Source: Flavobacterium sp. N2038 (GTDB lineage Bacteria > Bacteroidota > Bacteroidia > Flavobacteriales > Flavobacteriaceae). From it: a stretch of 64,000 nt of DNA. The notes beneath the pieces were generated by a model, which ran no database searches, had not been told where the DNA came from, and was given only the letters and a program-made list of their open reading frames with translations. Of this stretch, positions 1 through 64,000 are shown one piece after another. The stretch spans positions 4,154,001-4,218,000 of the forward strand of contig NZ_CP110001.1 of assembly GCF_025947185.1 (NCBI RefSeq), written 5' to 3'. The stretch's first letter is position 1; the number at the start of each line of letters is the position of its first letter. A program made the position numbers and the translations under genes.

Positions 1-1520
<1,520 letters not shown>

Positions 1521-1724
1521 GTACCAATCATAAATTTAATTATGACCGTTTTTTTTTGTCTTTTATTATTTGTATTACTACTAATAACAAAAAACGCTTT
1601 CTACTTTTTATTATTTTCTTATCTCAATATGTCAATGAACTTTATTTAGTCGAAGGTCAAAAGTCAAAAGTCGTCAAGTGAATCACTTTGGACTTTATGA
1701 CTTTAATCTTTATGACTAAAATCG

Positions 1725-1798
1725 TGGAGAATAACGGAGTCGAACCGTTGACCTCCTGCGTGCAAGGCAGGCGCTCTAGCCAGCTGAGCTAATCCCCC
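1725..1798 (-). tRNA. tRNA-Ala (TGC)
   Basis: The reverse complement folds as a cloverleaf: 7-bp acceptor starting GGGGGAT, D-arm with AGCTCAGCTGG, anticodon TGC, T-arm GGTTCGACTCC, discriminator A. No CCA is encoded. It sits in the 16S-23S spacer, as is usual in this phylum. Confidence 0.97.
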
Positions 1799-1890
1799 AT
1801 TTTCTTAGTGATGAGTTATTAGTTATGAGTTATGAATTATTGCTCATAAGGTCTCAACCTCTAAAATTTCCTTTGTTTTAAGTTAAATAG

Positions 1891-1964
1891 TAGTCCCGGG
1901 CAGACTCGAACTGCCGACCCCTACATTATCAGTGTAGTACTCTAACCAGCTGAGCTACGAGACT
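1891..1964 (-). tRNA. tRNA-Ile (GAT)
   Basis: The reverse complement gives a cloverleaf with acceptor AGTCTCG/CGGGACT (one G-U pair), anticodon loop CTGATAA (anticodon GAT) and T-arm GTTCGAGTC. CCA is not encoded. It is the first of the two spacer tRNAs after 16S. Confidence 0.97.
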
Positions 1965-2002
1965 CTGTTTTACTTAATTTTCATTATTTTTAAATTAACA
2001 GC

Positions 2003-2037
2003 AAGAGTAATTGAATTTTAATATTCAGATCCATTCG
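2003..2037 (-). other. 16S rRNA processing stem, 3' strand
   Basis: This segment starts AAGAGTAATTGAATT on the plus strand and is largely complementary to 3649-3673, on the other side of 16S. Such flanking helices are normally cut by RNase III. The pairing is seen in the sequence; the role is inferred. Confidence 0.6.
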
Positions 2038-2088
2038 ATTCACATCTTTTTTCCTCAACGTGTGCAAGCACTAACATTCGAGGCTCTA

Positions 2089-3604
<1,516 letters not shown>

Positions 3605-3648
3605 TATTTTTTATATTATATTGCGATGTATTATCTAGTGGTTCTTTT

Positions 3649-3673
3649 CGAATCTCTCAATTCTATTACTCTT
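3649..3673 (-). other. 16S rRNA processing stem, 5' strand
   Basis: Leader-side partner of 2003-2037, ending CAATTCTATTACTCTT on the plus strand. A perfect small hairpin, GTTCCGAT-TTTC-ATCGGAAC, lies just upstream in the leader at 3682-3701. Confidence 0.6.
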
Positions 3674-3768
3674 ATTCTTTTGTTCCGATTTTCATCGGAA
3701 CGGCTGTCAATTCAATATGTCTACGAACGTGTATTTCTTTTTGTTTCGCTTGTCTCTCAAAGCGGGTG

Positions 3769-3799
3769 CAAAAGTAGAAAACTTATTTCTAACTGGCAA
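3769..3799 (-). promoter_or_regulatory. rrn promoter P1 (proximal)
   Basis: On the minus strand there is TTG (3797-3799), a 20-base spacer and TACTTTTG (3769-3776), a perfect -33/-7 match to the Bacteroidota housekeeping promoter. The -7 box continues into CACCCGC, as in P2 and P3. It lies about 165 bases upstream of mature 16S. Confidence 0.85.
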
Positions 3800-3891
3800 A
3801 TGTTTTTTGAAGTTTTTTTTGAAAATTTCTTTTCATTTCATACTTCCCAATTTACCAATCCGTCAATGAACTTTCCCTGTTTTGCGGGGTG

Positions 3892-3922
3892 CAAATGTAA
3901 CATCCGTTTTTAAATCTCACAA
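3892..3922 (-). promoter_or_regulatory. rrn promoter P2
   Basis: Minus-strand TTG (3920-3922), 20-base spacer, TACATTTG (3892-3899), then CACCCCGC. It sits 123 bases upstream of P1, with similar flanks including a GAAAATTTCTTT tract. Confidence 0.85.
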
Positions 3923-4013
3923 GCTTTTTCTAATCTTTTTTTTCGAAAATTTCTTTCCGTTTGATTTAGCAGCTTGTCAGTATTTCAGGGAACGTTTGTC
4001 GTTGTTGCGGGTG

Positions 4014-4043
4014 CAAAAGTACACAACAATTCCAGTTACACAA
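4014..4043 (-). promoter_or_regulatory. rrn promoter P3 (distal)
   Basis: Minus-strand TTG (4041-4043), 19-base spacer, TACTTTTG (4014-4021), then CACCCGC. It sits 122 bases upstream of P2. Together the three promoters form a diverged tandem repeat. Confidence 0.85.
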
Positions 4044-4310
4044 GCCTTTTTGCAAACTATTTTTAATCTTTTTTATAAACCACTGGTATATTGTCTTTTA
4101 CAACATAAAGTTTTTTTGATTCTTTTGCAGTTATAGATATTTTAAGCCATTTCACCTCGCTTTATCTGGTTCTGCCGTGAAGACACTAAGACACGAAGGC
4201 TTATTTCATACATCTATTTTTAATCTCACAAAGGCACAAAGGCGCTAAGTTTTCTTTTTTTCTTCTCGAAACGTCTTTTCTTTCGTTGAATTTCTTCCGA
4301 AAACTGATCT

Positions 4311-4393
4311 CCTAGCCCTGATAGAAGAGGAAATCCTTTTTGCGGCGGGGTTTGCCGCAAAAAGATTGAAGCGGATAGCAGGATCAGCTCCTT
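4311..4393 (+). repeat. Dispersed hairpin element, copy A
   Basis: Framed by CCTAGCCCTGATAG and GGATAGCAGGATCAGCTCC. The apical stem is TTTTTGCGGC (4337-4346) with GCCGCAAAAA (4354-4363). A basal helix pairs CCTG (4317-4320) with CAGG (4379-4382). Two further copies, at 18453 and 43158, keep the flanks and change both stems in a compensatory way. Confidence 0.8.
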
Positions 4394-4421
4394 ATTAAAA
4401 ACAAATCCCAAATTTTTTAAA

Positions 4422-4447
4422 TTGCTTCGCCTGTTCGCTGTCGCTCT
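4422..4447 (-). repeat. GAGCGACAGCGAAC repeat, copy 1
   Basis: The minus strand reads AGAGCGACAGCGAACAGGCG followed by AAGCAA. Near-identical copies occur at 11174-11201 and 43234-43260, the last inside hairpin element copy C. No coding function is apparent. Confidence 0.7.
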
Positions 4448-4636
4448 AGTCCAAATTCCAAACTTAAAAAGGCTTCGACTTCGCTCAGCCGGACATTACT
4501 ATATATATTAGGTATAGGCGAATTAGATTTTCTTTGGAGATACTTATTATACGCAACGTAGATGCACTGCTGTGCGTCTCTACGGTGAATTGGGACGCAA
4601 TTATAATGTTATACATATATATGTACAAAAAACAAA

Positions 4637-4663
4637 CCCGACAGGTTTTGAAAACCTGTCGGG
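4637..4663. repeat. CCCGACAGG palindrome, likely terminator for the oxidoreductase
   Basis: Near-perfect palindrome with arms CCCGACAGGTTTT and AAAACCTGTCGGG. It lies just downstream of the leftward oxidoreductase gene, and on that strand it is followed by TTTGTTTTTTG, so it could terminate transcription. Relatives lie at 17523 and 18206. Confidence 0.65.
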
Positions 4664-4698
4664 TTATGAGAATAAAATCTACTTTTATTATAGTATAC

Positions 4699-5715
4699 TT
4701 ATATATGTATACTTTCATTTAGGCTGTCGATTGCTTCTTTTGTGATTTGAATGCTTTTTAGTTTTGCCTGATGATCAAAGATTGGACTTGTTACCATTAG
4801 TTCGTCGATTCTTGCATAGTTGATAAACTTTTTTAAGTCGGTTATTAATTGCTCTTTGTTTCCTGTAAAGGTTCCGGCTGTCATTTGGTTGACATGGAAA
4901 CGTTCTGCTTCATCCATAATATCGTCTAATGACGGAACTGGGGGCTGCAAACCTTTACGGTCGTTTCTAATTAAATTTAAAAACATTTGATACAAACTTG
5001 TAGACAATAATTCTGCTTCTTCGTTTGTATCTGCCGCAATAATATTCACACAAGCCATTGTTTTTGGTTTGTCTAAATATTCTGAAGCCTGGAAATTTTC
5101 GCGGTAAAACTCAAACGCCTGAATCATTAGTTTTGGCGCAAAGTGACCGGCAAAAGCATAAGGCAATCCGTAAGCTGCTGCCAAAGCTGCACTTTCCATA
5201 CTTGATCCTAAAATCCATATTGGGACTTTTAAGCCTTCGGCTGGGAATGCACGAACTTTTCCTGCTTCATTTTCACTTGAAAAATACTCTTGAAGTTTGC
5301 TTACGTTTTGCGGAAAGCGCTGCGCCTGCTCAAAAAAGTCTTTCCGAATTGCTTCGGCGGTTGGCTGATCTGTTCCCGGCGCTCTTCCTAAACCTAAATC
5401 AATTCGGTTTGGGTAAAGCGTTTCCAGGGTTCCAAATTGTTCGGCCACTACTAAAGGAGAATGGTTCGGAAGCATGATTCCGCCAGAACCTACTCGAATA
5501 TTTTTTGTCTGACTTGCCACATAACCAATTAAAACCACCGTTGCCGTACTTGCAACGTGCGCCATATTGTGATGTTCTGCAAGCCAAAATCGCTTGTATC
5601 CTAAAGTATCTGCTAATTGCGCTATATCTTTTGTTTTTTGAAATGTTTCTGCGGCATTACTATCCTGAGTGATGATAGCGAGCTCTAATAATGAGACTGA
5701 AATTGGGTTTTTCAT
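4699..5715 (-). CDS. LLM-class flavin-dependent oxidoreductase
   Basis: A 338-residue protein of the bacterial luciferase-like monooxygenase superfamily, resembling the YhbW group. Seen: N-terminal SVSLLELA, WLAEHHNM near residue 45, RVGSGGIMLPNHSPLVVAEQ, and DLGLGRAPGTDQPT in the middle. These are standard TIM-barrel blocks that bind reduced flavin. The substrate is not predictable, and members of this group often lack known substrates. It is a single-gene unit read leftwards, with its own promoter at 5735 and a palindrome as probable terminator. The ATG at 5715 gives a full-length N-terminus. It is presumably cytoplasmic. Confidence 0.9.
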   Translation of the reverse strand: MKNPISVSLLELAIITQDSNAAETFQKTKDIAQLADTLGYKRFWLAEHHNMAHVASTATVVLIGYVASQTKNIRVGSGGIMLPNHSPLVVAEQFGTLETLYPNRIDLGLGRAPGTDQPTAEAIRKDFFEQAQRFPQNVSKLQEYFSSENEAGKVRAFPAEGLKVPIWILGSSMESAALAAAYGLPYAFAGHFAPKLMIQAFEFYRENFQASEYLDKPKTMACVNIIAADTNEEAELLSTSLYQMFLNLIRNDRKGLQPPVPSLDDIMDEAERFHVNQMTAGTFTGNKEQLITDLKKFINYARIDELMVTSPIFDHQAKLKSIQITKEAIDSLNESIHI

Positions 5716-5734
5716 ATAAAAAAATGCTAATATG

Positions 5735-5742
5735 CAAAATTA
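5735..5742 (-). promoter_or_regulatory. -7 box for the LLM oxidoreductase
   Basis: Minus-strand TAATTTTG matches TAnnTTTG exactly and lies 20 bases upstream of the start codon at 5715. No clear TTG -33 box was found. Confidence 0.55.
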
Positions 5743-5825
5743 ACTCATTTATACGGATGCCTTTTGTTTTCTTATGTTAATTGAATTATAATATTCTTAA
5801 AATACTTAAAACGAGTAATTTTTAA

Positions 5826-5864
5826 TAATTAATTATTGTTTTACGATAATTAATTATACATTTG
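5826..5864 (+). promoter_or_regulatory. Promoter and palindromic operator of the DUF2975/HTH pair
   Basis: Perfect inverted repeat with 11-bp arms TAATTAATTAT (5826-5836) and ATAATTAATTA (5846-5856), separated by 9 bases. TTG (5836-5838) and TACATTTG (5857-5864) form a -33/-7 promoter with an 18-base spacer. The right arm fills the spacer up to the -7 box. A repressor bound here would block the promoter; the downstream HTH protein is the natural candidate. Confidence 0.65.
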
Positions 5865-5889
5865 CAATATCAATCTAACTTTTTAATAT

Positions 5890-6405
5890 ATGAAGACAAC
5901 TCATATTATATCTAAAATATTATTTTACTTTACCCGATTTTTGTCTGTCGTTTATTTCTTTTTAGCGGCATATTCTGTTTTTAGTTTGGTGACGGGTTTA
6001 TTTTTGACTTTTAAGGATAACGGAAAGTATTTTCAGGTTTGTTATCCTTTTACTTCTCATCCATTAATGCTTGGTGATTACAATCTCCCTTATATTCTTT
6101 TTGATTTTTTGGCTCCATTGAGCTTGTACGGACTTTTCTTTTTATTGAGTAGTAATGTTTTTAAAGTATTCTTTCAGCCTAAATTATTTACTTCAAACGG
6201 AATTTCTCATTTAAGGCGTTTCTATTTATCCAATTTATTAATTCCGAGTATTGTAATATTTGTAGCTTTCTTTTTTGTTCCGCTGGATAATGAAGTTTCA
6301 CTTTTTATATTATTACACGGAATGCTCGGTGTTTTTGCTTATTTTTTAGCAGCCATTTTTAAACAAGGTTTAAACCTTCAGAACGAACAAGACTTATTTA
6401 TATAA
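5890..6405 (+). CDS. DUF2975 family membrane protein
   Basis: A 171-residue integral membrane protein with about four hydrophobic helices (roughly residues 11-34, 56-88, 118-138 and 140-162). Its size and pattern, and its position directly before a small Cro/C1-type HTH gene, match the DUF2975 family (YoaS-type proteins paired with YozG-type regulators). The biochemical function of the family is unknown. The stop is two bases before the HTH start, so the two genes form an operon, probably autoregulated through the palindrome at 5826-5856. Confidence 0.82.
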   Translation: MKTTHIISKILFYFTRFLSVVYFFLAAYSVFSLVTGLFLTFKDNGKYFQVCYPFTSHPLMLGDYNLPYILFDFLAPLSLYGLFFLLSSNVFKVFFQPKLFTSNGISHLRRFYLSNLLIPSIVIFVAFFFVPLDNEVSLFILLHGMLGVFAYFLAAIFKQGLNLQNEQDLFI

Positions 6406-6407
6406 CT

Positions 6408-6614
6408 ATGCCAATAATTGTAAATGTTGATGTAATGCTTGCCAAACGCAAGATGCAGAGTAAAGAGTTGGCAGAAAAACTAGATATTACACCTGCCAAT
6501 TTATCGATTCTAAAAACGGGAAAAGCAAAAGGAATTCGGTTTGATACGCTCGAAGCTATTTGTAAAATATTGGACTGCCAGCCCGGGGATATTTTAGAAT
6601 ACGTGGCAGAATAG
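6408..6614 (+). CDS. Small Cro/C1-type HTH regulator (YozG-like)
   Basis: A 68-residue protein that is almost only a helix-turn-helix domain. MQSKELAEKLDITPANLSIL (about residues 17-36) is the HTH, followed by ILDCQPGDILEY, the typical end of this family. It probably represses its own operon through the AT-rich palindrome upstream of the DUF2975 gene, and the membrane partner may modulate it. Family and pairing are established; signal and targets are unknown. Confidence 0.85.
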   Translation: MPIIVNVDVMLAKRKMQSKELAEKLDITPANLSILKTGKAKGIRFDTLEAICKILDCQPGDILEYVAE

Positions 6615-6729
6615 CTTTCTTTTAAATCTTATTTCACTCTTATTAAATCGGTTTTTGAAGCCGACAGGTATTCTATTGCCTAATTTTTTCAAATCATAGT
6701 TTAATTCAATCATCAAAATCAATCAAAAA

Positions 6730-7614
6730 ATGAACAGTTTATCAATCAAAAATCTCGGCAAAACGTATGAGAACGGTACAAAAGCGATTGACGATTTATC
6801 GCTTGAAATTACAAACGGAATGTTTGGTTTACTAGGTCCAAACGGCGCCGGAAAATCGACTTTAATGCGAACTATTGCCGCTTTGCAGGAACCAACTGCT
6901 GGAATTATTGAATTTAACGGAATTAATATTCTGGAAAATCCAATGTTTATCAGGCAAAATTTGGGGTATCTGCCACAGGAATTTGGTGTTTATCCTAAAA
7001 TTTCTGCTTATCGCCTGCTCGATCATTTGGCGGTTTTAAAAGGAATCGTTGATAAAAAGGAACGTCACGATCAAATTTTGTATTTATTACAGCAGACTAA
7101 TTTATTGCAACACAAAGACAAGGCGGTTCATTCTTTTTCCGGTGGTATGCGTCAAAGGTTTGGAATTGCGCAGGCTTTGTTGGGAAATCCGAAGATAATT
7201 ATTGTGGATGAACCTACTGCGGGGCTTGATCCGGAGGAAAGAAACCGATTTAATAATTTGCTAAGCGAAATTGGCGAAAGCATTATTGTAGTTCTATCGA
7301 CGCATATTGTAGAAGACGTTCGTGATTTATGCCCTAAAATGGCCATTATCTCTAACGGAAAATTGATCTTGGAAGGAAAACCAAATGAAGCAATCGATTC
7401 TTTAAAAGGAAAAATCTGGATGAAGGCGATTCAGAAAACAGAACTGAAGGATCATCAATCAAACTTTAATATCATTTCTTCAAATTTAAATTCAGGAAAA
7501 ATCAATATTCATGTTTTCTCGGATGAACGACCAGATTCTGGTTTTGAATTGATATCGCCAGATTTGAGCGATGTTTATTTTAGTGTTTTAGCTCAAAATC
7601 AACTTAAAAATTAG
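6730..7614 (+). CDS. ABC transporter ATP-binding protein
   Basis: A 294-residue ABC ATPase. Walker A GPNGAGKST is near residue 40, the signature SFSGGMRQR near 140, Walker B IIIVDEPTAGLDPEE near 160 and the switch histidine in LSTHIVED. The C-terminal 80 residues are a variable accessory region. The gene ends 4 bases before the large permease/peptidase gene, so the two almost certainly form one ABC-2 type exporter of unknown substrate. Confidence 0.93.
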   Translation: MNSLSIKNLGKTYENGTKAIDDLSLEITNGMFGLLGPNGAGKSTLMRTIAALQEPTAGIIEFNGINILENPMFIRQNLGYLPQEFGVYPKISAYRLLDHLAVLKGIVDKKERHDQILYLLQQTNLLQHKDKAVHSFSGGMRQRFGIAQALLGNPKIIIVDEPTAGLDPEERNRFNNLLSEIGESIIVVLSTHIVEDVRDLCPKMAIISNGKLILEGKPNEAIDSLKGKIWMKAIQKTELKDHQSNFNIISSNLNSGKINIHVFSDERPDSGFELISPDLSDVYFSVLAQNQLKN

Positions 7615-7618
7615 TGTT

Positions 7619-10600
7619 ATGCTTTCTAAATTAATTCAATTTGAATGGCATAACAATACCAAAAGCTGGACTTTTTATGCCACGTTTATCATTTATTTGG
7701 TTTTAGGATTTTTTGTGAGTGCTTTTGCGAATTTCTCTTTTTCGGGAGCTCACAAAAATAGTCCGTATGTGCTTACGTATGCGATTGGTCTGATTTCGTT
7801 GATGACAATATTTTCGATTACGCTTCAAGTCGCGCAGAGTTTTTTAAAGGAATATGAAACGAAATTTGATTCGATTATTTTCTCCTCACCTATTTCTAAG
7901 TTTCATTATTTGGCTCCAAAATTTATTACCGCATTTATAATCGCCGTAGTTTCTTTTGGAATATTTATCGTCGGAATGATTGTTGGACATCAAATGTCGT
8001 GGCTTTCTAAAAGTGAAATTGGTCCTTTTGAAATTATAAATTATCTCTGGCCGTATTTTGTAATTGTGATTCCGAATATTTTTCTGTGCCTTTCTATATT
8101 GACCGCTTTAGCGTGGCTTACGCGAAGCAAACTTTTTATTTATGTTGGCGGTTTATTAATCTACATCTTATATATTGCGGGTTCTATTTTTTCTAATTCG
8201 CCTTTATTTGCAAATGCTTCTCCTTCTTCGGCGAAAGCCATGTCTTTGGCGGCAAAAATAGATCCGTTTGGTTTGGCAGCATTTTTAGAACAAACGAGAT
8301 ATTGGACTGCAATTGAAAAAAATACCGAACTGGTTTCGCTTTCAGGAAACTTTTTATACAATAGAATACTGTGGATTTCGGTTTCACTGCTTTTACTTTT
8401 TGTTTCCTATCGCTTGTTTTCCTTCAGAAAAACAAAAACCAAAAAGATAAAAACGCCAAAAACTATTTCAAAAGAAGCAAAAATCCTTTCTTCGGAAATT
8501 CCAAAAAACATCGAGTTTAAAACTTTCACGCATAATTTTGCTGTTTTTAGAAGTAATATCAAACTGGATATTTTTTTGGTTATAAAAGGAATTCCGTTTT
8601 TATTGATTGTTCTTTTATTTTCGGGATTATTGGTAATCGAAATTTCGGATGAAATTGACGGCGGAATTCGATTAGCGGAAAAAATTACGGATACGGCTTT
8701 GATGATTTCCACTATAATGGATCGCCTGCCTTTTATTCTGATCTTGATTCTTCTTTTTTACAGCAGCGAATTATTAAACCGAAGCGAGAATTCGAGATTT
8801 GAAATGTTGGAAAATACCGCTCCTTATTCTCAATTTGTAGTTTTACTGGCAAAATTGACAACACTTTTTATAATTCCATTAATCCTTATTAGTATTAGTA
8901 TTTTAATTGGATGTGCATTTCAGATTGCGAATGCGAATGCTCCAATCGAAATTGGTCTTTATCTTTCTTTGTTTTATTATCTCGGTTTTCCGTTGTTGTT
9001 GATCTCAATTTTAGTAATTGCGATTCAGACTTTTATTAAAAATAAATACATCGGACTTTCGGTTGCTGCTTTTGTCTGCATTTTGTTTTGTACGGGAATT
9101 GGAGAACAATTGGGAATTTCGCATCCTTTACTGCGATTTGGAGATGCTTTTAAAAGAGAATATTTTGATTTGAATGGTTTCGGAAAATATACTTTTCCGT
9201 TTCATATTTCGATGTTGTACAATTTCGGATTGGCTTTACTGCTTCTTACTTTGACTGGAATTTTATGGAAAAGAAATGCTTCAATCGTAAAAGCTTTTAG
9301 AAGAAATTCATTTAATGGCATTCAAAAAGTAACTTTCTTCTTGGGAATTATTCTTTTTATTGGTTTTGGAAGTTATCTTTTTTATAAAACGAATATCGAA
9401 TATCCATATTTGACCGAAGACGATCAGAATAACTGGAGCGAGCAATATGAAACTCAATTTAAAAAATATATCAATCTTGCTCAACCTACGATTATTTCTG
9501 TAAAAAGTAAAGTTGATTTATTTCCTGATGAAAATCGTTATAAAGTAAAAGGCGTTTATGAATTGATCAATAATTCTGAAAAATCAATTGATAGTTTACT
9601 CCTATATATAGATCGAAATTCAAAGCTGACTTCTGTTGAAATTCCGAATTCTAAAAACCTGGATGATGTTTCAACATTTCATCATTATTGGTCTCTCTTA
9701 GTAAAACCTTTGAAACCTCAACAGAAAATGAAAATGAGTTTTTCTTTTGAGTCTTCGTGGTCGCCATTTAAAGGACATACTGCTTTTAATTCTATAATTG
9801 AAAATGGATCGTTTATGCGAATAAGCCGTTACTTTCCGCTTTTTGGTTATCAGGAATCGAATGAAATCAGCAGTAAAAAAGAGCGGGCAAAAAGGCATTT
9901 GAAACCACAGACACCTCTTAAAAAACTGGAAGATAAATCGGAAATTAGATATGATTTTGTTGATTATGATGCTGTGGTTTCGACTTCTAAAAATCAAACT
10001 GCAATTGGTGTTGGAGATTTAATTGGAAACTGGAAAAAAGACAATCGTAATTATTTTCATTATAAATCTAACGGTAGGATTCCGTTTCGCTTTGCTTTTT
10101 CATCTGCTGAATATGAAATTCAAAAAACGAATTATAAAGGCGTTTCGATTGAAGTTTTTTATGATAGAAGACATTCAAGAAACATCAAAAAACTCATTCA
10201 GGATGTAAAAAATACTTTAGATTACTGCCAAAGTAATTTTGGTAAGTACCCTTATAAAGCAATTCGTTATGCCGAAGTTGCTGCTTTCGCGGATGGATTT
10301 GCTGCGACTTCTTATCCGTCTACAGTTTTTATGAAAGAGAATTTTGGGTTTTACAGCAACCTCGACAATAAGGATAAAGAAGATGTAATTAATCAATTAA
10401 CCGCGCATGAATTGTCGCACGAATGGTGGGGAAATTCACAAATAAGTCCGGAACAAAAAGAAGGAAGCTGGATTTTAACCGAAACTTTGGCGCAATACAC
10501 CGAGTTGATGTTGTATGAAAAAGAACATGGTTTGGAAAAAGCGCTCGAAACTTTAAAAATTCATCTGGATTTATATCTGAGCAGCCGAAGTTATGATCCT

Positions 10601-11158
10601 GAAACGCCTTTGTATAAAACGAATTACGATACACCACATTTACCTTATGATAAAGGAATGTTGGTAATGCATCAACTTCGAGTTTTAATTGGTGAAGAAA
10701 AAGTAAATCTGGCTTTGAAAAATTTTCTGAATCATTATAAATACCCAAATCCGTTTCCTGATTCTGAAAGTTTATTAAAAGAGATTTATGCTGTTACAGA
10801 TAAAAAGCTGCATTCTAAACTAGACGAAATGTTTAAGCAGATTATTACCTATTCCTCAAAAATAGAATCTGTTTCAAGTAATAAAAAGAATGGTTTTTAT
10901 GAGGTTTCTTTTAAAGCTTATTCTAAAAAGTATCAGGAAAATGCTACCGGAGAACGTAGACAAATTGATAATGATACCACAATAGATATTGGAATTTATG
11001 ATGAAAACGGAAAATTGCTTCTTTATCCTTTTACTATCAAAAACAATAAAGTTGAAGGGAAAATCAAACTGAAAACAGAACCTCAACGTATTGTTATTGA
11101 TCCGTATTTAATGAATATTGACACTTTTATAAAAGACAACGAAAAGGAGATTGATTAG
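7619..11158 (+). CDS. ABC-2 permease fused to M1-type aminopeptidase
   Basis: An 1179-residue fusion. The first 590 or so residues hold about twelve hydrophobic segments in two blocks, resembling two ABC-2 permease halves. The region after the last helix (about residue 590) is a large soluble domain with the zinc motif HELSHEWWG (His930, Glu931, His934) and a downstream glutamate in LTETLAQY (Glu955), as in M1 peptidases. The classical GxMEN exopeptidase motif is not evident, so peptidase specificity is uncertain. It pairs with the ATPase immediately upstream. Such permease/M1 fusions are known in Bacteroidota without a defined substrate. The peptidase is probably periplasmic. Confidence 0.9.
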   Translation: MLSKLIQFEWHNNTKSWTFYATFIIYLVLGFFVSAFANFSFSGAHKNSPYVLTYAIGLISLMTIFSITLQVAQSFLKEYETKFDSIIFSSPISKFHYLAPKFITAFIIAVVSFGIFIVGMIVGHQMSWLSKSEIGPFEIINYLWPYFVIVIPNIFLCLSILTALAWLTRSKLFIYVGGLLIYILYIAGSIFSNSPLFANASPSSAKAMSLAAKIDPFGLAAFLEQTRYWTAIEKNTELVSLSGNFLYNRILWISVSLLLLFVSYRLFSFRKTKTKKIKTPKTISKEAKILSSEIPKNIEFKTFTHNFAVFRSNIKLDIFLVIKGIPFLLIVLLFSGLLVIEISDEIDGGIRLAEKITDTALMISTIMDRLPFILILILLFYSSELLNRSENSRFEMLENTAPYSQFVVLLAKLTTLFIIPLILISISILIGCAFQIANANAPIEIGLYLSLFYYLGFPLLLISILVIAIQTFIKNKYIGLSVAAFVCILFCTGIGEQLGISHPLLRFGDAFKREYFDLNGFGKYTFPFHISMLYNFGLALLLLTLTGILWKRNASIVKAFRRNSFNGIQKVTFFLGIILFIGFGSYLFYKTNIEYPYLTEDDQNNWSEQYETQFKKYINLAQPTIISVKSKVDLFPDENRYKVKGVYELINNSEKSIDSLLLYIDRNSKLTSVEIPNSKNLDDVSTFHHYWSLLVKPLKPQQKMKMSFSFESSWSPFKGHTAFNSIIENGSFMRISRYFPLFGYQESNEISSKKERAKRHLKPQTPLKKLEDKSEIRYDFVDYDAVVSTSKNQTAIGVGDLIGNWKKDNRNYFHYKSNGRIPFRFAFSSAEYEIQKTNYKGVSIEVFYDRRHSRNIKKLIQDVKNTLDYCQSNFGKYPYKAIRYAEVAAFADGFAATSYPSTVFMKENFGFYSNLDNKDKEDVINQLTAHELSHEWWGNSQISPEQKEGSWILTETLAQYTELMLYEKEHGLEKALETLKIHLDLYLSSRSYDPETPLYKTNYDTPHLPYDKGMLVMHQLRVLIGEEKVNLALKNFLNHYKYPNPFPDSESLLKEIYAVTDKKLHSKLDEMFKQIITYSSKIESVSSNKKNGFYEVSFKAYSKKYQENATGERRQIDNDTTIDIGIYDENGKLLLYPFTIKNNKVEGKIKLKTEPQRIVIDPYLMNIDTFIKDNEKEID

Positions 11159-11173
11159 TTTTTTTGCCATTAC

Positions 11174-11201
11174 CCGAGCGATAGCGAACTGGCGAAGCAA
11201 T
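11174..11201 (+). repeat. GAGCGACAGCGAAC repeat, copy 2
   Basis: CCGAGCGATAGCGAACTGGC followed by GAAGCAAT, placed just after the permease/peptidase stop. Related to 4422-4447 and 43234-43260. Confidence 0.7.
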
Positions 11202-11230
11202 TCCACTAATTTCCACGAATTATTTTTTTT

Positions 11231-11309
11231 AGCCACAGATTAAAAGGATTAGAATGATTTTTTTGCTTGTGTTAAAGTAAAATCCAAATAATCCTTTTAA
11301 TCTGTGGCT
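11231..11309. repeat. Inverted repeat with perfect 21-bp arms
   Basis: The left arm (11231-11251) starts AGCCACAGATTAAAAGGATT and the right arm (11289-11309) is its exact reverse complement; the loop is 37 bases. It could form a long hairpin and end the upstream transcript. Its family is similar in style to the GCCACGAATTC repeats at 19661 and 25640. Confidence 0.85.
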
Positions 11310-11317
11310 AAAAACTT

Positions 11318-11458
11318 TTATTTCAATTGAATCAACATCTCTTTGTGAGTTGTTTTTTCATCTTCTTTAATTTCTAAACTTGCACAATTAGATTCGACTC
11401 TTAAAATAATTTCTTCTGAATCAAAAAAGAGAACTGATTTTAAAACTAAATTTGTAGA
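11318..11458 (-). pseudogene. Possible remnant of a coding sequence
   Basis: A minus-strand open frame of 47 codons including the stop, with no start codon. It reads like real protein, for example SEEIILRVESNCASLEIKED, and ends MLIQLK before a stop. It may be the C-terminal relic of a gene removed between the ABC operon and the kdp locus. The parent family is not recognised. Confidence 0.25.
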
Positions 11459-11492
11459 TTAAAATACCAATTCGGTTTTAGCTTATCTGCAA

Positions 11493-12838
11493 ATGACACA
11501 CAAAATTTTAATTATAGACGACGAAGAAAAACTGAGAAGTCTATTGGCACGTATTATAAAATCGGAAGGATTTGAAGTTTTTGAAGCCAAAGATTTAAAA
11601 TCCGGTTTTAAAAAACTGGAACAAACGGATATTGATGTTGTTTTGTGTGATGTGAAACTGCCTGACGGAAATGGCGTTGATTTTCTTCAAAACATAAAAG
11701 GAAGTTTTCCACTTACAGAAGTTATTCTGCTAACTGCTTTTGGAAATATTCCTGACGGCGTTCAAGCAATGAAAAATGGTGCTTTCGATTATATTGTAAA
11801 AGGCGATGATAATGATAAAATTATTCCGCTTCTTTATAAAGCAATTGAAAAAGTTCATTTACAGAAAAAAGTAGAACAACTGGAAAAACGAATTAATGAT
11901 AAATATTCCTTTAATACAATTATTGGAAAATCAAAAGGACTTGAACAAGTTATTGATCTAGCCCAAAAAGTAGCAAAAACTGATTCAACTGTTTTACTTA
12001 CCGGCGAAACTGGAACTGGAAAGGAAGTTTTTGCACAAGCAATTCATGAAAACAGTAATCGGGTTGGGAAATCTTTTGTAGCTCTAAACTGCAGTACTTT
12101 TAGTAAAGAAATTTTAGAAAGCGAACTTTTTGGTCATAAGCAAGGCGCTTTTACAGGAGCAATAAAAGATAAAAAAGGATTTATTGAACAAGCTCATGGC
12201 GGTACCTTATTCTTAGACGAAATTGGTGAAATGCCAATTGATCTTCAGGCTAAATTATTACGTGTTTTAGAAACAAGTGAATATATTCCGGTTGGTGATA
12301 CCACTCCAAAAAAATCAAATTTCAGATTAATTGCAGCTACAAACCGAGATTTAAAAACAGAAAGTGATGAACATCGTTTCCGTTCTGATTTGTATTTTCG
12401 TTTAAATATTTTCGAAATAAAATTGCCTTCTTTAAGAGAACGAATAAAAGATATTGGCGTATTGACTCATTATTTCGTTAAGCAATTTTCAGAAAAAACA
12501 AATAAAAAAACATTACATATCTCTGATGATTTTCTCCAAAAATTAGAAAGTTATTCCTGGCGGGGAATATCCGTGAACTTAAAAATATCATCGAAAGATC
12601 TGTTATTTTGAGCAATGGTGATACTTTAACTTCGGATGTTCTGCCTTATGAAATGCAGCACCAAGCCGAAAAAAACTCAAAACCAATGTCAGCTTTTTCT
12701 ATGCAGAGTGTTGAAAAACTTCATATTCAAAAGGTTTTAAATTATACGAAAGGAAATAAAGCTGAAACGGCACGATTATTAAAAATTGGAATTGCGACTT
12801 TATATCGCAAGCTAGAAGAGTACAATATACAGCTGTAA
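11493..12838 (+). pseudogene. NtrC-type sigma-54 response regulator, frameshifted
   Basis: Receiver domain (residues 1-120; acidic pair Asp9/Asp10, phospho-acceptor Asp53), then a sigma-54 AAA+ domain with Walker A GETGTGKE and the sigma-54 loop GAFTGA. The frame breaks at 12560/12561: TCCTGGCGGGGAATATCC lacks one C compared with the expected Ser-Trp-Pro-Gly-Asn-Ile. Beyond it, the other frame continues through RELKNIIERSVILSNG to a Fis-type HTH (NKAETARLLKIGIATLYRKL) ending at 12838. The repaired protein would be 448 residues, normal for the family. It precedes kdpFABC and is the likely partner of the kinase at 21115. The shift may be a real mutation or a sequence error. Confidence 0.88.
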
Positions 12839-12839
12839 T

Positions 12840-12935
12840 CCTGCAAGATTTTCAAAACCTTGTAGGTTTAGATTTTAAATAATTTGAGCTTTAAACTTAA
12901 ATAGAATACCTACAAGGTTTTGAAAACCTTGCAGG
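12840..12935. repeat. Pair of inverted TGCAAGGTTTTGAAAACCTTG palindromes
   Basis: Two 28-base palindromic units (12840-12867 and 12908-12935) are almost exact reverse complements of each other, separated by 40 bases, so they can fold singly or together. A half copy lies at 18405-18424. Located right after the regulator stop. Confidence 0.75.
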
Positions 12936-12974
12936 AAACGTTGATTCTCAACATAAATCTTATCATTTCAATAA

Positions 12975-13002
12975 AAGCTTATCATTTTGATAGGCTTTTT
13001 TT
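12975..13002 (+). terminator. Rho-independent terminator after the regulator
   Basis: AAGCTTATCA-TTT-TGATAGGCTT stem (one G-U pair) followed by seven T residues. It separates the regulator transcript from the kdp structural operon. Confidence 0.75.
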
Positions 13003-13119
13003 GTGCCTGATTTTTGGCACACAGCTACATTCCTTTTATTGACAGCACTTTAGCTATAACTTGATTTTTTCGGAACATATTTTGGCATAAGGAGGGAGAA
13101 CATTAAAAATTCATTCCAA

Positions 13120-13401
13120 ATGAAAAATCAAGTAACCTCAATCTACAAACAAGCCGAACGGTTTGCTGAGATAACCAAAAAATCTATTATTTCGGGCAAT
13201 ATCGTAAGAGCGAAGAAATGTCTGGCTCTTGCCGAACGTTTGTTTATAACCGGAAGCATCGAAACTAAAAATGCCATTTCTAATGTGTATGTTTTTTCGG
13301 TTTCTTCTTTTATGGAAATGCGCCACTGCAATATTTCTCATCTATTTCCTCAAACACTTAAAGCAGAATACATTAAGCAGGTTAATACTTCGGGAGTCTA
13401 A
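13120..13401 (+). CDS. Hypothetical 93-residue protein at the head of the kdp operon
   Basis: Small, basic, helix-rich soluble protein starting MKNQVTSIYKQAERFAEITK; no signal peptide or membrane segment. A repeat-like AERF/AERL pattern (residues 12-16 and 47-51) suggests helical hairpins. A purine-rich stretch GGAGGGAG lies 20-30 bases upstream. It lies between the regulator terminator and the two membrane peptides before kdpA, so it is probably the first gene of the kdp transcript. The family is not recognised; a role in Kdp control or assembly is inferred from position only. Confidence 0.7.
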   Translation: MKNQVTSIYKQAERFAEITKKSIISGNIVRAKKCLALAERLFITGSIETKNAISNVYVFSVSSFMEMRHCNISHLFPQTLKAEYIKQVNTSGV

Positions 13402-13460
13402 AGTTTAATCGAAAAAATCTGAAATCTAAAGTCTACAATCTTAAATCTAAAATAATATTA

Positions 13461-13543
13461 TGATCACTTTTCTTTTACTCGGACTGGCCATCGTGCTGTT
13501 TGCAATTTGTTTTCTCTCTATTGAATTTTTTGAAAAAATCTAA
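13461..13543 (+). CDS. 27-residue membrane peptide upstream of kdpF
   Basis: A tiny frame encoding one membrane segment: MITFLLLGLAIVLFAICFLS then IEFFEKI and a stop. It is followed 4 bases later by kdpF. Position and composition suggest a small accessory subunit of the Kdp complex or a diverged KdpF duplicate, but this is inference. Too short for standard gene finders. Confidence 0.55.
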
Positions 13544-13547
13544 ATCA

Positions 13548-13625
13548 TGACCGCATTATTTATTATTTCAATCGCTGTTTTCGTGTATTTGATTTATGTA
13601 TTAATCAAACCCGAAAAATTTTAAA
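13548..13625 (+). CDS. kdpF: KdpF, small stabilising subunit of the K+-ATPase
   Basis: A 25-residue single-span peptide, MTALFIISIAVFVYLIYVLI then KPEKF. The V-x-L-I-Y-x-L-I-x-P-E-x-F ending matches the KdpF family (about 25-30 residues), which stabilises KdpABC. It lies about 100 bases before kdpA. Confidence 0.82.
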
Positions 13626-13729
13626 TCATGTAAAAAGTGAAATGCTTTATGTGAAATGTAAACTTAAATTTTATTCATCAATTCATTTTACAAATCACCT
13701 CTCACCTTTCACTAAAAAATATAAAAATT

Positions 13730-15451
13730 ATGAACACAGAATTATTAGGCGTCATTGGTATTTTTATCCTAACCATTATTTTAGCTATTCCTTTAGGAAA
13801 ATATATTGCTAAAGTTTATTTGGGAGATAAAACCCTTTTTGATCCGATTTTCAATCCAATTGAAAAATTTATTTTTAAAATCAGCGGTATTAATTCGGCT
13901 GAAGAAATGAACTGGAAACAACACTTAAAAGCACTTTTAAGTATTAACATGGTTTGGTTCTTTCTTTGCTTTTTTGTCTTATTATTTCAGGGTTCTTTAC
14001 CTCTTAATCCAGATAACAACCCGTCTATGACACCGGATTTGGCATTTAATACTGCTATTTCATTTTTAGTCAATTGTAACTTACAGCATTATTCAGGCGA
14101 AAGCGGGGTTTCTTACCTTTCACAAATCGTCTTGATGTTCCTTCAATTTGTTTCTGCTGGTATTGGATTAGCGGCTGCCGCTATGATTTTTACAGCAATG
14201 AAAGAAAGAACGACAGAACAATTGGGTAACTTTTATAATTATTTCATCAAAAGCTGTACTCGTATTTTATTACCGCTTTCAGCAATTGTAGCTATCGCAT
14301 TAGTTTTTAGTGGTACACCTATGACTTTTGAAGGTAAAGATGCTATTACAACGCTTCAGGGTGATCACGTAGAAGTTTCTCGCGGACCTGCTGCAGCCTT
14401 TATTGCTATTAAACATATTGGTACAAATGGTGGTGGCTTTTTTGGAGCCAACTCCTCACATCCATTAGAAAACCCGACTTATTTCACAAATGCAGTTGAA
14501 CTTTGGGCACAAATGATTATTCCGTTTGCGATGATTTTTGCTCTAGGTTTTTATTTAAAGAAAAGAAAACTATCCTACATAATCTTCGGAGTAATGACAG
14601 TTGGATTCCTATTGTTAGTAATTCCAACAGTTATGAGTGAAATCAACGGAAATCCTGCTATTGAGAAAATGGGCATTGCACAAACAACCGGAGCGATGGA
14701 AGGAAAAGAAGTTCGGTTTGGTCCAGCAATTTCAGGTTTTTGGAGTATTGCTACAACGGTAATTTCTACAGGTTCTGTAAACAGTATGCATGATAGTTCT
14801 ATGCCAATTTCTGGCGCTATGCAATTATTATCTATGATGGTAAATGCCTTTTACGGCGGATGCGGTGTTGGTATTTTGAACTACTATGTTTTCATTATTC
14901 TGGCTGTCTTTATCTCCGGATTAATGGTAGGTCGTACTCCTGAATTTTTAGGTAAGAAAATCGAAGCTCGGGAAGTAAAAATTGCCGCTTTTATTGCCAT
15001 TCTTCACCCTTTATTAATATTGTCAGGAACTGCTTTAGCATCCTATTTTGCTGCGCATGATACTGCAATGGGTTACTGGTTCAGCGGAAATGCAACAGGC
15101 TGGCTAAATAATCCTGGTAATCACGGATTCTCAGAAATGTTATACGAATATACTTCAAGTGCTGCCAATAACGGTTCTGGTTTTGAAGGTTTGGGAGACA
15201 ATAATCCGTTCTGGAATATCACTACAGGAATCGTATTACTGCTAAGCCGTTTTATTCCAATCATTGGTCCATTGGCAATTGCAGGTTTACTGGCAGGTAA
15301 AAAATACATTCCAGAGAGTGCAGGAACTTTAAAAACCGACACCTCAATTTTCGGAATCATGACTTTTGCCGTAATCGCAATTATCGCTGCTTTATCGTTC
15401 TTCCCTGCGTTGGCGCTTGGACCTTTAGCGGAATTCTTTACTTTAAAATAA
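13730..15451 (+). CDS. kdpA: Potassium-transporting ATPase subunit A
   Basis: A 573-residue, about ten-helix membrane protein; the K+-selective, channel-like subunit of KdpFABC. Seen: VNCNLQHYSGE (first pore loop region), TNGGGFFGANSSHPLENPT (second selectivity-filter region), GCGVGILNYY, MVGRTPEFLGKKIEAREVK and NNGSGFEGLGDNNPFWN. Length is close to the usual 557-600. The intact filter motifs imply function. It is 8 bases from kdpB and in the same operon. Confidence 0.98.
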   Translation: MNTELLGVIGIFILTIILAIPLGKYIAKVYLGDKTLFDPIFNPIEKFIFKISGINSAEEMNWKQHLKALLSINMVWFFLCFFVLLFQGSLPLNPDNNPSMTPDLAFNTAISFLVNCNLQHYSGESGVSYLSQIVLMFLQFVSAGIGLAAAAMIFTAMKERTTEQLGNFYNYFIKSCTRILLPLSAIVAIALVFSGTPMTFEGKDAITTLQGDHVEVSRGPAAAFIAIKHIGTNGGGFFGANSSHPLENPTYFTNAVELWAQMIIPFAMIFALGFYLKKRKLSYIIFGVMTVGFLLLVIPTVMSEINGNPAIEKMGIAQTTGAMEGKEVRFGPAISGFWSIATTVISTGSVNSMHDSSMPISGAMQLLSMMVNAFYGGCGVGILNYYVFIILAVFISGLMVGRTPEFLGKKIEAREVKIAAFIAILHPLLILSGTALASYFAAHDTAMGYWFSGNATGWLNNPGNHGFSEMLYEYTSSAANNGSGFEGLGDNNPFWNITTGIVLLLSRFIPIIGPLAIAGLLAGKKYIPESAGTLKTDTSIFGIMTFAVIAIIAALSFFPALALGPLAEFFTLK

Positions 15452-15459
15452 TATAAAAA

Positions 15460-17517
15460 ATGACAACTAATAAATCCACATCATTGTTTGAAAGTAAACA
15501 GGTAAAAGAAGCCTTAGTGCAGTCTTTTGTCAAGCTGAACCCAAAAATGATGATCAAAAATCCGGTAATGTTTACCGTAGAAATTGGAACAGCTATTATG
15601 TTTGCTGTCTGTATTTCAATATTAATGGGAGCAAATGATCAGGGAAGTTTTACTTATAACTTAATTGTATTTTTAATTTTACTGGCAACGCTTTTATTTG
15701 CCAATTTCGCCGAAGCAATTGCCGAAGCTAGAGGAAAAGCACAAGCCGACAGTTTACGAAAAACACGTGAAGAAACTCCGGCTAAACAAATTATGCCAAA
15801 CGGAGAAATTAAAAACATTAGTTCTTCGGCATTAAAAAAAGACGATATTTTCGTTTGTGAAGCAGGTGATTTAATTGCTGCCGATGGTGAAATTATCGAA
15901 GGTCTGGCAACAATCGATGAAAGTGCTATTACCGGAGAAAGTGCTCCTGTAATCCGAGAAGCTGGCGGAGATAAATCTTCGGTAACTGGAGGAACAAAAG
16001 TATTATCTGATAAAATTAAAGTAAAAGTAACTTCTGAACCTGGCGAAAGCTTTTTAGATAAAATGATTGCTTTGGTTGAAGGTGCGAGCCGTCAGAAAAC
16101 ACCAAACGAAATTGCCTTAACCATTTTATTAGCCGCATTTACTTTAATTTTCGTGATTGTGTGCGTTACGCTAAAACCGTTTGCCGACTATGCCAATGCA
16201 CCCATCACGATTGCGGCTTTCATTGCTTTGTTTGTATGTTTAATTCCAACTACAATTGGAGGTTTACTTTCTGCAATTGGTATTGCGGGAATGGATAGAG
16301 CGTTGCGTGCTAACGTAATTACAAAATCGGGTAAAGCAGTCGAAACTGCAGGAGATATTGATGTTTTACTTTTGGATAAAACAGGAACCATTACAATTGG
16401 AAACCGAAAAGCAACTAATTTTTATCCAACAAAAGGAATTTCTTTTGATGATTTCGTTAAATCGGCTGTTTTGAGTTCGCTTGCTGATGATACTCCAGAA
16501 GGAAAAAGTATTCTTGAGTTAAGCGAGATGATTGATGTAAAAAGTGAGACGAAAGCCAGCTTTTTACAAACTACTTCTAACATTGCACACACCATCAAAT
16601 TTACTGCAGAAACCAGAACTTCTGGAGTGGTATTAAAAGATGGAACCAATATTAGAAAGGGAGCACAAGATGCCGCTAAGAATATTGCACAACAGGCTGG
16701 AAATGCTTTTCCTGACGACACTGCACAACAAGTTATTACAATATCTTCTAACGGAGGAACTCCTTTGGTTGTAATTAAAGACGGCGCAGTTCAAGGTGTT
16801 ATCGAACTTCAGGATATTATAAAAACCGGAATGAAAGAACGTTTTGAGCGCTTACGCAGAATGGGAATTAAAACGGTAATGGTTACAGGTGATAACCCGC
16901 TTACGGCCAAATTTATTGCCGAAGCAGCTGGTGTTGATGATTTTATTGCCGAAGCTAAGCCTGAGGATAAAATGAATTACATCAGAAAAGAACAAGCTGA
17001 AGGAAGACTGGTTGCCATGATGGGTGACGGAACAAATGATGCTCCTGCCCTTGCTCAGGCGAATGTTGGAGTTGCCATGAACAGCGGAACTCAAGCAGCA
17101 AAAGAAGCCGGAAACATGGTCGATCTTGATAATGACCCAACGAAACTAATCGAGATTGTTGAAATTGGAAAACAGCTTTTAATGACTCGAGGTACTTTAA
17201 CTACTTTTTCTATTGCAAATGACGTTGCGAAATATTTTGCTATTGTTCCTGCTCTTTTTATTACTGCGATTCCTGCGTTGCAAGGTTTAAATATTATGCA
17301 CTTGCACAGCCCTGAAAGTGCCATTTTATCAGCTGTAATTTTCAACGCGATTATCATTCCAATTTTGATTCCCCTTGCGCTGAAAGGTGTTGATTATCGT
17401 CCAATTGGAGCTAGTGCCATCCTAAAAAGAAACCTTTTGATTTATGGTTTAGGTGGTTTAATTGTTCCTTTTATCGGGATTAAAGTTATTGATTTGCTGG
17501 TCTCTTTATGCATGTAA
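15460..17517 (+). CDS. kdpB: Potassium-transporting ATPase ATP-binding subunit B
   Basis: A 685-residue P-type ATPase that energises KdpA. Seen: actuator motif [12 protein letters not shown], phosphorylation motif DKTGT with Asp306, nucleotide-domain motif KGAQDAA, and hinge motif [17 protein letters not shown]. Around seven membrane helices. All catalytic motifs are intact. A 127-base gap with a palindromic repeat separates it from kdpC. Confidence 0.98.
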
Positions 17518-17522
17518 AATCA

Positions 17523-17545
17523 CGACAGGTTTTAAAAACCTGTCG
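17523..17545. repeat. CGACAGG palindrome between kdpB and kdpC
   Basis: Perfect palindrome CGACAGGTTTT-A-AAAACCTGTCG. It lies 6 bases after the kdpB stop, inside what should be one operon. It may cause partial termination or stabilise the 5' mRNA segment. Same family as 4637 and 18206. Confidence 0.75.
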
Positions 17546-17644
17546 GGTTTATAAAAACTCAAATAAAAACATGACTTCGTATTACTAAGCTTCTGAAAAA
17601 AACTTAGAACCTTAGCAACGTAGTCCCTTAGAATCTTCAAAAAA

Positions 17645-18196
17645 ATGAAAAATCTGTTTTCTATAATAAAACTTACCGTATTTACTTTGATTTTGTTTGC
17701 GGTTATTTATCCTTTAGCGATTTACGGAATTGCAAAATTAGCTCCAAATCAAGGAAAAGGAGAAACGATTTCGGTTAACGGAAAAGTGGTTGGTTACCAA
17801 AAAATCGGTCAGAAATTTGATAAGTCGAATTATTTTTGGGGAAGACCTTCGGCTGTTGATTATAATGCTGCCGGAAGTGCCGGAAGTAACAAAGGTCCAA
17901 GCAATGCCGATTATTTAGCTACGGTTCAAAAAAGAATTGATACACTTTTACTGGTTCATCCGTATTTGAAAAAATCTGATATTCCAGCTGATATGGTTAC
18001 GGCTTCAGGAAGTGGTTTAGATCCAAATATTTCTCCTCAAGGGGCGCTGATTCAGGTGAAGCGTATTGCTAAAGAAAGAAAACTGGATGAAGCGAAAGTA
18101 AAAGCTTTGGTTGAATCTAAAATTAATACTGCTGTTGTTGGGCCGGAAACAGTGAATGTTCTGGAATTGAATGTCGCTCTGGATCAATTAAAGTAA
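17645..18196 (+). CDS. kdpC: Potassium-transporting ATPase subunit C
   Basis: A 183-residue protein with one N-terminal membrane helix (residues 8-28) and a periplasmic domain. Seen: NYFWGRPSAVDYNAAGSAGS, ASGSGLDPNISPQGA and VNVLELNVALDQL, all KdpC family blocks. It assists ATP binding and assembly of KdpFABC. Normal length. Confidence 0.97.
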   Translation: MKNLFSIIKLTVFTLILFAVIYPLAIYGIAKLAPNQGKGETISVNGKVVGYQKIGQKFDKSNYFWGRPSAVDYNAAGSAGSNKGPSNADYLATVQKRIDTLLLVHPYLKKSDIPADMVTASGSGLDPNISPQGALIQVKRIAKERKLDEAKVKALVESKINTAVVGPETVNVLELNVALDQLK

Positions 18197-18205
18197 TACG
18201 TTTTT

Positions 18206-18238
18206 AAATCCGACAGGTTTTAAAAACCTGTCGGATTT
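18206..18238. repeat. Perfect palindrome after kdpC
   Basis: Arms AAATCCGACAGGTTTT and AAAACCTGTCGGATTT around one A. A likely mRNA 3' hairpin for kdpC. Same CGACAGG family as 4637 and 17523. Confidence 0.8.
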
Positions 18239-18247
18239 GACAAAGTA

Positions 18248-18369
18248 ATTTTGTTATTTTTGTCATCCCGAGAAACGAGGGGTCTCTGTAAGTAACTCGA
18301 CAAAGAATATCAATCTGTGTCGATCTAGCAACGAAGATTTCTCCTTACGTCGAAATAACAAAACGAGAC
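18248..18369. repeat. TCATCCCGAG-type inverted intergenic element
   Basis: Outer arms TTTTGTTATTT and AAATAACAAAA enclose TGTCATCCCGAG and the TTCTCCTTACGTCGA half. This style of element is widespread between genes in Bacteroidota; its function is unknown. Confidence 0.55.
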
Positions 18370-18452
18370 GTTAAATCAAAAACTTTAAAATTAATACCTT
18401 CACCGTTTTGAAAACCTTGCAGGAAACAAAAACGCCTTTTTACCCCAAATGT

Positions 18453-18533
18453 CCTAGCCCCGATAGAAACGAAAATCCTTTTGTGTGGGGGTTCCACACA
18501 AAAGATTGTAGTGGATAGCGGGAAATAGCTCCT
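18453..18533 (+). repeat. Dispersed hairpin element, copy B
   Basis: Framed by CCTAGCCCCGATAG and GGATAGCGGGAAATAGCTCC. Apical stem TTTTGTGTGG (18479-18488) with CCACACAAAA (18494-18503); basal helix CCCG (18459-18462) with CGGG (18519-18522). The stem sequences differ from copies A and C while pairing is kept. Confidence 0.8.
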
Positions 18534-18571
18534 AAAAAAAATCTACTAATAAATAATTGAATACCACAAAA

Positions 18572-19651
18572 ATGAAAAAAATAATACTTACTGCTTTAAT
18601 CGCTTTTGGCTATAGCAATTTACATGCACAAGAAGAATCAAAAAATCCGCTGACGTTTTCAGGATATGTAGAAACCTATTATAGTTATGATTTTGGAAAA
18701 CCCGAAAATCATACTCGCCCCAGCTTTTTTTATAACTTTAATAAAAGTAATGAAGTAAACATCAATTTAGCACTTGCAAAAGTAAATTATACAAAAGAAA
18801 ATGTTCGTGGAAACTTTGCCTTAATGGCCGGAACGTATGCTGAATATAATATGTCGGCAGAACAAGGTTTGCTGAAAAATATATACGAGGCAAATGTGGG
18901 GGTGAAAATTTCGAAAAGCCATAATTTATGGATTGATGCCGGGATTATGCCAGCTCACATTGGTTTTGAAAGTGCTATTGGAAAAGACTGTCAGGCTTTA
19001 ACGAGAAGTATTATGGCTGAGAATTCTCCTTATTATGAAGCAGGAGTTAAAATTGGTTATACATCTGAATCTGGAGAATGGTATTTGGCCGGTATGTACT
19101 TAAACGGCTGGCAGAGAATAGAAAAAGTAGAAGGAAATCATACGCCTGCTTTTGGAACTCAGGTTACCTACAAACCATCTGATCGGGTTGCGCTGAACTG
19201 GAGTACATATGTTGGAAATGAGCAGCCGGATATTGACAAAAAATGGCGCTATTTTAACAATTTTTACGGCCAGTTTAAAGTAACAGAGAAAACAAATGTA
19301 ACGGCTGGTTTTGATATTGGATCACAACAATCGGCTAAAGGAAGTAATAAATATGATACTTGGTTTTCGCCTGTTTTGATTCTGCAATACAAGCCAACAG
19401 ACAAAATTCAGCTTGCAGCACGCGGTGAATATTATAGTGATGAAAAAGGTGTAATTATAGCGACTGAAACACCAAACGGTTTTAAAACTTACGGATTTTC
19501 AGCTAACTTTGATTACTTAGTCACTGATAATGTTATGTTTAGAATTGAAGCCAGAAATCTTTCAAGTAAAGACGAAATCTTCACCAATAAAGATAATCTT
19601 CCAACGGATATAAATACGTTTGTAACAACTTCCTTGGCGATTAGCTTCTAG
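18572..19651 (+). CDS. Porin-like outer-membrane beta-barrel protein
   Basis: A 359-residue protein with signal peptide MKKIILTALIAFGYSNLHAQ. The body has alternating aromatic/polar strands (FSGYVETYYSYDF, WYLAGMYLNGWQ, NVTAGFDIGSQ) and ends in SLAISF, a C-terminal aromatic as in barrel proteins. It matches a Bacteroidota porin-like family. I chose ATG at 18572 over an upstream TTG at 18557 because the signal peptide starts there. Its place between kdpC and kdpD hints at a role in ion entry under potassium limitation; that is inference. Confidence 0.8.
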   Translation: MKKIILTALIAFGYSNLHAQEESKNPLTFSGYVETYYSYDFGKPENHTRPSFFYNFNKSNEVNINLALAKVNYTKENVRGNFALMAGTYAEYNMSAEQGLLKNIYEANVGVKISKSHNLWIDAGIMPAHIGFESAIGKDCQALTRSIMAENSPYYEAGVKIGYTSESGEWYLAGMYLNGWQRIEKVEGNHTPAFGTQVTYKPSDRVALNWSTYVGNEQPDIDKKWRYFNNFYGQFKVTEKTNVTAGFDIGSQQSAKGSNKYDTWFSPVLILQYKPTDKIQLAARGEYYSDEKGVIIATETPNGFKTYGFSANFDYLVTDNVMFRIEARNLSSKDEIFTNKDNLPTDINTFVTTSLAISF

Positions 19652-19660
19652 GATTTATTT

Positions 19661-19708
19661 GCCACGAATTCACGAATTACTTTAAATAAAAATTCGTGAA
19701 TTCGTGGC
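19661..19708. repeat. GCCACGAATTC inverted repeat
   Basis: Perfect 18-bp arms GCCACGAATTCACGAATT and AATTCGTGAATTCGTGGC, 12-base loop. It follows the porin-like stop and may act as its 3' hairpin. A near copy is at 25640-25689. Confidence 0.85.
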
Positions 19709-19748
19709 TAAAAAAGCATTGTGACTTAGCGCCTTAGTGGCAAAAAAC

Positions 19749-20876
19749 ATGAAAGAAGAAAAAGAAAATAATGCGCAGCACTTTCTCGATTTAATTCAGA
19801 AATCACGAAAGGGAAAGTTTAAAATCTACATTGGGATGAGCGCCGGTGTGGGCAAAACTTTTCGTATGCTTCAGGAAGCGCATTCGTTATTGAAAAACGG
19901 AATCGATGTAAAAATTGGCTACATCGAAACGCATATGCGAAAAGAAACGCATGAATTATTAGCAGGCTTACCAATAATTCCGAGACGAACCATTTTCTAT
20001 AAAGGAAAAGAATTGGAAGAACTTGACGTTCAAGCTATAATAAATCTTCGTCCAGAAGTGGTTATTGTGGATGAATTAGCACACACGAACGTAGAAGGAA
20101 GCAAAAATGAAAAACGCTGGCAGGATGTTTTAGAAATTCTGGAAGCTGGAATTAATGTGATTTCAGCGGTCAATATTCAGCATATTGAGAGTTTAAATGA
20201 AGATGTAAAAAGGATTACCAACATTGATGTTCAGGAACGCATTCCGGATAATGTTTTGCGATTGGCAGATGAAGTCGTGAATATCGACTTAACATCTGAA
20301 GATTTGATTGCGCGTTTGAAAGAAGGAAAAATTTATACTCCGGATAAAATTCAGACGGCTTTAACGAACTTTTTTAAATCGGAACAGATTTTACAACTTC
20401 GAGAACTGGCTTTGAAAGAAGTAGCGAGTCAGGTCGTTCGAAAAGTTGAAAATGAAGTTCCGAATCTTCATGCTTTACGACATGAGAAACTTTTGGCCTG
20501 TATTAGCAGTAATGATAAAACGGCCAAAATTGTAATTAGAAAAGCAGCGCGACTGGCAAGTTATTACAACGGATCCTGGTATGTTTTGTATGTAGAAACT
20601 CCGCAGGAAAGCAGTAATAAAATTGCTTTAGACAAACAAAGGCATTTGATTAATAACTTTAAACTCGCCGTACAATTAGGTGCTGAAGTCATTAAACTGG
20701 AAAATTCAAATATTGCCAATGCTATTTTGACAACCGTAGAGGAAAAACAAATTACAACTGTCTGTATCGGAAAACCACATTTGAATTTATTTAAAGTAAT
20801 TTTGTCTACAACAATTTTCAGACGTTTGCTGAACAAACTATCTTTATCAAATGTTGATCTTGTTATTCTGTCTTGA
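19749..20876 (+). CDS. kdpD: Stand-alone KdpD sensor (KdpD N-domain plus UspA-like domain)
   Basis: A 375-residue cytoplasmic protein equal to the N-terminal part of KdpD without a kinase. Walker-A-like GMSAGVGKTFRML is near residue 31 and Walker-B-like VVIVDELAHTN near 106. A UspA-like domain starts near residue 248 (ISSNDKTAKIVIRKAARLAS). The kinase half is a separate gene 238 bases downstream. I prefer the ATG at 19749 to the GTG at 19737, because the bases before it (CTTAGCGCCTTAGTGGC) look repeat-derived. It should sense K+ or turgor and act on the downstream kinase. Confidence 0.88.
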   Translation: MKEEKENNAQHFLDLIQKSRKGKFKIYIGMSAGVGKTFRMLQEAHSLLKNGIDVKIGYIETHMRKETHELLAGLPIIPRRTIFYKGKELEELDVQAIINLRPEVVIVDELAHTNVEGSKNEKRWQDVLEILEAGINVISAVNIQHIESLNEDVKRITNIDVQERIPDNVLRLADEVVNIDLTSEDLIARLKEGKIYTPDKIQTALTNFFKSEQILQLRELALKEVASQVVRKVENEVPNLHALRHEKLLACISSNDKTAKIVIRKAARLASYYNGSWYVLYVETPQESSNKIALDKQRHLINNFKLAVQLGAEVIKLENSNIANAILTTVEEKQITTVCIGKPHLNLFKVILSTTIFRRLLNKLSLSNVDLVILS

Positions 20877-20886
20877 AAAATTTTTA

Positions 20887-21068
20887 AACCATATAAGTGA
20901 TATAAGTTCATTTTATTAAGGGCGTTGAAATTTAACCGCAAAGGCGCAAAGTTCACTAAAGTTTTTTGTTTATACTATGGAAAAAATATTTGCGTGCTTT
21001 GCGAAACCTTTGCGCTTTTGCGGTTAAAAAAAACAATTCTAATATTTTCTTATATCACTTATATGGTT
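20887..21068. repeat. Nested inverted repeats between kdpD and the kinase gene
   Basis: Outer arms AACCATATAAGTGATATAAG (20887-20906) and their exact reverse complement (21049-21068). Inner arms TTAACCGCAAAGGCGCAAAG (20932-20951) and, with one mismatch, 21008-21027. One element appears inserted in another. The RNA could form a 180-nt two-tier hairpin. Confidence 0.85.
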
Positions 21069-21091
21069 CAAAAAAATTAAATGTTTTATAA

Positions 21092-21124
21092 AATGAGAAT
21101 TAAATGAGAATTAAATGAGAATTA
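21092..21124 (+). repeat. 11-bp triplication over the kinase start codon
   Basis: The unit ATGAGAATTAA is repeated three times (ATG at 21093, 21104 and 21115). Because 11 is not a multiple of three, the first two ATGs read Met-Arg-Ile-Lys-stop, the stop overlapping the next ATG. Only the third opens the kinase frame. Slippage could change the number of decoy starts. Confidence 0.9.
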
Positions 21125-22833
21125 AAACTAAATTGAATCTGGGTGTTGGATCGTTATTTTTGATGATCATCATTCTCTCGTTAGTGAGTGCTTATTCTGT
21201 TTTTTTGATTAAGCAGGACACAGAGAATATTCTGAAATCCAATTATAATACTTTGGAATATTCCAGAAATATGATTTCTGCATTGGATGGAATCAAATTG
21301 GGTTCGAAAGAAACAATTCAGAGTTTTGAGGAAAATCTCGAAAAGCAAACTCAAAATATTACGGAACCAGGTGAAAAACAAGCAACTGAAAAGCTGAAAG
21401 AAAGTTTTGCCCTTTTAGCTAAAAACAATGCTGATGAAAGTGTAAAAGCGCAAATTCGTCAAGATCTTTTTGCAATTATGAAATTGAATCTCGATGCCAT
21501 AAAGCAGAAAAGTGATATTGCAAAACATACTGCCGAAACAGCCAATCTTTCTATTGCGATTGTGGGAACTTTATGTTTTTTGATTGCTTTTAATTTATTG
21601 GTTAATCTGCCTAATAATATTGCGAATCCAATTAAGGAATTAACGCTGAGTATTAAAGAAATTGCAAATAAAAATTATTCAGAACGTGTTCATTTTACAA
21701 GTCATAGCGAATTTGGAGATCTTGCAAAATCGTTTAATACCATGGCACAAAAACTCGAAGAGTATCACGACAGTAATGTTTATAAACTTCTTTTTGAGAA
21801 AAAACGATTGGAGACCCTTATCAATAATATGAACGATCCGATTATTGGTCTGGATAATGAAGGAATTATTTTGTTTGCCAATGATGAAGCACTAAAAATT
21901 ATTGGTTTGAAATCAGAAGATGTAATTGGAAAATCATCATCTGAATTAGCTGTTTCTAATGATTTAATTCGTTCATTAATTCTGAAAGAAGATACAGAAT
22001 CCCCTAGAAAACAACCTCTTAAAATTTTTGCTCATGGAAAAGAAAGCTATTTCGAGAAAGAGATTCATGGTATTACAATAACACCAACAGGCGAAGAAAA
22101 ACAAATCAATATTGGTGATGTAATTATTCTGCGAAATATTACGCTTTTTAAAGAACTTGATTTTGCCAAAACTAATTTTATTGCCACAGTTTCTCACGAA
22201 TTAAAAACACCAATTGCTTCTATAAAATTAAGTCTTCAATTGCTTGAAAATGGTAAAACAGGCGACATGAATAACGATCAGAAACAATTGGTTGAAAGTA
22301 TTAAAGATGATAGTCAGCGCTTGCTGAAAATCACAGGAGAATTATTGAATTTATCTCAATTAGAAACTGGAAATATTCAGTTGAATATTGGAAAAAGCAA
22401 TCCACATGAAATTGTAAATTATGCAGTAGAAGCGGTAAAAGTTCAGGCAGATCAAAAACAGATTCAATTGATTGTTGATGCTGATGAAAATCTTAAAAAT
22501 GTAAAAGCTGACAGCGAAAAAACAGGCTGGGTTCTGATTAATTATTTATCGAATGCTATTCGATATTCATCTGAAAAAAGTACCATTCTAATTAAACTAA
22601 AAGAAGAAGCCAATCAAATGGTTTTTCAGGTTATCGACACTGGAAAAGGAATTGAACCCCGATACAAAGACAAAGTTTTCGACAAATATTTCCAGATTCC
22701 GGGCAGTCAGAAATCCGGTACAGGATTGGGGTTAGCCATAAGCAAAGAATTTATTGAAGCACAAAATGGAAGTGTTGGAGTAGAGAGTAATTTAGGGTTG
22801 GGAAGTACTTTTTGGTTCACATTAAAAGTGTAA
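21115..22833 (+). CDS. Sensor histidine kinase (HAMP-PAS-HisKA-HATPase), Kdp kinase half
   Basis: A 572-residue membrane kinase. First helix about 10-30, extracytoplasmic loop about 31-140, second helix about 146-168, then HAMP, PAS (NNMNDPIIGLDNEGIILFAN), HisKA with ATVSHELKTPIAS (His361) and HATPase (NYLSNAIRYSSEK, DTGKGIEP, GTGLGLAISKEF). It follows the stand-alone KdpD sensor and probably phosphorylates the NtrC-type regulator at 11493. The start is the third of three ATG codons in an 11-bp triplication; the first two yield only a four-residue peptide. Confidence 0.92.
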   Translation: MRIKTKLNLGVGSLFLMIIILSLVSAYSVFLIKQDTENILKSNYNTLEYSRNMISALDGIKLGSKETIQSFEENLEKQTQNITEPGEKQATEKLKESFALLAKNNADESVKAQIRQDLFAIMKLNLDAIKQKSDIAKHTAETANLSIAIVGTLCFLIAFNLLVNLPNNIANPIKELTLSIKEIANKNYSERVHFTSHSEFGDLAKSFNTMAQKLEEYHDSNVYKLLFEKKRLETLINNMNDPIIGLDNEGIILFANDEALKIIGLKSEDVIGKSSSELAVSNDLIRSLILKEDTESPRKQPLKIFAHGKESYFEKEIHGITITPTGEEKQINIGDVIILRNITLFKELDFAKTNFIATVSHELKTPIASIKLSLQLLENGKTGDMNNDQKQLVESIKDDSQRLLKITGELLNLSQLETGNIQLNIGKSNPHEIVNYAVEAVKVQADQKQIQLIVDADENLKNVKADSEKTGWVLINYLSNAIRYSSEKSTILIKLKEEANQMVFQVIDTGKGIEPRYKDKVFDKYFQIPGSQKSGTGLGLAISKEFIEAQNGSVGVESNLGLGSTFWFTLKV

Positions 22834-23036
22834 GAAAAATTACAGATAATGAATTATAAATTGTAAATTTAAAAATGAAAAATCCCGAAGCTTTGAGACG
22901 TTGCTACAACATCGATCATTTCTACGGAATTCTAAAAATTTTAGTTAATCTTAAGTCAATTACCCTATTTAAAACCAGTAAATTAATATTCACTTAAGGT
23001 TCAATTAAGCCCAAAATACTTGCAATAAACATTCGT

Positions 23037-23044
23037 TAATTTTG
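23037..23044 (+). promoter_or_regulatory. -7 box for the PAP2 gene
   Basis: TAATTTTG followed by TAC, a perfect -7 match, 22 bases before the ATG at 23067. No well-spaced TTG was found. Confidence 0.5.
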
Positions 23045-23066
23045 TACTATAAAACGACAACTAAAG

Positions 23067-23828
23067 ATGTTTTACAAAACGATTTTTCTGGTATTTCTCT
23101 TTGGATTATTTTCTGCAAATGCGCAGCAAAATGATTCGATTACAAAAATTGACAGTACTTCACATCAGCTAAAATTCAATTATAAACAATTGATTATTCC
23201 TGGTGTATTAATTGGGTACGGCGTTATTGGACTTGAAAGTGATCAGTTGTTGAGTTTTAATCATCAGATTAAGGATGAAGTTACTGAAGACATTGATGAG
23301 AAAGTTACAATTGATGACTTTTCTCAATATGCACCTGCAGCATCGGTTTATGCTTTAAATGCTTTTGGTGTAAAAGGCAAGAATAATATGCGGGATCGTT
23401 CAGTCATATTTGTGACCTCTTATGTTATAATGGCTTCAACGGTTTTAGGGCTAAAATCTATTTCACATGTAGAAAGACCTGACGGAAGTTCAAATAACTC
23501 CTTCCCTTCCGGTCACACAGCTACAGCTTTTGCCGGAGCCGAATTTTTATGGCAGGAATACAAAGACAAATCTATTTGGTACGGAATTGCTGGTTATGCT
23601 GTTGCCACAGGAACAGGATTATTTAGAATTTACAACAACCGTCATTGGTTAACAGATGTAGCAGCAGGAGCCGGAATCGGGATTCTGAGTACCAAAATCG
23701 CGTATTGGATAAATCCCTATATCACTAAAAAATTATTCAAATCATCCTCTGAAAATAAATCGACTTCTATGATCATGCCTTTTTATAATGGCCAGCAATA
23801 TGGCTTGGGGTATGTAAAGGTTTTTTAA
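23067..23828 (+). CDS. PAP2-family phosphatase
   Basis: A 253-residue membrane-associated acid phosphatase-like protein. A signal peptide (residues 1-19, ending SANAQ) is followed by several hydrophobic segments. Motifs: SHVERPDGSS (near 134), SFPSGHTATAF (near 147, catalytic His) and RIYNNRHWLTDVAAGAG (near 190, second His). The family removes phosphate from lipid phosphates or undecaprenyl diphosphate. Single gene; its stop overlaps the convergent GNAT gene by 4 bases. Confidence 0.9.
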   Translation: MFYKTIFLVFLFGLFSANAQQNDSITKIDSTSHQLKFNYKQLIIPGVLIGYGVIGLESDQLLSFNHQIKDEVTEDIDEKVTIDDFSQYAPAASVYALNAFGVKGKNNMRDRSVIFVTSYVIMASTVLGLKSISHVERPDGSSNNSFPSGHTATAFAGAEFLWQEYKDKSIWYGIAGYAVATGTGLFRIYNNRHWLTDVAAGAGIGILSTKIAYWINPYITKKLFKSSSENKSTSMIMPFYNGQQYGLGYVKVF

Positions 23829-24274
23829 AGATTCATTTCCATAATGGGCATAAATCTATTTTTAATAGAAGTCTCAAACTCTCCGATTTTTCTAAATCCG
23901 ATTTTTTGGTAAAACTGTTCTGCATTGGGTTCTGAATCTAAAATTATTTTTTTGATTTTTTCATTTCGCATTCTTTCTAAAAAATCATTCATTAAATAAC
24001 TGCCCAATCCTCTTCCTATATATTCGGGCAAGATAAATAAGTTATCTAATTCTACCTGATTATTGTCTTGTATTATATAGGAATAATAACCAATGATTTT
24101 AGTTTCCTCAACTAAATTAAAAACATTATTCTTTTCAATATAATCTTCCGTTACAGTTAGATTATTACTCCATTCTGTAATTTGTTCTTCAGAATATCCC
24201 CAGTAAGCTTTTGACTTTTTGGTGATTTCTGTCAGTAGAATATGATCTTCGGCTGTGGCTTTTTGGAGCTTCAT
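23825..24274 (-). CDS. GNAT-family N-acetyltransferase
   Basis: A 149-residue single-domain GNAT protein. The acetyl-CoA motif A is LFILPEYIGRGLGSYLMNDF (about residues 80-99), followed by FYQKIGFRKIGEFE, the usual C-terminal strand. Typical family length; substrate unknown. Transcribed divergently from the SRPBCC operon and convergently with PAP2. Confidence 0.88.
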   Translation of the reverse strand: MKLQKATAEDHILLTEITKKSKAYWGYSEEQITEWSNNLTVTEDYIEKNNVFNLVEETKIIGYYSYIIQDNNQVELDNLFILPEYIGRGLGSYLMNDFLERMRNEKIKKIILDSEPNAEQFYQKIGFRKIGEFETSIKNRFMPIMEMNL

Positions 24275-24353
24275 TTATCTCTTATTATTATCTGGTCAGT
24301 AAAGTTAAGTAGTTTATTCTTAACAACATTCATAAAAAAACATTCAAAAATAT

Positions 24354-24401
24354 TTGCGTAACTCAAAAGTTACATATAAATTTACGTAACCTTAAAGTTA
24401 C
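24354..24401 (+). promoter_or_regulatory. Promoter with two ArsR-type operators
   Basis: Two palindromes share GTAAC/GTTAC arms: GTAACTCAAAAGTTAC (24358-24373) and GTAACCTTAAAGTTAC (24386-24401), 28 bp apart. TTG (24354-24356) and TAAATTTA (24377-24384) form a -33/-7 promoter with a 20-base spacer, one base off the -7 consensus. Operator 1 fills the spacer and operator 2 covers the start region. The ArsR protein encoded in the operon is the likely ligand. Confidence 0.7.
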
Positions 24402-24407
24402 TTAACT

Positions 24408-24836
24408 ATGAAAACAGAAATTAACCACAAATGGTTTTACAGCCAAACTCCCGAAGAAATCTGGATGTATCTTACGGAGACAGAATTAATTGCACAATGG
24501 ATTATGCCAAATGACTTTAAACTTCTTTTAGGACATCATTTTACATTTCGTACCAATCCGATTCCAAGTTTAAATCTTGATGGAATTTTTCATTGCAAAA
24601 TATTAGAAATTGTTCCTTTCAAAAAACTTGTTTACAGTTGGAAAGGCGGACCGGGAAATGATGAAACGATCTTTGACACTATTGTCGAATGGACACTGGA
24701 AAAGAAAGATAATGGTACCGAATTGTATCTTCTTCATACCGGATTTAAAGAAGAAAATGTTTCTATCCTAACCGGAATGACAGAAGGCTGGTTGAAAAAA
24801 ATGGAAAAAGTAGAAAATCTTTTAAATGAAAAATAA
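24408..24836 (+). CDS. SRPBCC (AHSA1-like) protein
   Basis: A 142-residue START/SRPBCC fold protein: TPEEIWMYLTETELIAQWIM at the N-terminus, FKKLVYSWKGGP in the middle and a C-terminal helix MTEGWLKKMEKVENLL. AHSA1-like proteins of this sort usually travel with ArsR regulators, as here: the stop overlaps the ArsR start (TAATG). The ligand is unknown. Transcribed from the operator-bearing promoter just upstream. Confidence 0.9.
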   Translation: MKTEINHKWFYSQTPEEIWMYLTETELIAQWIMPNDFKLLLGHHFTFRTNPIPSLNLDGIFHCKILEIVPFKKLVYSWKGGPGNDETIFDTIVEWTLEKKDNGTELYLLHTGFKEENVSILTGMTEGWLKKMEKVENLLNEK

Positions 24837-25156
24837 TGTCACTACCTAATCTTGATGCTTTACAAGTAATTGCAGATCCGAGCCGCAGGCAAATTCTGCA
24901 ATTACTTACTAAAGAAACGTATAATATAAATGCTTTGGCTGAAAACTTTGATATGAGTCGTCCTGCGGTTTCAAAACATATTAAAATATTGCAGCAGGCA
25001 GGTTTTATTTCTATTCAGGAAATTGGACGAGAACGTCATTGTGTTTTAAATCAAAAAGGATTTAATGATGTTAAAGCCCTGATCAGTCATTTTGACCAGT
25101 TCTGGGAAAACAAACTCAGCAGACTGGAAACTATTCTGAACAAAAAGAAAGACTAA
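24836..25156 (+). CDS. ArsR-family winged-helix repressor
   Basis: A 106-residue regulator. PSRRQILQLLTKETYNINAL and FDMSRPAVSKHIKILQQAG form the winged HTH, and IGRERHCVLN the wing. No metal-binding cysteine pair is visible, so it is probably not a metal sensor; it resembles SRPBCC-linked ArsR proteins. It likely binds the two GTAAC/GTTAC palindromes upstream of its operon. Confidence 0.92.
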   Translation: MSLPNLDALQVIADPSRRQILQLLTKETYNINALAENFDMSRPAVSKHIKILQQAGFISIQEIGRERHCVLNQKGFNDVKALISHFDQFWENKLSRLETILNKKKD

Positions 25157-25174
25157 TTTAAAAAACAAGAAATC

Positions 25175-25615
25175 ATGCAAAAACAAATTTTACTTGATCT
25201 TTTAGATCATAACCGCTTTGTCTGTAATGCTACATTTAAAAATATAACTCCGGAAAACAGTCGTTTTCGTTTGAATGAAAAAACAGCTTCGGTTGGGTTT
25301 ATTTACAGACATATTGGCGAAACGGCAAACATATTAGGAGCATTTTTCGGAATTAAAACGGATGTCGAAAACACAACAATCGGGCAATCTGATACTGGAA
25401 AACATTATGATCTTCAAGCCAGTCATACCTTTATGGAACAAGGATATAAAACACTCGAAGATGTTATAAATAATTCTTCTGATCAGGATTGGTTCGAAGA
25501 AGTAGAAACTTCTTTTTTAGGAACAATTCCAAGAATTAAATTATTATCGATTATTCTTTTTCACAATTCACATCATTGCGGACAAATTGCATCAGCTATT
25601 GTTAAAGGAAATTAA
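25175..25615 (+). CDS. DinB-superfamily protein (not a polymerase)
   Basis: A 146-residue four-helix-bundle protein of the DinB/YfiT superfamily. Three histidines that could bind a metal are present: FIYRHIGETA near residue 47, SHTFMEQGY near 88 and NSHHCGQIASAI near the end. Family members include thiol-dependent transferases, but this one cannot be assigned a substrate. It is 18 bases after arsR, third in the operon. Not related to DNA polymerase IV despite the shared name. Confidence 0.85.
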   Translation: MQKQILLDLLDHNRFVCNATFKNITPENSRFRLNEKTASVGFIYRHIGETANILGAFFGIKTDVENTTIGQSDTGKHYDLQASHTFMEQGYKTLEDVINNSSDQDWFEEVETSFLGTIPRIKLLSIILFHNSHHCGQIASAIVKGN

Positions 25616-25639
25616 ATCTGTTTATTTCCAATTTTCATT

Positions 25640-25689
25640 CGCCACGAATTCACAAATTTTCATTTAAAATAATTCGTGAATTCGTGGCG
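25640..25689. repeat. GCCACGAATTC inverted repeat, second copy
   Basis: 19-bp arms with one mismatch: CGCCACGAATTCACAAATT and AATTCGTGAATTCGTGGCG. It follows the DinB-superfamily stop and probably ends that operon. Same family as 19661-19708. Confidence 0.85.
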
Positions 25690-25744
25690 GAAAAAATATT
25701 TTTAATCTATATATCCCAAAGTTATCAGGAATAACAAAAAAACT

Positions 25745-26518
25745 TTACGTATTAGAAGTATTATTCTTAATCTCTCTAACTTCTCTTTTCAATTCTAAAA
25801 GCAAATCTTTCATTGCTCCGGTTTCCGTCATTTCTTGTTTTTTATCTGAACGGCCAATGTTGCATTCATATTCCCAAATCTCCAAAATATCAGACGCTTT
25901 CACTTCATAATTCGGATAAAAACTATTATCTGATTCCAAAACCAAAGCGTTCTTTTTATTTTTATTAAGACGTTTATAAACCATTCCTTCATTTTTAGTA
26001 ATCAGAATATAGGTTTTGCCGTCCATCACCTCTCCTAGCTTTTCGACATAACGACCAATAATAATAGAACCAGCTTCGTGTGGTGGCATCGAATCACCTT
26101 CAACGGGAAATCCGCGGTGTTTTCCAGGTCCTAAAAAAGGAAGTGTAATCTGCTGTAAACTTTCGATATATTCCGGATCAGCATATCCGTTTAGATAACC
26201 TGCTTTTGCTTTTTGAGATACAATTTCGATATAATTTTCTCCAAAACTATCCACTTGAATTGGTAAAATAAGTCGATTGCCTTCCAGTTTTATCAAATTT
26301 TGGACATCAATTTTGCGTATATCGACAGATAATATCAAATCAATACTCATATGAAAATACAAGGCAATCTTCTTTAAAATATCATACGGAGCTTCTGAAG
26401 TTCCATCTTCGTATTTTACATATCTTCCTCTTGTAATGCTAAGGTTTTCGGCTAATTTCTCTTGTGATATTTTATGCTTAACCCTTAACGCTCTGATGTT
26501 GTCTGAAAATAAGGACAT
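25745..26518 (-). CDS. LexA/CI-like S24 repressor of the mutagenesis cassette
   Basis: A 257-residue protein: Cro/C1 HTH (residues 6-62), linker, then an S24 peptidase domain. The LexA-type cleavage bond Ala106-Gly107 lies in AKAGYLNGY, the nucleophile is Ser143 in VEGDSMPP and the lysine is Lys182 in GMVYKRL. All parts needed for RecA-stimulated self-cleavage are present. I use the ATG at 26518; the longer frame to 26677 would run through the promoter and into the divergent gene. It faces the polymerase operon, with a palindrome between them, so it probably represses both sides until DNA damage. Confidence 0.9.
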   Translation of the reverse strand: MSLFSDNIRALRVKHKISQEKLAENLSITRGRYVKYEDGTSEAPYDILKKIALYFHMSIDLILSVDIRKIDVQNLIKLEGNRLILPIQVDSFGENYIEIVSQKAKAGYLNGYADPEYIESLQQITLPFLGPGKHRGFPVEGDSMPPHEAGSIIIGRYVEKLGEVMDGKTYILITKNEGMVYKRLNKNKKNALVLESDNSFYPNYEVKASDILEIWEYECNIGRSDKKQEMTETGAMKDLLLELKREVREIKNNTSNT

Positions 26519-26535
26519 AATTAATTTGTTATAAT

Positions 26536-26568
26536 TTAGAACATCAAATATATAAAAAAATGTTCTAA
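26536..26568. promoter_or_regulatory. Operator palindrome and divergent promoters of the mutagenesis cassette
   Basis: Arms TTAGAACAT (26536-26544) and ATGTTCTAA (26560-26568) around 15 bases. The minus-strand -7 box TATATTTG (26545-26552) for the repressor lies inside. The plus-strand -7 box TAATTTTG (26576-26583) for the polymerase gene lies 8 bases beyond. The AGAAC/GTTCT half-sites recall SOS boxes. Neither -33 TTG is clear. Confidence 0.7.
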
Positions 26569-26605
26569 TCTGTGCTAATTTTGTTTCATACAAAAACAAA
26601 GGAAA

Positions 26606-27787
26606 ATGGCAAGGGCAATTGTACATATGGATCTGGATACCTTTTTTGTATCCTGTGAGCGACTCACAAATTCGCAACTCGAGGGAATTCCGCTTATTAT
26701 TGGCGGTGGCGATCGTGGTGTTGTTGCATCTTGTTCATACGAAGCCCGTCGTTTTGGCGTTCGTTCTGCCATGCCAATTCGTATGGCAATGAAACTTTGT
26801 CCAGACGCAAAAATCATGAAAGGTGATATCGAATTATATTCCCGATTATCTCATGATGTTACCGAAATTCTTCAGGAAAAAGCACCTGTTTTGGAAAAAG
26901 CAAGCATTGATGAATTTTATCTTGATATTACCGGAATGGACCGTTTTCACGGAAGTTATAAATGGACAGATGAGTTGGCACAAAAAGTAATTAAAGAAAC
27001 GGGGCTACCTATTAGTTTTTCTTTGTCCATCAATAAAACCGTTTCTAAAATTGCAACAGGCGAAGGCAAACCAAGAGGAAATCTTGAGATTCCGGAACAG
27101 GACGTTCAGGCATTTTTGAATCCGTTATCAATTCAGAAAATCCCAATGGTAGGAACGGTAACATTTCAGCTTTTATCCCGAATTGGTGTTCGCACCATTC
27201 AGACTTTATCTGAAATGCCTGCCGAAGTTTTGCAACAAATGATTGGTAAAAATGGTCTCGATATCTGGAAAAAAGCCCATGGAATTGACCATACACCTGT
27301 AGAACCTTATAACGAGAGAAAATCTATTTCGACTGAACATACTTTTACTCAGGATACAATCGATATTATAAAGCTAAAAAGAATCCTTCAGGGAATGGTG
27401 GAAAAACTGGCATTTCAATTAAGATCTGAACAATGGCTAACCTCAACAATTACAGTAAAAATTCGTTATGCCAATTTTGATACTGAGACCAAGCAATCCA
27501 AAATCGCTTATACATCAGCAGATCATATTCTGAACAAAAATGCAGCCGATTTATTCGATAAAGTATATCAGCGTCGTATGCGTCTTCGCTTAATTGGTGT
27601 TCGTTTCAGCGGATTGGTGCGCGGAACCTATCAAATCAATCTTTTTGAAGATACTCAGGAAATGCTTTCACTATATGCCGCTATGGATAAAATGAAAAGC
27701 CGTTATGGTTTTGATGCCGTAATGCGCTGTGCAGGAGCTTCTATTAAACCGAATACGAAAGACGAAATTTTAAAACGCATCAAATAA
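26606..27787 (+). CDS. dinB: Y-family DNA polymerase (Pol IV-like)
   Basis: A 393-residue translesion polymerase. Catalytic carboxylates are present in HMDLDTFF (start) and KASIDEFYLD (near residue 105), so it is active in principle, unlike ImuB proteins. Helix-hairpin-helix and little-finger regions follow. Near the C-terminus QINLF fits a beta-clamp binding motif. It is the first gene of the operon, one base before the DnaE2-like gene. It would copy past lesions under control of the divergent repressor. Confidence 0.93.
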   Translation: MARAIVHMDLDTFFVSCERLTNSQLEGIPLIIGGGDRGVVASCSYEARRFGVRSAMPIRMAMKLCPDAKIMKGDIELYSRLSHDVTEILQEKAPVLEKASIDEFYLDITGMDRFHGSYKWTDELAQKVIKETGLPISFSLSINKTVSKIATGEGKPRGNLEIPEQDVQAFLNPLSIQKIPMVGTVTFQLLSRIGVRTIQTLSEMPAEVLQQMIGKNGLDIWKKAHGIDHTPVEPYNERKSISTEHTFTQDTIDIIKLKRILQGMVEKLAFQLRSEQWLTSTITVKIRYANFDTETKQSKIAYTSADHILNKNAADLFDKVYQRRMRLRLIGVRFSGLVRGTYQINLFEDTQEMLSLYAAMDKMKSRYGFDAVMRCAGASIKPNTKDEILKRIK

Positions 27788-27788
27788 C

Positions 27789-30700
27789 ATGTATCTTAAT
27801 TGTCATTCTTTTCATTCTTTGCGTTACGGCACAATTTCTCTTGATAAACTTATCGGGCAAGCTGTTTCTTGTGGCGTAAAAGCAATGGCTCTAACAGATA
27901 TTAATACTGTAACAGGAATTTATGATTTTATAAGAGAATGTGAGAAAAACGAAATAAAGCCTCTTGTTGGAATGGAATTTCGTTGTAATCATCAATTGCG
28001 CTATATTGGATTGGCAAAAAATGCTGAAGGTTTAGCCGAAATGAATCGTTTTTTAACGGACCATAATTTCAGTGGAGAAGCTTTGCCTTTTCGTGCTCCT
28101 GAATTTAAATCAACTTTTGTTATTTATACTTTAGAAAATGCTCCTGAAAAACTACATGAAAATGAATTTATCGGAGTTCGTCCTCAAGAAGTTTCAGGTC
28201 TTCTAACTTCAAAACATAAAAATAAAATCTCTAAAATGGTTGTTTTGCAACCTGTGACTTTTACCAATAAAACAGAATACAATCTGCATAAAATTCTTCG
28301 GGCAATTGATACCAATATTATTTTATCAAAACTTACTGAATCTGATTATTGCAAAACTTCAGATATCATGCAGCCTGTAGAATCTCTTTTGCCATTCTAC
28401 GAAAATTACCCCGAAATTGTATTAAACACACAACGTATTATTGATGATTGTAATTTTCAATATGAATTTGGTGTTCCAAGAAATAAAAAATTTTATACTG
28501 AAAACCGTCAGAGCGACATAAAAAAACTAACCGAATTGGCAATGGAAGGTTTTGAATGGCGTTATGGAAAAGAAAACACAATTGCCAGAAGACGCGTCGA
28601 AAAAGAATTAAAAGTTATTGATGAACTGGAATTCAGTGGTTATTTTTTAATTACCTGGGATATCATTCAATTCAGCAACAGCCAGGGATTTATGCACATT
28701 GGACGCGGAAGCGGCGCCAACAGCATTATAGCCTACTGTCTCGGCATTACAGATATATGTCCGATCGAACTTGATCTGTATTTTGAGCGTTTTTTAAACC
28801 TCAACCGAAAAAGCCCTCCCGATTTTGATATTGACTGGAGCTGGCAGGAACGTGATATAATCCTGAAATATATATTTAAAAAATACGGTAAAGAACATGT
28901 TGCCTTTTGTGGCACCAATGTCGAATTTAAATACCGGTCTATTTTCAGGGAAGTTGGAAAAGTTTTTGGTCTTCCGAAAGAAGAACTCGATATGCTGGCT
29001 AAAAATCCTATGACATTGCATGAAACAAACAAAATTGTAAAACTGGTTCAGCAATACGGAATGTTACTCGAAAAATACCCCAATCAACGCAGCATGCATT
29101 CCTGCGGGATTATTATTTCTGAAGAACCTATTACAAATTATACCCCTCTGGAAATGCCTCCAAAAGGATTTCCGATTGTGCTTTTTGATATGCATATTGC
29201 GGAAGAAATTGGTTTTGAAAAATTTGACATTCTAAGTCAGCGTGGTATTGGCCATATTGACGACAGCGTAAAACTAATTGCCAAAAATCAAGGTATAAAA
29301 GTAGATATTCGAAATACTTCGATTTCTAAAGATGAAACTGTATGCAATGCTTATCTGGCAAAAGGAAATACCATAGGCTGTTTTTATATCGAAAGTCCCG
29401 CTATGCGAGGTTTATTACGCCGACTGAATTGTGATAATTACAAAATTCTGGTTGCCGCATCTTCTATCATCCGTCCCGGCGTTGCACAATCCGGAATGAT
29501 GAAAGAATATATTTTTCGTCATAATAACCCGAATCAATTTGAATATTTTCATGAAGTTTTCAAAGAACAGCTTGGCGAAACTTACGGTATTATGGTATAT
29601 CAGGAAGATGTTATCAAAATCGCTTTGCATTACGGCGGACTTCCTGCGGCTGATGGCGATATTCTGCGTCGCGCTATGTCTGGAAAAGGACGCTCTAAAG
29701 AAGCTTTGCAAAAAGTAAAAGATAATTTCTTTTCCTGCTGTGCACAAAAAGGACATCCCGAAGTTTTGAGTCAGGAAATTTACCGTCAGATTGAATCTTT
29801 TGCAGGATATTCTTTCTGTAAAGCGCACTCGGCTTCATACGCTGTCGAGAGTTATCAGAGTTTATATCTAAAAGTGTATTACCCTGTAGAATTTATGACA
29901 GCGGTAATCAACAATCAGGGTGGTTTTTACAGAACCGAAGTTTATGTACATGAAGCCCGAATGTCTGGTGGCACCATTCATAATCCTTGTGTAAATAAAA
30001 GCGAATATCAAACGACTTTATACGGCACTGATATTTATCTCGGTTTTATGCATTTACAGAGCCTGGAGTCTAAAATTGCTCATTTAATTGAATCTGACAG
30101 GGAAAAAAATGGCGAATATCTTTCTTTAGAAAATTTCATCAATCGTATTCCGATAGGTATTGAAGGCGTAAAAATACTGATTTTCATTGGAGCATTTCGT
30201 TTTACCGGAAAAACCAAAAATCAGCTTTTAGTCATTGCAAGTTTGCTTTTAAACAATTTCAAACCAGAAAACAGAAATCTCATGCTCTTGCAGGAACCTG
30301 TTAAAGAATATAAACTTCCAACTCTGGAGCGTTCGGTTTTTGAAGATGCTTTTGATGAAATTGAACTTTTAAGCTTCCCCGTTTCCTGCAGTGTTTTTGA
30401 TTTATTACAAACCAAACATCGCGGTGATATTATGGCAAAAGACTTAGTAAAATATCATAAAAGACAAATCAGAATGTTGGCGTATTTAATTTCAAGAAAA
30501 CATGTTCCTACTAAAAAAGGAGCAATGTATTTTGGCACCTGGATTGATCACGAGGGGACTTATTTTGATACGGCACATTTTCCGGATAGCCTGGCGCAGT
30601 ACCCTTTTCAGGGTGGAGGCTGTTATCTATTGTTAGGCAATGTCGAAGTCGATTACCACTTCCCTACCATTACGATTAGTAAAATGGCAAAAATGCCTTT

Positions 30701-30842
30701 TATTCCTGATCCTCGATATATGGATGCTAAAGATCAGTATCAAACACAAAATCAGATTAAAGAAGATGTTAGCCTCACACATAGAAAACCGTATCCTTCA
30801 GGACATGAGATTAACATTCCAAGACACCGACTGAAATTTTAA
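27789..30842 (+). CDS. dnaE2: DnaE2-like DNA polymerase III alpha subunit
   Basis: A 1017-residue C-family polymerase, shorter than replicative DnaE (about 1160 or more). Order: PHP domain (HSFHS at start), palm with GRGSGANSI and catalytic PDFDID (Asp345, Asp347), third aspartate in EKFDILSQRGIG, fingers with MSGKGRSKEAL, a helix-hairpin-helix region and an OB fold near 890-970. The PHP motif ALTDH is ALTDI here, so the PHP metal site looks degenerate. Encoded with a Y-family polymerase and DNA repair genes, it fits an error-prone DnaE2 role rather than replication. Confidence 0.92.
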   Translation: MYLNCHSFHSLRYGTISLDKLIGQAVSCGVKAMALTDINTVTGIYDFIRECEKNEIKPLVGMEFRCNHQLRYIGLAKNAEGLAEMNRFLTDHNFSGEALPFRAPEFKSTFVIYTLENAPEKLHENEFIGVRPQEVSGLLTSKHKNKISKMVVLQPVTFTNKTEYNLHKILRAIDTNIILSKLTESDYCKTSDIMQPVESLLPFYENYPEIVLNTQRIIDDCNFQYEFGVPRNKKFYTENRQSDIKKLTELAMEGFEWRYGKENTIARRRVEKELKVIDELEFSGYFLITWDIIQFSNSQGFMHIGRGSGANSIIAYCLGITDICPIELDLYFERFLNLNRKSPPDFDIDWSWQERDIILKYIFKKYGKEHVAFCGTNVEFKYRSIFREVGKVFGLPKEELDMLAKNPMTLHETNKIVKLVQQYGMLLEKYPNQRSMHSCGIIISEEPITNYTPLEMPPKGFPIVLFDMHIAEEIGFEKFDILSQRGIGHIDDSVKLIAKNQGIKVDIRNTSISKDETVCNAYLAKGNTIGCFYIESPAMRGLLRRLNCDNYKILVAASSIIRPGVAQSGMMKEYIFRHNNPNQFEYFHEVFKEQLGETYGIMVYQEDVIKIALHYGGLPAADGDILRRAMSGKGRSKEALQKVKDNFFSCCAQKGHPEVLSQEIYRQIESFAGYSFCKAHSASYAVESYQSLYLKVYYPVEFMTAVINNQGGFYRTEVYVHEARMSGGTIHNPCVNKSEYQTTLYGTDIYLGFMHLQSLESKIAHLIESDREKNGEYLSLENFINRIPIGIEGVKILIFIGAFRFTGKTKNQLLVIASLLLNNFKPENRNLMLLQEPVKEYKLPTLERSVFEDAFDEIELLSFPVSCSVFDLLQTKHRGDIMAKDLVKYHKRQIRMLAYLISRKHVPTKKGAMYFGTWIDHEGTYFDTAHFPDSLAQYPFQGGGCYLLLGNVEVDYHFPTITISKMAKMPFIPDPRYMDAKDQYQTQNQIKEDVSLTHRKPYPSGHEINIPRHRLKF

Positions 30843-30876
30843 ACAACAGAAACAGAACATTTTACGTTATATACAA

Positions 30877-32265
30877 ATGAAGAATCAGGAATATGCCATA
30901 GTCGATATCGAAACCACAGGTGGTAATGCCAGTGGAAGCCGTATTACAGAAATTGCCATTATCATTCATGACGGTACAAATGTTCTGGATCGTTATGAAA
31001 CACTTGTTAATCCACAGCAGGAGATACCACCTTCTATTTTTGGATTAACAGGAATTAATAACGAAATGGTTGCTAATGCACCAATCTTTGATGATATTTC
31101 AGAAAAAGTTTTAGAAATGCTCACAGATCGTATTTTCGTGGCGCACAATGTCAACTTCGATTATTCATTTATACATCATCAACTGGAACAAGCGGGTTTT
31201 AAATGGACAGCGAGAAAATTGTGTACTGTTCGTGCTGCTCGAAAAATCAAGCCGGGATTAGGTTCATACAGTTTAGGAAATCTGTGTAATTCTTTGAATA
31301 TATCTTTAGAAAACAGACACCGTGCAGGTGGAGATGCCGATGCTACTGCCCTTTTATTTTCTCTTTTACTCGAATGGGACGATGCCGGAGAAATTGATAA
31401 AATGATAAAAAAAACGGCTCAGGATCAACGATTGCCTCCAAATCTTCCGCCAGATGATTTTAATAATTTACCTGATAAACCCGGAGTCTATTATTTTTAT
31501 AATCAGGCAAAAAAAGTGATTTATGTTGGAAAAGCCATTAATCTAAAAAAACGGGTTACATCACATTTTACGGGTAATAATATTAATCCGCAAAGACAAC
31601 ATTTTTTACGCGATATCTACGGAATCACTTTCGAAGTCTGTGCAACCGAATTGATGGCGCTTCTTTTAGAATGTACCGAAATCAAAAAACTGTGGCCAAC
31701 TTATAACAGAGCTTTAAAACGTTTTGAAGCCAAATTTGGTATTTATCAATACGAAGCCCGAAATGGTTACAAATATTTGGCAATCGGAAAAGTGAGTAAA
31801 TTTCAAATCTGTATTCATGAGTTTAATAGCCAATACGATGGCATCAATTTATTGAGAAGTCTGGCAGTACAGTTCGAAATCGATCATCGCTTTTGTAAAT
31901 ACTCAAGACCTGAAGAAGGAGATTTTTTTCAAAATAATGAAATAAAAGATTTGCCAGATGTTTTGCTTCACAATGAACAAGTTGACAATGCAATAGATTT
32001 TTTATTAAATAACCGCCCGAGTTTTGCCATAATTGATAAAGGAAGATCTTCAGATGAACGAAGCTGTATCTGGATTGAAAACGGCCATTTTCATGGAATG
32101 GGTTATATTCCGAAAGATGTTGCCATTCATGATCCCGAAGATGTAAAAAGTTATGTTACACCTTATAAAAGCAATCAATATATTGAACATTTAATTTTTG
32201 CTTACGCTGAAAAACATCCGGGTAAAGTATTTTTTAACAAACAATTTTTAAGCAAAGCTTCCTAA
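30877..32265 (+). CDS. DnaQ-like exonuclease fused to GIY-YIG nuclease
   Basis: A 462-residue fusion. Residues 1-170 form a DEDDh exonuclease: VDIETTGG (first Asp/Glu), HNVNFDYSF and HRAGGDADAT (last His/Asp). Residues about 196-280 are a GIY-YIG endonuclease of the UvrC/Cho type: KPGVYYFYNQ, VIYVGKAINLKKRV. The rest is unassigned. Such fusions are known, for example in actinobacteria. It follows the DnaE2-like gene by 34 bases, so it may proofread or process damage with it. Confidence 0.9.
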   Translation: MKNQEYAIVDIETTGGNASGSRITEIAIIIHDGTNVLDRYETLVNPQQEIPPSIFGLTGINNEMVANAPIFDDISEKVLEMLTDRIFVAHNVNFDYSFIHHQLEQAGFKWTARKLCTVRAARKIKPGLGSYSLGNLCNSLNISLENRHRAGGDADATALLFSLLLEWDDAGEIDKMIKKTAQDQRLPPNLPPDDFNNLPDKPGVYYFYNQAKKVIYVGKAINLKKRVTSHFTGNNINPQRQHFLRDIYGITFEVCATELMALLLECTEIKKLWPTYNRALKRFEAKFGIYQYEARNGYKYLAIGKVSKFQICIHEFNSQYDGINLLRSLAVQFEIDHRFCKYSRPEEGDFFQNNEIKDLPDVLLHNEQVDNAIDFLLNNRPSFAIIDKGRSSDERSCIWIENGHFHGMGYIPKDVAIHDPEDVKSYVTPYKSNQYIEHLIFAYAEKHPGKVFFNKQFLSKAS

Positions 32266-32311
32266 ACCAAATAAAATATAAAATAGAGCTGTAAAACTAA
32301 CATAATGAATT

Positions 32312-32938
32312 ATGACACTATTTAGCGATACCGAATTATTTACCCCAGGCAGCAGTGGTAAAATTATATACGATTTGCCTGATTGCGAATTAATTTTAAT
32401 CGATAATTTTTTTAGCAAAGAAGAATCTGATCGTTTTTACGAAAAATTACTTCATCAGACCAAATGGAGAGAATACGAAATGGAAATGTTTGATAAAATC
32501 GTTACAGCTCCAAGAATGATTTCCTGGTACGAAGACAAAGACAATCCCGGTGCCGATCAAAAAGGTCCCGACTGGACGTACGATTTATTAACTATTCGAG
32601 GGCGCGTAGAAAAAGAAACAGAAGTAGATTTTAATAGTCTGTTGTTAAATTTATACCGAAACGGCAATGATAGCGTCGCCTGGCATAGCGATAAAGAACA
32701 CAATTCAGTACCTAACCCCATTATTGCTTCTGTAACTTTTGGCGAGACCAGAATGTTCAGACTCCGACATAAATTCAGGAAAGATATTCCTCAGGTTGAG
32801 ATTCCGCTGCATCATGGTTCTTTTCTATTAATGGCTGGAACAACCAATAGTTTTTGGCAGCATCAGGTTCCGAAAACAACACGAGATGTTTTACCAAGGA
32901 TCAATCTTACCTTTAGAAGAACTAACCGAAATCTTTGA
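32312..32938 (+). CDS. alkB: AlkB-type 2-oxoglutarate/Fe(II) dioxygenase
   Basis: A 208-residue AlkB family protein that oxidatively removes alkyl groups from DNA bases. Iron ligands: WHSDKE (His and Asp) and FWQHQVPK (His). 2-oxoglutarate binding: arginines in PRINLTFRRT. YRNGNDSVAWHSD is typical of AlkB/ALKBH2-3. Last gene of the cassette, 46 bases after the nuclease gene; co-expression with translesion polymerases is likely. Confidence 0.92.
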   Translation: MTLFSDTELFTPGSSGKIIYDLPDCELILIDNFFSKEESDRFYEKLLHQTKWREYEMEMFDKIVTAPRMISWYEDKDNPGADQKGPDWTYDLLTIRGRVEKETEVDFNSLLLNLYRNGNDSVAWHSDKEHNSVPNPIIASVTFGETRMFRLRHKFRKDIPQVEIPLHHGSFLLMAGTTNSFWQHQVPKTTRDVLPRINLTFRRTNRNL

Positions 32939-33062
32939 TTTTTATAGAATTGAATCTCTTAAAATATTTTTTCACGCAAAAAAACCGTAAGATATTACTT
33001 CTTTAAAAAGTTAAAACACACACTGTATGAACCTTTTATTAGGCAGACCTTTTCTTTTTTAC

Positions 33063-33070
33063 TATTTTTG
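33063..33070 (+). promoter_or_regulatory. -7 box for the DUF1810 gene
   Basis: TATTTTTG followed by CAACC, a perfect match 27 bases upstream of the ATG at 33098. It also argues against the upstream start at 33068, which lies inside this box. Confidence 0.6.
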
Positions 33071-33097
33071 CAACCTTTTTTTAAATACAATACCATA

Positions 33098-33559
33098 ATG
33101 GCTTATTCTAACAATGATTTATCGCGTTTCCTGGATGCGCAGAACAAACTTTATCTTACCGCTCTTTCTGAAATCAGCAAGGGAAAAAAAGAAACACACT
33201 GGATGTGGTTCATTTTTCCACAAATAAAAGGGTTAGGTAAAAGCGATACAGCAAATCTTTATGCGATTGCCGATTTAAAAGAAGCAACTGAGTTTTTAGA
33301 ACATCCGATATTAGGAAAACATCTAATTGAAATTTCAGAACTTTTATTAACCTTCAAAAGAAAATCAGCTGATGGAATTTTAGGAGACCTGGATGCACGC
33401 AAATTGCGTTCCTCAATGACTCTTTTTTCGATGGTTGAGAACACCAATCCTGTATTTCAGGAAATACTGGACGCATTCTTTTCTGGAGAATCAGATCCTC
33501 TTACTTTGTCTATTATTAATTCAACAATAAAATTATCTGCTGAACCTGTTATTATATAA
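33098..33559 (+). CDS. DUF1810 family protein
   Basis: A 153-residue soluble protein. DLSRFLDAQNKLYLTALSEI and ETHWMWFIFPQIKGLG are the hallmark blocks of DUF1810, a calpastatin-like family of unknown function. LDARKLRSSMTLFS and a C-terminal DPLTLSIIN follow. Length is typical. The ATG at 33098 is chosen because the longer frame begins inside the -7 box. A strong terminator follows. Confidence 0.9.
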   Translation: MAYSNNDLSRFLDAQNKLYLTALSEISKGKKETHWMWFIFPQIKGLGKSDTANLYAIADLKEATEFLEHPILGKHLIEISELLLTFKRKSADGILGDLDARKLRSSMTLFSMVENTNPVFQEILDAFFSGESDPLTLSIINSTIKLSAEPVII

Positions 33560-33584
33560 TTACCGTTTCCAGATTATTTATATC

Positions 33585-33618
33585 AAAAAGCACTGCGTAA
33601 TTGCAGTGCTTTTTTTTA
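33585..33618 (+). terminator. Terminator after DUF1810 gene
   Basis: AAAAAGCACTGC-GTAATT-GCAGTGC stem followed by eight T residues: a strong rho-independent terminator. Confidence 0.9.
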
Positions 33619-33748
33619 TCCCTAAATGTAAACAACAGTATACAATAAGCTTGAAACAGACGGGGTTTACAGCTTTTTTCTTATTGAAATTTTTAAAAGA
33701 ATTAATTATACCTTGCATCCTCAAATCAATCCCATATTTAACCAAATC

Positions 33749-34153
33749 ATGACTGAAAAAATTAAAACACTTCAGATTATTCATCTTGCAGTTTGTGCAG
33801 GCACTGCCATTGCTTATTTTATTATAGGTGATCTTTCAATTGAAAAATTACAAATTCCCGCTATTGATTCCTCTTCAGTCATATATCTGGCAATTCCTGT
33901 TTTCGCATTTATACTAAGTACTTTTCTATTTAAATCACAACTAAAGCAAATCGATCCTAAATTAAATATAGAAGAAAAATTGCCTGTTTACCAGACTGCC
34001 TCAATTATGCGTTGGGCAGTTCTTGAGGGCGCCGCATTTTTAATCTTAATCCTGAAACCGGATTTTATATTATTCGGAATACTGCTTATAATATATCTTG
34101 CTTTTCTAAGACCTACAGAAGAACGAATCAATAATGATCTCTCTAATATCTAA
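33749..34153 (+). CDS. Small four-helix membrane protein of unknown function
   Basis: A 134-residue protein with hydrophobic stretches at about residues 8-27, 43-62, 84-101 and 104-122, and a charged tail EERINNDLSNI. The first ATG in the frame (33713) would add 12 residues without features; MTEKIKTLQ at 33749 is preferred. The family is not recognised. Flanked by two terminators, so monocistronic. Confidence 0.75.
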   Translation: MTEKIKTLQIIHLAVCAGTAIAYFIIGDLSIEKLQIPAIDSSSVIYLAIPVFAFILSTFLFKSQLKQIDPKLNIEEKLPVYQTASIMRWAVLEGAAFLILILKPDFILFGILLIIYLAFLRPTEERINNDLSNI

Positions 34154-34205
34154 TTAAGATTCAAACAAATTTTAATTTAGCATTTTCTATGTAAAAATTA
34201 AAACG

Positions 34206-34239
34206 AAAGCGCCTTGTATTAAAACTACAAGGCGCTTTT
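34206..34239. terminator. Bidirectional terminator between convergent genes
   Basis: AAAGCGCCTTGTA and TACAAGGCGCTTT arms with flanking A/T. Serves the membrane protein gene on the left and the permease gene on the right. Confidence 0.85.
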
Positions 34240-34283
34240 ATTTATCTGCAAATATTTAAATTTTAAATCTAAAATACTTATAT

Positions 34284-35696
34284 CTATTCCTCTTTTGGTT
34301 TGGTTAAATAATAAACCGGAATTCCGGTTAACATAATCAGCACTCCCCAACCACAAGTTGAGAATTTTGTAATTAGCAAAGAAATACAAATTGCTGTTGC
34401 TACAATGATATAAAGCAATGGTAAAAATGGGTATCCAAAAGCTCTATATGGTCTTTCTGCATCTGGCATCTTCTTTCTTAAGATGAAAATCCCATAGATC
34501 GTCAGAATATAAAATATCAGTACGATGATGATTACAAAATCTAATAAATCTCCATATTTACCTGTTAAGCACAACGCCGAAGCCCAAATACATTGTGCCC
34601 AAAGTGCCCATGCAGGTACACTTGAGCTGTTTAAAACAGCCGCTTTTTTGAAAAACAAACCATCTTTGGCCATGGTATAATAAACTCTTGCTCCTGCCAT
34701 AATTAAACCATTATTACAGGCAAAAGTCGAAATCATAATCATAATAGCGATAATCAGGGTTCCGATATTTCCAAAAATATATTGCGAAGCTACAACCGCT
34801 ACCCTATCTGATTTTGCTGTAGCAATTTCTTCAAATGGAATTACAGCCAAATACATGATATTGGTTAAAACATATATTATGGTAACAATGAAAGTTCCCA
34901 GGAATAAACTGAAACCAACATTACGTTTTGGATTTTTAATTTCGCCTGCAATAAAAGTAACACCATTCCAGGCATCACTTGAAAAAAGAGATCCAACCAT
35001 AGCTGCCGAAATTCCTGTAATCAAAGTTTTTCCACCAATTGGGAGCCAGGAATTATTTTCAGGATTATAGGAACGTGGTGTCCAGGCATCTGTCCAGTTA
35101 GCATCCCAAACAGAAGCTTTTGCTGCCAATGTAAATCCAAAAACAATTAATCCCAGCAATGATAAAATTTTAATAATCGTTAAAACGGTTTGCAGAATTT
35201 TTCCGTTTTTCACTCCACGACTATTTATGTACGTTAATAAGATAATCGTAAAAATCGAAACAATTTGTGCTGCATTGAGTTTAAACGAACCCAATTCAAA
35301 CAAGACATTTTCGTCGCTTAATGGCTCATAGAGATAGGCAGCAAATTTTGAAAATGCAACACCAACAGCTGCAATAGTACCAGTCTGTATTACAGCAAAA
35401 AAACTCCAGCCGTACAAAAAAGCAATTAACTTATTGTATGCTTCTTTTAGATAGACATATTGCCCTCCGGCTTTAGGAAACATAGCACTAAGTTCGCCGT
35501 AACTTACTGCAGCAATAATGGTGATTAATCCCGAGATTAACCAAATAAGCGTTAACCATCCGGCCGATCCAACCTGCCTGGCGATATCTGCACTTACAAT
35601 AAATATTCCTGATCCGATCATAGAACCTACAACAAGCATGGTTCCATCTAATAATCCGAGTTCTCTTTTAAAATGTTCCTGGTCGTTTTCTTGCAT
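34284..35696 (-). CDS. APC-family amino acid permease
   Basis: A 470-residue transporter with about twelve membrane helices. The first-helix motif GSMIGSGIFIVSADIARQVG (residues 18-37) holds the backbone amino-acid binding loop, and YGELSAMFPKAGGQYVYLKE is typical of the LAT-like branch. The substrate is a neutral or broad set of amino acids by family; it cannot be refined. Monocistronic on the minus strand. Confidence 0.9.
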   Translation of the reverse strand: MQENDQEHFKRELGLLDGTMLVVGSMIGSGIFIVSADIARQVGSAGWLTLIWLISGLITIIAAVSYGELSAMFPKAGGQYVYLKEAYNKLIAFLYGWSFFAVIQTGTIAAVGVAFSKFAAYLYEPLSDENVLFELGSFKLNAAQIVSIFTIILLTYINSRGVKNGKILQTVLTIIKILSLLGLIVFGFTLAAKASVWDANWTDAWTPRSYNPENNSWLPIGGKTLITGISAAMVGSLFSSDAWNGVTFIAGEIKNPKRNVGFSLFLGTFIVTIIYVLTNIMYLAVIPFEEIATAKSDRVAVVASQYIFGNIGTLIIAIMIMISTFACNNGLIMAGARVYYTMAKDGLFFKKAAVLNSSSVPAWALWAQCIWASALCLTGKYGDLLDFVIIIVLIFYILTIYGIFILRKKMPDAERPYRAFGYPFLPLLYIIVATAICISLLITKFSTCGWGVLIMLTGIPVYYLTKPKEE

Positions 35697-35865
35697 TTTT
35701 TTGTGGTTTTGGGTTGGCTAAAGATATACTTTTTTTTAAAATTTTATCATTTGATTGTTAGATTCTTGGATTAGAAAAAAATCAGTTTTAAATTTATTAA
35801 AAAATCTGTCAATCTAACTTTTAGAGTGACTTATCTTTTCATTTATAACCTCCAAATGAATCGTT

Positions 35866-36624
35866 ATGACCTGGGATCCTAAAAAATATAATGAATTTAA
35901 AGAAGACAGATATAAGCCATTTGAGGATCTGACAAATCATATTATTGACAAACCAAATTATGAAGTTATAGATTTAGGTTGTGGTACAGGTGAGCTAACA
36001 CAAAAGTTATCAAATATGCTAACAAATGCCAATATCTTAGGTATTGATTCTTCTGCCGAAATGTTAGCAAAAGCTCCTCTTCAGGAAAATATTCAATTTA
36101 AGCGACTATCGATTCGGGAACAACTAGATCAGGAAAAAAAATGGGATTTGATTTTCTCTAATGCAGCTTTGCAATGGGTAGATAATCATAATGAACTTTT
36201 CCCTAAAATAATATCACGTCTCAATTCTGGTGGACAATTGGCAGTACAAATGCCACAGCAAACCGAAAACATTCTGAACAAAATATTACTGGATTTAGCT
36301 CAGGAAGAACCTTATGCTTCCTATTTAAAGAATTGGACAAGACCTTCTCCTGTTCTTACTTTAGATGAATATGCTAAAATTCTTTTTGATTGTGGAGGAA
36401 AAGATTTAGTCTTATATCAAAAAGTATATCCGCTTATATCTTCACATCATGATTCTTTTTTTGATTTTATTTCTGGCTCAGCATTAACCGTTTATCAGGA
36501 ACGTTTAAGTGAAAATGAATTTCAGGAATTATCAACTGAATTTAAAAAAAGAATTAATCATTTTTTCCCAAGTCTACCTTCTATCTATGCTTTTAAACGG
36601 TTGATTATGTATGCGACTTTTTAA
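35866..36624 (+). CDS. SAM-dependent methyltransferase, trans-aconitate type
   Basis: A 252-residue class I methyltransferase. Motif I VIDLGCGTGELTQKL (near residue 36), then LGIDSSAEML, LIFSNAALQWVDNH and LNSGGQLAVQMPQQ, which resembles trans-aconitate methyltransferase (Tam). The annotation rests on these shared blocks; the true substrate is not proven. Two aconitase genes lie 7 kb away, but no operon links them. Confidence 0.82.
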   Translation: MTWDPKKYNEFKEDRYKPFEDLTNHIIDKPNYEVIDLGCGTGELTQKLSNMLTNANILGIDSSAEMLAKAPLQENIQFKRLSIREQLDQEKKWDLIFSNAALQWVDNHNELFPKIISRLNSGGQLAVQMPQQTENILNKILLDLAQEEPYASYLKNWTRPSPVLTLDEYAKILFDCGGKDLVLYQKVYPLISSHHDSFFDFISGSALTVYQERLSENEFQELSTEFKKRINHFFPSLPSIYAFKRLIMYATF

Positions 36625-36692
36625 CTCAAAATTTCAAAATTAGATAAACTCCCTAAAATAAATACTAAAGACAGAGTACTGATAACCAATAC

Positions 36693-36727
36693 AAAAAGCT
36701 TCAAACATTAAAATTTGAAGTTTTTTT
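36693..36727 (+). terminator. Terminator after the methyltransferase
   Basis: CTTCAAA-CATTAAAA-TTTGAAG stem with a preceding A-tract and seven T residues. Confidence 0.7.
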
Positions 36728-36825
36728 ATACTCAAAAATTTGCTTTTACGTCTTCCCGTAACAATATACTATTTCAACTTTTTATATTTGGGAAACAAAA
36801 CTATAAACCAACCAAAAACCAATTC

Positions 36826-37167
36826 ATGGAAACCACAAAACCCGAATCGCACGATGATGTTGCCAATCAATTTTATAGTTATGCTGCTAACATGCTTTTG
36901 CATGAAAACAAATCAGCTTACGAAACAAAAGCAAAACTTACTGAACAAGGATTAAGCGCTGAGATTGCAGGATTAATTGTTGAAAATCTGGAGATCCAGA
37001 TCCAGGAAGCCAAATATGAAAAAGCCAGAAAAGATATGGTATATGGTGCTTTATGGTTCTGTGGGGGAACCATTTTGACAATTGCTGATATTGGCTTTAT
37101 ATTTTGGGGAGCCATTTTATTTGGTGGAATTCAGTTTTTCAAAGGTTTGATTAATGTATATTCTTAA
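36826..37167 (+). CDS. Hypothetical protein with C-terminal membrane helices
   Basis: A 113-residue protein. The N-terminal half is charged and helical (METTKPESHDDVANQFYSYA), resembling short oligomerising domains. The C-terminal part has two hydrophobic segments (about 70-88 and 90-108: ALWFCGGTILTIADIGFIFW, then GAILFGGIQFFKGLI). I use the ATG at 36826 because the longer frame to 36715 begins within the preceding terminator. The family is not recognised. Confidence 0.72.
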   Translation: METTKPESHDDVANQFYSYAANMLLHENKSAYETKAKLTEQGLSAEIAGLIVENLEIQIQEAKYEKARKDMVYGALWFCGGTILTIADIGFIFWGAILFGGIQFFKGLINVYS

Positions 37168-37327
37168 TCAGTATTGGGCAAATTAATATTTTTTAGTATT
37201 AACCTTTTTAAATCAAAATTTGAAAACAAATACAATAGTCATTATTTTACAAAAATAAATTAGGCAAAATTTACAAAACAAACTCTTCTAATATTCTAAT
37301 ATTTTAAAAACTAATACCAAAATACTT

Positions 37328-37930
37328 ATGGGAATATTTGATAAACTTTTTGGCAAAACACAAAAAAACGAGACGTCTGAATATATCAAAAAGATAGATA
37401 GTTCTGCTTTTGAAATATTGATGGAAGAAGATTTATTTTGGAAAATTATTCAAAAAACAAAAGATAACTCTAATGGTAATTTTGAAGAACAACAGGAAGA
37501 ATTAGCAAACGAACTACGAAAGTTAACGCCAGACGAGCTAATTCTATTTGATAATAGCTTTAGAAATTTTAGAGGCCTTGCTAATACCTGGGAACTCTGG
37601 GGTGCAATTTATATTATTCATGGAGGCTGTAGCGACGATAACTTTATTGATTTTCGCGAATGGGTAATTGCACAAGGCCAAAAATTTTATTATAAAGTTA
37701 CACACGATCCTGAATCTCTTGTGGAAATCGAAACGCATCTTATTGAAGAATTTGACTGGGAAGGTTTTGGTTATTTACCCGGAATAATTTTTGAAGAACT
37801 AACAGGTCAAAAAATGCCTTACACATTTCAGGAAAAATTTGATACAACCGGAAATGAATGGAATGAAGACAGCGACGATTTAAAAGTCATGTTTCCTAAA
37901 CTTAGCGCCAAATATTGGGACAATAATTAA
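37328..37930 (+). CDS. DUF4240 family protein
   Basis: A 200-residue soluble protein. MEEDLFWKIIQKTKD, LRKLTPDELILFDNSFR, LWGAIYIIHGGCSDDNFIDF and FREWVIAQGQKFYY are the typical DUF4240 blocks. Function unknown; relatives are often found near polymorphic toxin or immunity genes, but no toxin is seen here. Followed by a terminator. Confidence 0.88.
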   Translation: MGIFDKLFGKTQKNETSEYIKKIDSSAFEILMEEDLFWKIIQKTKDNSNGNFEEQQEELANELRKLTPDELILFDNSFRNFRGLANTWELWGAIYIIHGGCSDDNFIDFREWVIAQGQKFYYKVTHDPESLVEIETHLIEEFDWEGFGYLPGIIFEELTGQKMPYTFQEKFDTTGNEWNEDSDDLKVMFPKLSAKYWDNN

Positions 37931-37956
37931 ATTTGTAACCAACTCTCATTTAAAAC

Positions 37957-37989
37957 AAAAGCTGTAAGTATAAAAACTTGCAGCTTTTT
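37957..37989 (+). terminator. Terminator after DUF4240 gene
   Basis: AAAGCTGTAAGT and ACTTGCAGCTTTTT form a stem with a T-tail. Confidence 0.75.
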
Positions 37990-38487
37990 CATTTACAAAA
38001 GCTTAGCATAAAAAAGCCGATCTAATTCCTACATTTTACCATATCCTTTTTTTGCTATTTCAGACTAAAACCAAACCATCATAGGCAAAAAAATGTTTAG
38101 TTACAAAGCACTTTAATCGTTAAACAAAAAAAGATAAAATCTGTAATATTTTTTCTTTTTAAAAACTCATTCATTTTAACACTTAATTAAAAATGAAAAT
38201 AAATACCATTCATCAAATAAACACAAACAACTAATTATCAAATAAATACATAACAAAAACCATTGTCAAAGAAGAAAATTGGTAACGATACGTTAAACTG
38301 CATTATTTTTTTATTAAATTTGATAGAAAGGATCAAATCATAAAACAGTATTTATTTTATTAACATTTGTTTATTTTTTACACTATTAAACAATCAATCC
38401 CCCAAGATTATTTAAATAGAAAAAAAACATATGCAACAAATTCATTATTCAGAAGTGAATCAAATTATCAACCTACAAAAAAAAGTT
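37990..38487. other. AT-rich intergenic region
   Basis: About 500 bases, strongly A-rich, with no recognisable gene, RNA or repeat. The promoter of the following kinase operon must lie here, but no convincing -33/-7 pair was found. Confidence 0.6.
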
Positions 38488-39912
38488 ATGCGCAAGATCC
38501 TATTCCTAAAAAAGTTACGCTTTCCAAATGTGTTTATACTTTTACTAATTGTATTTATTTCCTGTGCTTTATTGATATGCATAAATTTTTTCACAATTAA
38601 AATACTTTCTGCCAATCGGGCTTATGTTAATGGCGAATCACATTATTCCAAAGGCCAAAAAGATGCATCAAGACATCTCATTACCTATCTCTACACTCAG
38701 GATCAACAACAATGGAAACTATACCTTGAAGAATTAAAAGTTCCTCAGGGAGATGGCCTGGCCAGAATAACATTATTAAAAGCCGGTGACAACAAAATTG
38801 CCCGTAAAGCATTTCTGATTGGCAGAAATCACCCAGACGACTTAGACGATCTCGTTTGGTTATTTGACAATTTTAAACACGTTTCTTTTTTGGCAAAAGC
38901 AATTCACGAATGGGAACAAGGCGACAATTTAATTTTTGAATTATTTGTTATTGGAACGCAAATCAATGCAAAAATCATTCATAACTCATTAACTCCAACA
39001 GAACAAAGAAAATTTCTGGAACAAATTGGCTCTATTAGTGAAAAACTCACCATAAACGAGCGTAACTTTTCTAATACCCTGGGAGAAGGAACCCGTAAGA
39101 TTAAAGACTTACTTATCAAAACCAATATTATTTTCATATTAATTATTATTTGCAGTGTTTGCCTTTATTATTCTATTATGGTAAAACGTTTAATTACTTC
39201 TAAGAAAGAAATTGAAGCGAAAAATGAAAATCTAATACTAGCAAATCACGAACTGGATCGCTTTGTTTACAGTGCATCACATGATTTAAGATCTCCAATT
39301 ACATCGCTAAAGGGCTTAATAAAAATTACGCAATTGGAGGACGATATTAACCAAATTAAAGACTATCTGACTTTAATGCAACAAAGCCTTGTCAAACAGG
39401 ACCAATTTATAAGTGACATTATTGATTACTCAAAAAACAAGAGAACACAAATCATCATGGAGCCAGTAAGTTTAAAAGAACTATTTGAAGAAGCCATTTC
39501 TCAGTTAATGCATATTGAAAATGCCAACAGAATTATTTTTACACAAGAATTATTAGTTGACGAGATTCATAGTGATGGTTTAAGATTAAAAATTATTATT
39601 TCAAATTTGATTTCGAATGCTATTAAGTACGCTGACGATAGTAAACAGGAAATGTATATTTCTATTAAAACCTCTCTTACTGATGGTTTTCATAAAATTG
39701 AAGTATCTGATAATGGAATCGGGATTAAAGATGAATTTAAAGAGAATATCTTTCAAATGTATTTTGGCACTAATAAAAATAAGGGCTCCGGATTGGGACT
39801 TTACATTGTAAAAGAAGCAGTCGAAAACATAAAAGGCAATATATCTGTATGTTCACAGAGCACAATAGGAAGCAAATTCACCGTAACAATACCAAGTTTT
39901 TATGGAATCTAA
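38488..39912 (+). CDS. Two-helix sensor histidine kinase
   Basis: A 474-residue membrane kinase. First helix about 13-35, a periplasmic sensor loop of about 170 residues rich in helices (CHASE3-like in size), second helix about 207-227, then HisKA with YSASHDLRSPITSLK (His265) and HATPase (ISNLISNAIKYADD, SDNGIGIKDEF, GSGLGLYIVKEA). I use the ATG at 38488 (MRKILFLKK) next to the first helix; an ATG at 38431 would add 19 residues. It overlaps the receiver gene by 11 bases. Confidence 0.88.
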   Translation: MRKILFLKKLRFPNVFILLLIVFISCALLICINFFTIKILSANRAYVNGESHYSKGQKDASRHLITYLYTQDQQQWKLYLEELKVPQGDGLARITLLKAGDNKIARKAFLIGRNHPDDLDDLVWLFDNFKHVSFLAKAIHEWEQGDNLIFELFVIGTQINAKIIHNSLTPTEQRKFLEQIGSISEKLTINERNFSNTLGEGTRKIKDLLIKTNIIFILIIICSVCLYYSIMVKRLITSKKEIEAKNENLILANHELDRFVYSASHDLRSPITSLKGLIKITQLEDDINQIKDYLTLMQQSLVKQDQFISDIIDYSKNKRTQIIMEPVSLKELFEEAISQLMHIENANRIIFTQELLVDEIHSDGLRLKIIISNLISNAIKYADDSKQEMYISIKTSLTDGFHKIEVSDNGIGIKDEFKENIFQMYFGTNKNKGSGLGLYIVKEAVENIKGNISVCSQSTIGSKFTVTIPSFYGI

Positions 39913-40303
39913 ACTCTCATTCTTATTAATTGAAGACAACTTGATTGATCAGCTTGTCATTAAACAGCTATTAAAAAAAATGCTTTTTATAGAGGAAATC
40001 TACATTACTAATGATGGTCATGAGGGACTTCAATGGCTTCGTGATAATAAGAGAATAAACAAACCTTTAATCATTATTCTTGATATACAGATGCCTTTAA
40101 TGAATGGATTTGATTTTTTGGATGCGTTCGACCAACTTGATGAAATATTAAAAAAAGAAGTTCAAATTTATGTTCTTTCTTCAACGCTGGATCCGGATGA
40201 AATTACACGAATTAATCAAAACAAATATGTTTACAAACTTCTAAATAAACCTTTCCCAATAGAGGAGTTTAAAAAAATAGTTTATCAAGAGAACACGTTA
40301 TAA
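39902..40303 (+). CDS. Single-domain response regulator
   Basis: A 133-residue receiver without an output domain. Acidic pair in LLIEDN (Glu11, Asp12), phospho-acceptor Asp61 in IIILDIQMPLMNGFDF, and the conserved Lys in LLNKPFPIEEF. It starts 11 bases inside the kinase gene, so the two form a cognate pair. Lacking a DNA-binding part, it may relay phosphate or act by protein contact. Its 3' end overlaps the convergent hydrolase gene by 6 bases. Confidence 0.92.
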   Translation: MESKLSFLLIEDNLIDQLVIKQLLKKMLFIEEIYITNDGHEGLQWLRDNKRINKPLIIILDIQMPLMNGFDFLDAFDQLDEILKKEVQIYVLSSTLDPDEITRINQNKYVYKLLNKPFPIEEFKKIVYQENTL

Positions 40304-41491
40304 CTTCTTAAGATCTTCTTCTAAAACACGATTAACTTGCGAAAAAGCTCTTTCGTAATAAGGCTCCTTTGTAGAAGAAATCATTACACCTCCATGAGTA
40401 GAAGAATGTACAAATTTAATTTCACCGTCATTAACATCTACAACCATTCCAACATGGTTTATATGACGTCTCCCATTAGTTCTAAAGAAAATTAAATCGC
40501 CTTTTTGAGCTTCGTCTGAAGCCACTTTATTACCAATACGTGATTGTTCTATAGAACTTCTAGGCAGCTTAATATCAAAATTACCAAAAGTACAAAACAT
40601 TAAACCAGAACAGTCAAAACCAGCCTTAGTAGTTCCGCCAGAGCGGTAACGGGTTCCAATATTTTGTGTTGCATTCGAAATTAACTGATCAATCAATTCT
40701 GAATGATTACTTACACGAACAAAAGCTGAGTCTCTTTTCACACTTGTATTATCAGCCACCTGAACATTTATTTCCTGAAGTGGTTTGATTTCATTTGTTT
40801 CCTGAACCGAATTTATAGCAGCTGCAGCATCTGCTTTTTCTTTAGAAGTTTTAATTTTTAAAACATAACCTACTGCAAGTTTTCCTTTTATAAAAGGATT
40901 TTGCTTTTCCAGCTCCGCAACCGTAATTCCATATTTTTTAGCAATGGCGTATTTGGTTTCTTTCGGCTGAACCTCAACAATTACCTCCACATCTGATGAC
41001 GGAACAATCTCTGTTTTTGAGATTTCTTCAGTTTTTGCTGTATCGTTAGAAAGTGCGATTGCATTTTTGGAAGGAATTGCAAGTTTTTGTCCAATTTGTA
41101 AACCATCTGATTCTAATGATGGATTTGCTTTTTTCAATTCATCTACAGAAACATTATACTTTTTTGAAATAGCCCAAAGTGTTTCTTTGGCTGCCACTTC
41201 GTGAGTATCAGAAGTTGTATTGAAAGAAGTATTATTTACCGCAACTTCAATATTTTTAGTTTTTGCGTTTGCGTTGTTTTTATTTTTGTTTGGAATTAAA
41301 AGGGTCGAATTTAGTTTTAATATTTTAGGAGCATTTGGATTTGCATCTGCAATCTCTTTTACTTTTACTCCATATTTTTTAGCAATAACAGAAAGATTAT
41401 CTCCTTGTGAAATTTTGTGCTTAATAAAATTATCCTGCGCCAAAGCTCCAACACTGAAAAAAAACAAAACTATTATAAATCTAAAAATCAT
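40298..41491 (-). CDS. LysM/NlpC-P60 cell-wall hydrolase
   Basis: A 397-residue secreted protein: signal peptide MIFRFIIVLFFFSVGALAQ, three LysM repeats (near residues 24-66, 97-139 and 177-215) that bind peptidoglycan, then NlpC/P60 with the catalytic Cys in GFDCSGLMF and His in INHVGMVVDV. It probably cuts stem-peptide bonds in the periplasm. Monocistronic, with a -7 box at 41555 and a 5' UTR hairpin at 41523-41547. Confidence 0.93.
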   Translation of the reverse strand: MIFRFIIVLFFFSVGALAQDNFIKHKISQGDNLSVIAKKYGVKVKEIADANPNAPKILKLNSTLLIPNKNKNNANAKTKNIEVAVNNTSFNTTSDTHEVAAKETLWAISKKYNVSVDELKKANPSLESDGLQIGQKLAIPSKNAIALSNDTAKTEEISKTEIVPSSDVEVIVEVQPKETKYAIAKKYGITVAELEKQNPFIKGKLAVGYVLKIKTSKEKADAAAAINSVQETNEIKPLQEINVQVADNTSVKRDSAFVRVSNHSELIDQLISNATQNIGTRYRSGGTTKAGFDCSGLMFCTFGNFDIKLPRSSIEQSRIGNKVASDEAQKGDLIFFRTNGRRHINHVGMVVDVNDGEIKFVHSSTHGGVMISSTKEPYYERAFSQVNRVLEEDLKKL

Positions 41492-41554
41492 ATTTACCCT
41501 TTAAAATTTGCCATCCTTTTTTTAAGTTTAGGTAACATTTAAACTTAAAAATCA

Positions 41555-41562
41555 CAAATATA
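41555..41562 (-). promoter_or_regulatory. -7 box for the LysM hydrolase gene
   Basis: Minus-strand TATATTTG, perfect consensus. It lies 63 bases upstream of the start. Between them, the 5' UTR holds a hairpin with arms TAAGTTTA/TTAAACTTA (41523-41547). Confidence 0.5.
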
Positions 41563-41734
41563 TTACTCCAAAGGCGAATTTAACTTTTAAAACCATAAAA
41601 ACAATGTTTTTTAACAATTAATTTACCTCAAATTAACAAGCTCGGCATAGAAATTGAGCCAACTTTTTGAAACCGTTGATTTTACAAAAAACCACTATTA
41701 ACAAGCCATAATCAACTTAAAATCCAAAAATATT

Positions 41735-43117
41735 GTGAAAAAACTACTTGTAATTCTCATTCTTTTTCCTTTTTCGTTAATAGCTCAGAATGTAAAAGGC
41801 ATTGTAGTTTCTCAAAAAACAGAGCTTCCGATTGAGGGTGTTAACATTTTTGATTTATTAAGCAACTCTGCAACCACAACAAATGACAAAGGAGAATTTA
41901 ACCTCAATCTCCCAAACAACTTTAGAGAAGAGACTATTTTTCAATTTTCACATATTGGGTATATCACTAAAAAAATCTCTTTAGCCGATGTAAAAAAACT
42001 CAATTTTAAAATTGGCTTGTCTGAAGAAGTTGAAAATTTATCCGGATTGACAATTGGCGAAGGCCAAAGGGTTAAATTAAAACCAAAACTTTCTTACACA
42101 AAACTTACATCTTTAAAATATGGTGTTTTTTCGTTTGGTTCAGTTTTAAACAATGGTAAAATTTATATTATTGGCGGTGACGCAAGTTATAAAATGGATA
42201 CATGGGAAAAAATAAAAAAAGACAGACCGGAGTTTACCACACTGGATTATCTTAAAGAACTTTCATATCAATCTACTGCCGAATTCTACAAGAACAGCTT
42301 ACAGATTTATGATATAAAAACAGATACCTGGCAATATTTTAAACTCAATTTTAAAAAGAGAGCATATCATAACCTCAACTTTTACGACAATAAACTGTAT
42401 GTTCTTGGCGGAAAAAGTTTATCTAAAAATGCAGCATTTGAATATTTAGAAAATGAAATTGAAGTTTTTGACCTGAATAGTCAAAATATTAAAATTGACA
42501 AAACATATCCACATCAGGCTTCAAACGCTGTTTCTATTACTTACAAAGACAATATCATTATAATAGGAGGCTCAACAAAAGCGAAAGAAAAAGGCCCTAC
42601 AGAATTCACAAACAAAGTGCATCTCTATAATATTACTTCGGGTTATTGGTATGAACTTCCGAATATGCCAACAGCCAAAGAAACTTCTGGAATCCTTGTT
42701 AATGGCAAAATATATGTGATTGGAGGCAACAATGGAAATCCAATATCAGAAATGGAGACTTTTGATTTAGTTACAGAGAAATGGCAAACTGAAGGCGAAT
42801 TATTTTCGGCTCTTGAAAAACCTGCTGCTACTTTTCATGATAACATTATTTATTTTTTCGAAAATAGAAAAATGTATCTCTATGATACAAAATCGAAACA
42901 ATTAAAAGAATACGCTGTAGATTTAGGATTAACAGAATGTGCTTTGTATTATGACAACAACAAATTATATATTTTAGGAGGAGCTATAGAAAATAACCTT
43001 ACAAAAGCACCATCATCAAACGTATATAGTATTAATGTTGATGAATTTGAAACCACAAAACCGGATCGTATTAAAATTTTATCTCCAAACTTAAATTTAG
43101 CTAAAGCAACGGAATAA
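41735..43117 (+). CDS. Secreted Kelch-repeat protein with CarboxypepD-reg-like domain
   Basis: A 460-residue exported protein. It starts with GTG; the signal peptide KKLLVILILFPFSLIAQ follows at once and no ATG fits, so GTG is accepted. Residues about 20-95 are a carboxypeptidase-regulatory-like fold (GIVVSQKTELPIEGVNIFDL). Residues about 115-445 hold about six Kelch blades, such as IYIIGGD, LYVLGGKSL, IIIGGS, KIYVIGGNNG and KLYILGGAI, forming a beta-propeller. It likely binds protein or glycan at the outer membrane or periplasm; the partner is unknown. Confidence 0.85.
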   Translation: MKKLLVILILFPFSLIAQNVKGIVVSQKTELPIEGVNIFDLLSNSATTTNDKGEFNLNLPNNFREETIFQFSHIGYITKKISLADVKKLNFKIGLSEEVENLSGLTIGEGQRVKLKPKLSYTKLTSLKYGVFSFGSVLNNGKIYIIGGDASYKMDTWEKIKKDRPEFTTLDYLKELSYQSTAEFYKNSLQIYDIKTDTWQYFKLNFKKRAYHNLNFYDNKLYVLGGKSLSKNAAFEYLENEIEVFDLNSQNIKIDKTYPHQASNAVSITYKDNIIIIGGSTKAKEKGPTEFTNKVHLYNITSGYWYELPNMPTAKETSGILVNGKIYVIGGNNGNPISEMETFDLVTEKWQTEGELFSALEKPAATFHDNIIYFFENRKMYLYDTKSKQLKEYAVDLGLTECALYYDNNKLYILGGAIENNLTKAPSSNVYSINVDEFETTKPDRIKILSPNLNLAKATE

Positions 43118-43157
43118 TTCTTCTTGTTAAAAACAAATCTTCTTTTGAAAATGAGCA

Positions 43158-43269
43158 CCCTAGCCCAGATGGGAACGGCATCCTTTTTCTGTCAGCCGAG
43201 GCGGACAGAAAAAGATATAGCGGACAGCTGGACGCGAGCGACAGCGAACTGACGAAGTAAATAGCTCCT
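43158..43269 (+). repeat. Dispersed hairpin element, copy C (interrupted)
   Basis: Starts CCCTAGCCCAGATGG, ends TAAATAGCTCC. Apical stem TTTTTCTGTC (43184-43193) with GACAGAAAAA (43204-43213); basal helix CCAG (43065-base register: 43165-43168) with CTGG (43228-43231). The 3' part is interrupted by a GAGCGACAGCGAAC repeat (43234-43260). Confidence 0.8.
43234..43260 (+). repeat. GAGCGACAGCGAAC repeat, copy 3
   Basis: GCGAGCGACAGCGAACTGAC followed by GAAGTAA, inserted within hairpin element copy C just before its TAGCTCC end. Confidence 0.7.
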
Positions 43270-43272
43270 AAA

Positions 43273-43304
43273 TAAAAAAAACGCCCTGTTATCACAGAGC
43301 GCTT
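43273..43304 (-). terminator. Terminator of the aconitase gene
   Basis: Minus strand: CGCTCTGT-GATA-ACAGGGCG stem (one G-U pair) followed by eight T residues. Confidence 0.75.
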
Positions 43305-43326
43305 TTAGATATTTAAATAGTAAGTA

Positions 43327-45591
43327 TTAAGCTTTTCCTGCCGCAATTAAGTTCAAAGCAGAACCCGCAACAAACCAGCCAATCTGACCAGCATTGTAAG
43401 TATGGTTTGCTAAAATAATATCTTTTGTACCATCTGCGTGAACAAATTCTAATGTCAGCGGTTTACCTGGAGCAAACTCAGTTAGATCCGTAAAGTTGAT
43501 TGTATCATCTTCCTGGATTTTATCATAATCTGCTTCGTTTGCAAATGTCAACCCTAAAAGACCTTGTTTTTTAAGGTTTGTTTCGTGAATACGAGCGAAA
43601 GATTTTACTAATACCGCTTTTACTCCTAGGAAACGCGGTTCCATTGCAGCATGCTCACGAGAAGAACCTTCGCCATAATTATGATCTCCAACTACAATAG
43701 ACGGAACCCCAGCTGCTTTGTATGCACGGGCAACAGCCGGTACAGCATCGTACTCGCCTGTCAATTGATTTTTAACAGCGTTTGTTTTTTGGTTGTACGC
43801 ATTTACAGCACCAATCAACATATTGTTTGAAATATTATCTAAGTGTCCGCGGAAACGCAACCATGGTCCTGCCATCGAAATGTGGTCTGTTGTACATTTT
43901 CCAAAGGCTTTGATCAATAGTTTTGCACCAGTAATGTTTTTACCATCCCAAGGGGCGAACGGAGCTAATAATTGCAAACGCTCTGAAGTCGGATTTACCA
44001 CAACCTGAACCCCTGATCCATCTGTAGCCGGAGCCTGAAACCCAGGATCTTCAGCATAGAAACCTTTAGAGGGAAGTTCATCTCCCGTTGGAGCATCAAG
44101 CATTACTTCTTCACCTTCTTCGTTGATTAATTTATCAGTTAGTGGATTAAAACTTAAATCACCAGCGATAGCCAAAGCCGTTACCAATTCCGGAGAACCC
44201 ACAAAAGCTAAGGTATTTGGATTACCATCTGCACGTTTTGAGAAGTTACGGTTGAAAGAGTGAACAATAGTGTTTCTTTCTTCCTTTTCTGCACCCTCTC
44301 TGTCCCACATTCCAATACATGGTCCGCAGGCGTTAGCAAAAACAGTTGCTCCAATTTTATGGAAAGTATCAATAAATCCATCTCTTTCGATTGTAGAACG
44401 AACAACTTCAGATCCCGGAGTGATTGTAAACTGTGATTTGGTTTTCAAATTTTTATCAGCAACTTGTCTTGCCAATGAAGCAGCTCGTGAAATATCTTCG
44501 TAAGAAGAGTTTGTACATGACCCAATTAAACCAACCTGAATTTGCAGTGGCCAGTTATTTTTGATTGCCTCTTCTTTCATTTTAGAAATTGGAGTAGCTA
44601 AATCCGGCGTAAAAGGACCATTTAAGTGTGGTTCTAATGTAGATAAGTCAATTTCGATTACCTGATCAAAATATTTTTCCGGATTAGCATATACTTCCGC
44701 ATCTCCTGTCAAGTAAGAAGCTACTTTATCTGCAGCATCAGCAACATCTGCTCTGTTTGTAGAACGCAGGTAACGACTCATTGAATCATCGTAGCCAAAA
44801 GTTGAAGTTGTTGCTCCAATTTCTGCACCCATATTGCAAATCGTACCTTTACCAGTACAAGACATAGATGTTGCACCTTCACCAAAATATTCAACAATCG
44901 CACCAGTACCACCTTTTACAGTAAGAATACCGGCAACTTTTAGGATAACATCTTTAGGAGCTGTCCATCCTGATAATTTACCAGTTAATTTTACTCCAAT
45001 TAATTTAGGAAATTTCAATTCCCAAGCCATACCAGACATCACGTCTACAGCATCAGCCCCACCTACACCAATGGCTACCATTCCTAAACCACCTGCATTT
45101 ACAGTATGAGAATCGGTACCAATCATCATTCCACCAGGGAACGCATAATTTTCAAGTACGACCTGATGAATAATTCCAGCTCCTGGTTTCCAGAAACCAA
45201 TTCCATATTTATTAGAAACTGACGACAAGAAGTCGAAAACTTCATTACTTTGTGTTTTTGCTCTGGCCAAATCGGTAGCTGCATCTACTTTTGCCTGAAT
45301 CAAGTGATCACAATGAACCGTTGTAGGAACTGCAACTTTTGATTTTCCAGCATGCATAAACTGTAATAATGCCATTTGTGCTGTTGCATCCTGACACGCA
45401 ACACGATCTGGTGCAAAGTCAACATAATCTACTCCTCTACCAAACGCCTTCGTTGGATTTCCATCCCAAAGGTGATTGTACAAAATTTTCTCTGTTAAGG
45501 TAAGTGGACGCCCAACAATCTCGCGTGCTTTATCAACACGACCTGGCATGTTTTCGTACACTTTTTTAATCATTTCAATATCAAAAGCCAT
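43327..45591 (-). CDS. acn: Aconitate hydratase, mitochondrial type
   Basis: A 754-residue TCA-cycle enzyme that converts citrate to isocitrate through a [4Fe-4S] cluster. Cluster cysteines: SCTNSSYED and [10 protein letters not shown]. Other blocks: [18 protein letters not shown] and [19 protein letters not shown]. Length fits the mitochondrial-type group (about 755-780), not E. coli AcnA (890). I use the ATG at 45591 ([11 protein letters not shown]); the upstream ATG at 45630 would add 13 Lys/Gln-rich residues. It follows acnB but is separated from it by a terminator. Confidence 0.97.
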
Positions 45592-45660
45592 AAGATATAA
45601 TTGTTTTTGTTGTTTTTTTTTGAACACCACAAGTTACAAAAAAATAAAGCTACTATTACA

Positions 45661-45694
45661 AAAAAAGCCCGAGTTTTATGGCTCGGGCTTTTTA
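45661..45694. terminator. Terminator between the two aconitase genes
   Basis: AAAAAGCCCGAG-loop-CTCGGGCTTTTT: strong stem with T-tails on both strands. It implies separate transcripts or attenuated read-through. Confidence 0.9.
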
Positions 45695-45715
45695 AATATG
45701 ACAAAAAATTATGTA

Positions 45716-48487
45716 TTACATAACCAACTGTTTGTGAGAAGGCGCAAACTTAGTTAAGTTGATACCATCTACAGCAGCAGTATATTCATCGATTGTTGGG
45801 GTTCTACCCAAAATTGTAGATAAAACTACAACCGGAGTAGATGAAAGCAATGATTCTCCTTTTTTACCTTCAGAATCTTCTACAACTCTACCTTGGAAAA
45901 GACGAGTTGAAGTTGCCATTACAGTATCTCCTTTAGCCGCTTTTTCCTGGTTACCCATACAAAGATTACAACCTGGACGCTCTAAATATAACATGTTTTC
46001 GTATTCAGTACGTGCCGCACCTTTAGGAGCATCATCATTGAATTCAAAACCAGAGTATTTTTGCAATACTTCCCAGTCACCTTCAGCTTTAAGTTCGTCT
46101 ACGATATTATATGTAGGAGGCGCTACCACAAGCGGTGCCAAGAATTCTACTTTACCTTTTTGCTCTTCGATGTTTTTAAGCATTTGAGCTAAAATTTTCA
46201 TATCTCCTTTATGAACCATACAAGATCCAATAAATCCAAGATCAACTTTTTTCACACCACCATAGAAAGATAATGGTCTGATAGTATCGTGAGTATATCG
46301 TTTAGAAACATCAACGTTATTTACATCTGGATCAGCAATCATTGGCTCAGAAATCAGATCCAAATCAACCACAACTTCAGCGTAATATTTAGCGTTTGCA
46401 TCCGGAGTTAAAGCTGGTTTCTCAGCAGATTTAATTTCTGCAATTCTCTTATCCGCTTTATTGATCAATCCTTGAAGAACACGTTTTTCGTTATCCATAC
46501 CTTTGTCGATCATGATCTGGATTCTTCCTTTTGCAATTTCCAATGATTCAATCAAAGTATCATCTTCAGAAATACAGATAGAAGCTTTTGCTTTCATCTC
46601 TGCAGTCCAATCTGTAAATGTAAAGGCCTGATCCGCAGTTAATGTTCCAATGTGAACCTCAATAATTCTTCCTTGGAATACATTTTCTCCTCCAAATTGA
46701 TGAAGCATTTGTGCTTGAGTAGCATGAACCACATCACGGAAATCCATATACCCTTTCATATCTCCTTTGAAAGTAACTTTTACAGATTCCGGAATTGGCA
46801 TTGAAGCCTCACCAGTTGCCAATGCAAGAGCTACAGTTCCAGAGTCAGCACCAAAAGCAACACCTTTTGACATTCTTGTATGAGAGTCACCACCAATAAT
46901 GATAGCCCACTCATCAATAGTAATATCGTTAAGTACTTTATGGATAACGTCTGTCATTGCATGATAAACACCTTTTGGGTCACGAGCTGTGATCAAACCA
47001 AAATCGTTCATGAATTTCATCAATTTAGGAATATTAGCCTGAGCTTTTTTATCCCAAACCGAAGCAGTGTGACAACCTGATTGGTATGCACCATCAACGA
47101 TTGGCGAAATTACTGTTGCAGCCATAGACTCTAATTCCTGAGCAGTCATAAGACCTGTAGTATCTTGCGAACCTACGATATTAACTTCTACACGAACATC
47201 AGAACCAGCATGTAATACTTTACCTGGCGCAATACCAACAGCATTTTTATTGAAGATTTTTTCTACTGCAGTAAGACCTTGTCCTTCATGAGAAATTTCT
47301 TTTGATGGAGCAAATACAAGAGGAGCTTCAACATCTAAAACTTTTGCAGCTAACGTTTGTAATTTTTTACCAAACACGATAGCATATGAACCACCAGCTT
47401 TAATGAACTCTAATTTCTGAGGAGTAAAAGCCTTAGAAATATCAATTAATTCTTTATCACCGTTATATAGTTTTTTCTCTTTAATACTGATTGTAAGAAC
47501 CGTACCTGTTTCAACAGAATAGGTTTGCTCTAATATTGGTTCGTCGTTTTCATTACGAACAACGTTACCTTCTGAATCTGTTTTTTTAACCCAGTTTTTA
47601 AGATCTAATCCAATACCACCTGTAACATCTACAGTTGTTAGGAAAATTGGAGAAATTCCATTTGTTCCTGCAACGATTGGAGCAATATTAACGAACGGAA
47701 TATATGGGCTTGCTTGTTTACCTGTCCAAAGTGCCACGTTATTTACACCTGACATTCTTGACGAACCTACTCCCATAGTTCCTTTCTCAGCAATTAACAT
47801 TACACTTTTATCAGGATGTTGCGCCTGAAGTGCTCTAATTTCTTGCTGTGCCTGAGGAGTAATCATACATTGGCCATGAAGTTCACGGTCTGAACGTGAG
47901 TGAGCCTGGTTACCCGGAGAAAGTAAATCTGTTGAAATATCACCTTCACCAGCTATAAAAGTAACGACTTTAACTTCATCAGCTACTTCTGGAAGTTTTG
48001 TAAAAAACTCAGCCTGAGCGTAACTTTCAAGGATTTCTTTTGCAACTGCATTATTATTTTTGAATGCTTCTATTAAACGATCAGTATCTGCTTCGTAAAG
48101 GAAAACTTGTGTTTTAAGCACTTTTGCAGCTTCTTTTGCAATAGCAGCGTCATTACCTAAAGCTAAATCCAACAACACTTCAATAGAAGGTCCACCTTTC
48201 ATGTGAGATAATAATTCAAATGCAAAAGCTGGCGTAATTTCTTTTACAACAGCCTGACCAAGAATAATCTCCTTTAAAAATTTTGCTTTTTCACCAGCAG
48301 CACTTGTAGTTCCCGGTAAAGTATTGTAAATAAAAAACTTAAGAGAATCCTCTCGATATTCGTTATCTAAATCTTTAATTTGTTTAATAATTTCGCTTAA
48401 TAATTCAGCGCTATCAATTGGTTTTGGGTGAAGTCCCAGATTTTTTCGTTCTTCAATCTCTTGGATATAATCCTGATAAATATTCAT
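45716..48487 (-). CDS. acnB: Bifunctional aconitate hydratase 2 / 2-methylisocitrate dehydratase
   Basis: A 923-residue AcnB-type enzyme, structurally distinct from the neighbouring aconitase, longer than E. coli AcnB (865). Order: N-terminal HEAT-like domain (about 1-160), domain 4-type swivel (GSSRMSGVNNVALWTGKQAS), then the catalytic core with GGDSHTRMSKGVAFGADSG, GSCMVHKGDM and PGCNLCMGNQEKA (cluster cysteines). Acts in the TCA cycle and possibly the methylcitrate cycle. Promoter -7 box at 48514. Confidence 0.97.
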   Translation of the reverse strand: MNIYQDYIQEIEERKNLGLHPKPIDSAELLSEIIKQIKDLDNEYREDSLKFFIYNTLPGTTSAAGEKAKFLKEIILGQAVVKEITPAFAFELLSHMKGGPSIEVLLDLALGNDAAIAKEAAKVLKTQVFLYEADTDRLIEAFKNNNAVAKEILESYAQAEFFTKLPEVADEVKVVTFIAGEGDISTDLLSPGNQAHSRSDRELHGQCMITPQAQQEIRALQAQHPDKSVMLIAEKGTMGVGSSRMSGVNNVALWTGKQASPYIPFVNIAPIVAGTNGISPIFLTTVDVTGGIGLDLKNWVKKTDSEGNVVRNENDEPILEQTYSVETGTVLTISIKEKKLYNGDKELIDISKAFTPQKLEFIKAGGSYAIVFGKKLQTLAAKVLDVEAPLVFAPSKEISHEGQGLTAVEKIFNKNAVGIAPGKVLHAGSDVRVEVNIVGSQDTTGLMTAQELESMAATVISPIVDGAYQSGCHTASVWDKKAQANIPKLMKFMNDFGLITARDPKGVYHAMTDVIHKVLNDITIDEWAIIIGGDSHTRMSKGVAFGADSGTVALALATGEASMPIPESVKVTFKGDMKGYMDFRDVVHATQAQMLHQFGGENVFQGRIIEVHIGTLTADQAFTFTDWTAEMKAKASICISEDDTLIESLEIAKGRIQIMIDKGMDNEKRVLQGLINKADKRIAEIKSAEKPALTPDANAKYYAEVVVDLDLISEPMIADPDVNNVDVSKRYTHDTIRPLSFYGGVKKVDLGFIGSCMVHKGDMKILAQMLKNIEEQKGKVEFLAPLVVAPPTYNIVDELKAEGDWEVLQKYSGFEFNDDAPKGAARTEYENMLYLERPGCNLCMGNQEKAAKGDTVMATSTRLFQGRVVEDSEGKKGESLLSSTPVVVLSTILGRTPTIDEYTAAVDGINLTKFAPSHKQLVM

Positions 48488-48826
48488 ATTAAGGCAGATT
48501 TATTTTTTTTACGCAAATTTAAGCATTAATGCCGATAATTAAAAATAATATAATAGAAGTCGTGTTTTCAAAAATTATTATTGCTAAAAAACGATTTTCA
48601 CTGTTAGTTTTTGTTAAAACCTCAATTTTGAATTAAAAAAATGAATTTTTGACATTTTAAAATCCTTTCTTTAGCAAAGTCGAAATTCAACACTAAGAAA
48701 GAAGTGCGATTTTACTTCAATTTTCTCAAAGAATTGTTCTAAATAAGGAATTATAACGTTATAGTTGCGGTTTTTATATCGTTTTAATACTATTCACCGA
48801 TTTAAATTTAGCAATACATTAAGCGC
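48488..48826. other. Intergenic region upstream of acnB
   Basis: About 340 bases, AT-rich. It holds the acnB -7 box at its left end (48514-48521) and no recognisable gene or repeat. Confidence 0.55.
48514..48521 (-). promoter_or_regulatory. -7 box for acnB
   Basis: Minus-strand TAAATTTG, perfect consensus, 27 bases upstream of the ATG at 48487. Confidence 0.55.
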
Positions 48827-48862
48827 AAAAAATCCTGACAATAAATTGCCAGGATTTTTTTT
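48827..48862 (-). terminator. Terminator of the MoxR gene
   Basis: AATCCTG and CAGGATT stem with an A-tract on one side and a T-tract on the other; on the minus strand it ends in a T-run, just past the MoxR stop. Confidence 0.8.
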
Positions 48863-48879
48863 ATAAATTGTCTTTAAAT

Positions 48880-49833
48880 CTACATCAACTTCTGAATAAT
48901 AACTTCTTCGGTTATTCCTTCAGCATCTGCTTTATAATTTTTAATAATTCTGTGGCGTAAAATTCCAGTTGCAACTGCTTTTACATCTTCAATATCTGGT
49001 GAAAATTTACCATTAAAAGCTGCGTGCGCTTTTGCTGCCAAAATCAAATTTTGAGAAGCTCTTGGTCCCGCTCCCCAATCCAGATAATTTTTCACAAAAT
49101 CATTTGCTAAACGATTATCAGGACGAGTTTTACTCACTAAAGTCACTGCGTATTCAATTACATTATCTGCAACAGGAATTCTACGTATCAAATGTTGGAA
49201 ATCGATAATTTCCTGCGCTGAAAACAATGGATTAATTGTTGTTTTAACATCAGATGTTGTGCGTTTTACCACCTGCACTTCCTCTTCAAATGTTGGATAT
49301 TCTAGCTTTATAGCAAACATAAAACGGTCTAATTGTGCTTCCGGTAACGGATAGGTTCCTTCCTGCTCAATTGGATTTTGAGTCGCCAATACAAAATATG
49401 GCAAATCTAATTTGTAATTCTGTCCAGCAATAGTAACAGAACGCTCCTGCATTGCTTCAAGCAAAGCTGCCTGTGTTTTTGGTGGTGTTCTGTTAATCTC
49501 ATCAGCCAAAATTATATTAGAAAAAATCGGTCCTTTAATAAATTTAAAATGTCTGTTTTCATCCAGAATTTCACTTCCTAAAATATCAGAAGGCATTAAA
49601 TCTGGTGTAAACTGAATTCTTTTAAAATCTAAACCTAAAGCTTGTGATAAAGTATTTATCATTAATGTTTTTGCCAAACCGGGAACTCCGATTAATAAGG
49701 CGTGTCCTCCTGAAAATATACACAGTAAAATTTGATCTACGACTGCATCCTGGCCTACAATGATTTTTGCTATTTCTGATTTTAATTCGTTTCGTTTTTG
49801 AACTAAATTATGAATTGCTGCTACGTCAGACAT
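48880..49833 (-). CDS. MoxR-family AAA+ ATPase
   Basis: A 317-residue AAA+ protein. Walker A GVPGLAKT (near residue 47), Walker B ILADEINRTPPKTQAALLEAMQ, sensor 1 FVLATQNPIEQEGTYPLPEAQ and sensor 2 GPRASQNLI. MoxR ATPases act as chaperones that assemble or activate enzyme complexes, often with VWA or DUF58 proteins. No VWA gene is adjacent here; it stands alone between two terminators. Confidence 0.95.
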   Translation of the reverse strand: MSDVAAIHNLVQKRNELKSEIAKIIVGQDAVVDQILLCIFSGGHALLIGVPGLAKTLMINTLSQALGLDFKRIQFTPDLMPSDILGSEILDENRHFKFIKGPIFSNIILADEINRTPPKTQAALLEAMQERSVTIAGQNYKLDLPYFVLATQNPIEQEGTYPLPEAQLDRFMFAIKLEYPTFEEEVQVVKRTTSDVKTTINPLFSAQEIIDFQHLIRRIPVADNVIEYAVTLVSKTRPDNRLANDFVKNYLDWGAGPRASQNLILAAKAHAAFNGKFSPDIEDVKAVATGILRHRIIKNYKADAEGITEEVIIQKLM

Positions 49834-49853
49834 TTAAGTATGTTTTTTAAATT

Positions 49854-49895
49854 AAAAAGAGTTAGCTCTATGAATTCATAAAACTAACTCTTTTT
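49854..49895 (-). terminator. Terminator between the isomerase and MoxR genes
   Basis: AAAAAGAGTTAG and CTAACTCTTTTT form a long stem, lying right after the isomerase stop. Confidence 0.85.
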
Positions 49896-49911
49896 CTTTA
49901 TTTAATAAAAA

Positions 49912-51342
49912 TTATTTTTTTAACCAGTTGTTTGTAAAAGTACAATCTCTGTATTCGCCAATAATTTTGATGTAAGTATCTTTAATTTTAGTATCAAACC
50001 ATTTTGCAATTGCGTTGATTTGTTTTTCTTTCAATGCAAGTTCTTTAATTTTTGTATAATCCTTTGCATAATCAGCAACGTGTTCGTCAATTCTGTTGGT
50101 AACTGTAATTAACTTATATGTTTTTTTACCTTTATCATCTACATTTAAAAGCGGTTGGGAAATTTCGGTATCTTTTAAATTTGAAACCTGACCATATAAA
50201 GTCGGATCCATTTTTGTCAGCTCAAAACGAGTATCCTGAGTATTAGGATTTACTAAAGTTCCTCCGTTTGCTTTTGTCTCTTTTTCATCAGATTCTGTTC
50301 TGGCTGCATCTGCAAAAGAAATTTCTTTATTGATTATCTTATTTCTAATATTGGTAATTCTTTCTTTAGCTTCTTTTAACGCTGCTTCAGAAACAGTTGG
50401 CGAAATTAGAATGTGACGCAATTCAACTTCTTGTCCTTTAATTTTATCTATCATAATAATATGATATCCATAAATTGTTTCAAAAGGCTGAGAAATTTCA
50501 CCTTCCTGTAAACTAAAAGCAACATCTTTAAACTCTTTCAGAAAAGGGGTTTTTCTGGTCATTTTATAATAACCTCCATTTGAAGAAGATCCCGGATCCT
50601 GTGAATATAAAACTGCTTTTGTTGCAAAACTTGAACCGTCTAAAACATCTTGTCTTATAGCATTCAGTCTGTCTATAACCTTTTGTTTATCTTCTTTAGA
50701 AACTTTAGGCTCCACTACAATCTGGGCTACTTCCATCTCTGCTCCAAAAGTAGGCAATTCGTCTTTTGGTATCTTTTTAAAGAAATTACGAACCTCCTCT
50801 GGTGTAATCTCTACTCCATCAACAATTTTTTTCTGCATTTCTCCAGCCAGCTTTTGCTCTTTCAGGATATCAGCAAAATAGGTTTTAAATTCTTCAACAG
50901 AACTTTTTTTATAATATTCTACCACTTTATTAATGTCTCCAACCTGTTTAATCATATAGTTCAAACGGTCTTCCATCATACCTCTAACTTCGGCATCACT
51001 TACAATAATACTATCCTGAATCGCCTGATGTGCATATAATTTATCTTCCAAAAGCTTACCCAGCATCTGGCATCTAGTGATATCTTTAATACTACCACCC
51101 TGAGCCGAAATTTCTAAAAACCCTTTATCAATATCTGAGTCTAAAACAATATAATCTCCAACTGTAGCAATAATACCGTCAACTTTTTGCTTTTTGCCAG
51201 AAGGAACTTCCGCTGGTTTTTGAGCTACAACATCCGGAATAATTTCCTGAGCCGAAACAAGTGAGCTGAAAAAAAGTAAAAAACACATTGTCAATGCTAA
51301 CTTGAAATCAATTGTTTTTAGCTGTAATTTTTTTAATAACAT
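49912..51342 (-). CDS. SurA-like periplasmic peptidyl-prolyl isomerase
   Basis: A 476-residue exported chaperone/isomerase. Signal sequence about residues 1-31 (ALTMCFLLFFSSLVSAQ). N-terminal SurA-type region begins DGIIATVGDYIVLDSDID. Two parvulin domains follow, about residues 190-285 (ATKAVLYSQDPGSSSNGGYY) and 293-405 (VELRHILISPT). It probably folds outer-membrane proteins. Monocistronic. Confidence 0.92.
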   Translation of the reverse strand: MLLKKLQLKTIDFKLALTMCFLLFFSSLVSAQEIIPDVVAQKPAEVPSGKKQKVDGIIATVGDYIVLDSDIDKGFLEISAQGGSIKDITRCQMLGKLLEDKLYAHQAIQDSIIVSDAEVRGMMEDRLNYMIKQVGDINKVVEYYKKSSVEEFKTYFADILKEQKLAGEMQKKIVDGVEITPEEVRNFFKKIPKDELPTFGAEMEVAQIVVEPKVSKEDKQKVIDRLNAIRQDVLDGSSFATKAVLYSQDPGSSSNGGYYKMTRKTPFLKEFKDVAFSLQEGEISQPFETIYGYHIIMIDKIKGQEVELRHILISPTVSEAALKEAKERITNIRNKIINKEISFADAARTESDEKETKANGGTLVNPNTQDTRFELTKMDPTLYGQVSNLKDTEISQPLLNVDDKGKKTYKLITVTNRIDEHVADYAKDYTKIKELALKEKQINAIAKWFDTKIKDTYIKIIGEYRDCTFTNNWLKK

Positions 51343-51879
51343 TATTTTAAATTTAATTTGAATGTAAGATCTTGCTTAAGAAATTCTTATTTAAACTAAA
51401 ATCTTTCTATTCCTTATTTTAAGGATTATCTCCAAAACAGTAAAGAATTAAGACCTAGTTCTTTTTAACTTATAACGAACAAAAATAACAATTCAATTAC
51501 ATAATACAACTATCAGCTATACTATTAACAAAAAATTATATGGACAGTGTTTTAATTTTTTAAAATGAATCGATTTCCAGACGATTAATTCCATTAAATT
51601 CTTTAAAATACGAATACTAAAATCCTTTTATTAAATCTTTTACTTGTGCAAGTATAAAACTACAAACTGCTAATTTGCAACTGAATAAAAATAAGTTTTC
51701 AACACTACAACGTTTTCGTGATATAAATATTTTCTTATAAAAAGCAATCAAATCAAAAAACACATACTTTAGATGCGTAATTATTAATTTATAGCGTCTA
51801 AAATTAAGAATATCAATCGTTATAGACGAAAAAATTAAATAATTACAAGCTTTATTACTTAATCTTAACCAAATCTATT
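51343..51879. other. AT-rich intergenic region between divergent genes
   Basis: About 540 bases between the isomerase (leftward) and amylase (rightward) starts. No gene, RNA or repeat element was recognised. A weak TAGCGTCTAAAA/TTATAGACGAAAA inverted motif is near 51792-51836 and could be regulatory for the amylase. Confidence 0.5.
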
Positions 51880-53313
51880 ATGAAAAAAACACAAGTAAGA
51901 TTTCTGTACATTGGTATGATTGCGGCACTTTTAAGCTCGTGTTCACAAAATGAAACATCAGAAACAGATTCAAAAGCTGAAAGTCAGAAATTCGAAATTA
52001 TTAATGTTACACATCACGACGGAAAACCTTTTAGTACAGGAACTTCATCTACCGGAAAATATGTTGATAATCCTGGTGGAGGTGTTATGATGCAGGCCTT
52101 TTACTGGGATGTTCCTGCAGGAGGAACCTGGTGGAATACTGTAAGCAGCAAAGTTACGGCCTGGTCCAATGCAGGAATTGGCTCTATTTGGCTACCACCT
52201 GCCTCAAAAGCACAAAACGGAGCATTTTCTATGGGATATGATCCAACAGATTATTTTGATTTTGGTGATTACAATCAAAACGGAAGTATCGAAACCAGAT
52301 TTGGTTCAAAAACAGAACTGGTTAGTTTAATTACTAATGCACATACTGAAAACATGAAGGTATATGCTGATATTGTAATTAATCATAACAGCGGAGGCCA
52401 ATCAGAAGCGAATCCTTTTACAGGTACCAATACCTGGACTAATTTTACAGGAGTTGCTTCGGGTAAATTTCCTCGTAACTATAATGATTTTTACAAAAAT
52501 AGTTTCGGAAATAATGACGAAGGTGCTTTTGGAGGATTTCCAGATCTATGTCATGCAGCATCAAATGTACAAAACTGGCTATGGCTGAGAACTGACGGAG
52601 TTGGTAAATATTATAAAAATACCATGAAATTTGATGGCTGGAGATTTGATTATGTAAAAGGATTTGGTGCATGGGTTGTAAACTCATGGAATGCTAATGT
52701 AGGTGGATTTTCGGTTGGAGAATTATGGGATTCAAATGTAAATGTATTAAATGATTGGGCCAACAACGCTAATAGCTCTGTTTTCGATTTTGCCTGTTAT
52801 TACAAAATGAATGATGCTTTTGATGGAAACAATCTAGCACTGTTAAATGATGACATGATGTGGAAAAGAAACCCATATAAGGCGGTAACTTTTGTAACTA
52901 ATCATGATACAGATGAAATTTGGAGCAAAATGCTGGCCTATTCATACATTTTAACTCACGAAGGATATCCAACCATTTTCTACAGAGATTATGAAGAATG
53001 GCTGGATAAAGCCAAATTAAATAATCTTATCTGGATTCATAACAACAAAGCAACAGGTACAACTTCTATTCTGTATTCAGATAATGACGAATATGTGGCA
53101 AGAAGAAATGGTTACAACGGAAATCCTGGATTAGTGGTTTACATCAATAATTCTGATGCCTGGCAGGAAAGATGGATTCAAACCAATTGGGCCAATACTC
53201 AAATTAAAGACTTTACAGGAAATTCAACTTGGTATCCAACAACTCAGGCAGATAAATGGGTAAAAATACAATGCCCTCCAAAAGGGTATTCGGTGTGGTC
53301 AATTAATCAGTAA
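51880..53313 (+). CDS. Lipoprotein alpha-amylase, archaeal-like GH13
   Basis: A 477-residue alpha-amylase anchored as a lipoprotein (lipobox LLSSC, Cys21). The barrel carries GGGVMMQAFYWDVPAGGTWW, SMGYDPTDYFDFGDYNQNGS, catalytic Asp257 (GWRFDYVKG), Glu281 (VGELWD) and Asp343 (TNHDTD). The whole order of blocks, including TIFYRDYEEWLDKAKLNNLI, closely recalls the calcium/zinc amylases of Thermococcales (GH13_7). It should cleave internal alpha-1,4 bonds in starch at the cell surface or periplasm. No starch-binding module and no susCD pair is adjacent. Confidence 0.92.
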   Translation: MKKTQVRFLYIGMIAALLSSCSQNETSETDSKAESQKFEIINVTHHDGKPFSTGTSSTGKYVDNPGGGVMMQAFYWDVPAGGTWWNTVSSKVTAWSNAGIGSIWLPPASKAQNGAFSMGYDPTDYFDFGDYNQNGSIETRFGSKTELVSLITNAHTENMKVYADIVINHNSGGQSEANPFTGTNTWTNFTGVASGKFPRNYNDFYKNSFGNNDEGAFGGFPDLCHAASNVQNWLWLRTDGVGKYYKNTMKFDGWRFDYVKGFGAWVVNSWNANVGGFSVGELWDSNVNVLNDWANNANSSVFDFACYYKMNDAFDGNNLALLNDDMMWKRNPYKAVTFVTNHDTDEIWSKMLAYSYILTHEGYPTIFYRDYEEWLDKAKLNNLIWIHNNKATGTTSILYSDNDEYVARRNGYNGNPGLVVYINNSDAWQERWIQTNWANTQIKDFTGNSTWYPTTQADKWVKIQCPPKGYSVWSINQ

Positions 53314-53328
53314 TTTAAAATGACTATT

Positions 53329-53360
53329 ATGGGCTGTTGTTAAACAGCCCATTTTTTTTT
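53329..53360 (+). terminator. Terminator after the amylase gene
   Basis: ATGGGCTGTT-GTT-AACAGCCCAT then nine T residues; a strong rho-independent terminator. Confidence 0.92.
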
Positions 53361-53423
53361 CTTCAAAAAAGAAAGAGTTCCAATTTATGAACTGAATATT
53401 TTTATTAAGCCGTAATTAAATAG

Positions 53424-53431
53424 TACTTTTG
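53424..53431 (+). promoter_or_regulatory. -7 box for prfC
   Basis: TACTTTTG followed by CAACC, perfect consensus, 20 bases upstream of the ATG at 53451. Confidence 0.6.
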
Positions 53432-53450
53432 CAACCTATTTATACGAAAT

Positions 53451-55043
53451 ATGAGCTTTTTAAAAGAAATACAACGCAGAAGAACATTCGGAATTATATC
53501 ACATCCCGATGCTGGTAAAACAACTTTAACTGAAAAATTACTATTATTTGGAGGTGCAATTCAGGAAGCGGGAGCTGTAAAAAATAATAAAATTAAAAAA
53601 GGAGCAACAAGTGACTTTATGGAAATCGAACGCCAAAGAGGTATTTCGGTTTCTACATCTGTTCTTGCTTTTAATTATAAAGACAAAAAGATCAACATTC
53701 TGGATACACCAGGACACAAGGATTTTGCAGAAGACACCTTTAGAACTTTAACTGCTGTTGACAGTGTTATTGTTGTGATTGACGTTGCTAAAGGGGTTGA
53801 AGAGCAAACCGAAAAACTGGTTGCAGTTTGTAGAATGCGTAATATTCCGATGATTGTTTTCATCAACAAATTAGACCGTGAAGGTAAAGACGCTTTTGAC
53901 TTGATGGATGAAGTGGAACAAAAACTGGGCTTAAAAGTTACACCTTTAAGTTTCCCTATCGGAATGGGTTATGATTTTCAGGGAATTTATAATTTATGGG
54001 AAGAAAACATTAATCTTTTTAGTGGAGATAGCCGTAAAAACATCGAAGAAACAATCGCTTTTTCTGATGTTCAAAACAATCCTGAACTAGATAAAATTGT
54101 TGGTCAAAAAGCAGCAGAAAAACTGCGTGAAGAATTAGAATTAATTGATGAAGTATATCCAAAATTTGAACGTCAGGATTATTTAGACGGAAAAATTCAA
54201 CCTGTATTTTTTGGTTCAGCTTTAAACAACTTTGGAGTTCGTGAGCTTTTAGATTGTTTCGTTACAATTGCTCCATCTCCTCGTCCAAAAGATTCTGAGA
54301 CACGTTTAGTAGATCCTACAGAAGAAAAAATGAGTGGATTTGTGTTTAAAATCCATGCCAATATGGATCCAAAACACAGAGATCGTCTTGCCTTTATAAA
54401 AATTGTTTCAGGAACTTTTGAAAGAAACAAGCCTTATTATCACGTTCGCCAGAAGAAGAATTTAAAATTCTCAAGTCCGAATGCCTTTTTCGCAGAAAAG
54501 AAAGAAATCGTAGACATTTCGTATCCTGGAGATATTGTAGGTTTACATGATACGGGAAACTTCAAAATTGGGGATACTTTAACTGAAGGTGAAGTAATGA
54601 GCTTCAAAGGAATTCCAAGTTTCTCTCCGGAACACTTTAGATACATCAATAATGCCGATCCGATGAAAGCTAAGCAATTAGACAAAGGTGTCGATCAGTT
54701 AATGGATGAAGGTGTTGCGCAGTTATTTACACTTGAAATGAATAACCGTAAAGTTATCGGAACTGTAGGTGCTCTTCAATATGAAGTAATTCAATATCGT
54801 TTAGAGCATGAGTATGGAGCAAAATGTACCTATGAAAACTTCCCGGTTCATAAAGCTTGTTGGGTAAAACCGGACGATGCTAAAAATGAAGAATTTAAAG
54901 AGTTTAAGCGCATTAAGCAAAAATTCTTAGCACATGATAAATATGGTCAATTGGTATTTCTTGCCGATTCTGATTTTACTATTCAAATGACTCAAAGTAA
55001 ATATCCAACTGTGAAGTTATTCTTTACTTCAGAATTTGATTAA
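53451..55043 (+). CDS. prfC: Peptide chain release factor 3
   Basis: A 530-residue translational GTPase that removes RF1/RF2 from the ribosome after termination. G1 SHPDAGKTTLTEKLL, switch I region ERQRGISVSTS, G3 DTPGHKDFAEDTFRTL, G4 NKLDREG. The C-terminal part KAKQLDKGVDQLMDEGVAQL is specific to RF3 relative to EF-G. Length is typical (about 529). It has its own promoter and terminator. Confidence 0.98.
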   Translation: MSFLKEIQRRRTFGIISHPDAGKTTLTEKLLLFGGAIQEAGAVKNNKIKKGATSDFMEIERQRGISVSTSVLAFNYKDKKINILDTPGHKDFAEDTFRTLTAVDSVIVVIDVAKGVEEQTEKLVAVCRMRNIPMIVFINKLDREGKDAFDLMDEVEQKLGLKVTPLSFPIGMGYDFQGIYNLWEENINLFSGDSRKNIEETIAFSDVQNNPELDKIVGQKAAEKLREELELIDEVYPKFERQDYLDGKIQPVFFGSALNNFGVRELLDCFVTIAPSPRPKDSETRLVDPTEEKMSGFVFKIHANMDPKHRDRLAFIKIVSGTFERNKPYYHVRQKKNLKFSSPNAFFAEKKEIVDISYPGDIVGLHDTGNFKIGDTLTEGEVMSFKGIPSFSPEHFRYINNADPMKAKQLDKGVDQLMDEGVAQLFTLEMNNRKVIGTVGALQYEVIQYRLEHEYGAKCTYENFPVHKACWVKPDDAKNEEFKEFKRIKQKFLAHDKYGQLVFLADSDFTIQMTQSKYPTVKLFFTSEFD

Positions 55044-55066
55044 TATTTTTCTTGAAGAAAAAACAC

Positions 55067-55101
55067 AAAAGGCTGTCAATATTATTTAGACAGCCTTTTT
55101 T
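55067..55101 (+). terminator. Terminator after prfC
   Basis: AAAAGGCTGTC-loop-GACAGCCTTTTTT stem. Confidence 0.88.
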
Positions 55102-55129
55102 ATTTACATTCCCCAATATGTAAATTTGA

Positions 55130-55867
55130 TTATTGTCCTGTATAATTAATTCCTAATCCACCGGCAATATAAATTTTAGTGAGTTCTTCTGAAGCAATAA
55201 TGATATTTTGCTGCAACACATTTCCCTTAACTGATTTTATGTTAAAAGGAATTTCTTTAGCAAGATAATAGTCATTTCCACTTATCGTAATCATAAGTAT
55301 TTTACTGTCTTTTGAAACTTCTGTTGTTATAGAAAATTCTCCAGTTTTGGGATTTACTTTTACTGCATTTCCTGAATTATTAATAGACAGCATTAAATTA
55401 GAATATGTTTCTCCTCCAAATGGTCTATTAGACTTCTCTTCAATTAATTTCCCTTTTATTGTTATCAAAACCTCTTTATTTACCGTTTGATTATGAGCTA
55501 CTTTACCTAATCTATACATAATAGGTGCTACGTAAGATTCTTCAGTTTTAACGGGTTCTTTTTCCTGCGCAGTAATGTTTGAAGCCAGTAAAACAGATGC
55601 CGCAACCGCTGCATATTTAAGATTATGTATTCTAGAGGTTTCATTATATTGAAATTCTTGTTCTAACTGCGTTACTTTTAGTCGTGCACAAATATTTTTA
55701 TCCTTCGTTTCTGCAATGAACGTAGCAACTTCAGAATTTGTTTTTTTACTCAAATCAATTACATTTTTCATACAAGAACCACAAAATGAACCGTTTGAAT
55801 TCGGAATCATTTTATCAAAATTTTCAGAACAAGGGCTTGCTATTTCTAAGGTGAATTTCTTCTTCAT
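55130..55867 (-). CDS. Cys-motif protein with internal membrane segment
   Basis: A 245-residue protein of unknown function. The N-terminal 75 residues hold SPCSENFDKM and FCGSCMKNVIDLSKK, three cysteines that could bind metal or a cluster, plus a fourth in NICARLK. Then comes one hydrophobic segment (about residues 81-97, ending SNITAQ) and a beta-rich C-terminal region resembling carboxypeptidase-regulatory folds, presumably periplasmic. I use the ATG at 55867 (MKKKFTLEIA). Its layout suggests a membrane-spanning sensor or redox-linked protein; this is inference. Confidence 0.72.
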   Translation of the reverse strand: MKKKFTLEIASPCSENFDKMIPNSNGSFCGSCMKNVIDLSKKTNSEVATFIAETKDKNICARLKVTQLEQEFQYNETSRIHNLKYAAVAASVLLASNITAQEKEPVKTEESYVAPIMYRLGKVAHNQTVNKEVLITIKGKLIEEKSNRPFGGETYSNLMLSINNSGNAVKVNPKTGEFSITTEVSKDSKILMITISGNDYYLAKEIPFNIKSVKGNVLQQNIIIASEELTKIYIAGGLGINYTGQ

Positions 55868-55980
55868 AATATACTTTTTAAAATTAAAATCTTTCAAAAT
55901 GATTCTTAATTCTATAGAGTATACTTTTGATAAAAAGGTTGGGAACAAATTATATTTTATTTCTAAATTCAATTATATAA

Positions 55981-56011
55981 AAAAAGCGCTAACTTATCAT
56001 TAGCGCTTTTT
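55981..56011. terminator. Orphan terminator hairpin
   Basis: AAAAAGCGCTAA-CTTATCA-TTAGCGCTTTTT, perfect stem with T-tail. It lies 115 bases upstream of the Cys-motif gene start and 155 bases after the rpoC-DUF3467 terminator, with no gene between. Confidence 0.8.
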
Positions 56012-56165
56012 ATATTTGAATTAATTCCAACCTCATTGTCTTTACATTCCAAAAAATTGTCCTTTCTAATTAGGAATCACTAAAATATAGAAATCTGGAC
56101 TAAGAATGAAATTTAGTCGATAAACGGAAGGGTAAATCGGATAAACTACATTTAAATGCTTTTCA

Positions 56166-56192
56166 TAAAAAAAGCCCCATTACTGGGGCTTT
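56166..56192 (-). terminator. Terminator of the rpoC-DUF3467 transcript
   Basis: AAAGCCCCA-TTAC-TGGGGCTTT stem with T-run on the minus strand, starting 6 bases after the DUF3467 stop. Confidence 0.88.
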
Positions 56193-56197
56193 AAAAT

Positions 56198-56509
56198 TTA
56201 TGCTTGTCCCGCAGGACCAAAATTAAGCGGTATAGGTGCTTGTTCCGTTTCTTTGATTTCGCCATGAGCGGCTTCAAATCTATGGATATTTTCACCAATT
56301 GCTCTCAATAATCTTTTAGCATGTTGTGGTGTCAAAACAATTCTTGACTTTACCTTGGCTTTAGGAATACCTGGCATAATGCTCACAAAATCTAAAACAA
56401 ACTCTGATGATGAGTGATTTATAATTGCAAGATTAGAATAAATTCCCTCTGCAATTGTTTCATCTAACTCAATATTAATTTGCTCTTGCTGTTGTTTCGG
56501 ATTACTCAT
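56198..56509 (-). CDS. DUF3467 family protein
   Basis: A 103-residue soluble protein. INIELDETIAEGIYSNLAII, HSSSEFVLDFVSIMPGIP and TPQHAKRLLRAIGENIHRFE are the typical DUF3467 blocks. Function unknown. It lies 10 bases after rpoC, an arrangement common in Bacteroidota, so it is co-transcribed with RNA polymerase genes. Confidence 0.92.
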   Translation of the reverse strand: MSNPKQQQEQINIELDETIAEGIYSNLAIINHSSSEFVLDFVSIMPGIPKAKVKSRIVLTPQHAKRLLRAIGENIHRFEAAHGEIKETEQAPIPLNFGPAGQA

Positions 56510-56519
56510 AGTTTCCTAA

Positions 56520-59500
56520 TTAATAAATATATTCTTCTTTATTAGCCATCATTTCATTGTAATCATCTTTAGATCCTACGATTGTATTATCGTATTCTCT
56601 CATACCAGTTCCTGCAGGAATTCTGTGTCCAACAATTACATTTTCTTTTAATCCTTCTAAATCATCTACTTTACCAGCTACAGCAGCTTCGTTAAGTACT
56701 TTTGTTGTCTCCTGGAAAGAAGCAGCAGAAATGAATGATTTAGTTTGTAACGAAGCTCTTGTAATACCTTGTAAAACTGGCGTTGCAGTTGCAGTAATTA
56801 CATCTCTTGCTACAACAAGATTTTTATCATTTCGTTTCAATAATGAATTCTCATCACGTAATTCACGAGGAGAAATTATCTGACCTGGTTTCAATACTGA
56901 AGAATCTCCAGCATCTTCAACTACTTTCATACCGTATAATTTATCGTTTTGAACGATGAAATCTTTAGTGTGAATTAATTGATCCTCTAAGAATAAAGTA
57001 TCACCTGGATCCTGAACTCTTACTTTACGCATCATTTGACGAATAACTACCTCAAAGTGCTTGTCATTAATTTTTACCCCTTGTAAACGGTAAACCTCTT
57101 GAATTTCATTTACCAAGTACTGTTGAACAGCAGCCGGACCTTGAATTCTCAAGATGTCATCTGGTGTAATTGCACCATCAGACAATGGAACTCCCGCTCT
57201 TACGAAGTCATTTTCTTGTACTAAGATTTGGCTAGAAAGTTTAACTAAATACTTTTTAATTTCACCAAATTTAGATTCGATAACGATCTCACGGTTACCT
57301 CTTTTGATTTTTCCGAAAGATACAACACCATCAATTTCAGATACAACTGCTGGGTTTGAAGGGTTACGAGCCTCTAAAAGCTCAGTAATTCTTGGTAAAC
57401 CTCCCGTGATATCGCCTGCTTTAGAAGAACGACGTGGGATTTTTACTAATACTTTACCTGCTTTAATTTTCTCACCATTTTCAACCATTAAGTGTGCACC
57501 TACTGGTAAGTTGTAAGAACGAATCAATTCACCTTCTTTACCATAAACTAATAAAGTTGGGATTAATTTCTTGTTTCTAGCCTCAGAAATTACTTTTTCC
57601 TGGAAACCAGTCTGCTCATCGATCTCCACCATGAATGATTGTCCTTGCTCTAAATCCTCGTAAGCAATCTTACCAGTAAACTCAGAAACAATTACACCAT
57701 TATATGGATCCCACTTACAGATTACAGTTCCTTTTGCCACAGCTTCACCATCTTTAACAAAGATACTAGAACCGTAAGGAATGTTATGTGTATTTAAGAC
57801 GATTCCAGTTTTCTCATCAACTAATTTTAATTCAGTTGAACGTGATACTACGATATCTACTGCATTACCTTCGCTGTCTTCACCTTTAACAGTTTTTAAA
57901 TCTTCAATCTCAAGTCTACCAGCAAATCTTGTAACAATACTAGACTCTTCAGAGATACCTCCGGCAACCCCTCCAACGTGGAACGTACGAAGTGTTAACT
58001 GTGTACCTGGCTCTCCAATAGACTGAGCTGCAATAACTCCGACAGCTTCACCTCTTTGTGTCATTTTTCCGGTAGCTAAATTTCTACCGTAACATTTCGC
58101 ACAAATACCTTTTAAAGCTTCACAAGTTAATGGAGATCTAACCTCTACTTTTTCAATTGGAGAAGCTTCGATAGTTCTCATAATTGCTTCAGTAATTTGT
58201 TGTCCAGATTGAACTAGAACTTCATTAGTAAGAGGATTAATAACATCTTGCAATGCAACACGTCCTAAAATTCTTTCTCCTAAAGATTCAACAATTTCCT
58301 CATTTTTCTTCAAAGCAGCAACTTCAACACCTCTTAAAGTTCCACAATCTTCGATGTTAACAATAACATCTTGAGAAACGTCATGAAGCCTTCTTGTCAA
58401 GTAACCAGCATCGGCCGTTTTAAGAGCCGTATCCGCAAGACCTTTACGAGCACCGTGAGTCGAAATAAAGTACTCAAGGATCGAAAGACCTTCCTTAAAG
58501 TTAGAAAGAATCGGGTTTTCAATAATCTCACCACCACCAGCAGTAGATTTTTTAGGCTTAGCCATCAAACCACGCATACCAGTTAACTGACGAATCTGTT
58601 CCTTAGAACCCCTCGCCCCAGAGTCAAGCATCATATATACAGAGTTGAAACCTTGTTGGTCTTCTCTAATATTTTTCATTGCTAATTCTGTTAACTGCGC
58701 ATTTGCTGAAGTCCATACGTCAATAACTTGGTTGTAACGCTCGTTATTTGTGATAAGACCCATGTTATAGTTAGTTGAGATACCTTCAACTTGCTCTCTG
58801 GCATCTGCAATTAACTTAGTTTTTTGTTCTGGAATTCTAATATCACCTAAAGAGAATGATAAACCTCCTCTAAATGCGAATTTATAACCCATATCTTTCA
58901 TATTATCCAAGAAAGCTGCCGTTGTAGGTACATCAGTCACACTTAAAATGTGTCCAATAATATCTCTAAGGTTTTTCTTAGTCAATACGTCATTGATATA
59001 TCCAGCTGCTTCAGGTACTACTTCGTTAAATAATACACGTCCTGCAGTTGTTTGAATAATTTTGTACACTAATTCTCCAGCGTCATTAAAATCTTTAGCT
59101 CTAATTTTTACACGAGCATTCAATTCTAATCTTCCTTCGTTTAATGCAATATTTACTTCTTCAGCAGAATAGAAAGTCAAATCCTGACCTAAAATAATGT
59201 GATCTTCTGTAGAAATACGTTCTTTGGTCATATAGTATAGACCCAAGACCATATCCTGAGAAGGTACAGTAATTGGAGCACCATTTGCAGGGTTAAGAAT
59301 ATTGTGAGAAGCCAACATTAATAATTGTGCCTCTAAAATAGCCTCTGGTCCTAATGGTAAGTGAACTGCCATCTGATCCCCATCGAAATCGGCGTTGAAT
59401 GCCGTACATACTAATGGGTGTAACTGGATCGCTTTTCCTTCAATTAATTTTGGCTGGAATGCCTGGATACCAAGTCTGTGCAAAGTAGGAGCACGGTTAA

Positions 59501-60827
59501 GTAATACCGGGTGACCTTTAATTACATTTTCAAGGATATCCCAAACTACAGGCTCTTTTTTGTCAATTATTTTCTTAGCAGATTTTACTGTTTTTACAAT
59601 ACCTCTTTCAATCAATTTACGGATAACGAAAGGTTTGTATAACTCAGATGCCATATCTTTTGGCAATCCACATTCGAATAATTTTAATTCAGGACCAACA
59701 ACAATTACCGAACGAGCAGAATAATCCACACGTTTTCCAAGTAAGTTTTGACGGAAACGTCCTTGCTTACCTTTTAAGGAATCAGATAATGATTTTAGTG
59801 GTCTGTTTGATTCTGTTTTAACAGCAGAAGCTTTACGAGTGTTATCAAATAATGAATCTACAGATTCCTGTAACATACGTTTTTCGTTTCTTAAGATAAC
59901 TTCAGGAGCTTTAATCTCCATTAATCTTTTCAAACGGTTGTTACGGATGATTACACGACGGTATAAGTCATTTAAATCTGAAGTTGCAAAACGACCTCCA
60001 TCAAGTGGCACAAGCGGACGTAATTCCGGTGGGATAACAGGAACCACTTTCATAATCATCCACTCAGGACGATTTTCACGGTTTAAGTTAGACTCACGGA
60101 AAGACTCAACAACTTGTAATCTTTTTAAAGCTTCAGTTTTACGTTGTTTAGATGTTTCATTATTAGCACTGTGTCTCAATTGGTAAGACAACTCATCTAA
60201 GTCGATACGAGCTAATAAATCCATAATACACTCTGCTCCCATTTTGGCAACAAATTTATTAGGATCTAAATCATCTAAATATTGATTTTCTTGCGGAAGA
60301 GTATCTAAAATATTCAAATATTCTTCTTCAGTTAAGAAATCTAATCTTTGTAAAGATTCTCCATCTGCATTTTTAGCAATACCAGCCTGAATTACTACGT
60401 ATCTTTCGTAGTAAATGATCATATCTAATTTCTTAGATGGAAGACCAAGGATATAACCAATTTTGTTTGGAAGAGAACGGAAATACCAAATGTGAGCGAT
60501 TGGCACAACAAGGTTGATGTGTCCTACTCTGTCACGACGTACTTTTTTCTCAGTAACTTCAACACCACAACGGTCGCAAATGATACCTTTGTAACGAATT
60601 CTTTTATACTTACCACAAGCACATTCGAAATCTTTTACTGGTCCGAAGATTCTTTCGCAGAAAAGTCCGTCACGCTCTGGTTTGTGAGTTCTATAGTTAA
60701 TTGTTTCCGGCTTTAAAACCTCTCCTCTTGATTCTTTCAGGATAGATTCTGGTGAAGCCAATCCAATAGAGATTTTGTTAAATCTTTTTACTGGATTCTT
60801 ATCTTTATTGTTTCTGTTATTCATCAT
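56520..60827 (-). CDS. rpoC: DNA-directed RNA polymerase subunit beta'
   Basis: A 1435-residue complete subunit. Zinc-ribbon cysteines [20 protein letters not shown] (near residue 69), active site [14 protein letters not shown], bridge/trigger region [16 protein letters not shown], and a second zinc site [13 protein letters not shown]. The start is MMNNRNN, with two adjacent ATGs. It follows rpoB after a 258-base spacer with hairpins, which is wide for this pair. Confidence 0.99.
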
Positions 60828-61085
60828 AGTTTTTACTATTGATTTATTTGCAATTAAAAAATTGATTTTAGATTTATAATCTACTCTTTAAATAAAAAGA
60901 GTTAATCATTCAGCTACTACCTCGGATTACTTCTCAAAACTTCAAAATTAAATTTGAAGTGCTAGTTATAAAATGCCTTGCATTGTTATAAAAAATCGGA
61001 ACGGGTTACGGGTATAAATCCTTAAAAACTTATATAAATGAGTAATCAGTCCCATTAAAAAATGAGACTGATTACAAAACTTTTA
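60828..61085 (-). other. rpoB-rpoC spacer with hairpins
   Basis: Three inverted repeats: arms GTAATCAGTC/GACTGATTAC (61045-61078) just past the rpoB stop, ACTTCAAAATT/AAATTTGAAGT (about 60948-60969) and ACTCTTT/AAAGAGT (about 60884-60904). None has a good T-tail on the coding strand. They may modulate the rpoB to rpoC ratio. Confidence 0.6.
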
Positions 61086-64000
61086 TTATTCTTCCAAACG
61101 AAGATCTAATCCTAGACCTTTCAATTCGTGCATTAATACATTGAATGATTCTGGTAAACCTGGTTCTGGCATAGTTTCACCCTTAACGATAGCTTCGTAA
61201 GTTTTAGCTCTACCAATAACGTCATCAGACTTAACAGTTAAGATTTCACGTAAAGTACTAGAAGCTCCATAAGCCTCAAGTGCCCAAACCTCCATCTCTC
61301 CAAAACGCTGACCTCCAAATTGAGCTTTACCTCCAAGTGGTTGTTGCGTAATCAATGAGTATGGTCCGATAGAACGTGCGTGCATCTTATCATCAACCAT
61401 GTGTCCTAATTTAAGCATATAAATTACACCCACAGTTGCTTTTTGTGCAAAACGCTCTCCAGTTCCACCATCATAAAGATATGTATGTCCGAAACGTGGT
61501 ACGTTAGCCTCATCAGTCAAAGCATTGATTTCGTCAAGAGAAGCACCGTCAAAAATTGGAGTAGCAAATTTTCTACCCAAGTTCATACCAGCCCATCCAA
61601 GAACAGTCTCATAAATCTGACCAATGTTCATACGTGAAGGTACCCCAAGTGGATTCAATACGATATCTACCGGTGTTCCATCTTCTAAGAAAGGCATATC
61701 TTCATGACGAACGATTCTTGCAACAATACCTTTGTTACCGTGACGTCCTGCCATTTTATCACCAACTTTTAACTTACGTTTTTTAGCGATATAGATTTTA
61801 GCCAATTTCAAGATTCCAGATGGTAATTCATCCCCAACTGTAATAGTGAATTTCTCTCTTCTTAAAGCTCCCTGTAAGTCGTTCAGCTTAATTTTATAGT
61901 TATGAATTAAATCATTAACCATTTTATTTGTAGCGTCATCAGCAACCCATTGACCTTTGCTTAAGTGAGCAAAATCTTCTACTGCGTAAAGCATTTTTTG
62001 AGTATACTTTTTACCTTTTGGTAAAACTTCTTCACCCAAATCATTCATTACACCTTGAGATGTTTTTCCGTTAACGATCAGGAATAATTTCTCAACCAAT
62101 CTGTCTTTTAATTCAACAAATTTAGTTTCGAATTCCATTTCTAAAGCGCCTAAAGCATCTTTATCCTGAGTACGTTTACGTTTATCTTTCACGGCTCTTG
62201 CAAATAATTTTTTGTCAAGAACTACACCATGTAAAGATGGAGAAGCTTTTAATGAAGCATCTTTTACATCACCTGCTTTATCCCCGAAGATTGCACGAAG
62301 CAATTTCTCCTCTGGAGTAGGATCTGATTCTCCTTTTGGTGTAATTTTTCCGATCAAAATGTCGCCAGGTTTAACCTCTGCTCCAATTCTAATCATACCG
62401 TTTTCATCTAAATCTTTAGTAGCTTCTTCAGAAACGTTAGGAATATCGTTTGTTAACTCTTCGTTTCCTAACTTAGTATCTCTAACCTCTAATGAATAAT
62501 CATCAACGTGGATAGAAGTAAAAATATCATCACGAACTACTTTTTCAGAAATTACAATCGCATCCTCGAAGTTATACCCTTTCCATGGCATGAACGCAAC
62601 TTTTAAGTTTCTACCTAAAGCTAATTCTCCATTTTGAGTAGCATATCCTTCAGACAATACTTGTCCAGGAATAACTCTGTCACCTTTTCTTACGATAGGT
62701 TTCAGGTTAATACTTGTACCTTGATTGGTTTTTCTAAATTTAATAAGGTTGTATGTTTTCTCATCAGCATCAAAACTAACCATTCTTTCGTCTTCTGTAC
62801 GATCGTATTTAATAGTAATGATATTTGCATCAACATATTCAACAGTTCCATGCCCTTCAGCATTGATTAATACTCTTGAATCTGAAGCTACCTGACGCTC
62901 TAAACCTGTACCTACAATTGGTGCTTCAGGACGGATCAAAGGAACTGCCTGACGCATCATGTTTGATCCCATCAACGCACGGTTCGCATCATCATGCTCC
63001 AAGAAAGGAATCAAAGATGCAGAAATCGATGCAATCTGGTTAGGAGCAACGTCTGTATAATGAACTACAGAAGGTTCAACAACCGGGAAGTCACCTTCCT
63101 CACGAGCAATAACATTGCTAGCTGTAATTTTACCTGTAGCATCCATTTCAATGTTTGCCTGAGCAATCATTTTACCTTCTTCTTCTTCAGCACTTAAGTA
63201 AACTGGAGTACTTTCTAAATCAACTACACCATTAGTTACTTTACGGTATGGAGTTTCGATGAATCCCATTCCGTTTACTTTTGCATAAACACCAAGAGAT
63301 GAAATCAAACCAATGTTTGGTCCCTCAGGAGTTTCAATCGGACATAAACGACCATAGTGAGTATAGTGAACGTCACGAACCTCGAAACCAGCTCTCTCTC
63401 TCGAAAGTCCACCTGGTCCAAGTGCAGAAAGTCTTCTTTTGTGCGTAATCTCAGCTAATGGATTCGTTTGATCCATAAATTGAGATAACTGGTTAGTTCC
63501 AAAGAAAGAGTTGATAACTGATGATAATGTTTTAGCATTGATCAAATCAATTGGTGTAAACACCTCGTTATCTCTAACGTTCATTCTCTCACGAATAGTT
63601 CTAGCCATACGTGCTAAACCAACACCGAATTGCTGAGACAATTGTTCACCAACTGTTCTAACACGACGGTTTGATAAGTGATCAATATCATCAATCTCTG
63701 CTTTAGAGTTGATCAATTCGATCAAATATTTTACAATGGTAATGATATCTTCTTTGGTAAGCACTTGCTTATCCATAGGGATATCTAAGGCCAATTTTTT
63801 GTTCATTCTATAACGACCAACTTCACCTAAGTTGTAACGTTGATCAGAGAAGAATAATTTATCTATAATACCACGAGCAGTTTCCTCATCAGGCGGTTCA
63901 GCGTTACGCAACTGACGGTAAATGTGCTCTACAGCTTCTTTTTCAGAGTTTGTTGGATCTTTTTGTAACGTGTTGTGGATAATAGCATAATCTGCTTGAT
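61086..64000 (-). CDS. rpoB: DNA-directed RNA polymerase subunit beta, 5' end off the window
   Basis: The last about 971 codons of RpoB; the frame stays open to the right edge (upstream codons read [19 protein letters not shown]). Rifampicin-region blocks [20 protein letters not shown] and [50 protein letters not shown] and the C-terminal [16 protein letters not shown] are all present. The rifampicin pocket ([18 protein letters not shown]) matches the usual susceptible sequence. Confidence 0.99.

Follow-up and report, generated by a model that had tools for sequence, protein, structure and literature searches.

In many bacteria an S24 repressor controls the imuA-imuB-dnaE2 genes. For the Bacteroidetes, a description of SOS control dates only from 2021 (Sanchez-Osuna et al., 2021; PMC8565304) and concerns non-canonical LexA proteins that combine a CI-type HTH with an S24 peptidase, an Ala-Gly cleavage bond, a Ser-Lys dyad and a dyad-N5-dyad operator in their own promoter. 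As presented there, their regulons include recA, parCE, dinB and a GIY-YIG exonuclease (predicted), the E. anophelis regulator stands opposite a gene for an error-prone polymerase, its binding site being TTAC-AAATT-GTAA, and Flavobacteriaceae SOS control is assigned to GGA-N5-TCC regulators; the main text of that paper names neither Flavobacterium, uvrA nor AlkB. The Bacteroidetes DnaE2B-PolY-RecA mutasome, or PolY2 + DnaE2 (PMC6511836, PMC12926913), consists of two apparently active adjacent polymerases without ImuA or ImuB, a RecA-binding tail on PolY replacing ImuA. The term GIY-YIG appears in neither paper, nor AlkB in PMC12926913. Fusions of an N-terminal exonuclease to a UvrC/Cho-like GIY-YIG domain have been described with a proposed incision-and-digestion role (PMC1564403). 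Both this family of regulators and an active Y-family polymerase paired with DnaE2 in the absence of ImuA are already published for the Bacteroidetes.

Gene content and domain architecture

The cassette presented here occupies 25745..32938 of the window, i.e., the whole 64-kb stretch of Flavobacterium sp. N2038 DNA that was analysed (GCF_025947185.1, NZ_CP110001.1). A preliminary description had recognised four packed genes facing a divergent repressor, and its genes, coordinates and domains check out as follows, each by Pfam domains and a residue check:

25745..26518 (-): repressor, HTH (CI-type) + S24 peptidase, 257 aa, F. johnsoniae type
26606..27787 (+): PolY, Y-family polymerase (IMS, IMS_C), 393 aa
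27789..30842 (+): DnaE-type C-family polymerase, 1017 aa
30877..32265 (+): fusion of a DEDDh exonuclease with a GIY-YIG domain of UvrC/Cho type, 462 aa
32312..32938 (+): AlkB-type 2OG-Fe(II) dioxygenase, 208 aa

The gaps of 1, 34 and 46 bases that had been given between PolY, DnaE, exonuclease and AlkB are matched by the ORF coordinates, and the exonuclease/endonuclease and the AlkB-type gene that had been counted in are both present by their Pfam domains. The PADLOC hits amounted to partial domain matches and were set aside. The program-listed repressor ORF (25745-26677) starts at an upstream TTG, while the ATG reading gives 25745-26518(-) and 257 aa; numbered from this ATG, Ala106, Gly107, Ser143 and Lys182 stand exactly where they had been placed. 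With HTH_19/HTH_3 and Peptidase_S24 domains (Pfam), the Ala106-Gly107 bond and the Ser143/Lys182 dyad, the repressor by its sequence fits the Bacteroidetes non-canonical LexA family as outlined in PMC8565304. Across 131 complete copies in 160 loci (4 duplicates included) the Gly, Ser and Lys are invariant, and Ala106 is retained in 106, Met replacing it in the other 25. A search of solved structures gave only two matches, both HTH.

PolY retains D9, D11, D102 and E103 and carries QINLF at residues 343-347, so that the earlier statement of an intact Y-family member with a clamp motif is borne out; D9, D102 and E103 are conserved in 160/160 loci and D11 in 148/160. Three observations go beyond the preliminary description: two candidate operators within the 87 bases that separate the divergent genes, a PolY tail resembling the RecA N-terminus, and a DnaE whose PHP site looks inactive. 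The tail (PolY 352-380) aligns with residues 8-36 of the organism's own RecA, and 4 of 2000 shuffled tails scored as well. DnaE keeps the polymerase aspartates D345, D347 and D480, its PHP site being degraded (N4, I38), and from its size, this degraded site and its neighbour gene we infer that it belongs to the DnaE2B branch. An intact-looking PolY adjoining a DnaE2-like polymerase, together with the RecA-like tail, appears to fit the DnaE2B-PolY-RecA mutasome as far as it is set out in PMC6511836 and PMC12926913; the cassette differs in that its run of genes also takes in the nuclease fusion, AlkB and, in relatives, XthA. With imuA-imuB-dnaE2 it shares a Y-family protein with a clamp motif and a DnaE2-like polymerase, but unlike the dead ImuB its Y-family member keeps the catalytic residues, and no ImuA was found among the five genes of 25745-32938, all of which have other domains (Pfam), as the preliminary description had held. 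Genome-wide, there are one RecA-family match and two Y-family proteins, the second being DinB.

The nuclease fusion retains both catalytic sets. It resembles the exonuclease/Cho-type fusions in its domain order, whereas it is encoded in an SOS polymerase operon and its C-terminal 180 residues lie outside assigned domains. Its AlphaFold model (mean pLDDT 50) was left unused. The AlkB-type protein retains H125, D127, H184, R196 and R202.

Candidate operators in the divergent gap

Computational footprinting points to two candidate operators between the divergent genes, O1 strong and O2 weak. The -7 consensus of the Bacteroidetes is TAnnTTTG, and the two promoter elements below are those which we take to match it or a sequence of its type:

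26526..26544 (no strand): candidate operator O1, TTGTTATAATTTAGAACAT, matching TTGTTAY-N5-RTAACAA at 12/14 specified positions, where the repressor transcript presumably starts
26545..26552 (-): presumed repressor promoter, TATATTTG
26560..26578 (no strand): candidate operator O2, ATGTTCTAATCTGTGCTAA, 9/14, weaker in the window than in most relatives
26576..26583 (+): presumed polY -7 element, TAATTTTG

O1 is a palindromic dyad-N5-dyad candidate in the repressor's own promoter, as in the non-canonical LexA family; it varies yet is conserved across loci, and the window copy is imperfect. Compared with the operators described in PMC8565304, that of the cassette reads TTAT-AATTT-AGAA and comes as two sites, their centres 34 bp apart, O2 overlapping the presumed polY -7 element. 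Among distinct loci with a PolY at least 80% identical, O1 scores at least 12/14 in 57/57 where repressor identity is 91% or more, in 26/28 where it is 60-90% and in 5/5 without a repressor, whereas shuffled sequences scored 12 once in 900. The score of only 9 for O2 in the window itself counts against the regulatory reading proposed below. An outer palindrome of two perfect 9-bp arms, 15 bases apart, was rejected as an operator or private site, since footprinting assigns its halves to the right half of O1 and the left half of O2. A sigma-70 scan gave no excess (28 sites against 29.7 in shuffles).

Repressor residues 30-34 (RGRYV) would occupy the expected position of the recognition helix, and residues 31 and 34 covary with the operator half-site across loci; repressors with RGRYA, however, show three different half-sites among them, which counts against a simple pairing of helix and half-site.

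Distribution of the cassette

The linkage survey covered genomes within the order Flavobacteriales and 156 distinct loci (160 less 4 duplicates), omitting one full-length PolY2-type place and two fragments. All five genes are linked in 56/156 loci, every one Flavobacterium-type, the PolY-DnaE pair is present in 147/156, and 37/156 show only repressor, PolY and DnaE; several loci are cut off by contig ends, which makes each count of absent genes a maximum. The conserved five-gene linkage anticipated earlier is thus seen in Flavobacterium-type loci, while across the surveyed genomes of the order what is conserved is the PolY-DnaE core, usually with a divergent repressor. The five genes keep a fixed order in 54 of the 80 best named loci, and therefore the grouping is not due to chance. 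Accessory position varies, the nuclease standing on the repressor side in 3 loci and AlkB in 4; nuclease, AlkB and XthA are recurrent, optional additions to a conserved repressor/PolY/DnaE core. Promoters were examined in 10 of the 27 loci without a nearby repressor; seven copies hold both operators, two of them adjoining conjugation genes.

Candidate sites outside the cassette

Upstream of both uvrA and parE, O1-type sites stand in 9/9 genomes whose repressor shows 91% identity or more, and in 0/13 others. The uvrA site scores at least 12 in the former and at most 10 in the latter, and the parE site at least 13 and at most 11; as background, 4 of 547 neighbour-gene promoters in clade loci reach 12 and none 13, and none of 34 promoters within the window scores above 11. 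The nine genomes share a close repressor and probably form one clade, so these counts are not independent. Invariant columns make up 15/19 of the uvrA site against 54/131 outside it, and 16/19 against 74/131 for parE; at uvrA the stretch from site to start codon is about equally conserved as the site. One exact 19-mer stands upstream of recA in 4/4 tested genomes with a repressor at least 98% identical and in 0/26 others, the 91-92% group lying outside this sample, and its distance from recA differs in all four. Left out of the recA sample were 11 of 41 recA places, which have no locus; one promoter in it is only 68 bases long. One genome with an 81% identical repressor has a 13-point match of different sequence in its recA promoter. 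Sites at dinB are weak, present in 6/9 and missing in 3/9 of the genomes whose repressor identity reaches 91%; one DinB promoter was left out, as was one of seven small-protein orthologues, which did not pass the filter. A topoisomerase A-subunit gene follows parE on the same strand, in agreement with parCE as a regulon member in PMC8565304, and sites at core SOS genes are a further trait in common with the regulators treated there.

A loose genome-wide motif was not enriched (291 matches with at most 2 mismatches, 336 for the reversed pattern). Among the 13 listed places with 0-1 mismatch, one belongs to parE, one to a small protein and 11 lie elsewhere, 6 inside genes and 5 upstream of other genes for which we know of no SOS link. 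The list omits the uvrA site, though in one locus that site has a single mismatch, so absences from the list carry no weight and the scan is mostly noise. Both O1 matches with two mismatches were inspected, and 5 of 54 with three, picked as palindromic-looking; three of these five fall inside genes, and the others are the uvrA and parE sites.

The sites at uvrA, parE, recA and, more weakly, dinB suggest that in Flavobacterium sp. N2038 the protein is probably a chromosomal SOS repressor, controlling repair genes elsewhere too. In more diverged relatives it looks cassette-local: uvrA and parE have no sites in the 7 relatives tested whose repressor is 78-82% identical, though O1 is strong in such loci.

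Proposed function and alternatives

These data support the earlier view that the genes make up a lesion-bypass cassette of SOS type, governed by an S24 repressor that has the residues for self-cleavage. We propose, with a probability of about 0.7, that this is the main SOS locus, in which an F. johnsoniae-type repressor would govern the operon together with uvrA, parE and recA, and the polymerases would form a PolY-DnaE2-RecA mutasome. In the undamaged cell the repressor would sit on its two palindromic operators and hold down its own gene and polY-dnaE-exo-alkB. RecA filaments would then provoke cleavage at Ala106-Gly107, releasing the operon and, via O1-type sites, uvrA, parE, recA and probably dinB. 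By analogy with published relatives, PolY may use QINLF to bind the clamp and its tail to bind RecA, assembling with the DnaE2-like polymerase. The nuclease fusion could cut beside lesions, trim through them and leave gaps for the polymerases, while AlkB, and in relatives XthA too, may remove alkylated or abasic lesions.

The preliminary description had suggested a self-contained module, in which the repressor would govern nothing beyond its own gene and the operon next to it. In its exact form the outer palindrome TTAGAACAT-N15-ATGTTCTAA does occur once in the genome, but the term is unfit for Flavobacterium sp. N2038, and the reading quite improbable, given the sites upstream of uvrA, parE and recA, conserved in close relatives, and the weak ones at dinB; it may hold where the repressor is 78-82% identical, since strong O1 there goes with siteless uvrA and parE. 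In all nine genomes the uvrA and parE sites begin at -82 to -85 relative to the start codon, and the best -7-like element (TAACTTTG at uvrA) lies downstream of them, so that occlusion is not obvious there, and the protein could be an activator or modulator at these two genes, not a simple repressor, activation being left open in PMC8565304. We hold this to be very unlikely, as the cassette sites overlap both presumed -7 elements, and uvrA and parE may have a promoter further upstream.

The nuclease and AlkB might also be passive neighbours without a role in mutasome or regulon, as many cassettes do without them (the 37 core-only loci) and the 34- and 46-base gaps could hold separate promoters. 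This seems unlikely, because they have joined different sides of the core, both retain their catalytic residues, and a GIY-YIG exonuclease is among the genes predicted to be regulated in PMC8565304.

Evolutionary implications

A wider reading, to which we would give even odds as a whole, is that within a single genus the repressor is cassette-local in some lineages and has turned into, or has stayed, the master of chromosomal SOS control in the F. johnsoniae type; that changes in a few recognition-helix residues can shift its target, which would give sister cassettes of the same genome separate wiring; and that repressor-less polY-dnaE copies, some of them next to conjugation genes, have both operators and would in this way plug into the SOS switch of their host. 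The make-up of the operon suggests a joint switching-on of lesion removal, incision and bypass. With sites tied to one repressor type, the gain or loss of an SOS regulon inside one genus becomes testable, and the pairing of helix and half-site offers a way to test target change in S24 repressors. Finally, repressor-less cassettes with matched operators suggest that mobile DNA could deliver mutagenesis genes already under host control.

Cassette Genes and Genomic Context

The genome of Flavobacterium sp. N2038 is a single contig of 4.67 Mb, in which the window spans bases 4154001–4218000. ORF coordinates and domain matches showed the five genes of the preliminary description to be real and correctly placed; its intergenic distances of 1, 34 and 46 bases are confirmed, and its repressor residue numbers (Ala106-Gly107, Ser143, Lys182) are exact in the frame opening at 26518.

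25745..32938, five-gene cassette: S24 repressor (reverse strand), then the Y-family polymerase PolY, DnaE, a DnaQ/GIY-YIG nuclease fusion and AlkB (forward strand)
26518, ATG, the best reading of the repressor start, giving 257 aa
33098..33559, DUF1810 protein, with a 159-base gap

The divergent gap between repressor and polY measures 87 bases, and the closest named PolY relatives among the matches listed are from Flavobacterium. Genome-wide there are two DnaE-type polymerases, two Y-family polymerases (cassette PolY and a DinB), one RecA and two S24 proteins, namely the cassette repressor and one, with no HTH match in Pfam, that is encoded beside a RadC-domain gene. A DUF1810 gene also lies near alkB in 53/54 five-gene loci among the best 80 of 495 named loci.

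Gene Order in the Flavobacteriales

The survey covered 196 genomes of the order; at E 1e-50, matches were present in 89 of them, including matches to DinB proteins. The 80 PolY2-type places and the best 80 of 495 named loci yielded 160 loci, 156 of them distinct. DnaE is located near PolY on the same strand in 147 of the 156; the repressor is upstream on the opposite strand in 117, on the same strand in 12 and absent within 8 kb in 27. Nuclease and AlkB occur on the repressor side in three and four loci, respectively. All five genes stand in order in 56/156, of which 23 also carry an XthA-type gene. The five-gene form is characteristic of Flavobacterium-type loci; the PolY-DnaE core is more widespread. 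The XthA-type exodeoxyribonuclease III gene (family assignment tested on one member) is absent from the window; it lies beside alkB in 24 loci (e.g., L123, 14823–15599), in 23 of them between nuclease fusion and alkB, and L142 has no nuclease.

Conservation of Enzyme Residues

Residues were counted over the 160 loci, four duplicates included, using complete copies for DnaE, nuclease, AlkB and repressor. The Y-family member does keep its catalytic Asp/Glu residues, as D9, D102 and E103 are present in 160/160 loci; position 11 is Asp in 148 and Asn in 12, and every locus retains Q and F in the clamp motif. PolY residues 352–380 align with residues 8–36 of the genome's own RecA (shuffled tails were as good in 4/2000). 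DnaE retains D345, D347 and D480 in 150/150 copies. Positions 4 and 38, which we take to be expected PHP metal ligands, are N4 in 145/150 and I38 in 147/150, and the PHP nuclease therefore looks dead by sequence. The residues to which we assign presumed catalytic roles are conserved in 67/68 copies for the exonuclease, 68/68 for GIY-YIG and 76/76 for AlkB. At the repressor's scissile position, Met replaces Ala in 25/131 copies, all from one other family (among L059–L084).

Operators and Presumed Recognition Helix

Comparison of divergent gaps across loci revealed a 15-bp palindrome adjoining the repressor start (O1) and a second, weaker one about 33–34 bp away (O2). At the cassette they overlap both presumed -7 elements, which we identified by the Bacteroidetes consensus. 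Sites were scored as matches to the 14 specified positions of TTGTTAY-N5-RTAACAA, and repressor identities refer to the window repressor. Among distinct loci with PolY at least 80% identical, O1 scores at least 12 in 57/57 with repressor ≥91%, 26/28 with 60–90% and 5/5 without repressor; shuffled controls reached 12 in 1/900.

Flavobacterium-type cassettes without an adjacent repressor (L050, L053, L054, L055, L056, L058 and L202) have O1 without exception, scoring 12 or 13 at positions -79 to -83, together with a second site at -46 to -49 that scores 11 or 12, and three repressor-less cassettes from other genera score at most 10. These seven copies come from six assemblies (including G148 and G002), and a second, repressor-bearing cassette was present in 4/4 assemblies checked (G018, G158, G124, PS02336). 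A relaxase and a coupling protein lie near L053, whose gene run L055 shares by eye; L050 has TraM and a DUF4138 protein nearby and an SRAP gene behind dnaE.

Repressor residues 30–34 and the O1 half-site covary over 105 distinct divergent loci, in counts that ignore relatedness.

Presumed recognition helix and O1 half-site (helix; half-site; loci)
RGRYV; GTTAY; 75/75
RVRY; GATAC; 6/6
RDRY; GGGAC; 4/4
RGRYG or RGRYS; GCTAT; 4/4
RSRYV; GTTAY; 5/8
RGRYA; three different half-sites; 3
Other helices; –; 5

Where a genome holds two repressor-linked cassettes, their O1 sites differ in 5/5 genomes outside the genus (G031, G120, G159, G080, G019); within it they differ in G128 and hardly in G114. For Weeksellaceae, PMC8565304 (2021) already reports paralogues with diverged palindromes.

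Candidate Regulon

A search of the genome for O1 gave, among the matches inspected, sites with two mismatches before recA and a small secreted-looking protein gene, and sites with three mismatches but near-perfect palindromes before uvrA and a topoisomerase B-subunit gene. Inspection covered both two-mismatch matches and 5 of the 54 with three mismatches, selected for a palindromic look; three of those five (L225, L226, L227) are intragenic. ParE and GyrB cannot be told apart by family score, and we call this last gene parE on account of a topoisomerase A-subunit gene downstream of it, beyond two small genes. The genome-wide listing of loose-motif mismatches omits the one-mismatch uvrA site (L223), which a direct scan finds.

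These candidates were chosen after viewing their neighbours and were therefore tested in other genomes. In 9/9 genomes with repressor ≥91%, uvrA has a site of at least 12/14 starting at -84 or -85 and parE one of at least 13 at -82 to -85; in 13 others (seven with a 78–82% repressor, six with none) uvrA reaches at most 10 and parE 11. A dinB site of at least 12 occurs in 6/9 versus 0/12. Of 30 recA promoters, four share an identical 19-mer; they are those of all four tested genomes with repressor ≥98% and of no other. L265 (repressor 81%) has a site at -177 that scores 13 but differs in sequence, which is taken as chance. Sites co-distribute with repressor type. Background promoters of neighbouring genes reach 12 in 4/547 and never 13, although these are not independent, because orthologous genes are among them. 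The genomes that have the sites probably form a single clade, and so would represent one evolutionary contrast, not nine. For uvrA, conservation alone is no proof, because the sequence downstream of the site shows high conservation as well.

The uvrA and parE (L224) sites begin at almost the same distance from the start codon throughout (-82 to -85) and lie upstream of what is probably the core promoter. The small protein (L205, 988–1434; genome site at 1128780) has its site 66 bases before the start and no family match in a profile search. Its orthologues, found in at least 6/21 genomes among the matches listed, all with repressor ≥91%, carry a site of at least 11 in 5/6 promoters.

Proposed Function and Significance

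We propose that the repressor would bind the operator sites and undergo RecA-stimulated cleavage, that a PolY-DnaE2-RecA complex may form, and that the nuclease fusion would make gaps while AlkB would remove lesions. This mechanism finds support in reports that ImuC and DinB protect pseudomonads against alkylation damage (PMC5261740), that in Caulobacter the gaps left by excision repair are filled by DnaE2 (PMC8102061), and that exonuclease-Cho fusions are proposed to cut and then digest through the lesion (PMC1564403). Among the matches listed in open-licence literature, titles and abstract openings contained no description of an SOS regulon in Flavobacterium or of AlkB in a PolY-DnaE2 operon. 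The cassette is genuine and well conserved; it belongs to described kinds of system, with a new composition and a regulon that is likely lineage-specific. It is not categorically new, but is of interest to specialists.
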